Source: a virus
Reading direction: 5' to 3' (one strand)
Length of the DNA stretch: 40,250 nucleotides
Virus record (IMG/VR): IMGVR_UViG_3300008952_000115
Span: 1 to 40,250 of that record
Shown one piece after another: positions 1 through 40,250 of the stretch. Both the position numbers and the translations under genes were made by a program. The notes under the pieces were generated by a model, which was given only the letters and a program-made list of their open reading frames with translations, had not been told where the DNA came from and made no database searches. Each line of letters opens with the position of its first letter. Position 1 is the first letter of the stretch.

Positions 1-294
1 AGGTCGGATGAAATCAAAAGACTGAAACGTGAGTCTGAAAAGATTAAGAATTATGTGAAGGATTGCATGGACACTGCCGGAATCAGGTCTATCGAAACCG
101 ATGATTTTAGGCTTACGATTGCAAAGAACCCACCGAAGGTATCGGTGGAAACCGAGGTTGCAGTTCCGGAGGACTATTGGGTCGAGAAAACAGAGATTCG
201 GCTTGATAAAACCAGTATAAAAAATGATATGAAGGCTGGCAAAGAAGTCCCGGGATGCAGATTAATTCAGGATGAACGCCTGAAGATTAGTTAG
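1..294 (+). CDS. Siphovirus Gp157-family protein (C-terminal part)
   Basis: The reading frame is open from base 1, so the gene begins upstream of the window and only its C-terminal 97 codons are present. The visible part has a charged helix (SDEIKRLKRESEKI), then a short beta segment, the KNPPKVSVE motif, a proline-rich stretch and a final KAGKEVPGCRLIQ motif. That order is typical of the Gp157 family, found next to recombination and single-strand annealing genes in many phages. The family's molecular role is not settled; it is usually taken as part of the recombination module. A GTG at 55 could be read as a start, but coding clearly continues 5' of it. It heads the operon seen here. Confidence 0.8.
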   Translation, partial: RSDEIKRLKRESEKIKNYVKDCMDTAGIRSIETDDFRLTIAKNPPKVSVETEVAVPEDYWVEKTEIRLDKTSIKNDMKAGKEVPGCRLIQDERLKIS

Positions 295-312
295 TTAGGA
301 GAAAACAAAACA

Positions 313-582
313 ATGAAAAGAGAAAACGAACAGAAAGCTCTTAGGAGTGTCATATCAATGGTTGGGTCTATAGCCAAGCTGATGGACGTTCTCGGGGAGC
401 ACGAGAGCGTGGACGAGAAGAACCGATGGAAAAAGAGGTACTTGTCATACATACCGGGGATTGAGTTCCCTGATGATTTCGACTCTCTTCCGGAGGAGGA
501 AAAAGCTCGGAGGCTGGACAAAGCCATAGAAACAGCAACTAAACCAGTGGAGGAAAACAATGACGATAAAGCAGTTAGCTAA
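313..582 (+). CDS. small hypothetical protein in recombination operon
   Basis: An 89-residue charged, mostly helical soluble protein that I do not recognise. An AGGAG ribosome binding site lies about 11 bases before the ATG. The C-terminal third is acidic (PDDFDSLPEEEKARR). It lies between Gp157 and a probable recombination gene, and its last 23 bases overlap the next gene, so the three are probably co-translated. Its position suggests a small accessory of DNA recombination, but no motif shows an activity. Confidence 0.75.
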   Translation: MKRENEQKALRSVISMVGSIAKLMDVLGEHESVDEKNRWKKRYLSYIPGIEFPDDFDSLPEEEKARRLDKAIETATKPVEENNDDKAVS

Positions 583-1237
583 AAAATACAATCTTACCAA
601 AGATGACTTTTGGCTTCATAAACCCTCGGGGAAGTATATCATTACGCACGATGGCGTGACAAAGATTGCCAACCAAGAGGGAATCGAATTCGCAGACCCG
701 GTAGTAATTAGCAACGACCACTACCACATAGCGCTTTTCGGTAAGGCTACAAAAGGCAAGAAGGTTATTTGGACAACCGGAGAGTCATCTCCGGAGAACA
801 CCAAAATACCATACCCTTGGGCAATCGCCGAGAAGAGGCTCAGAGACAGGCTTACTTTGAAGATGATAAATGCCTACGAACATGGAATCTACTCAGAATC
901 TGAAGCTGACGAGTTTAGCAGTGCCAAAACTGAGGTTGTGTCAAACGAGAAGCCGGAAAAAAAGAACGGAAAAGTAGACACATCTGCTAACGGGAGTCTC
1001 GTTGAGGGAGAGCACTACACAAGCAAAGAGAATGCGTGGACAAAAAAACAAGTAGTTCTAATTAAAAAGCTTATGTCATCCGAGTTTATCAACGACGAGG
1101 AATACAAAAAAACGGTAGAGTGGATGGACAAAACTCCGACCAAAGAATCTGCTAAAAAGATGATAGAGCGACTTCAGGGTGTTATAGCCGAGAGGCAGAG
1201 GGAAACAGCAGAGGCATTTGAGGGGGATGTTCTGTAA
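560..1237 (+). CDS. probable phage recombination-associated protein (ssDNA annealing-type module)
   Basis: 225 residues. The N-terminal half has a conserved phage pattern: an ITHDGV segment, a beta-rich stretch (YHIALFGKA), a TTGESSPEN turn, then PYPWAIAEKRLRDRLTL and GIYSESEADEF. The combination of a G-E-x-SP turn, YP-AEKR-DR and SEEEAD is, from memory, widespread in phage proteins beside Gp157 and is often annotated as single-strand annealing or Rad52-like; I cannot confirm the fold. The C-terminal 90 residues are lysine- and glutamate-rich helices after a low-complexity linker. It overlaps the preceding gene by 23 bases and the next gene by one base (TAATG). Confidence 0.6.
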   Translation: MTIKQLAKKYNLTKDDFWLHKPSGKYIITHDGVTKIANQEGIEFADPVVISNDHYHIALFGKATKGKKVIWTTGESSPENTKIPYPWAIAEKRLRDRLTLKMINAYEHGIYSESEADEFSSAKTEVVSNEKPEKKNGKVDTSANGSLVEGEHYTSKENAWTKKQVVLIKKLMSSEFINDEEYKKTVEWMDKTPTKESAKKMIERLQGVIAERQRETAEAFEGDVL

Positions 1238-1437
1238 TGGTATCAATGAAGAATGCTCAGGTGAGGGTGGAGCACAAAAAGATAGACACAAGCACTGGGC
1301 TTGCTGTTTGTCCCAACTGCCACAAAAGGCTCGTCTTAGACGAAATGGCTTGTCCTGATGGCGTTCCGGGATGCGAGAAAACCCACATTGGATGGTTGTG
1401 TAGAAAGTGCGATAGGTTTTTTACCGGCAGAAGATGA
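1237..1437 (+). CDS. small zinc-ribbon protein
   Basis: 66 residues. Two CxxC knuckles, Cys25-Cys28 (CPNC) and Cys55-Cys58 (CRKC), bracket a loop with two more cysteines (Cys39 and Cys46), so the chain can hold a zinc ion in a rubredoxin-like ribbon. The ATG overlaps the previous stop as TAATG, which implies coupled translation. Such ribbons in phage replication operons usually bind nucleic acid or a host protein, but no specific partner can be named. Confidence 0.75.
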   Translation: MVSMKNAQVRVEHKKIDTSTGLAVCPNCHKRLVLDEMACPDGVPGCEKTHIGWLCRKCDRFFTGRR

Positions 1438-1441
1438 TTGA

Positions 1442-1729
1442 GTGAACCTCGGAATGTTTGATTGCAGTCGTGGAATAATAAAAATCCTATACAGAGACCC
1501 GGCACAGGACATATCTGTTAGGACAAGCACCATAAAAGACATGCTAATAATGGACAAGCTGATGAAGGAAAACACACACGCTGTTGGCTTCATCCCGAAA
1601 ACCTATTTTGAGAAGTATGGGGTTTGGGATAAGGGAAAATACAAGCCCACCTCACGGCTGAGAGCAAGTGACGATATAAACCTATGGAAGATAAACATGA
1701 ACAGCAAAATGCTGACACTATTTGACTGA
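1442..1729 (+). CDS. hypothetical protein, weakly GNAT-like N-terminus
   Basis: 95 residues read from a GTG at 1442, five bases after the previous stop; an ATG four codons further in is an alternative. Residues 24-55 (ISVRTSTIKDMLIMDKLMKE and a following THAVGFIPK) resemble the opening strand and helix of phage GNAT acetyltransferases. However, the acetyl-CoA loop and the rest of the fold are missing, so it may be a degenerate remnant or an unrelated family. It shares a TGATG junction with the next gene. Confidence 0.6.
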   Translation: MNLGMFDCSRGIIKILYRDPAQDISVRTSTIKDMLIMDKLMKENTHAVGFIPKTYFEKYGVWDKGKYKPTSRLRASDDINLWKINMNSKMLTLFD

Positions 1730-1950
1730 TGAAAGAGCACATTGATTATTCGGATGATGAGCGTTGGCGAGAGCTCCAAAAACGATACTCAAGAGCACAA
1801 GATGTTCTTGGTGTTAAAGAGGTCTTGGACGTGAAGAGGACATTGGTTGGCAATGCCCGTTTGACAGAGGTCTCGCCACAAAAATTAAGAGAAATCATAG
1901 GCAAGCTTATAGCCACATACAAAAGAAAGAAGAGAAATGGCAAGATATAA
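1729..1950 (+). CDS. small basic hypothetical protein
   Basis: 73 residues, predominantly helical, ending in a very basic tail (YKRKKRNGKI) that could contact nucleic acid. No family recognised. The start overlaps the previous stop (TGATG), and the last 14 bases overlap the start of the replication initiator gene, so its translation is probably tied to both neighbours. Confidence 0.65.
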   Translation: MKEHIDYSDDERWRELQKRYSRAQDVLGVKEVLDVKRTLVGNARLTEVSPQKLREIIGKLIATYKRKKRNGKI

Positions 1951-2863
1951 TGAAGTTAGCCAGAGAGTTTGGATTAGCTCCGACTTCAAAAAGCTATCCT
2001 CAGACGGCAAACTGCTTTGGCTGTTTTTCCTCACCGGCCCGATGAAAACACCACTGCCCGGAATATATCATATGGGAGTTGGGTCGTGCCTTGACCACAT
2101 ACGCTGGGATAGGGTGAGATTCCTTAAGTCTTTTGAGGAGCTACAGGAGAATGGCATGGTTGAAGCCGACTGGGACAATAATGTGATACTGCTTCCAAAG
2201 TGGGCTCGGTATAACAGACCCCCGGCAAACGATAAGGTGCTAAAGGGATGGCTGAACATACTCGACAATATCCCGGACTGCAATCTCAAGATGAGGTTCA
2301 TTGAATCTCTCGGTGAAATGTGCGAGAGATATACAGAGGATAAGGGTTCGGGCAACTGGTTTGAGTCTGGGATGGCGGAATGGGAAGACAAAATCTCTTC
2401 TTATGATGATGCTAAGCCCAAGAGACTGGTTGCTGATACCAAGAAAAAAGAGAAGCCAAAACCAAAAGAGGATAGCAAGCTTGTTGGCGTTGAGGTTGGT
2501 GAGCAATACTACGAGATGTCGTTAATGTACCACACGGCGGTTAAGTCTAACCTACCGACCCTAAGCCATCTGCTAAACGGACAATTTGAAAAAACGGTAT
2601 TTGAAGGTGCTATCGAGTTGGAAAAGCTTGTACGAATTAATAATTATACAGATGAGCAAATTCAGTCTGCCTTGAAGTGGGCTGTTGACTCGTACGACGA
2701 GGGCGCAAGTTTCAACTGGCTTGAGGTTCTTCAGTCGCTCAAGGGCATACGGAGAAAAAGCAAGAACGGACTGATGAAGTTTGAGAACCTTCTTTCCCGT
2801 GTTAAGCAAGTGAGCAAAAGAAGAGGATTCACCGAAAGCTCGTTTGAGGGAGATGTAGAATGA
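1937..2863 (+). CDS. DnaD-like replication initiator / replisome organiser
   Basis: 308 residues. Residues 1-100 have the hallmark of phage DnaD-like initiators: a short strand, a winged-helix segment (SDFKKLSSDGKLLWLFFLTG), a GIYHMG turn, then LEENGM-like and LLPKWARYNRPP segments. A basic linker follows, and a C-terminal helical region (LEKLVRINNYTDEQIQSAL and a WLEVLQSLKGI segment) recalls the DnaD helper-binding domain. Such proteins bind the phage origin and recruit a host helicase through a loader, and the next gene fits the loader role. No helicase or polymerase lies in the window, consistent with use of the host replisome or with genes located elsewhere. Confidence 0.7.
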   Translation: MARYNEVSQRVWISSDFKKLSSDGKLLWLFFLTGPMKTPLPGIYHMGVGSCLDHIRWDRVRFLKSFEELQENGMVEADWDNNVILLPKWARYNRPPANDKVLKGWLNILDNIPDCNLKMRFIESLGEMCERYTEDKGSGNWFESGMAEWEDKISSYDDAKPKRLVADTKKKEKPKPKEDSKLVGVEVGEQYYEMSLMYHTAVKSNLPTLSHLLNGQFEKTVFEGAIELEKLVRINNYTDEQIQSALKWAVDSYDEGASFNWLEVLQSLKGIRRKSKNGLMKFENLLSRVKQVSKRRGFTESSFEGDVE

Positions 2864-3447
2864 TTAACCAAGAGCGGCTTAAGGTTGTGAGGGACAAGTG
2901 GGTGAGAGACCTTATGGAGACTTTCGAGATTCCCGCTAACAAAAAACTTGTTGACCTTTGGACAAAGACGCTCGCCCAGTACGATGAAGATGTCCTTCAC
3001 AGGGGCTGGAGCGAATTTGTTAGCATCCTGTATCCCGGAAGACTCCCGGAGCTGAAGAGAGCAATGGGAATCTTCCACAAGCATCAGGGAATAGCTAACG
3101 AAGAAAAGAATCTTTTAAGGAAGAAAAGGGAGAAGGAGGAAATCGAAAAGGTTCTTGGGGACTCGCACACAACCGATACACGCCAGTTTGTTGCTATGTG
3201 TTTGCTTGGGATGAAGAAAATAAAAGCCGGAGAATGGACGAAAAGGGAATACTTCCTGAAGGTTGCTGAGTTTTTTGATGGGTTTGGAATGAAAAGAGAT
3301 GCTAAAGAAATGAGGGACAGGGCAGAAGCTCTCAAAGACACCGAGACCAAAGAAAAGCCAAAGAAAATATCGGCGGTTCAGGAAAAATATGAGCACAGAA
3401 TGAAAATGAACAGAATAATAACAGCACTCGAAAGGAGGTTCTCGTGA
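2860..3447 (+). CDS. probable helicase loader / replication accessory protein
   Basis: 195 residues, highly charged and helical. The N-terminal 70 residues (WVRDLMETFEI, then KLVDLWTKTLAQYDEDVLHRGWSEF and RLPELKRAMG, with intervening residues) resemble small phage helicase loaders or inhibitors of the G39P type, with aromatic residues on a helix bundle. The remainder is a long basic coiled region. It overlaps the DnaD-like gene as ATGA and follows it directly, the usual order of initiator then loader. The assignment is mainly from context and helix pattern. Confidence 0.5.
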   Translation: MINQERLKVVRDKWVRDLMETFEIPANKKLVDLWTKTLAQYDEDVLHRGWSEFVSILYPGRLPELKRAMGIFHKHQGIANEEKNLLRKKREKEEIEKVLGDSHTTDTRQFVAMCLLGMKKIKAGEWTKREYFLKVAEFFDGFGMKRDAKEMRDRAEALKDTETKEKPKKISAVQEKYEHRMKMNRIITALERRFS

Positions 3448-3662
3448 CAAACAGAATAGACGAGAATGATTTGGATGGCGTTGTTAGGTATTTATCGTCA
3501 ATGCCAACGGATGAGCTTGAGGAAGAGCTTGCAGAAATGCTAAAAGACCTCGGTGGTGACTATTTCTATATGTACTACGAAGGAGTCATCAATGATATGC
3601 AAGAAAGCGATGCAAGCGTTTTGCACCATAATATAGCAGAAGCGGAGCTGACTGGGAATTGA
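3444..3662 (+). CDS. small acidic hypothetical protein
   Basis: 72 residues starting at GTG 3444, which overlaps the previous stop; an AAAGGAGG ribosome binding site sits just upstream. The chain is strongly acidic and helical (DELEEELAEMLKDLGG). No family recognised. It lies between the loader and the resolvase and shares TTGA overlap with the latter. Confidence 0.65.
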   Translation: MTNRIDENDLDGVVRYLSSMPTDELEEELAEMLKDLGGDYFYMYYEGVINDMQESDASVLHHNIAEAELTGN

Positions 3663-4123
3663 AGGACACTCTAAGGAAATATGTTGGAATAGACCCCGGT
3701 GTGAGCGGAGGCGTTGCGATAATCGGCGCAGACGGGTTAAAGGCGCATAAGTGCCCCCCCACCATATTGGATATGTGTGAGACACTGCGTTATGCGACCA
3801 CAGGGCTCAGCGGGTTTCAGGGCGTGTATTGCGTAATTGAGTCTGTTCATAGCATGCCGGGACAGGGAGTAGCATCCACGTTCAAGTTTGGCAAGAACTT
3901 CGGTCAGTGGTTGGGGATTTTAGCGTCTCTACAAATTCCCTATCGTGAAGTAACGCCGCACAAGTGGATGAAGCACTACGGAGCTCTTCCCAAAGACAAA
4001 ACACAGCGAAAGAACCATCTTAAGCACTTAGCACAGCAAAGGTATCCAAGCGATAAGATTACTCTTAGCACAGCAGATGCTGTGTTGCTCGCAGTATATG
4101 GGAAGGAGTCAGTTACATGGTAA
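3659..4123 (+). CDS. ruvC-like: RuvC-like Holliday junction resolvase
   Basis: 154 residues with the RNase H-like resolvase plan. Asp12 lies in the first strand (YVGIDPGVSGGVAII), Glu61 ends the VIE strand, and Asp140 lies in STADAVLLAVYG, giving the acidic set that binds two metals. A TPHKWMKHYG segment is typical of phage and mitochondrial-like RuvC relatives. The protein should cut four-way and branched DNA made during recombination-driven replication, before packaging. It starts with TTG at 3659, overlapping the previous TGA as TTGA; no ATG exists upstream in frame and Asp12 requires this N-terminus. Confidence 0.85.
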   Translation: MKDTLRKYVGIDPGVSGGVAIIGADGLKAHKCPPTILDMCETLRYATTGLSGFQGVYCVIESVHSMPGQGVASTFKFGKNFGQWLGILASLQIPYREVTPHKWMKHYGALPKDKTQRKNHLKHLAQQRYPSDKITLSTADAVLLAVYGKESVTW

Positions 4124-4335
4124 AGATGGCAACTGCATTTGGAATAGTCCCCCACACACTCGAAGAAGCAGAGCTAATAGAAGAAGCCATTAAAAACAGG
4201 CTGTTACGGGCGATGGAGGGAGAGGATTACCACAGGGTTAGAAAGCTTGAGCAGTTACGTGAAGTAGCTCAGGAGGTTGTTGATAGGATAGCAACCGAAA
4301 ACAGAACAATGATGAAGGAAAAGAATGAAGATTGA
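4117..4335 (+). CDS. small helical hypothetical protein
   Basis: 72 residues, almost entirely charged helix (ELIEEAIKNRLLRAM, then KLEQLREVAQEVVDRI). It looks like a helix hairpin or small coiled coil. The ATG overlaps the end of the resolvase gene by seven bases, and its end overlaps the nuclease-like gene by eleven. No family recognised and no function proposed. Confidence 0.65.
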   Translation: MVKMATAFGIVPHTLEEAELIEEAIKNRLLRAMEGEDYHRVRKLEQLREVAQEVVDRIATENRTMMKEKNED

Positions 4336-4777
4336 GCTGACAGAACCGCAAGTCAAATCAATACTGGATGATTTTCGCAAGTCTGGTGAGGCTGATAAGC
4401 GTTTCGACGTGAATCTCGCTGAGGGCAAGATGTCTGAAAACAGATTCGCCTCATCCCTTAATGCTGTTGAGGTAAAGTCAGACTTCAAGTGTGCTAAAAC
4501 TGGCAATGTTGCTATTGAATATGCCTCTCGGGGGAAGCCGTCTGGAATTAGCACCACCGAGGCTCTTTGGTGGGCGATAGAGCTTATGGAATGGGACGGC
4601 GTTTCTCGGGTTATGATATTAATAGAGACAGAGAGATTAAAAGAATTGTGCAGAAGATATATTGGCACATCAAGGGATGTGTCTGGGGGGGATGATAATA
4701 CCTCCCAAATTATACTTCTGCCATTAACAGACGTGACACAATCATGTCTTAAAACACAGGAGAAAAAAGATGAGTAG
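4325..4777 (+). CDS. putative PD-(D/E)XK-type phage nuclease
   Basis: 150 residues. After an N-terminal helix, residues 26-80 carry the pattern RFDVNLAEGKMSEN, VEVKSD (Glu49, Lys51), GNVAIEYASRGKPSG and STTEALWWAI. The upstream Glu38 or Asp28, the E-x-K strand and the following IEY-RGKPSGI-TTEA-WWA block are what I recall from a widespread small phage nuclease family related to Holliday junction or VRR-NUC enzymes. The probable role is cutting DNA during recombination or host DNA breakdown. It lies between the resolvase and the ParB-like gene, overlapping both neighbours. Nuclease activity is inferred from motif spacing only. Confidence 0.6.
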   Translation: MKIELTEPQVKSILDDFRKSGEADKRFDVNLAEGKMSENRFASSLNAVEVKSDFKCAKTGNVAIEYASRGKPSGISTTEALWWAIELMEWDGVSRVMILIETERLKELCRRYIGTSRDVSGGDDNTSQIILLPLTDVTQSCLKTQEKKDE

Positions 4778-5570
4778 AACAATGACCGCTGTAAGAAAAA
4801 CAGCTAAATCAAACGGAGCAAGTGCTAAGACAGGCACTAAAAAGCTCGGAAAGAAGGTCGGCGAAATATACATGACCGACAACTACGATATGTTTCGGCT
4901 CGTTCAATCGAACAGAAACATTCGGGAAGACAAGGTGCGAAAGCTGATGCACGCAATAGAGCATAAGAATCTCGCTGAAGACTCGCCAATCATTGTTGAT
5001 ATGGCGTTTCAAATCCTTGATGGACAGCACACGTTTGAAGCTCTAAAAAGGCTTGACAAACCAGTGTACTACAAGGTCAGCAAGCTGATGACAGAGGAAG
5101 ATATTGGCTCGTACAACTCTCTTCAGGATAAGTGGTCGGTTCGGGATGTGCTAAAACACTACACAGAACTTGGTCGCAGAGAATATAAAATCTTCTCGGG
5201 TTTTATGAAGCGGTACGGCTTGGGTTATTCCACAACTCTCATACTGCTTGTTGGCAACCGACATTCGGCATCTAAGTCTTTTAGAAGCGGAGACCTAATG
5301 CTAAACAGAGGTCTGGATGTTGCTAACCAAGAAGCCGAGATGATATGCGACTTTGGTAGGTGGGCTGGTAGATTTCACAAAACTCGCTCTTTCGCCTTAG
5401 CATGTCTGGAGATGTTTCAGCATCCAGACTATTCGCACGACAGGATGATGAGCAAGATGGAATACCTATCTACTAAGCTCGTAAGGTGTCCGAATTGGCA
5501 CTCTTATCTCGCAGTATTAGAAGAAATATACAACTTTAAGGCAGTGGATAAGGTGTATTTCTCTCGATAG
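4770..5570 (+). CDS. ParB/Srx-like domain protein
   Basis: 266 residues. A lysine-rich N-terminal tail (about 30 residues) precedes a ParB/sulfiredoxin-like domain: NRNIREDKVRKLMHAIEHKN, PIIVD, then DGQHTFEALKRL (Asp84-Gly85-Gln86-His87), matching the conserved DGQHR-x-xA box in which Arg is here Thr. The region after residue 105 is helical and phage-specific. Phage proteins of this type bind DNA or nucleotides and may act in gene regulation, replication or DNA nicking. Missing partner ParA argues against partitioning. It overlaps the nuclease gene by eight bases. Confidence 0.75.
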   Translation: MSRTMTAVRKTAKSNGASAKTGTKKLGKKVGEIYMTDNYDMFRLVQSNRNIREDKVRKLMHAIEHKNLAEDSPIIVDMAFQILDGQHTFEALKRLDKPVYYKVSKLMTEEDIGSYNSLQDKWSVRDVLKHYTELGRREYKIFSGFMKRYGLGYSTTLILLVGNRHSASKSFRSGDLMLNRGLDVANQEAEMICDFGRWAGRFHKTRSFALACLEMFQHPDYSHDRMMSKMEYLSTKLVRCPNWHSYLAVLEEIYNFKAVDKVYFSR

Positions 5571-5573
5571 AAT

Positions 5574-5843
5574 ATGAGAAACCAATACAGGACAGAGGAA
5601 TTTTTGGTTGGGAATTGGGTAGCAGTATCTGATTATCCCAACCAAATTTTTCGCATCTTTGACTCAAACTTAGATACTGGCGAAATTGGTCTAATTGACT
5701 TAGACGGACACAAGTATTTCGCCTTTATGAATGAAGTTATTATGATGGGCGATAGCATAACGTCCCTTAAGGATAAACTGGTCGCTAACATAGAAGAACA
5801 AACAACTACTAAACACCACAAGGAAAAGGAACAGGAGCAATAA
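5574..5843 (+). CDS. small beta-rich hypothetical protein
   Basis: 89 residues. Residues 10-60 alternate short hydrophobic strands (GNWVAVS, IFRIFD, GEIGLIDLDG, KYFAFMNEVI), which suggests a small SH3- or KOW-like barrel. The last 25 residues are a charged, probably disordered tail rich in K, E, Q and H. The start is only three bases after the ParB-like stop. Family and role are unknown. Confidence 0.65.
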   Translation: MRNQYRTEEFLVGNWVAVSDYPNQIFRIFDSNLDTGEIGLIDLDGHKYFAFMNEVIMMGDSITSLKDKLVANIEEQTTTKHHKEKEQEQ

Positions 5844-5847
5844 TATA

Positions 5848-6105
5848 ATGGCATACGAACACAAAGACAACTCAGGAAGTATTTTCAGCAATGATAAGGG
5901 CGATAACCCCAAGAGACCTGACTATACTGGAACTGCTAAAATCAACGGAATTGTTATGCGGATAGCATCTTGGGTACAGGAGTCTTCTAACGGAGAGAAG
6001 TATCTCTCGCTTAAGTTTGAAGATAAGGAAGACAGGGAAGATGCTAACTTTCCCGCTGCGGAGTCGCCACCCGCACAAAAAAAGCAAGATGACCTTCCGT
6101 TCTAA
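5848..6105 (+). CDS. small SSB-like DNA-binding protein
   Basis: 85 residues. The start HKDNSGSIFSNDKG, followed by YTGTAKINGIVMRIASWV and GEKYLSLKFEDK, gives a five-strand OB-fold-like pattern seen in many small phage proteins. The C-terminus ends in DDLPF after a disordered linker, closely matching the acidic tip that bacterial SSB proteins use to recruit repair and replication partners. It probably coats single-stranded DNA or mimics host SSB docking. It closes the rightward operon and is followed by terminator hairpins. Part of its 3' coding sequence (6036-6051) is repeated in the gap downstream. Confidence 0.65.
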   Translation: MAYEHKDNSGSIFSNDKGDNPKRPDYTGTAKINGIVMRIASWVQESSNGEKYLSLKFEDKEDREDANFPAAESPPAQKKQDDLPF

Positions 6106-6120
6106 TTAGCACGTATATTA

Positions 6121-6186
6121 CAGGCTACCGGCGTTCCTACCACAAACCCCACAAACCCTCCATGTGTAGTCGGTAGCCTGATTTTT
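6121..6186 (+). terminator. long-loop terminator-like hairpin of the early operon
   Basis: CAGGCTACCG at 6121-6130 pairs perfectly with CGGTAGCCTG at 6171-6180, a ten-base stem with a 40-base loop, followed by ATTTTT. It lies 16 bases after the SSB-like stop. The loop is long for an intrinsic terminator. The 3' arm with its T-run is repeated at 6211-6228, so two alternative pairings are possible. Confidence 0.5.
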
Positions 6187-6228
6187 AAGGAAGATGCTAA
6201 CTTTTCTGTAGTCGGTAGCCTGATTTTT
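6165..6228. repeat. 22-bp direct repeat with T-runs
   Basis: The 22 bases at 6165-6186 recur exactly at 6207-6228, spaced 42 bases apart start to start. Each copy contains GGTAGCCTGATTTTT. In addition, the 16 bases at 6036-6051 inside the SSB-like gene recur at 6189-6204, between the two copies. The gap therefore looks built by local duplication of the gene end and its terminator. Confidence 0.85.
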
Positions 6229-6240
6229 TGGACGAAAAAA

Positions 6241-6277
6241 AGGGAGCAAGGCTTTTACTCTTTTTACCTTGCTCCCT
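6241..6277 (-). terminator. intrinsic terminator of the minus-strand operon
   Basis: AGGGAGCAAGG at 6241-6251 pairs perfectly with CCTTGCTCCCT at 6267-6277 (11-bp stem, 15-base loop). Read on the minus strand the stem is followed by a run of seven T (complement of the A-run at 6234-6240). It lies 30 bases past the stop of the last minus-strand gene, so it is a good Rho-independent terminator for that operon. Confidence 0.8.
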
Positions 6278-6306
6278 ATCGTCCCCTCGACACATCATGG
6301 AGGTAA

Positions 6307-6498
6307 TTATTTCATAAGCCTCCCAAGTGCTATAAACACAAGCTCAGCAGTCAGTCTTTTGACGTTCCCTGACTTTGTGTTTCGCACCCACTTAGCAACT
6401 ATGCGATTCATCTCGTCCTGAAGTAGATTAACCGCATCTGCGCTTATTTGGATGCCCTCACGATTAAAGGCTTTTTTCAGCTTAGTTACTTGTATCAC
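6307..6498 (-). CDS. histone-fold-like small protein
   Basis: 63 residues from a GTG start at 6498, six bases after the previous stop; GGAG lies upstream within the end of that gene. The chain divides into a short helix (VTKLKKAFNREG), a strand-like IQIS turn, a long central helix (SADAVNLLQDEMNRIVAKWV and about five more residues), a second turn (NVKRLT) and a final helix (AELVFIALGRLM). This spacing matches the minimal histone fold of archaeal histones, NF-Y/CBF subunits and bacterial or viral singlet histones, including a basic turn before a T/S-helped last helix. It would be a DNA-binding dimer. The fold is inferred from pattern alone. It is the last gene of the leftward operon. Confidence 0.5.
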   Translation of the reverse strand: MIQVTKLKKAFNREGIQISADAVNLLQDEMNRIVAKWVRNTKSGNVKRLTAELVFIALGRLMK

Positions 6499-6503
6499 TG
6501 ACG

Positions 6504-6944
6504 TTATTCTCCTTCCGCAGTTATGATATTGATGATAATGTTGTCAGCTCGCTCGACCTCTCCGTTGCCAACCATATACACCGCCTCTTCGATAACATAC
6601 TGCTCCAATATGCTTAAATTGGATATTGCGCTAATAGTCCCATCACGAACATCGTTTGAAATGCCGTTCCAGTCGCAGTATTCTCGAATGCGTGTGAACC
6701 ACATGCTCTGAGTACCAAGACTCTCCATTGAAGACGAAGCCCTATTTTCTTCTTCAGCCTTAATTAGAATATCAACCTCGGCCTTGGTAAAGATTCCGAT
6801 TATGTTCGGAGAGCCCTTAGCACGTTCAATGAGCATGGGAAACACCTCGTAGGCGATAGTGCCTCCCCTATGAGCCGACCTATATCGGCTTTCATACCAC
6901 CTTTTAGCGACACGAGTAATTAGCAGTGTTGTTTTTTCTTTCAC
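6504..6944 (-). CDS. hypothetical protein
   Basis: 146 residues, mixed and mostly helical, without a motif I recognise. It has a basic N-terminus (RVAKRWYESRYRSAHRGG) and an acidic, hydrophobic C-terminal half (EQYVIEEAVYMVGNGEVERA). Its start overlaps the preceding gene's stop by four bases, which places it in the leftward operon between a lysine-rich protein and the histone-fold-like protein. Confidence 0.7.
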   Translation of the reverse strand: MKEKTTLLITRVAKRWYESRYRSAHRGGTIAYEVFPMLIERAKGSPNIIGIFTKAEVDILIKAEEENRASSSMESLGTQSMWFTRIREYCDWNGISNDVRDGTISAISNLSILEQYVIEEAVYMVGNGEVERADNIIINIITAEGE

Positions 6945-7165
6945 TTTTTCACCTCACTTTCTTGACTTTCTTGTTCTTTTTTGTTGTATCCAGTTTTTCT
7001 ATCGTCGTCGGTTAGTAGCTGACGACGGAGATTTTCAAGATAGATTTCCCAATCTTTCTCAAGTTTAGCATCCTTACCCTTTGGGCTCGTAGTCCCAATC
7101 CCGACACTACCCTTATCCTTTTTAGCATCTCCGTAATAATCTTTACGCTTATTCTTCATCTTCAT
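6941..7165 (-). CDS. lysine-rich small hypothetical protein
   Basis: 74 residues with about a quarter Lys and Arg plus many Asp and Glu. The N-terminal half (KNKRKDYYGDAKKDKG) looks disordered; a central helix (LEKDWEIYLENLRRQLL) and a charged tail follow. No family recognised. It sits three bases after the zinc-binding gene and overlaps the next gene, so it is co-expressed with them. Confidence 0.65.
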   Translation of the reverse strand: MKMKNKRKDYYGDAKKDKGSVGIGTTSPKGKDAKLEKDWEIYLENLRRQLLTDDDRKTGYNKKEQESQESEVKK

Positions 7166-7168
7166 TGT

Positions 7169-7552
7169 TTAGCTACCCTTCTGTTCAATGATGGATGAGA
7201 TGAAGTTTTTCATCTCTCCTGCCGATTTCAGCGCACCCTCAACGAGCTCGTTAATTAGGCAATCCCTGTGAGCAAGAACGTCGTACTTCTTGTCGAGAAC
7301 CCAATCATCGTCTTTTTGGACGACAACCTCGCAAGATGGACATTTAGCATCTACGTTCCACACGATTTTAGCACGCTGACTATACTCTACATCCACCTCG
7401 CCACTGCTGAGCTTTTTTTCCATACACTCTCTGCAATAGACCTCTGACTCATCGGAGGCATTAATGAACCCCTCGCTGATTGTAGTGGAACAATCTGAGC
7501 ACTCTTTTTTATCGTCGGTGACAACTACACCTGACTTTTTGATTTCACTCAT
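7169..7552 (-). CDS. double zinc-binding protein
   Basis: 127 residues with two likely zinc sites. The first is Cys18-Cys21 with Cys40-Cys43 (CSDC and CREC), a classic treble-clef or LIM-like spacing. The second is Cys71-Cys74 (CPSC) with His95 and Cys98 (HRDC). The C-terminus is a helix. Such proteins bind DNA, RNA or ubiquitin-like partners; here it belongs to the AAA+/VWA operon, where it could be an adaptor or a regulator. No enzyme motif is present. Confidence 0.7.
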   Translation of the reverse strand: MSEIKKSGVVVTDDKKECSDCSTTISEGFINASDESEVYCRECMEKKLSSGEVDVEYSQRAKIVWNVDAKCPSCEVVVQKDDDWVLDKKYDVLAHRDCLINELVEGALKSAGEMKNFISSIIEQKGS

Positions 7553-7570
7553 GGTTATTTTCTCTTTCTG

Positions 7571-7852
7571 TTATCTGTTATTATTAGTTAGCATCATTCC
7601 GTCGCATATCCGCATGCCCTCATTGTCACGAGAACTATACTCGCAAACATCGAGAGTCCGAGATTGAAACGGAACAATCATTCTCTTGGGAATTTTAACG
7701 ACCTTCCCATCACGAACTTCTATTGTCGGAGGCTCTTTGGTAATTATTTGAGCCTCGAGTCCCTGACGGAACTCTGCCTTTTGGATTTGGACGTTAGTCT
7801 GCTCCTGAGACGTGTTAATTTGATATGTCGGTTTTATTGTCGTTTTAGCCAT
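7571..7852 (-). CDS. hypothetical protein in AAA+/VWA operon
   Basis: 93 residues. The first 45 residues are polar and rich in T, Q and E; a small beta-like part follows (IEVRDGKVVKIPKRMIVPFQ), ending with two cysteines in a charged tail. A strong GGAGG ribosome binding site lies 7 bases upstream and overlaps the end of the preceding 38-residue gene. I do not recognise the family. Confidence 0.7.
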   Translation of the reverse strand: MAKTTIKPTYQINTSQEQTNVQIQKAEFRQGLEAQIITKEPPTIEVRDGKVVKIPKRMIVPFQSRTLDVCEYSSRDNEGMRICDGMMLTNNNR

Positions 7853-7855
7853 TAT

Positions 7856-7972
7856 TTACCTCCGTGTTATGTTATCTATTATCAATGTTTTGATGAAGTA
7901 GGCGAGAAGAACTCCGAAAGCAATCCCGAAAATTCCACTCCAAACAAGAAGCTCTGCCGTGCTAACAATCAT
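7856..7972 (-). CDS. 38-residue single-pass membrane peptide
   Basis: A short open frame: M-IVSTAELLVWSGIFGIAFG-VLLAYFIK-TLIIDNITRR. It has one hydrophobic helix of about 20 residues and a basic C-terminus, so an inner-membrane peptide with N-out topology is likely. Its ATG overlaps the stop of the VWA-like gene as ATGA, the same coupling used throughout this operon, and it fills what would otherwise be a gap. The small size and membrane helix suggest a lysis-, anchor- or effector-type peptide, but no role can be proven. Confidence 0.65.
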   Translation of the reverse strand: MIVSTAELLVWSGIFGIAFGVLLAYFIKTLIIDNITRR

Positions 7973-8835
7973 GCTAAATCCCTCAGAATGTCAATCACGA
8001 GAGATTGCAGTTTGTCTTCGCCCCACCGATTGCCGATTACATAATCAACTCCGACAAACTCTCTCATATCGGTTGAGGTCTGACGAGCTACCCCGAGACC
8101 CGACATTGTAGTAGAATCAAACGAATTGTGCCATACTGAGAACACATAATCCCGAAATACACCGAGGTTAGCCATTGCCTGAACTCGGCGAATGTCGAGT
8201 GGTTCGGTCTCGTTTTTTAGCTCCCAAGCAACCGAGCTTTCTGAGTATTTTTGATGACACCCAGTGCTCGTCGCCATTGCAACGATTCTTGTGCCGAATC
8301 CACGAGTAGTTAGCATGTCGGCAATCAGAGTAGCATGCGCAATGAGATTTACCCAATCATCTTGCTTATTGCCACAACTCATGGCAACCTCAATCCCAAG
8401 CGTCACAACTCTGTTTTGTGCACCACGCTGAGGAGCGCTCCAGTGCTCAGCATCGCCAGTCATAAGCCTCGTCATGCTAAGCTCGTCGCCAGTGTCGGAA
8501 TGTCTGCGCTTGCGCTTGTTTGTTACGCCTCTGCCCGAGAAGAACTCTGGATTTTCAGCCTCGAACTTAGTGCGAATTTCTTCGGTCTTTTTCACGAGAG
8601 ACTTTTTCACATGTCCCCTCCGAATCCTCTCACGTGTTTTTTCTCGGCTATCCTCATGCGTTCCATATCTCCATTTAATTTCACGACTAAGCTCCGTCGG
8701 ACAATTATCTTCTGATGGGTAAAGGTCTGAAGACTCAACGTGTTCAATGAGATGCTTAGTATTCCTTAGCTCGAGTTTAGCAATTTGCCTTTTCGGAGAT
8801 TTTAGCTTTTTGATGGTTAGCTTAGCGTCAGTCAT
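7969..8835 (-). CDS. VWA-like (DUF7192-like) partner of the AAA+ ATPase
   Basis: 288 residues. The N-terminal third is basic and probably disordered or helical. Residues from about 120 on show the alternating pattern of a degenerate von Willebrand A-like domain: VVTLGIEVAMSCGN, then a helix (LIAHATLIADMLTTRGFG), a TRIVAMAT strand, WELKNETEPLDIRRVQAMA, and FRDYVFSVWHNS. This order is what I know from phage DUF7192-type proteins encoded next to CobS-like ATPases. The usual MIDAS DxSxS is not obvious, so metal binding is uncertain. The pair resembles MoxR/CobS-VWA chaperone systems that remodel a target protein. Start overlaps the ATPase stop as ATGA. Confidence 0.7.
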   Translation of the reverse strand: MTDAKLTIKKLKSPKRQIAKLELRNTKHLIEHVESSDLYPSEDNCPTELSREIKWRYGTHEDSREKTRERIRRGHVKKSLVKKTEEIRTKFEAENPEFFSGRGVTNKRKRRHSDTGDELSMTRLMTGDAEHWSAPQRGAQNRVVTLGIEVAMSCGNKQDDWVNLIAHATLIADMLTTRGFGTRIVAMATSTGCHQKYSESSVAWELKNETEPLDIRRVQAMANLGVFRDYVFSVWHNSFDSTTMSGLGVARQTSTDMREFVGVDYVIGNRWGEDKLQSLVIDILRDLA

Positions 8836-10088
8836 TTCGCACCTACAATCACGTGCTCTATTCTGTCATGTGTTTCCTCGTCCCAGTGCTCTACAAGGTC
8901 GAGTAGCACTTGTTTGGCAGTGTCGCCGTCAGCAACTGCTTTAGCACCCTCTACAAAAGCTCGAGTAGACACAACTCGTCGAATGTCTTGCTTATTAATC
9001 TCTTTTCTGAGATTGGTTAAGCCGACGTGCAACTGCCTTAGCTCTGACTTAGTAGATTCTTTACTTTTGTCATGCTCTTCGGTGACGTGCTTTTTGATGC
9101 GCTTATTAATACCGCATAGCTTAGCCTCCAGTATAGCGTTGTAGTCTACGTCTACCATGCTGAGACAGAATCTGTCGAGCGTCGCACTATCGAGCTGATT
9201 GCGTCCAGTGTACTCCCAACTTCCGTTTCCTGTGCCAGTGGTATTGGCGCAAGCCACGAAGTAGAAGTCTGGATGTCGGTCAGCATATGGTTCTCCGTTA
9301 GCACCGCCTCGGTTCGGAACTGATACTCGTCCGTTTGCGAGAGCGGAATTGAGAGCAACGAGCATGTTTGAGTCACAAGCATCGAACTCGTCGGCGAGAA
9401 ATACACCGCCATTTTCGTAAAGCTCTATAAATTCCGCCGAGAAGTACGTGCCGTCGAATAGCATCCGTCCGAGCACGTGACCTTCGCTCATTCCTGCGGA
9501 GCAAGATATGTGTGCAAAGCGTAGGTCGAGAGCCTCAGCTACTTGGGATGCTAACGTAGTTTTGCCAGTGCCAGCGGGCCCGACTAAATACACGTTTTTG
9601 TGACGTATTGTTTTCTTCACAATGCGCTCGAATTTGGGATGTAAGATTCCCTCGAGCTTTTTAGCATCCTTGCCGTCTACTTTGATTTCGATTTCAGCAA
9701 CTCCACCGCCAGTCTCGTCGAGCTCTTTAATCTTCGAGCTATGTCCGTCGAGCAAGCACTTGGTTATGTCGTCAGTAGCACTCAATCTGTCGAGTTTGCT
9801 TTGGATGAGCTTACCTGCATCGCCGAGCATCTTCTCGAGAGCCTCGTCTTTAGCCTCAGCCTCAGCCTCAGCCTCAGCCTCAGCCTCGAAGACTTTAGCG
9901 CCCTCTCGTCGAGATTTAGCACCGCCTCCGTCCCTAAGCTCGTCGAGAGACTGATACACTCCGCTATCGAGAATCTTCTCGAGCTCGTCTTTTCGCATGT
10001 TACGAATATCTCCGGAATTTCCCGGAAATGTGTCCATTGCGACTCGTCGTAAGTCGGTAACTTTTCGTTGTTTCCATTTATTACTCAT
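8832..10088 (-). CDS. CobS/MoxR-like AAA+ ATPase
   Basis: 418 residues. Residues 8-42 resemble a small SAP/Rho-N-like helical domain. Residues 68-80 are an (EA)n run encoded by five perfect GCCTCA repeats (plus strand). The ATPase core has Walker A GPAGTGKTT (170-178), Walker B VFLADEFD (229-236), a sensor-1-like VACANTTG segment and a LDSATLDRF arginine-finger segment. All ATPase residues appear intact. CobS/MoxR ATPases act with a VWA partner to unfold or remodel a target, here the adjacent DUF7192-like protein. Phages carry this pair commonly, but its target is generally not known. ATGA overlaps with both neighbours imply fixed stoichiometry. Confidence 0.88.
   Translation of the reverse strand: MSNKWKQRKVTDLRRVAMDTFPGNSGDIRNMRKDELEKILDSGVYQSLDELRDGGGAKSRREGAKVFEAEAEAEAEAEAKDEALEKMLGDAGKLIQSKLDRLSATDDITKCLLDGHSSKIKELDETGGGVAEIEIKVDGKDAKKLEGILHPKFERIVKKTIRHKNVYLVGPAGTGKTTLASQVAEALDLRFAHISCSAGMSEGHVLGRMLFDGTYFSAEFIELYENGGVFLADEFDACDSNMLVALNSALANGRVSVPNRGGANGEPYADRHPDFYFVACANTTGTGNGSWEYTGRNQLDSATLDRFCLSMVDVDYNAILEAKLCGINKRIKKHVTEEHDKSKESTKSELRQLHVGLTNLRKEINKQDIRRVVSTRAFVEGAKAVADGDTAKQVLLDLVEHWDEETHDRIEHVIVGAK
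9853..9888. repeat. hexanucleotide microsatellite (GCCTCA x5, then GCCTCG)
   Basis: Five perfect GCCTCA units and one GCCTCG unit run in tandem within the AAA+ gene and encode an alternating Glu-Ala helix or linker. Since the unit is six bases, slippage would change the linker length by two residues without a frameshift. Confidence 0.9.
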
Positions 10089-10348
10089 TTTTCACCTCTT
10101 TTTCTGTTATTTCGCTCGATACGGATATATTCCGCAAGCATCTGACTACCGCCGTCATTGATTGCCGTCGGCATCATCTTTTCGAGCATAGCGAATTGAT
10201 TGATTGCGTCATCAAGCTCAGCGTCGGTCATGGAACTAACCATGAGACCGAGACCGAGAACAACGTCATCTGTGTGTTTGCCACGAGGAAAGAAACTTGT
10301 ATCTTCCGTCGGTAGCATGGGTTTTTGTCTTGGCGTATTATCAGCCAT
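10085..10348 (-). CDS. small hypothetical protein preceding the AAA+ ATPase
   Basis: 87 residues. After a polar N-terminus (about 25 residues), a helical segment follows (DDVVLGLGLMVSSMTDAEL, then AINQFAMLEKMMPTAI). The C-terminus is basic. No family recognised. It overlaps the AAA+ start as ATGA, so it may be a co-factor or adaptor of that module. Confidence 0.7.
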   Translation of the reverse strand: MADNTPRQKPMLPTEDTSFFPRGKHTDDVVLGLGLMVSSMTDAELDDAINQFAMLEKMMPTAINDGGSQMLAEYIRIERNNRKRGEK

Positions 10349-10351
10349 GTT

Positions 10352-10474
10352 TTACCTCTTTCTCTTAATGGTTACACGAATCCCAGAAGGAAGCTCGAAG
10401 ACGAGATTTTTCTTGCCTTTTCTGACGAGCTTTCCTTCGTAGGCTTTGCGTATTAGTTTGGATGTGCCAGTCAT
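10352..10474 (-). CDS. 40-residue basic hypothetical protein
   Basis: A short open frame reading MTGTSKLIRKAYEGKLVRKG, then KKNLVFELPSGIRVTIKRKR. It fills the space between two accepted genes and its ATG overlaps the upstream stop as ATGA. The pattern of alternating strands with a turn at PSG and many basic residues suggests a tiny beta-hairpin nucleic acid-binding protein. Codon use resembles its neighbours. Confidence 0.6.
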   Translation of the reverse strand: MTGTSKLIRKAYEGKLVRKGKKNLVFELPSGIRVTIKRKR

Positions 10475-10815
10475 GATAGCACCTCGTCGTATTCACACGA
10501 GATTCCGAGCTCGTCACACGAGCAATCCCACCGACGGGTGAACTTCAGCCCGTCCCGATACTGGACGACCTTACCCGAGGGTAATTGGACGTACCAATCC
10601 CAGTCTGCTTGAAATACTCGGAAACCCAAGCCAAACTGATTTGAGGTTTGGTTCATCCTTAGTTTCGTTGTCGCCGTAAGCCAACCATTGCTATTCAGCT
10701 CTACGTGTGTTCCACTGAACCGAACAACGTCGGTTGCGTGGTAGCGTACGGAAGTCACTCCGTCAGCTTTATTGATTTGTGTGGCGTGACTGCCAACCTT
10801 ACTTGTCTGTGCCAT
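10471..10815 (-). CDS. conserved phage hypothetical protein (first gene of leftward operon)
   Basis: 114 residues from the ATG at 10815, which has GGAG nine bases upstream; a longer frame to 10890 lacks a good ribosome binding site and has a cysteine-rich, unconvincing N-terminus. The core (VRYHATDVVRFSGTHVELNS, GWLTATTKLRMNQTSNQFGL, WYVQLPSGKVV) is a beta-rich motif series that I remember from many phage hypotheticals, where an arginine-, asparagine- and glutamine-bearing loop (KLRMNQTSNQ) is strongly conserved. The role is unknown. It is the first gene read leftward from the divergent hub. Confidence 0.7.
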   Translation of the reverse strand: MAQTSKVGSHATQINKADGVTSVRYHATDVVRFSGTHVELNSNGWLTATTKLRMNQTSNQFGLGFRVFQADWDWYVQLPSGKVVQYRDGLKFTRRWDCSCDELGISCEYDEVLS

Positions 10816-11183
10816 ATTAACTCCATGTGTTAGGCGTGTGCACCTCGTTGTGCATGGTGTAAACTTACGGAATGTAAACCCTGTTATCAATAACTATTAA
10901 CACGTTAATTGACACGTCGCTAAGCATGTTAGCACCCACCACGCTGAGCAGTGCGCATATTAGGTTAAATCTAACAATATCAGCAGTTACGTGCGTTAGT
11001 GGTAGCATGAATCAGCACAAACGAGCGCAAACAGACATGGAGCGACAAATTGAGCGTAACGCATGCAAAACGGCGACTCAACGGAAATTGGGAAACGGAA
11101 ACGGAAACGGAAGGGGGGCGGCGAGAATAAAGACCCCCTCACAGAAAATTTAAGCCATTTTTAGCCCTTTCACGACGAGGACT

Positions 11184-11303
11184 TTACGGTAAGGCTTACG
11201 GTAAGCTTTACGGTAAGGCTTACGGTATCGCTTACGGTAAGGCTTATGGTATTGTATAGGATAAGGTATAGGATAAGGTAAAGGTAAAGGTTAAGGTTAA
11301 GGA
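11184..11303. repeat. array of ten 12-bp tandem repeats (iteron- or operator-like)
   Basis: Exactly ten 12-base units fill 120 bases. Units 1-5 are near-identical (TTACGGTAAGGC), unit 6 is diverged (TTATGGTATTGT), units 7 and 8 are identical (ATAGGATAAGGT) and 9-10 are further decayed (AAAGGTAAAGGT, TAAGGTTAAGGA). Across unit junctions runs CTTACGGTAAG, a perfect 5-bp inverted repeat around one base, so each junction is a small palindromic site. The 12-base spacing is slightly more than one helical turn. Arrays like this serve as replication iterons or cooperative operators. The gradient of decay suggests growth by duplication from one side. Confidence 0.9.
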
Positions 11304-11378
11304 GGCGGGCGAACAAAAAAGTTAAGCTCAACGAAACTTCCGGAGTTTTCAAAAGTTACACCAAGTAAGCAAAAAGAC

Positions 11379-11406
11379 TTGATAATAATAATTATGCGTG
11401 TATAAC
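11379..11406 (+). promoter_or_regulatory. sigma70-like promoter for the rightward packaging operon
   Basis: TTGATA (11379-11384) and TATAAC (11401-11406) are separated by 16 bases in an AT-rich stretch. Each hexamer matches the consensus at five of six positions. Transcription would start near 11413, just before the GTG at 11415. Confidence 0.55.
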
Positions 11407-11414
11407 TTTCAAAC

Positions 11415-12233
11415 GTGCAAGTTAAGTGTCGAAACAGAATTTTCGATGTTTATACGCAATCTGAAGCTGATGACGATGAAATTCCATATACCTCTGACTG
11501 GCGGAACGCTGAAGTAGGAGATTGGATTTTAACAGATGACGAAAAAGTCCTCGAAGTTCTTGGCAGACGACAGCGGAAACACAAGTCATATAAGAAGCCT
11601 GTTGTTTTTATACGAACTGGATATGGCGAGACACCCACATATAAGCAACGCATCCATGCTAAAAAACGGGCTGATTATGAATGGGATTCACGATACAAGA
11701 AAGGTTTAAGGTATAATGTCAAACCTACAGCGCTTCAAACGGCATTTATGGAAAACCTCCTTGGCGGAGGCAAAATGGCGGCAGATGGAATGTGGACAAC
11801 AGAATCCATCATTAACGCATACCAATCAGTTTACGCTGAAAACAACCCCTCTGTCAGCCTCCGGAGAGGGCTGGCGATACTTCGTAAAAAAACGGTAAAA
11901 GAGCATATGAGCAAAATAATGCGACCAGTGTTAGTTGATAAAGGCATAGACGACGACTATGTTGCTGAAAAGCTGAAAAATTTTATTGAAGATTTAGATG
12001 TTCCTGCGGGAACAAGATTTATGGCACTGGGAAAAGCTTCTGACCTACTTGGGCATTCCGAGAAAGAGAAAGAAGAAAGGGCTCAAACAGTGTTTATGCT
12101 TTCCGATGGTGACAAAAAACTATTAGCTCACGTCAGAAAAGAGCTGTCTGACAAAGAAATTGGGAAACTTATGAAAAAGGCGAAGGAATCGGGAATAGAT
12201 GGTGTTGTCGAAGATGAAAATTCCAGCGGCTGA
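11415..12233 (+). CDS. probable terminase small subunit
   Basis: 272 residues. The N-terminal 90 residues are a charged, beta-containing extension. Residues 100-175 form a helix series (QTAFMENLLGGGKM, ADGMWTTESIINAYQSVYAE, SLRRGLAILRK, VKEHMSKIM) like the DNA-binding helix-turn-helix region of phage small terminases, followed by a helical bundle (DLDVPAGTRFMALGKASDLL). The first position of the packaging operon and the large subunit four genes downstream support the role: recognising the phage DNA end and feeding it to the motor. The start is GTG 11415 with no visible ribosome binding site; the mRNA may be nearly leaderless. Confidence 0.65.
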   Translation: MQVKCRNRIFDVYTQSEADDDEIPYTSDWRNAEVGDWILTDDEKVLEVLGRRQRKHKSYKKPVVFIRTGYGETPTYKQRIHAKKRADYEWDSRYKKGLRYNVKPTALQTAFMENLLGGGKMAADGMWTTESIINAYQSVYAENNPSVSLRRGLAILRKKTVKEHMSKIMRPVLVDKGIDDDYVAEKLKNFIEDLDVPAGTRFMALGKASDLLGHSEKEKEERAQTVFMLSDGDKKLLAHVRKELSDKEIGKLMKKAKESGIDGVVEDENSSG

Positions 12234-12408
12234 GCTCGAAGTCGAAATTGACAAAGATGTTGAAGGATATTTAATTCTTAATGGCGAGGCGTTTTTTGTA
12301 GATGCTGAAGTTGGGCATCTTCTCATCAGCATGGTTGATGAGATTAATCTTTTGAGAGACTATACAGAAGAGATGGAAAAGCATCTCGGGAGCAGAGCAA
12401 ATGCCTGA
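12199..12408 (+). CDS. small acidic hypothetical protein
   Basis: 69 residues from ATG 12199 with AAGGA eleven bases upstream; a second ATG at 12214 is equally plausible. It overlaps the end of the small terminase gene. The chain has strands around GYLILNGEAFFVDAEVG and a long C-terminal helix (LLISMVDEINLLRDYTEEME). No family recognised; position suggests a packaging accessory. Confidence 0.6.
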   Translation: MVLSKMKIPAAELEVEIDKDVEGYLILNGEAFFVDAEVGHLLISMVDEINLLRDYTEEMEKHLGSRANA

Positions 12409-12535
12409 TATTGACTATGGAACGGGTTCTATTGAGTATACAGACGGTACATCTCGAATGGAGACAACCCTTAAGAAATATAAAAAAATGAAAAAGAAGA
12501 AGAAAAAAACCAAGAAGGGGCATAAAAGCAAATAA
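12401..12535 (+). CDS. 44-residue protein with polylysine tail
   Basis: The frame starts with MPDIDYGTGSIEYTDG and ends in a run that is nearly all lysine (from residue 26: KYKKMKKKKKKTKKGHKSK). It overlaps the previous gene by eight bases and ends one base before the next start. The basic tail could bind DNA or neutralise charge during packaging. The homopolymeric A-tract in the DNA makes it prone to slippage. Confidence 0.55.
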   Translation: MPDIDYGTGSIEYTDGTSRMETTLKKYKKMKKKKKKTKKGHKSK

Positions 12536-12694
12536 ATGGCGGCTTACGATTGGAAGGTTTATCCAAAGGGCTGGAAATATAAAAGCCTGAAAGACCCGAA
12601 ATATATCGAAGATAGGGACAAACTTATTAAAGAGCATGGAAATGGCTGGTGGATTCTTGCTGACGGAAGGAAAATATCCGGAAAGAGGCATTGA
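12536..12694 (+). CDS. 52-residue hypothetical protein
   Basis: A short frame, MAAYDWKVYPKGWKYKSLKD and so on, ending GWWILADGRKISGKRH. It is rich in Trp, Tyr and Lys and follows the previous stop directly. The end overlaps the TTG start of the large terminase. This tight packing between two genes supports it as real. Family unknown. Confidence 0.55.
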   Translation: MAAYDWKVYPKGWKYKSLKDPKYIEDRDKLIKEHGNGWWILADGRKISGKRH

Positions 12695-14337
12695 GTAAGT
12701 ACAAATACACCCAAAAAGAAAAAGAAGAGCTGATACGGAGAATGTATCTCGATATACCATTCTTTGCCAAATTCATTCTTGGAGACCCCGACAACCCAAT
12801 GCACTACCATATTCGGGCAAAATCTCCAATGTTCCATAAAGAAATCATCAATAAACTGCTAAAAATGAACTCCGGAGATAAGGTTGCAGTTGTCGCTCCT
12901 CGTGGTCATGCTAAAAGCACTCTAATCAACCTTATTTACCCGCTTCATAGGATTCTTTTCGATGAAGAACGGTTTATTCTTCTTATTTCTGAGTCAGAAA
13001 CCCAGTCCAAGTATAATCTCGAAGCAATAGGCAACGAGTTGGAGTTCAATGAAAAACTAAGGTATTTCTTTGGCGATAGGCGGGGCGAAATATGGGGAAA
13101 AGAGGAAAAAGAGGTTATAACAAATTTTGATGAGGACGGAAAACCATCCGGGTTTTGCAAAATGCTTGTTCGCGGTACTGGTCAAAAGGTTCGTGGTCTG
13201 AAATACGGAGCATATCGTCCAACATTAACCATTATTGACGATGGTGAGGGCGAAAGGAACACTGCAACCGAAAATCTAAGGGACAATTTCCGGAGATGGC
13301 TGAATGGTGCTGTTATTCCGGGTAGTAATGATGCAAAACTTGTCTTTATCGGCACGATTGTAGATGGGGAATCGTACCTCAACAGGGTTGCTGGAGAAAA
13401 AGCGTACTTCAAGGACGGAACTAAGAGGATTAAGGGCTGGGACAGCATGTTTTACCAGTCAATACTTCAGGGGACAGAGATTGGAGAGTTTGTGTCGAGC
13501 GGAAAAGAGATTTTAGGCAAAGATGGAAACCCCAAGGTTCTCTGGCCCGAGTACAGAACCTACAAGTGGCTTAAAGAAGAGCGTGACAGGCTAAAAAGCG
13601 AGGGGGATGTTGCCTATTTTTACCAAGAATACCAGAATATTCCGATGGATGACTCATTTAGGGTCTTCAAAAAAGAGCATATTCAGTATTGGGAAGGATA
13701 TTATAAACGTGAGAAAAATCAGAACTATATTATCAAAACAAAAGACGGCGCTCGTGAAAAAGTTCCGGTTAATATATTTCTCGGTGTTGACCCGGCTTCT
13801 TCTGAAAATATTAAGGCGGACTACACGGTTATAATGGTTATAGCCGTTGATGCCCTAAATAATATTTACGTTCTTGATTACTTCCGAGGGCAGGTAACCC
13901 CAATGGATGGTGCTGATAAATTATTTGAAATTGCGGAACAATATGCCCCCAAAGATATTAAGATTGAAGAAACTGGTCACGTTATGCTCGCAGACTATGT
14001 AATGCGCAAGTCGAAAGAGCTTGGCAAGTTTTGGAATATCAACCCGAAGAAAGCGATTAAAACCAAGTATTATAGAATTAAACAGATGCAACCCTACTTT
14101 GCATCCAAGGCTGTTTTTATAAAAGAACAGCATGATGAGCTTGAGTCCGAATTGTTGAATTTCAAAGAGCACGGTGTCTTCAAAAAAGATACCCTTGATG
14201 CTCTAAGATGGGCTATAGATGACATGTATGCGCCCAACATGGAGCAGAACGACGATGGAGACTGGATTGACATAGAACCAAACGCTATCGGAGCGGACTG
14301 GGAGACTGGTCAAATTTTATATTGGGGAGAAAGTTAA
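12691..14337 (+). CDS. terL: terminase large subunit
   Basis: 548 residues, the packaging motor. The ATPase domain has Walker A APRGHAKST (69-77), Walker B LTIIDDGEGE (about 179-188) and motif III KLVFIGT (about 216-222). The nuclease domain begins at FLGVDPASS with Asp367 and ends with DALRWAIDDM near residue 500. All catalytic residues appear present, and the length is usual for podovirus TerL. It couples ATP use to DNA translocation into the head and cuts the concatemer. It starts at TTG 12691, overlapping the previous stop; a later ATG would remove the early helix. It is followed by the A-rich gap carrying the 23-bp motif. Confidence 0.95.
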   Translation: MSKYKYTQKEKEELIRRMYLDIPFFAKFILGDPDNPMHYHIRAKSPMFHKEIINKLLKMNSGDKVAVVAPRGHAKSTLINLIYPLHRILFDEERFILLISESETQSKYNLEAIGNELEFNEKLRYFFGDRRGEIWGKEEKEVITNFDEDGKPSGFCKMLVRGTGQKVRGLKYGAYRPTLTIIDDGEGERNTATENLRDNFRRWLNGAVIPGSNDAKLVFIGTIVDGESYLNRVAGEKAYFKDGTKRIKGWDSMFYQSILQGTEIGEFVSSGKEILGKDGNPKVLWPEYRTYKWLKEERDRLKSEGDVAYFYQEYQNIPMDDSFRVFKKEHIQYWEGYYKREKNQNYIIKTKDGAREKVPVNIFLGVDPASSENIKADYTVIMVIAVDALNNIYVLDYFRGQVTPMDGADKLFEIAEQYAPKDIKIEETGHVMLADYVMRKSKELGKFWNINPKKAIKTKYYRIKQMQPYFASKAVFIKEQHDELESELLNFKEHGVFKKDTLDALRWAIDDMYAPNMEQNDDGDWIDIEPNAIGADWETGQILYWGES

Positions 14338-14356
14338 AAAAAAATTTGTTCTATAA

Positions 14357-14379
14357 TGACACATTATTGTAACATTCAC
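14357..14379 (+). promoter_or_regulatory. 23-bp conserved motif, copy 1 (candidate phage late promoter)
   Basis: The motif reads TGACACAT, two variable bases, then TTGTAACATTCAC. It lies between the large terminase and portal genes, after an A-rich run (TAAAAAAAAATTT) that follows the terminase stop. A second copy with only two differences is found at 34872-34894 in the same setting before the tail-fibre module. Length and spacing fit a single-subunit RNA polymerase promoter or a processed RNA site. Confidence 0.6.
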
Positions 14380-14387
14380 ACGGGAAA

Positions 14388-16394
14388 ATGATAAGAATTA
14401 AAGACCTTGAAGTTCCGGAGATGACCGCAGAAGAGGTGCGGTCTGAATATATCCTATACCAATCATCGGCGGAAACATTCAGATACCAACAAGCAGAAGA
14501 CGAGGAGTTTTATCTCGGTAAACAGCTTACAACTGCGCAAAAAGATTTTTTGATTTCCATAGGACAGCCGCCGGAGGCAAACAATAAAATTCGCCCGGCA
14601 GTTGAACAGGTTTTGTCCAATATTGCGTCAGCAACGCCAGAATGGGATGTAAGCCCGGTGGGGAAAACGGACAATGATGTGTCCGTTGCCTTTAATGCGC
14701 TGTTGGACAAGGTTTGGTATGAGTCAAGGGGCGATTCCCAGTTTAGAGCGGCGTGTAAAGATTTTATTATTAAAGGTCAAGCTTTTCTCTATGTGTACCC
14801 CGATTGGGCGGCTGATGACGGGTTGGGCGCTATACGGGTGAAACGACTACCTCCAGAATCAATCTATTGCGACCCTAACAGTACCCAGCCCGACCTTTCT
14901 GATGCCTCAAGCATCATAGTGAGCGACCTGTTCACCAAGAAGCACCTAAAAATCGCTTTTCCTCAGCATGCGGATATTGTGGATGAAGCCCAAGAAGACT
15001 ACTATAAAAACGAAATCGCAACAGACAAATATTCTCGGGATGATGTTTTGAGGAGAGCGGATGAGCCCCAAGACCACCAGCCGAAGGTTAGGAAGTTTGT
15101 GCGATTTTCAAAGGTTAGCGTGCCGAAGGTTCAAATAATTGAGACCGTAACCGGAAATAATAAAATTCTCGACAAGAAAGAGTATAAAGAGTTTACAAAA
15201 GACCCCAATTACAAAGTTCTCGTTAAAGAGGGAATGATTGAGGAGAAAATCATCTACGAAACCCGTGTCCATGAAATGTGCATCATAGGGGATAAGGTAG
15301 CATACTCTGAAGTATTGCCGATTGTTGAATATCCGATTGCGGTAGCTCTCAACGAGCATGCAGGAACTCCGTTCTCTTCTGGAGATGTTAGGCACGCCAA
15401 AACACCCCAGAGAATGCTAAATAGGACAGAAGCTCTTTTGATTTCCCATACATCTTCCACCGCAAACTTCAAGCTTGTTGTAGAAGATGGTGCGATAGAC
15501 CCCAATGAGCTTGCGAAGTGGGCAATCCCCAATGCTATTGTGAGAGCAAATCCCGGGGCGTTAAGAGAGAATAAGATAAAAGAATTTGTCCCCCCGGCTG
15601 TGAGCTCTCAGCTCTACAACGAGAAGGGGAGATATGAGACCGACATTGAGACGATTTTTGGTGCTTATAAATTTCAGCAGGGAAATCCGTCGGGTGCTCC
15701 GGGAACGGTTGGAGAAGCTCAAATTATTGACGAAGCCTCATCCCGAAAACAGAATTGGAAGATTTTGCCGATTTACGACATGCTTACCCATGCCGGAAAG
15801 TCGGCTGTAGAATGGATACCATATGTGTACGACCAGCAACGGTCATTGCGAATTGTATCTCCAACCGGCGAAGAGTCAGAATTGATGCTGAACATTCCTG
15901 TTGTTGATGATAAGTCCGGCATGGTCAAAAGAATGTATGATATGGTATCAAGCAAAGTTGACATTCGTGTTGTAATAGGCTCTACAAGAGCTAAGACACC
16001 GATGGCAAAACTTCAGAAAGATATTTCACTGCTCAACGCCGGTATTTATGACCGGACAGAGGTGATAATGAACCTTGAAGGAAACATAGATAAGACATCA
16101 CTCCTTCAGAGGATGAGCGAAATTCAGAACCTCCGTTCACAGGTTGAGCAACTCACGGAACAGCTCAAGTCCATGCAGGGCGATATTCAAACCCGTGAAA
16201 GAGAATTGTTCCACGCAAATATGCGTGCGGAACTTGCAAATGCTACAAAGCCGGTGGCGCAAGCCGTCAGCAATGTCAAAGCAACTTCCAAACTGGAACA
16301 AGAAAGGCAGAGAGACAAAACCCGCAAACTTGCGGATGATGTCGGCTCTGCAATTAGTGCGATTAACTCAGATAAAGGAGCTCCGAGTGCATAG
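14388..16394 (+). CDS. portal protein
   Basis: 668 residues. The N-terminal region (YILYQSSAETFRYQQAEDEE, then a DFLISIGQPPEANNKIRPAV segment) and NIASATPEWDVSPVG plus FIIKGQAFLYVYPDW match the P22-type podovirus portal pattern. The middle (VALNEHAGTPFSSGDVRHAK) forms the wing and stem, and the C-terminal 100 residues are a long coiled coil (LRSQVEQLTEQLKSMQ) ending in a basic tail, as in barrel-bearing portals. It forms the dodecameric ring through which DNA is packaged. Gene follows TerL with a 50-base gap that carries the 23-bp motif. Start ATG 14388 has a weak GGGAAA upstream. Confidence 0.88.
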   Translation: MIRIKDLEVPEMTAEEVRSEYILYQSSAETFRYQQAEDEEFYLGKQLTTAQKDFLISIGQPPEANNKIRPAVEQVLSNIASATPEWDVSPVGKTDNDVSVAFNALLDKVWYESRGDSQFRAACKDFIIKGQAFLYVYPDWAADDGLGAIRVKRLPPESIYCDPNSTQPDLSDASSIIVSDLFTKKHLKIAFPQHADIVDEAQEDYYKNEIATDKYSRDDVLRRADEPQDHQPKVRKFVRFSKVSVPKVQIIETVTGNNKILDKKEYKEFTKDPNYKVLVKEGMIEEKIIYETRVHEMCIIGDKVAYSEVLPIVEYPIAVALNEHAGTPFSSGDVRHAKTPQRMLNRTEALLISHTSSTANFKLVVEDGAIDPNELAKWAIPNAIVRANPGALRENKIKEFVPPAVSSQLYNEKGRYETDIETIFGAYKFQQGNPSGAPGTVGEAQIIDEASSRKQNWKILPIYDMLTHAGKSAVEWIPYVYDQQRSLRIVSPTGEESELMLNIPVVDDKSGMVKRMYDMVSSKVDIRVVIGSTRAKTPMAKLQKDISLLNAGIYDRTEVIMNLEGNIDKTSLLQRMSEIQNLRSQVEQLTEQLKSMQGDIQTRERELFHANMRAELANATKPVAQAVSNVKATSKLEQERQRDKTRKLADDVGSAISAINSDKGAPSA

Positions 16395-16427
16395 CGCTTG
16401 GATAACTCAAACGAAAGGAGCATCGCT

Positions 16428-17318
16428 GTGAGTGATGTCAAAGACGGACAGGCTTTAATGACCGAAGATAACCTTGTTGATACTCTTTCAGAGTTTAACG
16501 AAGGCTCTTCCGAAGAATCTTCTCAGGAAGAAGAAGCTCAGGTTGCCGAAAAGCAGTCCGACGACAATGAAGGTGCTGGAACAACGGAACAGCCGAATGA
16601 AGAAGAAACCGTAGAATGGTTGATTGAGAATAAGTTCAGGAACGACGAAGAAGGAGTGGCAAATCTTGCTAAATCATACAAAGAGATTCAAGGTCGCTCT
16701 CAGAAGGCAGAAAATGCCCTATCAGAGAAAGATTCTCGGTATGAACAGCTTGATGAGCTCGATACGTGGCTTGGTAAAAACCCCGAGGTTGTTAAGGGTC
16801 TCATTAAAGAGGTCGAACATCGGGAATCATTATCAAGTCCACCGCAAAAGCCGGACGACTATGACATTCTCGATGAAGCCATAGAAGGGACTTCTTCTTA
16901 TGAATGGCGAATGAAAAAAGACGAATACCTCGTTAGTCAGGGCAAATTAGAAGCCCAGAAAATGGTAAACGAGTTTAAGTCTGAAATGGCAAAGCAGGAA
17001 GAACTGCGAGCCGAATACCGTGAGTTGCGAAACCTCGGGCTTGATGATAATGAAATCGTAGGTTATTACGATTTTATGAATGACCCGAGTAACGTAACAA
17101 ACGAGAACCTTGTAAAAGTTTACAAGATTCTCAAAGACCAGCACGGAAATTCCACCCCGGAAACGACTCAAACCTCAAGTGGAGAGCAAAAGCCAAAGCG
17201 CAAGGATAAACAAACATCCGCCGCTTCCGTAACGGGAGCAAGTGCCCCGGCTAAATCCTCCGAGTCGCAGGAGGTAGACGAGTTTTGGGGAGGAATTATG
17301 GAGCATTCGAGAACATAA
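16428..17318 (+). CDS. capsid scaffolding protein
   Basis: 296 residues from GTG 16428, chosen because AAAGGAG lies seven bases upstream; an upstream TTG at 16398 would add ten residues. The chain is acidic and low-complexity in its N-terminus (SEESSQEEEAQVAEKQSDD), then helical and charged with EKDSRYEQLDELDTWLGKNP, and a basic disordered C-terminus (KPKRKDKQTS) that can grip the coat shell. This composition and its place between portal and major capsid genes are diagnostic of scaffolds. No protease motif is visible, so removal may depend on other factors. Confidence 0.8.
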   Translation: MSDVKDGQALMTEDNLVDTLSEFNEGSSEESSQEEEAQVAEKQSDDNEGAGTTEQPNEEETVEWLIENKFRNDEEGVANLAKSYKEIQGRSQKAENALSEKDSRYEQLDELDTWLGKNPEVVKGLIKEVEHRESLSSPPQKPDDYDILDEAIEGTSSYEWRMKKDEYLVSQGKLEAQKMVNEFKSEMAKQEELRAEYRELRNLGLDDNEIVGYYDFMNDPSNVTNENLVKVYKILKDQHGNSTPETTQTSSGEQKPKRKDKQTSAASVTGASAPAKSSESQEVDEFWGGIMEHSRT

Positions 17319-17340
17319 ACTACATTAGGAGTATTCTCTC

Positions 17341-18789
17341 ATGGCAGTAACATACGGTGGTGGAACGGCAACCCAGTTTACCGATGCTTCACAGCGTCAG
17401 GTATTAGAACTTGGGCCGAAAATCCACTATTACAATCCAAGTATGACTCCCATCCTGTCCATTAGTGGAAGAGGAGGCTCAAGAGTAACGCCCGTTCCCA
17501 TCTTTGAATGGATGGAAGACGAGTACATGCTCAAGCGTAGTATCGTAGTTGATGTGGATTCATCCGGTTCTGAAATCGGAAACCTCGCCACTTCTGGTGT
17601 GAATGACACCGGTTCGGTTCTTTTCTTGAACCGACAGGCGCAGGTTGAAGCTTTCGAGCTTGGTGGCGTATATGCCGCAAGCAAAACCGGAGGAGTAAAC
17701 CTTCAGAGCATGACACACTATATGTGTGTTGGCATTGGCGAGTCCATTGACCACGCAAGCGCAGACCATAAAACGGTTCAGCTTGTGGGTTTTGATGCGT
17801 CAAGCACAGACTCTGACGGGCATACCACTGTAACTTATGACCAGCATCTAAGCACCACTGCTATTTTAAGCCAAGCTTCCACCGCAGGAACACTGAAGTT
17901 GGAATATATTGGTCAGGCGCAGTCCGGTAGCTTAAGTAGCGTTATTGGTTACAATGCAACTTCTTCAAACCTAACAAACAATGACGTTTTTAGCGTTCAT
18001 GCGTTGAGTGGGTTCAAAGAAGGTGCTGGCGTGTCCAAGGAATCCCGGAAAAAAGTGCGCAGACTGAAAAACTGCACACAGATTTTCCGCGAACCATACA
18101 CGATTACGCGTACCGCAAGAGTGTCGAAACAATACGGCGGGCCGGAATTGGCACGTTTACAAGCACGTAAACTGGCTAAAATTAAAGTTGATGTTGAATG
18201 GGCGCTGTTGTCCCAAGGTGCTATTGCGCTGGATGCAAGTTCCGAAAACCCGAGACGGACGTTTCAGGGATTCGGAGTTAATGCTTCCGGAGCTGGCTCT
18301 ATTAAGACAAATAACGGCGATACCAGTACAAATCTCCAGCTTAATTACTCATCCGGTACTCTTGACGACATGGATGCTGTTGTAGAATATATCTTCCAAG
18401 ACCAGCTTAATGGTTCAATGACCAAAACAGTGTTCGCATCTAACAAATGGATGCGGAAACTGGTTGCTATGGTTCGTGATAACACATCCAGCGTTTTGAA
18501 CGCTATGATGGGGGAAGATGAAAAAGCAGGACTTCGGGTTACATCATTTATGGGCCCGGTTGGACAGCTTGATTTCATATCGCATCCACTGTTAAACGGC
18601 TTGTATGAGGATTACGCTATTGCGATTGACCCGTCAAACTTTGACGTAAGAGCGCTTGCGCAATCCGACTTCCAGCTTCGCAGGGACATCGTAAAAGATG
18701 GTTCTGACGGTCAGACAGATGAGTGGCTTGTAGAAGTCGGCCCGGAAGTCCGGAACGAACAGACACATGCCATTATGAAACTTGTCTAA
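17341..18789 (+). CDS. major capsid protein (DUF5309/SU10-like, HK97 fold)
   Basis: 482 residues with an AGGAG ribosome binding site about 9 bases upstream. An N-terminal PSMTPILSISGRGGSRVT segment precedes a beta-rich insert; the core has IFREPYTITRTARVSKQYGG and RLQARKLAKIKVDVEWALLS, matching, as I recall, the P-domain helix of the SU10-type capsid family. Late segments (VGPEVRNEQTHAIMKLV) end the P-domain. Expected to form the icosahedral shell on the scaffold. It is followed by a hairpin with a U-tract, so capsid mRNA may end there in excess over downstream genes. Confidence 0.85.
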   Translation: MAVTYGGGTATQFTDASQRQVLELGPKIHYYNPSMTPILSISGRGGSRVTPVPIFEWMEDEYMLKRSIVVDVDSSGSEIGNLATSGVNDTGSVLFLNRQAQVEAFELGGVYAASKTGGVNLQSMTHYMCVGIGESIDHASADHKTVQLVGFDASSTDSDGHTTVTYDQHLSTTAILSQASTAGTLKLEYIGQAQSGSLSSVIGYNATSSNLTNNDVFSVHALSGFKEGAGVSKESRKKVRRLKNCTQIFREPYTITRTARVSKQYGGPELARLQARKLAKIKVDVEWALLSQGAIALDASSENPRRTFQGFGVNASGAGSIKTNNGDTSTNLQLNYSSGTLDDMDAVVEYIFQDQLNGSMTKTVFASNKWMRKLVAMVRDNTSSVLNAMMGEDEKAGLRVTSFMGPVGQLDFISHPLLNGLYEDYAIAIDPSNFDVRALAQSDFQLRRDIVKDGSDGQTDEWLVEVGPEVRNEQTHAIMKLV

Positions 18790-18806
18790 GGCGAGTTGAA
18801 TGGAAT

Positions 18807-18852
18807 CTGAGTTATGGGGCTGTTAAATCAGCCCCTCTCTCAGTTTGATTTT
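18807..18852 (+). terminator. terminator after the major capsid gene
   Basis: GGGGCTG (18816-18822) and CAGCCCC (18829-18835) form a perfect seven-base stem with a six-base loop, inside an outer CTGAG/CTCAG stem (18807-18811 with 18839-18843). TTTGATTTT follows. It lies 18 bases past the capsid stop and before the adaptor gene, so it probably trims read-through and sets a higher capsid level. Confidence 0.7.
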
Positions 18853-18863
18853 GAAAGTAAGTA

Positions 18864-19742
18864 ATGAGATACAGAGAAGCATACGAATTAATAGAAGCTG
18901 GGCTGATGGCTCACGACATATCTTTTCCGGTGACGGAGAAGCTAAAGTCTACATTTTTTGATGAAAATATAAAGCAAATAGCCCAAAGGGTTGTCAGGAA
19001 TGAGGCATCCGAAACATTTACAACAACAAAAACAAAAGAATTTACTTTTACAAACTCTGACGTTACCAATTCGATATACAGAGTTACTTACGACGATAAG
19101 TTAATCCCCTTTGTACCGGAGGGTTCTCTTGGGGACAACATTGATGATGACGATGTTGCACAACTGGGGTACTATTTCAAAAAAGACGACAGACTAAGTG
19201 GCAGTATTACTGCGGCAACATCCGCAAATCCGATTGCGATTACATCCAACGGTCATGAGCTCTCAACCGGAGACCATGTAATTATTTCTGGGATTGCAGG
19301 TTTATTATCATCTTCAACATCTTCATCTGAAGTAAACAGCGTTAGACACGCTGTTACATCAACCGGAGCAAATACATTTACTATTCCGATTGACGGTTCA
19401 TCCTACAACGTTGCATACACTTCCGGTGGGACATGGCAAAAAGATGATACAAAAATAATGTTTAATAAAAATGTGGATGCCGGTAAGACGCTTAAGGTTT
19501 ACTACTATTCACTGCCTACAGCAAAGGTGGATGATACCAGCAGAATAGACCTGCCAGACCAGCTTATTCCGGCGGCAATACACTATTCTGTTGCGCATAT
19601 TCTTGCTCTAAATGGAAACCTACAGTTGTCATCGGGGCACAACGGGATAGCCCTTATTATTGAAAAGAATTATTTGGATACGGATAGAAGCAGAGAGGCA
19701 TTCCCGTATCTCTTAAACCTTCCATTGCAGGAGTTTATTTAA
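18864..19742 (+). CDS. head-tail adaptor-like protein with inserted beta module
   Basis: 292 residues. The N-terminus (YREAYELIEAGLMAHDISFP) and C-terminus (LIPAAIHYSVAHILAL and a REAFPYLLNLPLQEF end) are helices that frame a beta-sandwich, the arrangement of adaptor or tail-tube proteins placed after the capsid gene. Residues 110-195 form an inserted module (ITSNGHELSTGDHVIISGIA, NTFTIPIDG, AYTSGGTWQK), which repeats across many phage structural proteins as a ligand-binding beta-barrel. It starts after the terminator with GAAAGTAAGTA as a weak ribosome binding site. Confidence 0.6.
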   Translation: MRYREAYELIEAGLMAHDISFPVTEKLKSTFFDENIKQIAQRVVRNEASETFTTTKTKEFTFTNSDVTNSIYRVTYDDKLIPFVPEGSLGDNIDDDDVAQLGYYFKKDDRLSGSITAATSANPIAITSNGHELSTGDHVIISGIAGLLSSSTSSSEVNSVRHAVTSTGANTFTIPIDGSSYNVAYTSGGTWQKDDTKIMFNKNVDAGKTLKVYYYSLPTAKVDDTSRIDLPDQLIPAAIHYSVAHILALNGNLQLSSGHNGIALIIEKNYLDTDRSREAFPYLLNLPLQEFI

Positions 19743-19861
19743 TGAAGAACTGGGGGAGTTATTACTGTCTTAAATCTCAGAATTTCTGGGTTAACGAAAA
19801 TAGGGTTATTTTTGGTAGTAAGAAGCTCTCCCTTCTCCTTTTTGGTGAAATATGCCGATAA
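19742..19861 (+). CDS. possible 39-residue overlapping small gene
   Basis: The frame MKNWGSYYCLKSQNFWVNEN, then RVIFGSKKLSLLLFGEICR, fills a gap between the adaptor and the tail protein gene. Its ATG overlaps the adaptor stop (TAATG), the coupling used by many genes of this operon, and its end overlaps the next gene by ten bases. No homology is recognised; the alternative is a non-coding spacer. Confidence 0.4.
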   Translation: MKNWGSYYCLKSQNFWVNENRVIFGSKKLSLLLFGEICR

Positions 19862-21444
19862 CATTATCAGATTTTAAGACGAGGGTTGAAGATATTGTCG
19901 GGGCGCTGTCCCCGACGGACAATACCGCTCTTACAGATTGGCTTACCGCATCTGCTCGTGAAATAATTGATATTCTTCCAAAAGAGAAGCTGATTAGGAA
20001 CGCAAGCAATCACAACCCAGATACAAGTAGTGCTACTAATTTAACCTACGACTTGAAGGAAAATAAACTACTTGGAATTACACGGGATGGATACGAGTGT
20101 AAAGAGGTTGGATATGGAATGGCGAATCAGGTTACTGTGTCGAGCGGTTCAATGTTTGAGCCGTCCAAAACATCACCCGTTTATTATATCAAGGGCGGAG
20201 TTGCGACGGTAAAGCCAGACCCTACGGCTACAGAGAAGCTTTCAGTTACAGTTATGCCGTACCCCACAGTTGCTCATGGATTTAAGGGAATACCAAATTT
20301 CCCAAACGAAGCGGAAGACCTTGTTGTTGTAAAAACGTCTATGAGGTGCTTGCAAAGGATGATGTCTGATATGATGACAAGCCTTCCTGCGGACGTTTCA
20401 TCGCCTTCGCTGGATACCATGTCAGAGACGCTTCCAACATATGTAGCCCCAAGTCCGTTTTCAGCGCCGTCCTCCTTAGCGGCACCTAATATTGATTTTT
20501 CAGGAGTTCCAAGTAGCCCCTCATATGTTGCTCCGAGCTTGTCGCTCACATCTGCGCCAAGCATAAGTGGATTGAGCATAACGTCATCTGCGCCGTCTTC
20601 GCCGTCAATATCCAGTCAATCTGTTTCTTTTAGCGCCACCGCCCCGTCGTACTCAGCGCCATCGAAAACTTTCGATATTGAGCAATTAGAAACATTTCTT
20701 GAGACCGAAGAAGATGTTGAGCTGGCACAGGGACAGCTTGGTAGGCTGAGCCACGAAATTCAGGAACATCGTGCAGATATTGAAAATGAACTAAATGAGT
20801 TTAATAAAGAAAATGCTGAATATCAGGCTGAGCTTAAAAAGGCTATTCAAAACTCGGAATTATCGTCGAGAGATGACGCGCAGTTGATTCAAAAGTATTC
20901 AGCTCAGGTGCAGGAATACCAAGCTTCGGTAAATAAAGAGGTTCAGGAGTATCAATCTAATCTGGAAAAGGATATTAAGCTGTTTGAGATTAAAAGACAG
21001 ACTGAGCTTCAGGAGTATCAAGCAAATATTAAAAACAACATGACTACTTTTGAGTCAAGTTTTAAGGTATACCAACAAGAGATTCAAAAAGCTATTCAAA
21101 CGTATCAGCACGAAACCGGGTATGATGTCAGTAAATATCAGGCAGACCTTCAGACTGAGTCCGAAAGGTTCAAAAGCGACCTTTCAAAAAATTTAGAAAC
21201 ATTTAATTCCGGAATTAAAAAATATACGGCGGAATACCAGCGTGTGTCTCAAAACAATCAATCAATTATAGCAAAATACTCAGGAGATGTTCAGAGCTTC
21301 GGAGCGAAAATCCAAAAGCAAGTAACGAAATATGGTTGGTATGAACAGCAGTTTGCCAAACTTGCTGATGAATATAAGTCAGGGTTGCAGGTATTAATTG
21401 GCATGGACAGGTCTAAGCAAGCACCCGAAAGGGGCAAGAGATAA
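19852..21444 (+). CDS. neck/tail structural protein with Ser-Pro linker and coiled coil
   Basis: 530 residues. The first 180 form a globular domain (LSDFKTRVEDIVGALSP, IDILPKEKLIRNAS, MRCLQRMMSDMM) that resembles adaptor-like proteins. Residues 185-275 are a Ser/Pro/Ala-rich linker (repeats of the SAPSSPS type). Residues 280-500 form a long coiled coil with Gln-Tyr-Gln repeats (VQEYQASVNKEVQEYQSNL). Similar layouts are known from marine podoviruses. It is probably a structural connector in the neck or an internal protein. It overlaps the next gene by one base (TAATG). Confidence 0.6.
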   Translation: MPITLSDFKTRVEDIVGALSPTDNTALTDWLTASAREIIDILPKEKLIRNASNHNPDTSSATNLTYDLKENKLLGITRDGYECKEVGYGMANQVTVSSGSMFEPSKTSPVYYIKGGVATVKPDPTATEKLSVTVMPYPTVAHGFKGIPNFPNEAEDLVVVKTSMRCLQRMMSDMMTSLPADVSSPSLDTMSETLPTYVAPSPFSAPSSLAAPNIDFSGVPSSPSYVAPSLSLTSAPSISGLSITSSAPSSPSISSQSVSFSATAPSYSAPSKTFDIEQLETFLETEEDVELAQGQLGRLSHEIQEHRADIENELNEFNKENAEYQAELKKAIQNSELSSRDDAQLIQKYSAQVQEYQASVNKEVQEYQSNLEKDIKLFEIKRQTELQEYQANIKNNMTTFESSFKVYQQEIQKAIQTYQHETGYDVSKYQADLQTESERFKSDLSKNLETFNSGIKKYTAEYQRVSQNNQSIIAKYSGDVQSFGAKIQKQVTKYGWYEQQFAKLADEYKSGLQVLIGMDRSKQAPERGKR

Positions 21445-22931
21445 TGCCTAAGAGAACCTTCAATATCAGCGATTTCAGCGGAGGAATAAATGAGTCCTCA
21501 AATGCGAGAGATATAAAAGACAATGAATTTGTAGCCCTTACAAATGTAATGGTTGATTATGGGGGAAAGATTAGGATTATGGGAGGTGAGAATGGGACTA
21601 CAGATATGCCTTCCGCAATTACTGCTAATTCTCCGGCGTTACCGAATCATGGATATGGTCTTTTTGCCTTTAGTGATGATAGAAATACATCTTCAACATT
21701 GACGAGGAATCATGTGGTAGCCATTTTTAATAATGGCGACTATGATGGGTCTGGTGGTGCTGGAGATATAATTTTGTATGAATCGTCTTTATCTGCTTGG
21801 ACTCAGGCGACATATCAAGCAACGACAAATAATACTCCGATGTTTTATGTTGGAGACGGGGTTATTAGGGCGTGCGGAGACCACGATTATTCTGTAATGT
21901 GGATGGGGTATGTTAGATTATCGCTCTTTCAGGATTCAAGCGGAAATGCGAGACGGGATATAGAACACTATGCGGTCAATTATTCCGGAAATCTTGATAC
22001 TCTTGATGAGCATAACGTAACACTTGCGCTTGATGACTCTTCTTCTGAGAATCCAAATGGAACTGCAATAGGAACTACTGCGGGGAAAATAACTCTTGCT
22101 TATTGGAGGGGAGAACAGGGTGGATGGAAGGGTACATACAGGTTTGGTATATCTCCCGTTTATGTTGGGGGTCAGGAGTCTGGTATTTCTGAAGTCCCCG
22201 GAGAGATTGGCATGGCAAATGAGAAACTTATGCTTCAGGTGTATATTACGCATGGTTTTAAGAGCACTGAGCCAACAACACCTGCGGCGGGTACATCAGC
22301 AGATGATAGGATTATTGGATATAATATTTATTGGCGTGAAACCGGAAATGAAATGTGGTTTTTATTAGACTATGTTGATGTCCTCGATGGAGGAGAAGAA
22401 ACGTGGGAGTGGTATAATGATACGGATAAAGCAAAGGGTATTTACTCAGGAACATTTTCCATTGAAGCCAGCCAGCCCGCGTCTCTTGTTGCTGGGGCTA
22501 CAACCACCTTTAGTGCGAATGTTGCTGGGCAAACAACAAATGATATTCAGGGAAAACCAGTTATTCTAAAAGTTGAGGGCTTTTTTCTTGACCCTGTTTA
22601 TAAAACAGTAGATTCTCTTGGTGAAGACACAACAATTCAGGCAGATGTTGTAAATCCGGCAGTTACTGGGGACTACCACTTTAAGGCAACGCTTATGGAT
22701 AAGAACTATTTTCCCATTTCCACAGCCACACAATCAGCAAAAACGATTACTTCTGGAGCGAATCCAGCAGAGCAGTCGCAAAAATATGAAAGAAGAGTTT
22801 TTGAAGCTCCAGAGAAATCAGACCCCGGCGGAGGAGGCTCTGGTGGTCATAGCCCCGGTGGGCAAGGCGCTGGAGGTAACGACGAAAGTGGAGCTCATGT
22901 TAACGATTGGATTGACGTGATAGCAAAATAA
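21444..22931 (+). CDS. tail nozzle-like protein, N-terminal half
   Basis: 495 residues beginning FNISDFSGGINESSNARDI, the signature start of many podovirus tail-tube/nozzle proteins, which then bind the portal/adaptor. The rest is beta-rich, with IYWRETGNEMWF and an Ig-like region (about residues 340-430) and a Gly-rich end (GGGGSGGHSPGGQGAGGN) before the stop. Usually this family is one longer chain with a beta-propeller; here the propeller is in the next frame, joined by a TAATG junction. The gene is either split or a two-subunit version. Confidence 0.65.
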   Translation: MPKRTFNISDFSGGINESSNARDIKDNEFVALTNVMVDYGGKIRIMGGENGTTDMPSAITANSPALPNHGYGLFAFSDDRNTSSTLTRNHVVAIFNNGDYDGSGGAGDIILYESSLSAWTQATYQATTNNTPMFYVGDGVIRACGDHDYSVMWMGYVRLSLFQDSSGNARRDIEHYAVNYSGNLDTLDEHNVTLALDDSSSENPNGTAIGTTAGKITLAYWRGEQGGWKGTYRFGISPVYVGGQESGISEVPGEIGMANEKLMLQVYITHGFKSTEPTTPAAGTSADDRIIGYNIYWRETGNEMWFLLDYVDVLDGGEETWEWYNDTDKAKGIYSGTFSIEASQPASLVAGATTTFSANVAGQTTNDIQGKPVILKVEGFFLDPVYKTVDSLGEDTTIQADVVNPAVTGDYHFKATLMDKNYFPISTATQSAKTITSGANPAEQSQKYERRVFEAPEKSDPGGGGSGGHSPGGQGAGGNDESGAHVNDWIDVIAK

Positions 22932-24064
22932 TGCCAAACTATGCACTAAAACTACCGGGCGGACATCACGATGGATATTTGCATTCATCTCCAAACTATG
23001 GTAAGCCGTATCTTGAAGAAAGAACTGCAATTAACGAGATGAGATGGCGTGCGGCTACAATTATTAACAGGGTTGCCTTTATTGGGAATGTTCTTGTAAA
23101 AGATAAGAACGGGGTTGAGAAGACCTATAGTGATTCGGTATTTAAGTCAAGACCGGGTAGATATGATACATTCCCATCTTACAGCAGGTTGGATATAGAA
23201 GTTAGAGACGGGGACGAAATCATGGCTCTGCTGAGTTACTCTGATAAGCTTTTAGTATTTAAGGAGCACTCTTTGTATATCATAAGAGTGGAGGGTGGAA
23301 GCGAAATGGTTGAGTCCTATCATAAGCATAAAGGCATCCATCAAACGAGCGGGGCATTCCAAACGGATTATGGTTGTGTCTGGGCAAATTCAATGGGGGT
23401 TTATATCTATGACGGTAAAAATGTGCTAAACTTACTTGAAAAGGGCGGAGAAAGAGTAATAAAGGAGTCCACTTGGTCTTCATTTTTTGACACAGATGAG
23501 CATGCAGTGGGGTTTGCCCCAAAGAAGCGACATATTATTATAAGTTCTGGTGCTTCCGGAGATGCCTATATCTATGATATGGTTACAGGGGCTTGGACGT
23601 TTTCAAGCGGAATGCTTCAGTCTGGAAAAAGGTCGAATTTTGCAGTAAATCATAACGGAGATTTATTTACCGCGTATACAAATTCGGGTATTCGGTTCAA
23701 ATATTGGGATGACGACCCAAGCACCCATCAAACAGCTACAATATCTAATGTAGATATAACGACAAAAGATTATGATTTTGGAGAACCGGCTATAAGGAAA
23801 AAGATTTATAAGGTTTACGTAACCTACACTGGCGGCTCAGCACAAGCTCTCGATGTAGAGTATAAGCTGGACGGCACTGGTTCTTGGTTGCAGTTTGACA
23901 GCAATCTAAACGACACTACCGGGAATCAGGTTGTTGCAGAACTCATACCGAGCGCATCAATAAACAATGCTAAAAGCATTCAGCTTAAGATAAGCGGAAC
24001 TGCAAACAGGCTATTTGAGCTTAATGACATGTCAATCGTTTACCGAGCAAAATATATTAAATAA
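22931..24064 (+). CDS. tail nozzle-like protein, beta-propeller half
   Basis: 377 residues. It has repeated propeller blades: LDIEVRDGDEIMALLSY, KLLVFKEHSLYIIRVEGG, GCVWANSMGVYIYDGKNVLN, KKRHIIISSGASGDAYIYDM and GAWTFSSGML. This blade order is typical of the T7 gp12/P22 gp10 nozzle family that closes the tail and releases DNA. The last 100 residues are a beta-domain (VTYTGGSAQALDVEYKLDG). The ATG overlaps the previous stop as TAATG and lies in another frame, so the two halves are co-translated rather than fused. Confidence 0.65.
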   Translation: MPNYALKLPGGHHDGYLHSSPNYGKPYLEERTAINEMRWRAATIINRVAFIGNVLVKDKNGVEKTYSDSVFKSRPGRYDTFPSYSRLDIEVRDGDEIMALLSYSDKLLVFKEHSLYIIRVEGGSEMVESYHKHKGIHQTSGAFQTDYGCVWANSMGVYIYDGKNVLNLLEKGGERVIKESTWSSFFDTDEHAVGFAPKKRHIIISSGASGDAYIYDMVTGAWTFSSGMLQSGKRSNFAVNHNGDLFTAYTNSGIRFKYWDDDPSTHQTATISNVDITTKDYDFGEPAIRKKIYKVYVTYTGGSAQALDVEYKLDGTGSWLQFDSNLNDTTGNQVVAELIPSASINNAKSIQLKISGTANRLFELNDMSIVYRAKYIK

Positions 24065-24249
24065 TGGCTAACAACGAATCACCAATGATGTCCACAAGTA
24101 AAGTTCCTATAAAAATAGGTTCTCCGACGATTTCGGAGATGAAAGAAGGAATGCCGCAGATACGAGCAGTCCCCGGAAAGGGTTTGTTTCAGTTTGTGAG
24201 GGTTGGAGATATGGTGTACCACATAAGACTAAGGCGAGGATTACCATAA
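24064..24249 (+). CDS. small tail-module hypothetical protein
   Basis: 61 residues, overlapping its neighbours at both ends by TAATG. The sequence (KVPIKIGSPTISEMKEGM, then VPGKGLFQFVRVGDMVYHIR) is mostly beta-like. Similar small proteins often follow nozzle genes in environmental podoviruses, from memory. No role proposed beyond virion context. Confidence 0.65.
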   Translation: MANNESPMMSTSKVPIKIGSPTISEMKEGMPQIRAVPGKGLFQFVRVGDMVYHIRLRRGLP

Positions 24250-25355
24250 TGGCAGACAATATACCAGCATTGCTCTCCGAGGGGGAGGTTGTGCTAAATA
24301 AAAATCAGCAGAAATCACTTGGAAAGCTTTTGGGGGTTTCGCCATCGGAGGCACTTAAGGCTATAGGAGTCCCCGGATTTGAACATGGTGGCTTGGTTAA
24401 AAAATACGAATATGGCGGAAGGGTGTCTCCGGATACATTAGTCGAGGGGGCGTATTCTGAGGAGGGGGCGAGCAGTGATGCTCTTCTCAGAAGGCTTGCT
24501 GTTCTTAAAAACCAAGCGCTTGAAGAAGATAAACAGCGCTTTAATGCTATTGAAGCCGGCGGAGGGGCGGTTTTAGACATCAATAAAGCTGTAAAAGAAT
24601 GGGATATGTCTAAAGCTGGGGGCTACAAGGGCGGATTTATGAAGTTTGTGACAGAAGACCCGAAGATTACCGGCGAGTTCATGGAAAAGGGTGTTGGAAG
24701 GATGTCTGAATCTGGAAAGTCTGCCAAAGGAATACTTGGGCATGCGAGAGAAATGATTAACAATCCGTTTGCCGATAGCACTTCTCCTGCTGTAGTAAAG
24801 CCAAAGGTTGTGAGCCAAAAAGTTCCCGGGAATCGGGAATGGGGCGCAGACCCGGTTGAAGAAGCCAGAACCTCAATGATTGAGGCGTGGGGCGGAGACC
24901 CAGCAGATAAGAAATTCTTTCAAAGCATGAAGGGTAAGGATATATCGAAGGAACAGATTGCTTCAGCTAAGAAATATCAGAAAATGAAAAAAGAAGCATT
25001 GGAAAAGGCAGGAAAAAAAGCAACTACCGAGGGGGCTAAAAAGGCAAGCGCTCTTGGGAAAGCAGGAGATGCTGTTGGGAAAGCAGGAGGAAAAGCAACT
25101 ACCGAGGGGGTTAAAAAGGCAAGCGCTCTTGGGAAAGCAGGAAAGGTTGCCGGGGCGGCTGGGAATGCAATGACAGCAAAGGATATATTTAATAAAAATA
25201 AAACCGGAACTCAGAGGGCAAGCTCAGCCATTGCTACTGCTAACTTAGCAAACCCAGAGCCTATTAGCAGATGGTCCATCGCGGCTCTAACATCGCTTTA
25301 TAATATGTTTTCCAAAGATAAGAAAAAGCCAAGTTTTAGTAGGTATATGAGATGA
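24249..25355 (+). CDS. internal virion/ejection-type protein with Ala-Lys repeats
   Basis: 368 residues. It opens with DNIPALLSEGEVVLNKNQQK and GFEHGGLVKKYEYGGRV, a GG-rich motif set common in phage ejection and tape-measure-like proteins. Residues 95-215 contain a predicted soluble domain. Residues 253-302 are two copies of a 25-residue Ala/Lys/Gly repeat (KKATTEGAKKASALGKAG pattern), encoded by a 75-bp tandem duplication. The C-terminus is basic. The repeats are likely helical and membrane- or DNA-active. It begins the run of probable internal proteins before the giant gene. Confidence 0.55.
   Translation: MADNIPALLSEGEVVLNKNQQKSLGKLLGVSPSEALKAIGVPGFEHGGLVKKYEYGGRVSPDTLVEGAYSEEGASSDALLRRLAVLKNQALEEDKQRFNAIEAGGGAVLDINKAVKEWDMSKAGGYKGGFMKFVTEDPKITGEFMEKGVGRMSESGKSAKGILGHAREMINNPFADSTSPAVVKPKVVSQKVPGNREWGADPVEEARTSMIEAWGGDPADKKFFQSMKGKDISKEQIASAKKYQKMKKEALEKAGKKATTEGAKKASALGKAGDAVGKAGGKATTEGVKKASALGKAGKVAGAAGNAMTAKDIFNKNKTGTQRASSAIATANLANPEPISRWSIAALTSLYNMFSKDKKKPSFSRYMR
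25006..25155. repeat. 75-bp tandem duplication in the internal virion gene
   Basis: Two units, 25006-25080 and 25081-25155, match closely, including an exact block from ACTACCGAGGGGG onward apart from one C/T change. The unit is 25 codons, so copy number changes keep the frame. Confidence 0.85.
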
Positions 25356-25690
25356 GTCTTTCTAAAACACAATTAGATACAATTAAAAGGTATATGGAGA
25401 AATCTGGAGACGATGTTCTCGCTTGGACTGATAATAAACATAAATACAGAATATATGAATCTCCGGAGGACTCCGCATGGGCTGAGTACGATGTATTTGA
25501 TGACGTTTTTTGGATTGATGCCGCTTATGGAGAAAAGAATGTTAATAGGCATTGGAAAGTGATTAAGGCAATGGCAAAGGTTCTTGGGTGTAAAAAGATT
25601 CAGTTTATAACAAAGAGAAGCCCAAAGGCATTTGAGAAAAGGTTCGGATTTAAGACAATCCAATACAAAATGGAATATGAGTTAGACTGA
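25352..25690 (+). CDS. GNAT-like small protein, T7 gp13-type context
   Basis: 112 residues. The pattern KYRIYESPEDSAWAEYDVFD, VFWIDAAYGEKNVNRHWKVI, then GCKKIQFITKRSPKAFEKRFGFKT and KMEYEL follows the beta-alpha-beta order of GNAT acetyltransferases, with the F-x-K-R-x-GF-K box characteristic of their last helix and strand. The acetyl-CoA pyrophosphate loop (R/Q-x-x-G-x-G/A) is not evident. T7-like phages carry a similar small GNAT-like protein (gp13) beside their internal core genes. It overlaps the previous gene by four bases (ATGA) and the next as TGATG. Confidence 0.55.
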   Translation: MSLSKTQLDTIKRYMEKSGDDVLAWTDNKHKYRIYESPEDSAWAEYDVFDDVFWIDAAYGEKNVNRHWKVIKAMAKVLGCKKIQFITKRSPKAFEKRFGFKTIQYKMEYELD

Positions 25691-26388
25691 TGGGAAAAGA
25701 CGCGGGCGTAAATAATACTTGGCATCCAGCCTCCGGTCAATGGGGCATCTTTGGGGATACTTCAGGACACCATACTGCTAACGAAGCCGGTGGCTTGATT
25801 AACCAGCAAATTGGCAGGGTTCAAAAAAGGCGCGGGGGAATCGCTGATTATTTCAAGGGTCTCGATGAATTAACAAAAGACATGTTTGCTCTCGATAGGT
25901 TTGACGCAGAACAAGCTCGTCACACCTTGGCGCTACAACAGGATGAGCTTAAGGGCGAGCAGAAAAAGATAGCGCTTGAAAAAGAGGGCATAGAAGACAG
26001 CAAAAACACAGCGCTTGCCCAGTTTATTAATGAGTCTTACAAGATTCCGATGGAATCCGATGTAAAAGAGTCGACAAGGGGGAATCTGGTTAGTGCATCA
26101 GATAAGTTTCTATCCAATCTCGATGAATCAACGAGGACTGCTAAAATGGACGAAACCATGAATACATATGGTAGGCAGGAAGAATTAGCAGACCTTGGAC
26201 TACAGGATATTTTAAGGGGAGGTAAAAAGCTTGCCCTTGATGAGATTGGGATTGATAGCGACATCAATAGAATTAATTTGAATGAGTATAAATCCCTGCT
26301 TGAGCTTGCAAGGTCGAGAACAAAAGAGTTCGAGGCTATTGAGGATGAAATTTTTGGACTTAGGACAGGGAAGCTGGAGTATAGCTAA
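25690..26388 (+). CDS. probable internal virion protein
   Basis: 232 residues, almost entirely charged helix after a polar first 30 residues (NTWHPASGQWGIFGDTSGHH). The middle has LDRFDAEQARHTLALQQDEL and LKGEQKKIALEKEGIE; no transmembrane segment. Position before the giant gene and coiled-coil composition match T7 gp14/15-like internal core proteins. Function is inferred from place and composition only. Confidence 0.55.
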   Translation: MGKDAGVNNTWHPASGQWGIFGDTSGHHTANEAGGLINQQIGRVQKRRGGIADYFKGLDELTKDMFALDRFDAEQARHTLALQQDELKGEQKKIALEKEGIEDSKNTALAQFINESYKIPMESDVKESTRGNLVSASDKFLSNLDESTRTAKMDETMNTYGRQEELADLGLQDILRGGKKLALDEIGIDSDINRINLNEYKSLLELARSRTKEFEAIEDEIFGLRTGKLEYS

Positions 26389-27173
26389 TGGCGTATCGAG
26401 AGAAAGTGTTTAATGCAAATCTTTTAACCGGATTGCTTTCCAAATATCTTACGCATCAGGCTGAAGAGCGTGATAAGTATTACGAAGAAGCTAAGCCAGA
26501 TTGGACGATTCGCGAGCATGATGGGAACTTGTATCGAATTGATGCTAAAAATAATACGGTGGAGCTTCTAAAAGGATTTTTGCCAAAAGAAGAAGAGCCT
26601 GAAGAACCTGAATATAAGGAGGTTATTACCTACGAGACAGATGATAATGAAACCCTATGGGATGGGTCGAATAATCCTGATTTTGGTAAAAAATTCAAGG
26701 TAACACACCATGAATTTACATCAGAATTTGGCAAGCCAATTAGAAAAGAAATTAGTAGGGAAGAGCACTCTAAAGGGTCAGGCGCAAACCAAGTAGCAAA
26801 AGTAGACTATGAGATGGACGAAGACAATAAGGAGTGGAAGGTTGAGTACAACGCTTCGGGGGAGGAGATTAAGAGAGAAAAAGTTAAGCAAAAAGCGCTC
26901 AAACCAAAGCTTTATAATGTATTGACGGAGGACGGCAGTGCGGTGTCAATGACTTGGGAGGAGGCAATGGATAGAGGCTATACGGAGGACGATATTATAT
27001 CGGCAACATCCCCTGAGAGTATATCAGAAATAGAGTTTTTTAATAAGCTTATGGAAGATTACAATAACGCCGAGACTGCCGAAGAAAGGGCTTGGATGTT
27101 TGATAAATTTTCGGACTTCTTCGGTAGAAGTGGTGAGGATGATGAGTTTGAACAATTCAGAACAGATAAATAA
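26388..27173 (+). CDS. hypothetical internal/virion protein
   Basis: 261 residues, very acidic (runs such as KEEEPEEPEYKE). A helical N-terminus (VFNANLLTGLLSKYLTHQAE) precedes a beta-like region (DWTIREHDGNLYRIDAKNNT) and a Lys/Glu-rich centre. The start overlaps the previous stop as TAATG and its own stop overlaps the giant gene start. Role unknown; it may accompany the ejection protein. Confidence 0.6.
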   Translation: MAYREKVFNANLLTGLLSKYLTHQAEERDKYYEEAKPDWTIREHDGNLYRIDAKNNTVELLKGFLPKEEEPEEPEYKEVITYETDDNETLWDGSNNPDFGKKFKVTHHEFTSEFGKPIRKEISREEHSKGSGANQVAKVDYEMDEDNKEWKVEYNASGEEIKREKVKQKALKPKLYNVLTEDGSAVSMTWEEAMDRGYTEDDIISATSPESISEIEFFNKLMEDYNNAETAEERAWMFDKFSDFFGRSGEDDEFEQFRTDK

Positions 27174-30100
27174 TGTCACAGCTTTTTTCTGTTGGTGAAA
27201 AAAAATATAACATCCCAGATGAGCGTATCAATGATTTCTTGGAGAAATATCCTGATGCGGTAAAGATAAAGTCTGTAAAGTATAGGGTTGGGGATAAAAA
27301 CTATACTATACCCCAGAGCATTGAGGGAGATTTTTTAAGGAAGAACCCCAATGCCAAAAGCGTGTCAGCCGCTCCAGCCCCGAAAGATGCAGGAGACCTT
27401 GATAAAGAGCTTGATGCTGTAGTTGGGGCAATATCTACTTTTGAATCCGGAGATGTGTCTACCCGCCATAACAATCCCGGAAATATCCAATATTCTGATT
27501 CTGTGGCTCAAAGATATGGGGCAAAAATTGGAGAGGAATATGTAGATGATTTTGGCGCGTCAAGAAACCACGCCTTTTTTGAAGACCCAGCAAGCGGTTT
27601 GCTTGCCCTGTATGATGTGGCTGGAGACCTTTGGGAAAAGTCTGGAAAAGACCCGCGTAAGTTTGCGGAAGTCTACTCCGGTTCTTCTGATTCCACAGTT
27701 ATAAATAATTACACCAATGAGATAAAAAGCAATTTGGCTCAAATAGAGATTGATTCTGCCGGGGAAAGGGAACAGCCGGATAAAATTCTTGATGCAGAAA
27801 TCGAAAGAATAGAGTCTGGTGGCGAGGGCGAAACGCAGATGCCCGCACCGTTTTTTGACCCGAATAATCTTGCCGCAAGCGGATACTTTGACCCAAGCGC
27901 TCCGCCTCCAACAATGATGAATGTTGAATCTTTTGAGGATGTTGGGGTTAATGTTCCGGACTGGGGTTCAAGCCCAATTTTTGATGTTGGCGGAGTTGGA
28001 CAAAGATTAAAGCCAGTTACAGATGCTACTATGGCTTCATATTATGAAGCTTTGGGGGATAGAGCTCCGGCTGTTTTTATTCCGGGGACTCCGGAGAACT
28101 TGGCATATACTGAGCTATCTCACCAAAAAGAGATTTATGATAAGTTTGGGACGATAACGGGGAACTTTAAGAGGTCAATAAATAAGGCTGTTGGCGGAGC
28201 TCCTATCATTGGTGGCTATACCAATGAACTAACAGGTATGAATGAGTGGGGGCTTTCTCCGGGTGCTTCGCAATATTTCAATGAGCATATTTCTCCGGGT
28301 TTAAGGATTCTTGGTGCTAATAAAATAGGCACAGAAGATATTTTAGGGCTTGGTCAAATAGTTACTCAGTTTGCAGGTGTTGGGTTACTTTCATCGTCAG
28401 GTCTTGCAATGACATCTGGGGGAAGATTGATTTTGACCGCCGCTCAGTCAGGCGGCTGGAAAGCCCGAACAGCGGCAAGGGTTGGGAAGTCTATATTAGA
28501 CTTCAATCTGCACAATGTGCTTGAATATCACCCCGGAGATAAGGAATACGGGGGAGAATATGGAGGAGACTTTGAAGAGGGGTTGCTAAACGCTCTTAAA
28601 GAGAGGTTGAGTAAAGTTCCAGAGTCCTCGTTGCATGGGCTTTTGTTTGGGGTGTCCGGAAGCTTTAAGGGAGCAATTCCAAGTTACGGCTCATTGTTTG
28701 GCGTAGGGTATTATACAGGATATACCGGCACAGAGGGCACTGAAGAAGAAAAGAAAAAGGAAGCCCTTAAGTCCGGTGTGTTGCTTACAATGATGCACTA
28801 TTTTAATACGCTCGCCATGCCAGAAGCAAAAATGAAGGCTAAGGAGCTTGCCGAAAAGGTATACCAAATAGATGAATTACCGGTAAGGGTCTCTCTTGAG
28901 CTTATGAAACAGGCTGAATCAGCCTATAAAAAGCCCAGCAAAGAGAGCTCTCTAAAGACAGCCAGAGAAATTGCCAAGGAAAAGACCGGAGAAGAAGCAA
29001 CTGGTGAGAAAAAGGATACATATGAGCCATCGCGAAAGACTGAAATAGAGCTTGAGGGCAAAACAAACGTAGAAGAAATAGCTACAGAGAGAGGAAAGCT
29101 TCAAAAAGAAAGTAATGACCTATTTAAGAAATGGGAGGTTTTAAGGGAATCTGGGAATACCAAAGAAGCTGATATAGTAGAGGCAAGGATTCAAAGCCTC
29201 CAAGCTGAAATTAAAGCCTTTGATGCTTTTATACCGTCTGGCGTTGCCTCAGCCGAAAAGAGAAGTCCTCGTGGAAAAATAGTAGAGAAGGCAGAGGCTG
29301 GGGAAATCATTTCACCAGAAAGGGTTGACAGCAGGGGTAATATAATTGAGCCCGGAGTTCCGGGAGATATTGTTCTTCCGTTTGGTGGAAAAGGTGCAAA
29401 GTCTGAGGTAAAAACCAAAGAACAGGTAAGAGAAGAAACCGAAAGGAAGCTTCTTACCGAGGGTAAGGGAATATCCTCAGAAGAGATAACCACTGGAAGT
29501 CAGGTCAGGATAACGGGTATTGAAAAACATGGCGGGAAGGTTGCAAATGTTCTTGGGGTTAAGACTAACGGGGTGGTACGAACACACATACCGGGGGTTG
29601 GCAAAAGAAACTTTAAGATGGAGGATGTTGAGCTTGTTCCAAGGGCTATGCCGGGGGAATTACTTAAAGACCCCGTAGAGCTGAAAAGCGGTGAGGAAAA
29701 AATAATTGTTGGGGTAGCCCCATATCGCAATGAGCCGGTAAAAAATTCCAGAGAAGCCCAAAAAATAAGAAACAAAAATAAGGTTAAGATTGCGTTGGAG
29801 CAGTATAAAAATATTGCGAAACTTGTTGGAACTGAGGTTTCTGAGACTAAAAATGTGATTGGCGGGTACACAGATGCGTCAGGCAGGTTTGTTAGGGAAG
29901 TTAGTCACATTGTGGTTCTTAAAGACCCGAGCAAATCTAAAGAATTTAGTGCGGCTGTTGGTGCTTTATCCCCAGATTACCAACACTCAGTAATTAAAGC
30001 TAAGGCAAGCAATAAGGGTAAGCATACCGAAGTTCAAATTTCTTTTAATTCTAAGGCAGAGGCGGAAAGGGCGCTAAAGTCCATAGAGAAAAATAATGAG

Positions 30101-33100
30101 AACTATTCTTTTGATGACGCTACAAATACTGTTTATATTATAGGAGAAAGAGGAGAAACTTTTAAGAACCAAATAAGGAATACAGGAAATGAAATTTCAA
30201 AACAAGGAATCCCATTCAAATGGAAAGGACAAAGAGTTGAATCAGAACTTATCGGAGGAGACAAATCTTCCGGAGGAGAAACATACGGACAAGTTCTTAG
30301 AGGAGCTCGGGATAGAGCAGTTGCCGAAGGACGACACGACGAAGCTCTTCTTTATTCCAAAGCCCTCACAGAGCACTCCAGAGCAAAACGACTTAGCAGA
30401 GGCGGAGTGGGAGACGAGGTATCCAAGGACGCAAAAGAAAAAAGGAAGTTAGCCAGTGAAATAATACAAACTGCCGAGAAGGAGGGCAGACCACTTACCC
30501 AAATCGAAAAGGATAGGGTAAGAACTTTAACAAGGGAGGGTTTTTCATATCCAAATAAAGAAGTATCTGAAAAATCTAAATTATATTCTGAAAAAAATAA
30601 AGACGAGCTTGGTCTTGAGGATTATAAGGAGTCAGAGAGGGTTGATATTAGCATCAACAATTCCCGCAAAATTGCTGAAGAATATGACAAACTAAAGAAA
30701 GACAACAGCTCCAATCCGGAGGTTAAAGATGCTTACGATGCTATGATTAAAGAGGTTGGTGAGCAATATGATTTTTTAATCAAGCAGGGATATAAAATAG
30801 AGTGGTGGACTGAAAATGGGAAGCCGGACGGTAAGCCAAAAACCGATAAAAATGGGAAAGAAACACAGCCGTATAAGTCATCAATAGAGATGATGAATGA
30901 TATTTTATTAAAGAAGAGGGTAAAAATTTATACAGGTGGCGAAGACCACCCGCTTTTGGGGGTTGCATCGAAAGACTCAAAGGGCGTTACAGCTAATCTA
31001 AAATTCAGGGCAGTCCACGATATACTTGCTCATGCTGGAAAGGGAAATGAGTTTGGTGCGAGGGGGGAAGAAAATGCTTGGGTTGAGCATATGAAATTAT
31101 TTAGCAAAGATGCACAAAGAGCTCTAACAACGGAAACAAGGGGGCAAAATTCTTGGACTAACTATAATAGCAATATGTTTGATGTTGATGGTTATAGGGG
31201 CGATAAATCGCATCCAAGATACCTTCCGCCAAGTGAGCGCCCATTTGCGGAGCAAAAAGCAGACTTGCTTCCCGACCATATTGTATATGGAAAACCAAAA
31301 CATGTAGTAGCAGAACCAGTAAAGTCGCATGAGTTTTTGGCGACATATCCCTCGAGAACTTGGGCTGAAATTCAAGAGATGGCTCGTGAGTTTGGAATAC
31401 CATTACACACCAGTCGCGGGAAGTATAAAACAAAAGCAAGGCTTGTTGATGAAATAATTCAATATTCCAAGAAGGGGACAATTCCGGAGCGTGTTGCGCT
31501 GAAGCCGGGCAGAAAGATTGAGTCTAAACAAGAGAAGGGATATGTAAAGCCGAGCGGCGAAAAGATGCCATACGAGATGACAGAAGCTGAGTATAAAAAA
31601 CATATGAAATCTCAGGGCAAAAAGGTAAAGAGCGGAGACCATAAAAAAGAGGTAGAGAGTGCCGTGACGTTTGGGAGAAAAGTACCCGAAAAGGTATTGC
31701 GCAAATATCCAGACCTAAAGGCAAAGTCCGAATTAGCTTCTAAGCGTAGGGTTTCTTCTAAGTCTCCGGTTATTAAGAAGGCACTGGGCAAGGGGGATAA
31801 AGCCTCTTTTGGGAAAAGCCTTAAAAAAGCATACAAGCTGATACAGAAAAACTATGAGCATCACCGAAACGCTCTAAATGAGCTCAGTAAGGAGTATTCA
31901 GATGCACATGGTCGCAAAGTAAACATTTCTCTATTAAGGAAGACCGACCCAAGGATTTCCAGAAGATTTAGAGCTCTTGAAGATGCCAACAGGGCGCTGA
32001 CCGAGATTGAAACAGAGGCAAGGCGTGGCGGTGTAGAGCTTAATGTGGAGGTTCTTCCGGGGTTGAATCTTCTAATCAAGGCACTGAGAAACAGAACCAA
32101 GAAAAGGTTGGGTAAGGTAGAGAGCTCTGCGTATCAATATTTAATACAAGAACACGATGCTTTGTATAAGAGCTGGGTAGCGGGCGGAAGAAAGGATAAG
32201 CAAATTGAGGCACGCCTTGAAGAGCTTGTTCCGGAGATAAATCGCATGGAAGGTATTGCAAACAAAGAGCCCATGACGGTAAAAGAACTGGAAGACTTTA
32301 CAAGCACTCTTGATGGCGGAGAGGTCAGAAGAAAAGCCCTTGCGAGAATACATATCAAACAGAAAGAGATAGCGGAAAAAATCGGGGCTGAAGACCCGAA
32401 CTTCAGGGAACTTAAGAAAGAGGTGTCGGGGAAAGAGTCTCTTAAGGATTTTACGCCACAGGAAATGTTGGACTTCGAGTCTTCTTTGACAAAACTTGTA
32501 GAGTCTCCAAAAGAAAACCAAGTTCGAGAGGGCATGGTGAGGTCTACTGTAAGTGGAGCACTTAGAATAATTAAAAAGCCTCTTAAGTTTTTTATTAGCG
32601 CCGAGAAAAGGTTCAATACAAACACGAGTAAGGATATGTATAGAAGAATCGCATCTGCACAGCAGAGAAGCGCAAGAATTAATGGGCAATTAACCGAGGC
32701 ATTTAAGAGGCTTGGGGTGTTTAAGTTGTCAAAAAAGAAGGCTATAGAGCTATCCGATAAGGTGGAAAGAAATGAAACCCCGGAGATTAGACAACTATTT
32801 GACCAAATATACAATATGGCTGAGGCTGTTGGCATAGAAATGCCGGGACGCATAGAGGTATACTTACCACGTTTTTTGAGCCGAAGAATTTCGGAAAAGA
32901 TTTTTTTGGAAACTTCCGAATTGAATAGAATTATTGAAAAGAAAAAGCAAGGTTCTGAAAGCGGGAGTGAGGCGGCGTTTACAGAAGCAGATGCGATTCT
33001 TCTGATAAGAAATAGAATTAAAAATAAAAAATTAGCAAAAGAAACTTCGACTGCCTTAGATAAGATGATAGAGTCCGGGGTTGCAAGCAACTATGCAGAA

Positions 33101-34855
33101 GCTCTGATTATGTTAAACAAATTTATGTATAGGGATGCTTATAGCCCGTTTGCGAATTTTGAGATGTCACGAAAGCTCGGATTCCCGAAAGAATATTATG
33201 AGAGAGACTTCAGGGTTATCATATCCAGATATATTTATGGGGCATCCAAAAGAATTGCGGAAGCGGAATATTTTGGAGTAAAGGGGGAAATAGCCCAAAG
33301 AATTGTTAAAGAATCAAGACTTAACAAAGATGAGTCAGAGCCCACCATTCTGTGGGATAGTTATAGAGCATTTACTGGAACAATACGGAGAGACCCCGCA
33401 AGAACTTGGGGTAAAACACCAACGAAATTTATGAATTGGCTTACACAGTGGACTATCTTAAATAAGATTGGCTTTGGGCTGTCTCAGATTCCCAACCTTA
33501 CTCAGCCACTTATTTCTACAATGCCGAAACTTGGTGTTTTTACGACCATTAAGGGTGGGGGTAAAGTGTTAAGTGCAAAGAGAAGAAGGATGATTAGGGA
33601 GTCCGGAGTTAATTCGTTATCACATGATATGCTGTTTGGCGGGTTTCATCAGACTTCTGGATTGCTCAGTAGAGCTGTAGACAGGACTTTGACAATTAAT
33701 ATGTTTTCTCCAATCAATACTTGGAACGCATATTTGTCCGCGTCTACTGCCGACGCATATCTTACAAAGCTTTATAAGATGAAAAACTCTCGCTTCAAAA
33801 ATAAAAGGGAATATGCTGAAAATAAGCTTAAGAGACTTGGATTCAGCCCTAATAAAAAACCAACCAAAGACCAGCGCCTTGAATTTATGTTTAGAATGTC
33901 TACAGACCTGAACGTGCTAAAAAATATTGCTAAAGAGCCGATTACTGCTAACGACCCCAGATTTGCCAATCTTTGGGTGCTAAAAAAGTTCGGATACAAG
34001 CAAGCAAAGCAGGTTAAAGACACCATAGTTGAGGAGTGGAACGATTCTCGCGGTGCTGGGAAAATTACAAGACCAATAAGATATATGTTAACACTCGGCG
34101 CATTAGGCGTTCTTGGCGGAGAGTTTGTTCATTGGTCTCGTAGCGCAATAAAAGAGGGAATATCCGGGAGCTCTGATTATGACCCCGAAGAAGAGTCAAG
34201 CATGGCAAATAAATTTATAACAAGGATTTCAGAGGTTGGCTCGATTGGGGTTATGACAGACGTAAGCAATTCTCTATTGCTTAGCGAGTATTCGGATGAT
34301 GATTGGAGGGAGTTTGCGGGACAGATGGACTTCACGTTTACCCCAGTAATTATGCAAGACATGGAAAAGCTTCTTGGAACTGTTTATAGGTTTGGTGCGG
34401 ATGCGGAAATGTACGGCGTGGCAAATGCTTTCAATAGAAAGAGGGGAGAAATTTTTAATTCCGTATTCTCCGGAACAATTATGAGAGAGTTCTCGAAGCG
34501 CCTTCAGGCGAAAGAGGTGTCTTCTGCCAAGTGGGGCGTTAAAATGTCGCGTGAAATATCTTCAATCCGGGATATGATGCTTGACGGAAAGCATGAAGAG
34601 GCTATGAAAAGGCTTATAGCGTGGAATAAGAATCATAAGGACTATAAGTTGCCCTTAGATGTTTTCAATTTAGACTCAATTAAAAGACACTATATTTATC
34701 ATAGCTCTAAGAAAAAACCCCTCGGTATGGCTCGATATTACATGTCCGGAATCTCTAAATATGAAAAAGAAATTTTTATTAAGTCTCTCAATGAGAAAGA
34801 AAAGATAGAATTTGCACAACAAATGAGTGCGTGGCGGTCTCGATTCGGAAACTAA
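27173..34855 (+). CDS. giant polyvalent ejection protein with lysozyme-like domain
   Basis: 2560 residues. Residues 5-65 hold two repeats of a KYNIP-type segment (GEKKYNIPDERINDFLEKYP and GDKNYTIPQSIEGDFL). Residues 75-185 form a lysozyme/transglycosylase-like domain: STFESGD has the candidate catalytic Glu91 and HNNPGNI starts at residue 99. Near 1230-1340 is a polyvalent-protein domain, with FRAVHDILAHAGKGNEFGAR (His1282, His1287) and GEENAW (Glu1299/1300), followed by TTETRGQNSWTNY. A SAP-like helix pair sits near 1390-1440 and VESAVTFGRKVPEKVLRKYP near 1495. The C-terminal 1000 residues are virion-protein-like with a hydrophobic stretch near 2305. Likely ejected with DNA to breach the cell wall and act in the cell. 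Confidence 0.75.
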   Translation: MSQLFSVGEKKYNIPDERINDFLEKYPDAVKIKSVKYRVGDKNYTIPQSIEGDFLRKNPNAKSVSAAPAPKDAGDLDKELDAVVGAISTFESGDVSTRHNNPGNIQYSDSVAQRYGAKIGEEYVDDFGASRNHAFFEDPASGLLALYDVAGDLWEKSGKDPRKFAEVYSGSSDSTVINNYTNEIKSNLAQIEIDSAGEREQPDKILDAEIERIESGGEGETQMPAPFFDPNNLAASGYFDPSAPPPTMMNVESFEDVGVNVPDWGSSPIFDVGGVGQRLKPVTDATMASYYEALGDRAPAVFIPGTPENLAYTELSHQKEIYDKFGTITGNFKRSINKAVGGAPIIGGYTNELTGMNEWGLSPGASQYFNEHISPGLRILGANKIGTEDILGLGQIVTQFAGVGLLSSSGLAMTSGGRLILTAAQSGGWKARTAARVGKSILDFNLHNVLEYHPGDKEYGGEYGGDFEEGLLNALKERLSKVPESSLHGLLFGVSGSFKGAIPSYGSLFGVGYYTGYTGTEGTEEEKKKEALKSGVLLTMMHYFNTLAMPEAKMKAKELAEKVYQIDELPVRVSLELMKQAESAYKKPSKESSLKTAREIAKEKTGEEATGEKKDTYEPSRKTEIELEGKTNVEEIATERGKLQKESNDLFKKWEVLRESGNTKEADIVEARIQSLQAEIKAFDAFIPSGVASAEKRSPRGKIVEKAEAGEIISPERVDSRGNIIEPGVPGDIVLPFGGKGAKSEVKTKEQVREETERKLLTEGKGISSEEITTGSQVRITGIEKHGGKVANVLGVKTNGVVRTHIPGVGKRNFKMEDVELVPRAMPGELLKDPVELKSGEEKIIVGVAPYRNEPVKNSREAQKIRNKNKVKIALEQYKNIAKLVGTEVSETKNVIGGYTDASGRFVREVSHIVVLKDPSKSKEFSAAVGALSPDYQHSVIKAKASNKGKHTEVQISFNSKAEAERALKSIEKNNENYSFDDATNTVYIIGERGETFKNQIRNTGNEISKQGIPFKWKGQRVESELIGGDKSSGGETYGQVLRGARDRAVAEGRHDEALLYSKALTEHSRAKRLSRGGVGDEVSKDAKEKRKLASEIIQTAEKEGRPLTQIEKDRVRTLTREGFSYPNKEVSEKSKLYSEKNKDELGLEDYKESERVDISINNSRKIAEEYDKLKKDNSSNPEVKDAYDAMIKEVGEQYDFLIKQGYKIEWWTENGKPDGKPKTDKNGKETQPYKSSIEMMNDILLKKRVKIYTGGEDHPLLGVASKDSKGVTANLKFRAVHDILAHAGKGNEFGARGEENAWVEHMKLFSKDAQRALTTETRGQNSWTNYNSNMFDVDGYRGDKSHPRYLPPSERPFAEQKADLLPDHIVYGKPKHVVAEPVKSHEFLATYPSRTWAEIQEMAREFGIPLHTSRGKYKTKARLVDEIIQYSKKGTIPERVALKPGRKIESKQEKGYVKPSGEKMPYEMTEAEYKKHMKSQGKKVKSGDHKKEVESAVTFGRKVPEKVLRKYPDLKAKSELASKRRVSSKSPVIKKALGKGDKASFGKSLKKAYKLIQKNYEHHRNALNELSKEYSDAHGRKVNISLLRKTDPRISRRFRALEDANRALTEIETEARRGGVELNVEVLPGLNLLIKALRNRTKKRLGKVESSAYQYLIQEHDALYKSWVAGGRKDKQIEARLEELVPEINRMEGIANKEPMTVKELEDFTSTLDGGEVRRKALARIHIKQKEIAEKIGAEDPNFRELKKEVSGKESLKDFTPQEMLDFESSLTKLVESPKENQVREGMVRSTVSGALRIIKKPLKFFISAEKRFNTNTSKDMYRRIASAQQRSARINGQLTEAFKRLGVFKLSKKKAIELSDKVERNETPEIRQLFDQIYNMAEAVGIEMPGRIEVYLPRFLSRRISEKIFLETSELNRIIEKKKQGSESGSEAAFTEADAILLIRNRIKNKKLAKETSTALDKMIESGVASNYAEALIMLNKFMYRDAYSPFANFEMSRKLGFPKEYYERDFRVIISRYIYGASKRIAEAEYFGVKGEIAQRIVKESRLNKDESEPTILWDSYRAFTGTIRRDPARTWGKTPTKFMNWLTQWTILNKIGFGLSQIPNLTQPLISTMPKLGVFTTIKGGGKVLSAKRRRMIRESGVNSLSHDMLFGGFHQTSGLLSRAVDRTLTINMFSPINTWNAYLSASTADAYLTKLYKMKNSRFKNKREYAENKLKRLGFSPNKKPTKDQRLEFMFRMSTDLNVLKNIAKEPITANDPRFANLWVLKKFGYKQAKQVKDTIVEEWNDSRGAGKITRPIRYMLTLGALGVLGGEFVHWSRSAIKEGISGSSDYDPEEESSMANKFITRISEVGSIGVMTDVSNSLLLSEYSDDDWREFAGQMDFTFTPVIMQDMEKLLGTVYRFGADAEMYGVANAFNRKRGEIFNSVFSGTIMREFSKRLQAKEVSSAKWGVKMSREISSIRDMMLDGKHEEAMKRLIAWNKNHKDYKLPLDVFNLDSIKRHYIYHSSKKKPLGMARYYMSGISKYEKEIFIKSLNEKEKIEFAQQMSAWRSRFGN

Positions 34856-34991
34856 AAAAATTTAATGGAACTGACACATATTTGTAACATTCACCTTGTT
34901 AAGAATGGTGACATAAAGTTAACTTTCAATAGAAGATTTGACATGCCCATGAGATTAGTCACGCTCGGCAAGGCATGCAGAAGGAAACAAA
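34856..34991 (+). promoter_or_regulatory. fibre-module leader with conserved 23-bp motif, copy 2
   Basis: After the stop and an A-run, the motif TGACACAT, two bases, TTGTAACATTCAC lies at 34872-34894, matching the portal-upstream copy at 21 of 23 positions. Downstream are an AAGTTAACTT palindrome (near 34917) and a TTGACA without a clear -10 partner. AAGGAAA serves the gene starting at 34992. This looks like the start of a separate transcription unit for fibres. Confidence 0.6.
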
Positions 34992-35996
34992 ATGACTCAT
35001 AGAACACCACCCACTAAACAAGAATATACTGTAAAAGAGGCGCTAAACAGCGTCCTCAATACAGCAAAAGATGCTCTAAAGGTTGATATTGACAATGCAA
35101 CCATCAATTCCGGAGCGCTTGAAATCAATCTCGATAATTCCAACGATGACGTTTTGGTGTACGGTAGTGACGGGGGCACAAACCGAGCAATCAAAACAGA
35201 CAACGCTGGAATCGTTCAGGTTGATGTCAACTCTGCCCCTACCACAACCATAACACAAAACACACACGACAACCTTAACGCAAATGCTAACCTTCAGGTT
35301 GGAGACTCTGACGTTGCGGCTGGCAATCCAGTTCCAGTTTCTGGCACGTTTTACCCAGCCACTCAGCCGGTTTCGGGAACAGTTACAGCCGATGCCGGGA
35401 GTGGAACAATGGCTGTGTCTAACAGCGGACTAACAGACCTTGAGGGAGCGATTAATTCAAGCAAGGTTGATGTAAATATAGCAAGCGGCGGGTTTAACGG
35501 AGCTGTAACCGGAACATTCTGGCCCGCAATCCAACCAGTCTCAGGAACGGTTACGGCAGACGCTGGGTCTGGAAGCTTTACAGTGGCACAAAGTACCGCA
35601 TCGAACCTCAATGCCACCGTCGAAGGAACAGTTACAGCGGACGCTGGGTCTGGAAGCTTTACTGTTGCTCAGTCAACTGCGGGAAACCTAAATATGACGG
35701 AAGCTAACTCTTCTGATATTAAGACAAACTTAGACACGATGGTTTATTCAGACGGTCTTGAGATTAATTTCAACGGCGGTGGTGGAGGATTATCAGATTC
35801 CGGAGACCTGAGCGGAAGCCCGTATTATGCTTTATATGTCGGAACTGGTGGAGACCTAAGAATAAATACTGGGGGAAGCGGTAATGGCAGTGACCTTACT
35901 CTGAAGAATCTTGCATCCGGTCAGTTTGTGCCAATCAAGTTTTACAGAGCATACTCGACAAGCACAACAGCAGAAGATATAGTGGCGATAAAATAA
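34992..35996 (+). CDS. tail fibre/appendage protein with VSGTVTADAGSG repeats
   Basis: 334 residues. The N-terminus has short helices, then the chain becomes Gly/Ser/Thr/Asn-rich with repeated PVSGTVTADAGSG and GTVTADAGSGSFTVAQST segments (an 81-bp DNA repeat near 35560-35662). Such repeats form a beta-helix or trimeric shaft. The C-terminal region has GGGGLSDSGDLSGSPYYALY and a terminal beta-motif. Probably a virion appendage or fibre base. It starts at ATG 34992 with AAGGAAA upstream, after the candidate late promoter. Confidence 0.65.
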   Translation: MTHRTPPTKQEYTVKEALNSVLNTAKDALKVDIDNATINSGALEINLDNSNDDVLVYGSDGGTNRAIKTDNAGIVQVDVNSAPTTTITQNTHDNLNANANLQVGDSDVAAGNPVPVSGTFYPATQPVSGTVTADAGSGTMAVSNSGLTDLEGAINSSKVDVNIASGGFNGAVTGTFWPAIQPVSGTVTADAGSGSFTVAQSTASNLNATVEGTVTADAGSGSFTVAQSTAGNLNMTEANSSDIKTNLDTMVYSDGLEINFNGGGGGLSDSGDLSGSPYYALYVGTGGDLRINTGGSGNGSDLTLKNLASGQFVPIKFYRAYSTSTTAEDIVAIK

Positions 35997-36115
35997 TGTT
36001 TCCCCAGTTTTCCGCATCTGTAATACAATTTATTAAAAACATATATGATTATATCTGGGAGAAGATAGGACTCGACTGGGATGAAATAGACAGAAAATGG
36101 GATGAGATGGGCTAA
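35996..36115 (+). CDS. 39-residue aromatic/acidic small protein
   Basis: The frame MFPQFSASVIQFIKNIYDYI, then WEKIGLDWDEIDRKWDEMG, is an amphipathic helix rich in Trp, Asp and Ile. Both ends use TAATG overlaps, so it is coupled to the two fibre genes. It may be a small chaperone or adaptor for the fibre, but only the context suggests it. Confidence 0.55.
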   Translation: MFPQFSASVIQFIKNIYDYIWEKIGLDWDEIDRKWDEMG

Positions 36116-39100
36116 TGGGTATTTTTACCGGAAAGAAAGTAAAAAACACCTATAAGGATGCCCTTAAAATAGATTCATCATCCGATAATGCCGGCATTGA
36201 TAGTACACTAAGGGTTGTTGAGGGGGGCGGGGGTGCGACTTCCGCACTAAAGCTGAGCTCCGGAGCGGCTCAAGTAGATAATCTTAAGTTTGATGGAAAT
36301 ACAATTTCCTCAGAAGATACGAACGGAAACATAACCCTTTCTCCGAATGGGAGCGGAGAGGTAGTCGTATCCAACCTTAATGTAAATAACGCCTTTACCC
36401 TTCCCACAAGCGATGGGACTGTAGAACAGGTATTGCAAACCGATGGAAATGGTGCTATTTCTTGGGCAACTATTGGCACTTCACTTTCAGGTCTTTCTGA
36501 CACCACTATTACGTCTGTAGACGATAATGATATTATTGCCTACGATTCTACGTCAAGTAAATACATAAATCAGTCTGCATCAGAAGCTGGGCTTGCTGCT
36601 GCGAGCCATACCCATAGTGAATCTGATATAACAGATTTGAGTCATTATACCCATCCTACTACAGCGGGAAATAAACACATACCAACTGGTGGTTCTGCTG
36701 GTAAATTTCTAAAGTATAGTGCGAGTGGAACGGCTGTTTGGGCTACACCCAGCTATACTACTAATACTGATACAACTTATGATTTACTCGTTCCTGCTTC
36801 AACTACTGCAATACGATTAGACCCTTCTTCTGGTAGTAATGATGATATTACTATTACAGGGGGAACTAATGTTACAGTTACAAGAACAAGTGGCACAGAA
36901 TTAAGTATTGCATCTACGGATACCACCTATACATCCTCTGATTTTTCGCATGATAGTTTAAGTGGTGTAACTGCCAATGAGCATATTGATTGGACTACTG
37001 ACCAAGGCGCTACTAATCTTCACTCAGGAAACTATACTAATACAGGGTATAGACCTTTGGGTGTGGGGGCAACAGATGCTTGTGCTGGTGACGATTCACG
37101 TTTAAGCGATGCGAGAACCCCAACTGCACATGACCACGATACTGAATATAGACAAAAAATAAATACATATTTTGGCGCAAGTAACAGTGGGTCTGCAAGA
37201 TGGGCTAAATTGTGTAGGATTGAAGTTCCAACAGCATACGACCATGCACATTTTGAGTGGCATTTACAGAACAGATATTATCAATCAAAACTTGTATTTG
37301 AGGCATGGTCTAGTAATCCCTACAGTTCAGGAATTGGTCATAAATTACACGTTTTCAACCATTGGGGGAATGGATTCGCAAGTTCAAATATAAAGTGGGG
37401 AAGGCTTGATACGGGTTCAACAATGTATTACGATATATGGGTCAATACAAATACGTGGAATAGTGTTTATTATTCAGAGGTGAATAGATATTATGAGGGA
37501 AGTAGCTCTATCACATATTATAGCAGTACTTACTCTGGCAACAATGGTGCTGATAATCCCGTAACGAGTGGATATACTGCTTATGGGGATTCTTCGGATG
37601 ATTTTGATGTTAAGGGTGATATAAGTGTTTCAGGTACAGTAGACGGAAGAGATGTAGCCTCTGACGGTACCAAGCTAGACAATATCGATTTAGGGGCAAG
37701 TGCGGATACCGCCAATGAACTACTAGACTTAATTAAAACAGTTGATGGCTCTGGTTCTGGATTAGATGCTGACCTATTAGATGGCATCTCTTCTGCATCT
37801 TTCTTAAGGTCTGATGCAACTGATACAGCATCAGGCAATTTAACATTCACGGGAACAAATTCTTATGGGTCAACTTCTTCATATAAATCATTTATATATG
37901 GTGGATTAGCCTTTACAGATTATGCTAATTCAGCTTTAACTAATGGAAGAATTTATTTTCAAAATGATAATTTCTATTTAAGAGGTGGTGGAGAAGGTAC
38001 AGCAGATGCAACAACTAATACTGCCCTGTATGTTAGACATAGTAGTAATTTTGGTGAAGTTTGGCACTCAAGAAATGACGGAACTGGTTCAGGTTTAGAT
38101 GCAGACTTATTAGATGGACAGCATGGTTCTTACTATGCCACTGCCGACCATGGGCATACAGGGTTGGACCGTAGCAGCTGGGACGGCATAAAGTCGTCTA
38201 CTTCCTCTGGCTATATTGAGTTCGGACCAGCTAATACCAGCCATGCTCACATCTACACTGACCGCCCTAACTTTTACTTCAACAAGGAGCTTCTTGTAAA
38301 TAACAACACTGTTTGGAACGAAGGTAACGATGGCGCGGGGTCAGGTCTAGATGCTGATACTCTTGATGGTATTCAAGCTGCAAGTTTCTTAAGGTCTGAT
38401 GCTAACGATACATCATCAGGTGTATTAACACTAAGCAGAGCTAGTTCAGATGGAATAAACTTAAAAATTTATAACACTACAAATGCAAGCTCAGCAACTA
38501 TTGAATTTTCAGATAATAATGGTCAAGCACAAAAAGGTCGTTTAGAGTACCATCACGCTGACGGAAGCTCAAATAGTGCTGGCAATAGTTTTCACTTTGA
38601 TTCAACTGAATCATCAACTGCCGTTATTATTGACCAAACCTCTGGCAATAGTGGTTTTTATGTTGGAACTAATGAAGTTTGGCACACAGGAAACGACGGT
38701 TCAGGTTCTGGATTAGATGCTGATAAGTTGGATGGAATACAGGCATCTTCTTTTTTGAGGAGCGATGCGAATGACACAACAACAGGAAGAATAACCCAAC
38801 CAAACCTTATATCATTCAAAGCAAAGGGGCAGAGCCATACGGCGGGTACAAGTTGGACTATTGCGCGCTTTAATGATGTCTCCTCGGGAAACCATTGCCA
38901 TAATAATGGCAATCATTTTAGCACAAGTACATACAAATTTACTGCGCCCGTTTCGGGGTATTACTTTTTTTCAGCAAACCAAAGAATAGATTCATTTTCG
39001 GGTACTTATGTAAGGCTTGCAATAATAAAAAATACGACATCTGCCGACCCGCATAAAAAAGGTCTTCACGCTATTGTAGGGAATGGAATGAGTACGAACT

Positions 39101-39234
39101 ATCAGACATTATCTGTTTCGGGGACTTATTATTTGGCTCAAAATGATTATGTGTGCGTTACCACTTATAGTCAAAATGATTCAAGCTACACACGACATAA
39201 TGAGTCTATGTTTACAGGGCATTTTTTAGGCTAA
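36115..39234 (+). CDS. tail fibre with GLDAD/LDG repeats and C1q-like tip
   Basis: 1039 residues. The shaft has many Gly/Ser/Thr/Asn repeats, His-rich turns (SHTHSESDITDLSHYTHPTT) and four copies of a GSGLDADxLDG motif near residues 546, 660, 742 and 865, as seen in many environmental phage fibres. The last 140 residues (FTAPVSGYYFFSANQRID, then SGTYYLAQNDYVCVTTYSQN and MFTGHFLG) have the strand order of a C1q/TNF-like beta-sandwich, a trimer-forming receptor-binding tip. Segments 36500-38150 look AT-richer than their flanks, consistent with recombination of fibre modules. Likely the main host-recognition protein. Confidence 0.8.
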   Translation: MGIFTGKKVKNTYKDALKIDSSSDNAGIDSTLRVVEGGGGATSALKLSSGAAQVDNLKFDGNTISSEDTNGNITLSPNGSGEVVVSNLNVNNAFTLPTSDGTVEQVLQTDGNGAISWATIGTSLSGLSDTTITSVDDNDIIAYDSTSSKYINQSASEAGLAAASHTHSESDITDLSHYTHPTTAGNKHIPTGGSAGKFLKYSASGTAVWATPSYTTNTDTTYDLLVPASTTAIRLDPSSGSNDDITITGGTNVTVTRTSGTELSIASTDTTYTSSDFSHDSLSGVTANEHIDWTTDQGATNLHSGNYTNTGYRPLGVGATDACAGDDSRLSDARTPTAHDHDTEYRQKINTYFGASNSGSARWAKLCRIEVPTAYDHAHFEWHLQNRYYQSKLVFEAWSSNPYSSGIGHKLHVFNHWGNGFASSNIKWGRLDTGSTMYYDIWVNTNTWNSVYYSEVNRYYEGSSSITYYSSTYSGNNGADNPVTSGYTAYGDSSDDFDVKGDISVSGTVDGRDVASDGTKLDNIDLGASADTANELLDLIKTVDGSGSGLDADLLDGISSASFLRSDATDTASGNLTFTGTNSYGSTSSYKSFIYGGLAFTDYANSALTNGRIYFQNDNFYLRGGGEGTADATTNTALYVRHSSNFGEVWHSRNDGTGSGLDADLLDGQHGSYYATADHGHTGLDRSSWDGIKSSTSSGYIEFGPANTSHAHIYTDRPNFYFNKELLVNNNTVWNEGNDGAGSGLDADTLDGIQAASFLRSDANDTSSGVLTLSRASSDGINLKIYNTTNASSATIEFSDNNGQAQKGRLEYHHADGSSNSAGNSFHFDSTESSTAVIIDQTSGNSGFYVGTNEVWHTGNDGSGSGLDADKLDGIQASSFLRSDANDTTTGRITQPNLISFKAKGQSHTAGTSWTIARFNDVSSGNHCHNNGNHFSTSTYKFTAPVSGYYFFSANQRIDSFSGTYVRLAIIKNTTSADPHKKGLHAIVGNGMSTNYQTLSVSGTYYLAQNDYVCVTTYSQNDSSYTRHNESMFTGHFLG
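37749..38737. repeat. dispersed fibre repeats encoding GLDAD-LDG boxes
   Basis: Four copies of the box lie near 37752, 38094, 38343 and 38709. The first and last share GGTTCTGGATTAGATGCTGA exactly. Each is followed, after a short gap, by a related CTTAAGGTCTGATGC-like stretch in at least two cases. These are natural sites for homologous exchange between fibre cassettes. Confidence 0.7.
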
Positions 39235-39249
39235 AGTAAGGAGAAACTA

Positions 39250-39528
39250 ATGGCAAATGAATATACAGTTATTTTAACTGACACAGAAAAAAAGGCAATG
39301 GAATATATTACGGAGTCTATTCAAGATTGGGTAGATAATGCTTTGAAAAATAGAGCAAGAATTGCAATAGACCAAATTTACGAAGAAGAGGTAAGCCGTA
39401 TGACTGCTGACCCTGATATTACTTCAATTCCTGCTGATAAAGATGAGGTTGTTCTAAATGCGGATATAGTTGCAATGAAAGATATAGAGTCGGATGGCGA
39501 TGTAGAGTCGGATGATGCTAATAGTTAA
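39250..39528 (+). CDS. small acidic helical protein after the fibre
   Basis: 92 residues with a strong AAGGAG ribosome binding site. A helix (LTDTEKKAMEYITESIQDWV) and an acidic disordered C-terminus (SDGDVESDDANS) are seen. Similar proteins follow fibre genes in marine phages, from memory. Role unknown; a fibre chaperone or tail assembly helper is possible. Confidence 0.65.
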   Translation: MANEYTVILTDTEKKAMEYITESIQDWVDNALKNRARIAIDQIYEEEVSRMTADPDITSIPADKDEVVLNADIVAMKDIESDGDVESDDANS

Positions 39529-39584
39529 TAATCCCAATTTCTGAAAGTGAGTTGGGACATATAAAAGTCAAATAGGAGAAAACA

Positions 39585-39782
39585 ATGGCAAACCTAAAGG
39601 AAGCAGCAACCAACCTTAAAGAACAGCAGAAGCAAGTTGAGGCTCAGTTGCATCAAATAATGGGTGCAATCTCGGTTCTTGATGGATTGATAGAGCAAGA
39701 TAAAGAAGAAGCAAAGGCTAAGAATGGTGTTAAGAAAGATAGCAAAAAGTCTACTGATGTCAAGCAATCTGCGCCTGCATAG
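39585..39782 (+). CDS. small coiled-coil protein
   Basis: 65 residues with AGGAG upstream. Residues 1-40 are a helix with heptad-like spacing (LKEAATNLKEQQKQVEAQL, then IMGAISVLDGLIEQ); the C-terminus is Lys/Ser-rich and disordered. Coiled coils of this kind occur next to holin- or spanin-like genes and in tail assembly chaperones. No family recognised. Confidence 0.65.
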   Translation: MANLKEAATNLKEQQKQVEAQLHQIMGAISVLDGLIEQDKEEAKAKNGVKKDSKKSTDVKQSAPA

Positions 39783-39787
39783 TTTTA

Positions 39788-40054
39788 ATGGATGACAAAA
39801 TCATTATGGCTATTGTAGGAATTGTAGGAGGTCTTATCACCTTCCTTCAGAAGGTTTTATATGGGCAAGGACAAAGGCTCGAAGCAATAGTAATAAAATT
39901 AATTGACCGTTTCAATAAAAGCGATTCAAGGATGGAAGCAATGGCGGACAAGCTTACTGAAGCGGCTGAAAGACGACACGAAAAAATTGTTGAGGAAATA
40001 AATGACCTTACTGACGATGTCAATTTCCTAAAAGGAAGAATAAATGGAAAATAG
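39788..40054 (+). CDS. holin- or spanin-like small membrane protein
   Basis: 88 residues. An N-terminal hydrophobic helix (IIMAIVGIVGGLITFL) is followed by a charged helix of about 60 residues (LEAIVIKLIDRFNKS and MADKLTEAAERRHEKIVEEI), ending in a basic segment. A single N-terminal anchor and a periplasmic or cytosolic coiled coil fit a holin-like or i-spanin-like protein. No endolysin lies in the window, so lysis roles are uncertain. Confidence 0.55.
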   Translation: MDDKIIMAIVGIVGGLITFLQKVLYGQGQRLEAIVIKLIDRFNKSDSRMEAMADKLTEAAERRHEKIVEEINDLTDDVNFLKGRINGK

Positions 40055-40250
40055 TACAAACACTAACGGAATGCAGGTCGGCTACGCAGAAGCCAAGCGG
40101 GATGTGATGGATGTGAAGACGATGTTTTTATTTCTTCGTCAATTAGAGGACTTGACAGACCGCCTTGAGTCACTTAGCGAGGCGATGGATGAGATTTTAG
40201 AACACATCAATAAGGACGGAAATTCTAAACCCGTCGAATTTGACGGGAAT
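40044..40250 (+). CDS. hypothetical protein (C-terminal end outside window)
   Basis: The frame starts at ATG 40044 with AAGGAAGAA upstream and stays open to the last base, 69 codons. It overlaps the previous stop. The visible chain is helical (GYAEAKRDVMDVKTMFLFLR, then LEDLTDRLESLSEAMDEI) with an acidic face and could be a coiled coil. No family recognised. Confidence 0.6.
   Translation, partial: MENSTNTNGMQVGYAEAKRDVMDVKTMFLFLRQLEDLTDRLESLSEAMDEILEHINKDGNSKPVEFDGN

Follow-up and report, generated by a model that had tools for sequence, protein, structure and literature searches.

A 12-bp iteron array and 6-bp ladder beside phage packaging genes as a candidate replication origin

We analyzed a 40,250-nt stretch of DNA (the window), an IMG/VR virus record from an uncultured, probably marine, phage. 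A block of repeats at 11184-11303 sits between divergent genes, as a preliminary description of this DNA had stated, and the gap that holds it is noncoding. The leftward genes beside the block are those for an AAA+ ATPase, a DUF7192 protein and a Kyano_Gp96-like protein, and the rightward genes are packaging genes. The extent of the gap, ~10816-11414, assumes that the minus-strand gene starts at an internal ATG near 10815, a start that we chose. The features of the window considered here are the following.

1937-2863, plus strand: initiator candidate, 308 aa, with an N-terminal winged helix (phrog_25711 / DnaD-like phrog_1701), a flexible linker and a helical C-terminal part
10471-10815, minus strand: Kyano_Gp96-like, nearest gene on the left side of the array; the listed ORF starts at a TTG and extends to 10890
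11076-11175, no strand assigned: conserved noncoding element CTCAACG..GGGGGG..TTTT, from an alignment of 36 relatives; separate from the array
11184-11255, plus strand: iteron array, six 12-bp units, five with a TACGGTA core and the sixth degenerate
11256-11303, plus strand: 6-bp ladder, eight hexamers [AT][AT]AGG[AT]
11345-11402, no strand assigned: candidate DNA unwinding region, AT-rich, from a nearest-neighbour stability profile
11415-12233, plus strand: first gene right of the array, small-terminase-like by position only; it precedes TerL and its position is conserved
12691-14337, plus strand: large terminase subunit (TerL; phrog_38, Terminase_6C), the query for relatives

The block consists of exactly ten 12-base units (120 bp), as first described, and these read in order TTACGGTAAGGC, TTACGGTAAGCT, TTACGGTAAGGC, TTACGGTATCGC, TTACGGTAAGGC, TTATGGTATTGT, ATAGGATAAGGT, ATAGGATAAGGT, AAAGGTAAAGGT and TAAGGTTAAGGA. 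Identity at a lag of 12 was 85 of 108 positions, against 51 in the best of 100,000 shuffles; the block is genuine and far from chance. A graded decay at one end had also been reported; the last four units do differ, but what they mark is a change of element to hexamers and not decay. The block is made of two elements, 12-bp iterons (11184-11255), the first five with a near-palindromic core, (T)TACGGTA(A), and then a 6-bp ladder (11256-11303), the plus strand of which is 77% purine with zero C. We propose the ladder as a candidate unwinding or single-strand capture element. Tandem repeats of one short site, the first attribute of an iteron-type origin, are thus present in the block. The cluster of this 12-bp unit occurs once within the 40-kb window, and repeated copies of the exact window units (TTACSGTAAGG) were found in none of the other viral contigs searched. 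Separately, six perfect AGCCTC repeats at 9852-9887 lie inside the AAA+ gene and encode an EA repeat.

A second attribute of such origins, an easily melted neighbour, is provided by the ladder together with the 50-bp stretch starting at 11345, which was the least stable of the 10.3-11.5 kb region in the nearest-neighbour stability profile and, over the whole window, falls within the 0.6% of lowest stability. The noncoding element at 11076-11175 has CTCAACG, a G-run and two T-runs at near-fixed spacing in the 36 aligned relatives, and is a candidate packaging or promoter element. The alignment of relatives yielded no consensus RNA fold for this element, no Rfam family was found at window 10400-11500, and the DNA of the packaging region had no match among cultured phages. 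The first gene to the right (11415-12233) was present in 16 of 18 long relatives, and its product had no match in Pfam or PHROG. The AAA_5 ATPase and DUF7192 gene pair (window 7969-10088) was adjacent in 16 of 18 long relatives.

That no gene nearby explains the block, another early statement, holds locally, but the gene that would explain it is the initiator candidate at 1937-2863, ~8-9 kb from the array. In an AlphaFold2 model of its product, the N-domain (residues ~10-135) was confident, with pLDDT mostly >90 and the element order of a winged helix, and the remainder was poorly predicted. A PDB fold search returned the initiator/Rep entries 4pql, 4pt7, 5kbj and 4pta among its top matches at weak E values of 0.018-0.1, with CodY and MarR winged helices close behind. 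Two of these entries, 4PT7 and 4PTA, are RepA_N plasmid initiators with DnaD-like N-domains (PMC7145576). A sequence search of the PDB gave nothing useful, and no significant Pfam match was obtained for the protein, PF06970 not being listed at E up to 1. We propose that this protein may bind the iterons. Its gene has no in-gene iterons (window 1800-3000), unlike most homologues outside the family. No match to the DnaA family was found in the window or in 19 related records, and in the same set DnaB gave no match above the cut-off and one sub-threshold hit, in G012, the initiator of which is of the HTH_36 type. In long relatives a DUF1376 primosomal/O-like initiator stands in place of the window type, and it was found in 13 of the records examined.

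To collect relatives we used TerL searches, which fetched ~100, three of which are contigs from MAGs with the label Candidatus Marinimicrobia; a search with just the first rightward gene returned four distant loci. The CTCAACG..GGGGGG..TTTT element was present upstream of the packaging genes in ~50 of the TerL relatives, the first search pattern having matched only three loci. Among 33 non-redundant members, most had an array of 11- or 12-bp units, a ladder of 6-bp steps, or the two together with the array first, and L006, L015, L018, L019, L080, L106 and L107 showed no significant periodicity in the stretch scanned. Comparison of the array among related genomes had been suggested at the outset, with conservation of its unit in mind. 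The units proved to be lineage-specific (TTATTTAATAAG, AAACGGTTTACC, TAACCGTTAAGG and CATAGCCTTGC are examples, and there are others), but period, position and order, with the array followed by the 6-bp ladder, recur in most relatives despite the differing units. Scrambling of the array in relatives, which had been named at the outset as evidence against the idea, was thus seen only in part. The module is inverted in L042, and in L015 it lies on the opposite side of the conserved element.

Three further arrangements were seen among the relatives. In L098, L154, L161, L163, L164 and L172 a second ATAGC array lies in opposite orientation ~860-875 bp left of the first, the two placed as if flanking the gap. 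A separate 11-bp array (TTATGCACA, TTGCTTACA) lies between the conserved element and the iterons in L009 (4190-4235), L004 (666-711) and L002 (4340-4382). In record G008 an origin-like module (42934-43009) and the packaging genes occupy opposite contig ends, a layout consistent with a circular or permuted map.

We also searched outside the family with four patterns, all chosen after the family arrays were seen; two of them gave the strong associations. The first, three 12-bp-spaced AACSGTT units derived from family members L007, L062 and L082, matched 81 viral contigs and gave 73 non-family loci. Of these 73, 37 encoded a homologue of the window DnaD/O-like protein, which in all 37 lay within 500 bp of the array, with 6.3 expected by random placement within the same matched loci, a null that leaves shared ancestry out of account. 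When a profile of the N-domain was used, an initiator was found in 47 of 79 AACSGTT loci, with the array within the frame or at most 300 bp away in 47 of 47, and in 0 of 29 loci of the ATAGC pattern. The other 32 of the 79 had no initiator match, six of these being family members with short stretches. The homologues outside the family represent 28 distinct genes, and the array is mostly in-gene, in the linker after codon ~120. Of 27 non-family initiator genes, 18 have a 6-bp ladder just on the downstream side of the iterons and none has one on the upstream side. The ladder therefore occurs in both coding and noncoding DNA and is not merely a protein repeat; these observations suggest that it is a recurrent part of the origin.

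The 11-bp ATAGC pattern matched 22 loci outside the family, of which none encoded the window-type initiator and 12 a DUF1376 initiator. Eleven of the 12 DUF1376 initiators were within 500 bp of the array (2.6 expected under the same null), the 12 loci falling into about five groups of near-identical proteins and so amounting to fewer independent cases. As sequence comparisons, the AACSGTT and ATAGC searches are a double dissociation in which array class pairs with initiator class. Three units of the window core itself, TACSGTA, were rare elsewhere (24 loci), with an initiator near in only 3, and the association is strong for the sister core AACSGTT and weak for the window core. The third attribute of an iteron-type origin, a cognate initiator, is accordingly seen by comparison only, and most strongly for the sister core.

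The step from AACSGTT to the window core is carried by the record G033 and by a link within a MAG that is by bin only. Thirteen family records, with arrays of 12-mers and of other kinds, were examined for the window-type initiator. The long virus record G033 encodes one, at 50 and 48% identity over two stretches, and has nine AACSGTT units (AACCGTT) at 14870-14972. The MAG of L106, whose unit is TTACCGTAAGGG, encodes one with 58% identity over the N-domain on a different contig. Most other 12-mer contigs were too short for initiator type to be assessed. In most of the 13 DUF1376-type genomes the initiator linker holds motifs of iteron-like and ladder-like type that are similar to the intergenic array of that genome. 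In a k-mer comparison of these 13 genomes plus the window, G012 and G033, run with four values of k, the totals for own pairs exceeded each time every one of 20,000 permutations, which leave relatedness in, with the near-duplicates G002 and G003 both counted. Several genomes, including the window and G008, were not above the best other genome in this comparison, and the initiator genes of the window and G033 had no copy of the array motifs.

The position of the array between divergent gene sets would also suit a transcriptional operator, at which the initiator or another DNA-binding protein controls the divergent promoters without origin function; initiators often regulate besides replicating. 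We consider this unlikely. Many phages have this array class within the initiator gene, which is not a divergent-switch layout, a 6-bp ladder such as the one that accompanies the array is no feature of operators, and the module is turned around in L042 and beyond the conserved element in L015. The sole promoter-like match nearby (11412-11385, minus strand) was at chance level. Operator function may nonetheless be an extra role of an origin array.

Given that the block lies just upstream of the terminase genes and adjoins a separate conserved noncoding element, we also considered a role in packaging, as a pac or cos site to which the small terminase binds. This is very unlikely, since the small-terminase-like gene is 41-57% identical across relatives with completely different array units, and since array class tracks initiator class and, outside the family, arrays are found at initiator genes. 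The element at 11076-11175 is a better packaging candidate than the array, but it is located well inside most long relatives and not at contig ends. A right-half scan for the element gave 26 contigs; in some, L167 and L170 among them, it lies no more than a few hundred bases from an end, and in most well inside.

Taken together, these comparisons indicate that the block at 11184-11303 is very probably the core of a phage replication origin recognized by the initiator encoded at 1937-2863. The proposal of the preliminary description that the repeats are iterons for a DnaD-like initiator is supported by the non-family arrays, which adjoin or lie inside homologue genes, and from the occurrence of the other array class with the other initiator type. 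In such an origin, the winged-helix N-domain of the initiator would bind the TACGGTA core of each 12-bp iteron. Because the sites are about one helical turn apart, the bound proteins would lie on one face of the DNA and could assemble side by side. The assembly might then open the purine-strand ladder (11256-11303), the AT-rich stretch at 11345-11402, or both, and the C-terminal DnaD/O-like part of the initiator might bring in the host replicative helicase. We infer recruitment of a host helicase from the PHROG naming and from the lack of detectable DnaA- or DnaB-family genes in nearly all records searched.

The basal unwinding system of bacterial oriC has a short-period single-strand ladder after its double-strand sites (PMC8287927), and the TAG repeats of Thermotoga are an example of a short-period ladder (PMC10316083). 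The window likewise has sites followed by such a ladder, but its gap has no DnaA boxes, no phage DnaA was found, and the ladder period is 6 bp. An origin driven by host DnaA, with a box array and DnaA-trios, would account for the resemblance of a 6-bp or 3-bp purine ladder to DnaA-trios and for the separate 11-bp array with DnaA-box-like sequence in some relatives (L009, L011). We regard it as extremely unlikely: the TTWTNCACA box is absent from the intergenic gap, its sole window match being at 8603, the units vary by lineage and go with phage initiator type, and, in the window class, the 5'->3' direction of the ladder strand leads away from the sites. DnaA-trios are by convention 3'-GAT-5', and the window ladder has the opposite orientation. 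DnaD TnnT motifs (PMC10201434) were not, by eye, a regular feature of the ladder complement.

Iteron origins of the kind favored here are already known from lambda ori and from RepA_N origins. In lambda, the iterons are inside the O gene and a region with a purine-rich strand follows (PMC5043065). The window has the same order of initiator-specific repeats and then a strand-asymmetric purine-rich region, and the placement within O is shared with the non-family homologues of the window initiator, the iterons of which are in-gene, and not with the window itself. The annotated lambda iterons measure 18 bp, at a spacing of 20-24 bp, and are in-gene; the units of the window measure 12 bp, have a one-turn period and occupy an intergenic gap, the initiator gene being 8-9 kb away. 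At RepA_N origins, of staphylococcal plasmids and of the PLE satellite, whose origin is in a noncoding region (PMC7145576), a DnaD-like winged-helix N-domain binds iterons, and the fold matches of the window protein include such N-domains, weakly. The window initiator differs in having no PF06970 match, and the comparison does not imply that the phage needs a helper phage as PLE does.

What is less usual in the window is the intergenic position beside the packaging genes, the one-turn period and the ladder. One tentative reading, which we put forward as a possibility with some doubt, is that an origin module moved out of the initiator gene to a site next to the packaging operon, where many relatives would carry it as an additional copy. 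A single initiator would then work at two sites, and might link replication with packaging or with transcription. The module in question would comprise one-turn iterons and a 6-bp purine ladder read as a single strand by the winged-helix initiator.

These results supply candidate origins for a family of uncultured phages, three contigs of which are in Candidatus Marinimicrobia MAGs, and indicate that sequence is enough to pair origin repeats with initiator type: 12-mers with an ACSGT core go with the phrog_25711/1701 type and 11-mers with a TAGC core with the DUF1376 type. They also point to DUF1376, a domain to which Pfam assigns no function, as the part of a phage initiator that reads the iterons. 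Homologues of the window initiator are also found in the cultured Citrobacter phage Chris1 and the cultured phages pPE4 and phi12.4, annotated as O, primosomal or hypothetical proteins and adjoining a P, replication or DnaC gene. The ACSGT array is absent from Chris1 and pPE4; by eye, the initiator genes of all three phages contain 12-bp-spaced repeats, with a ladder in pPE4 and phi12.4.
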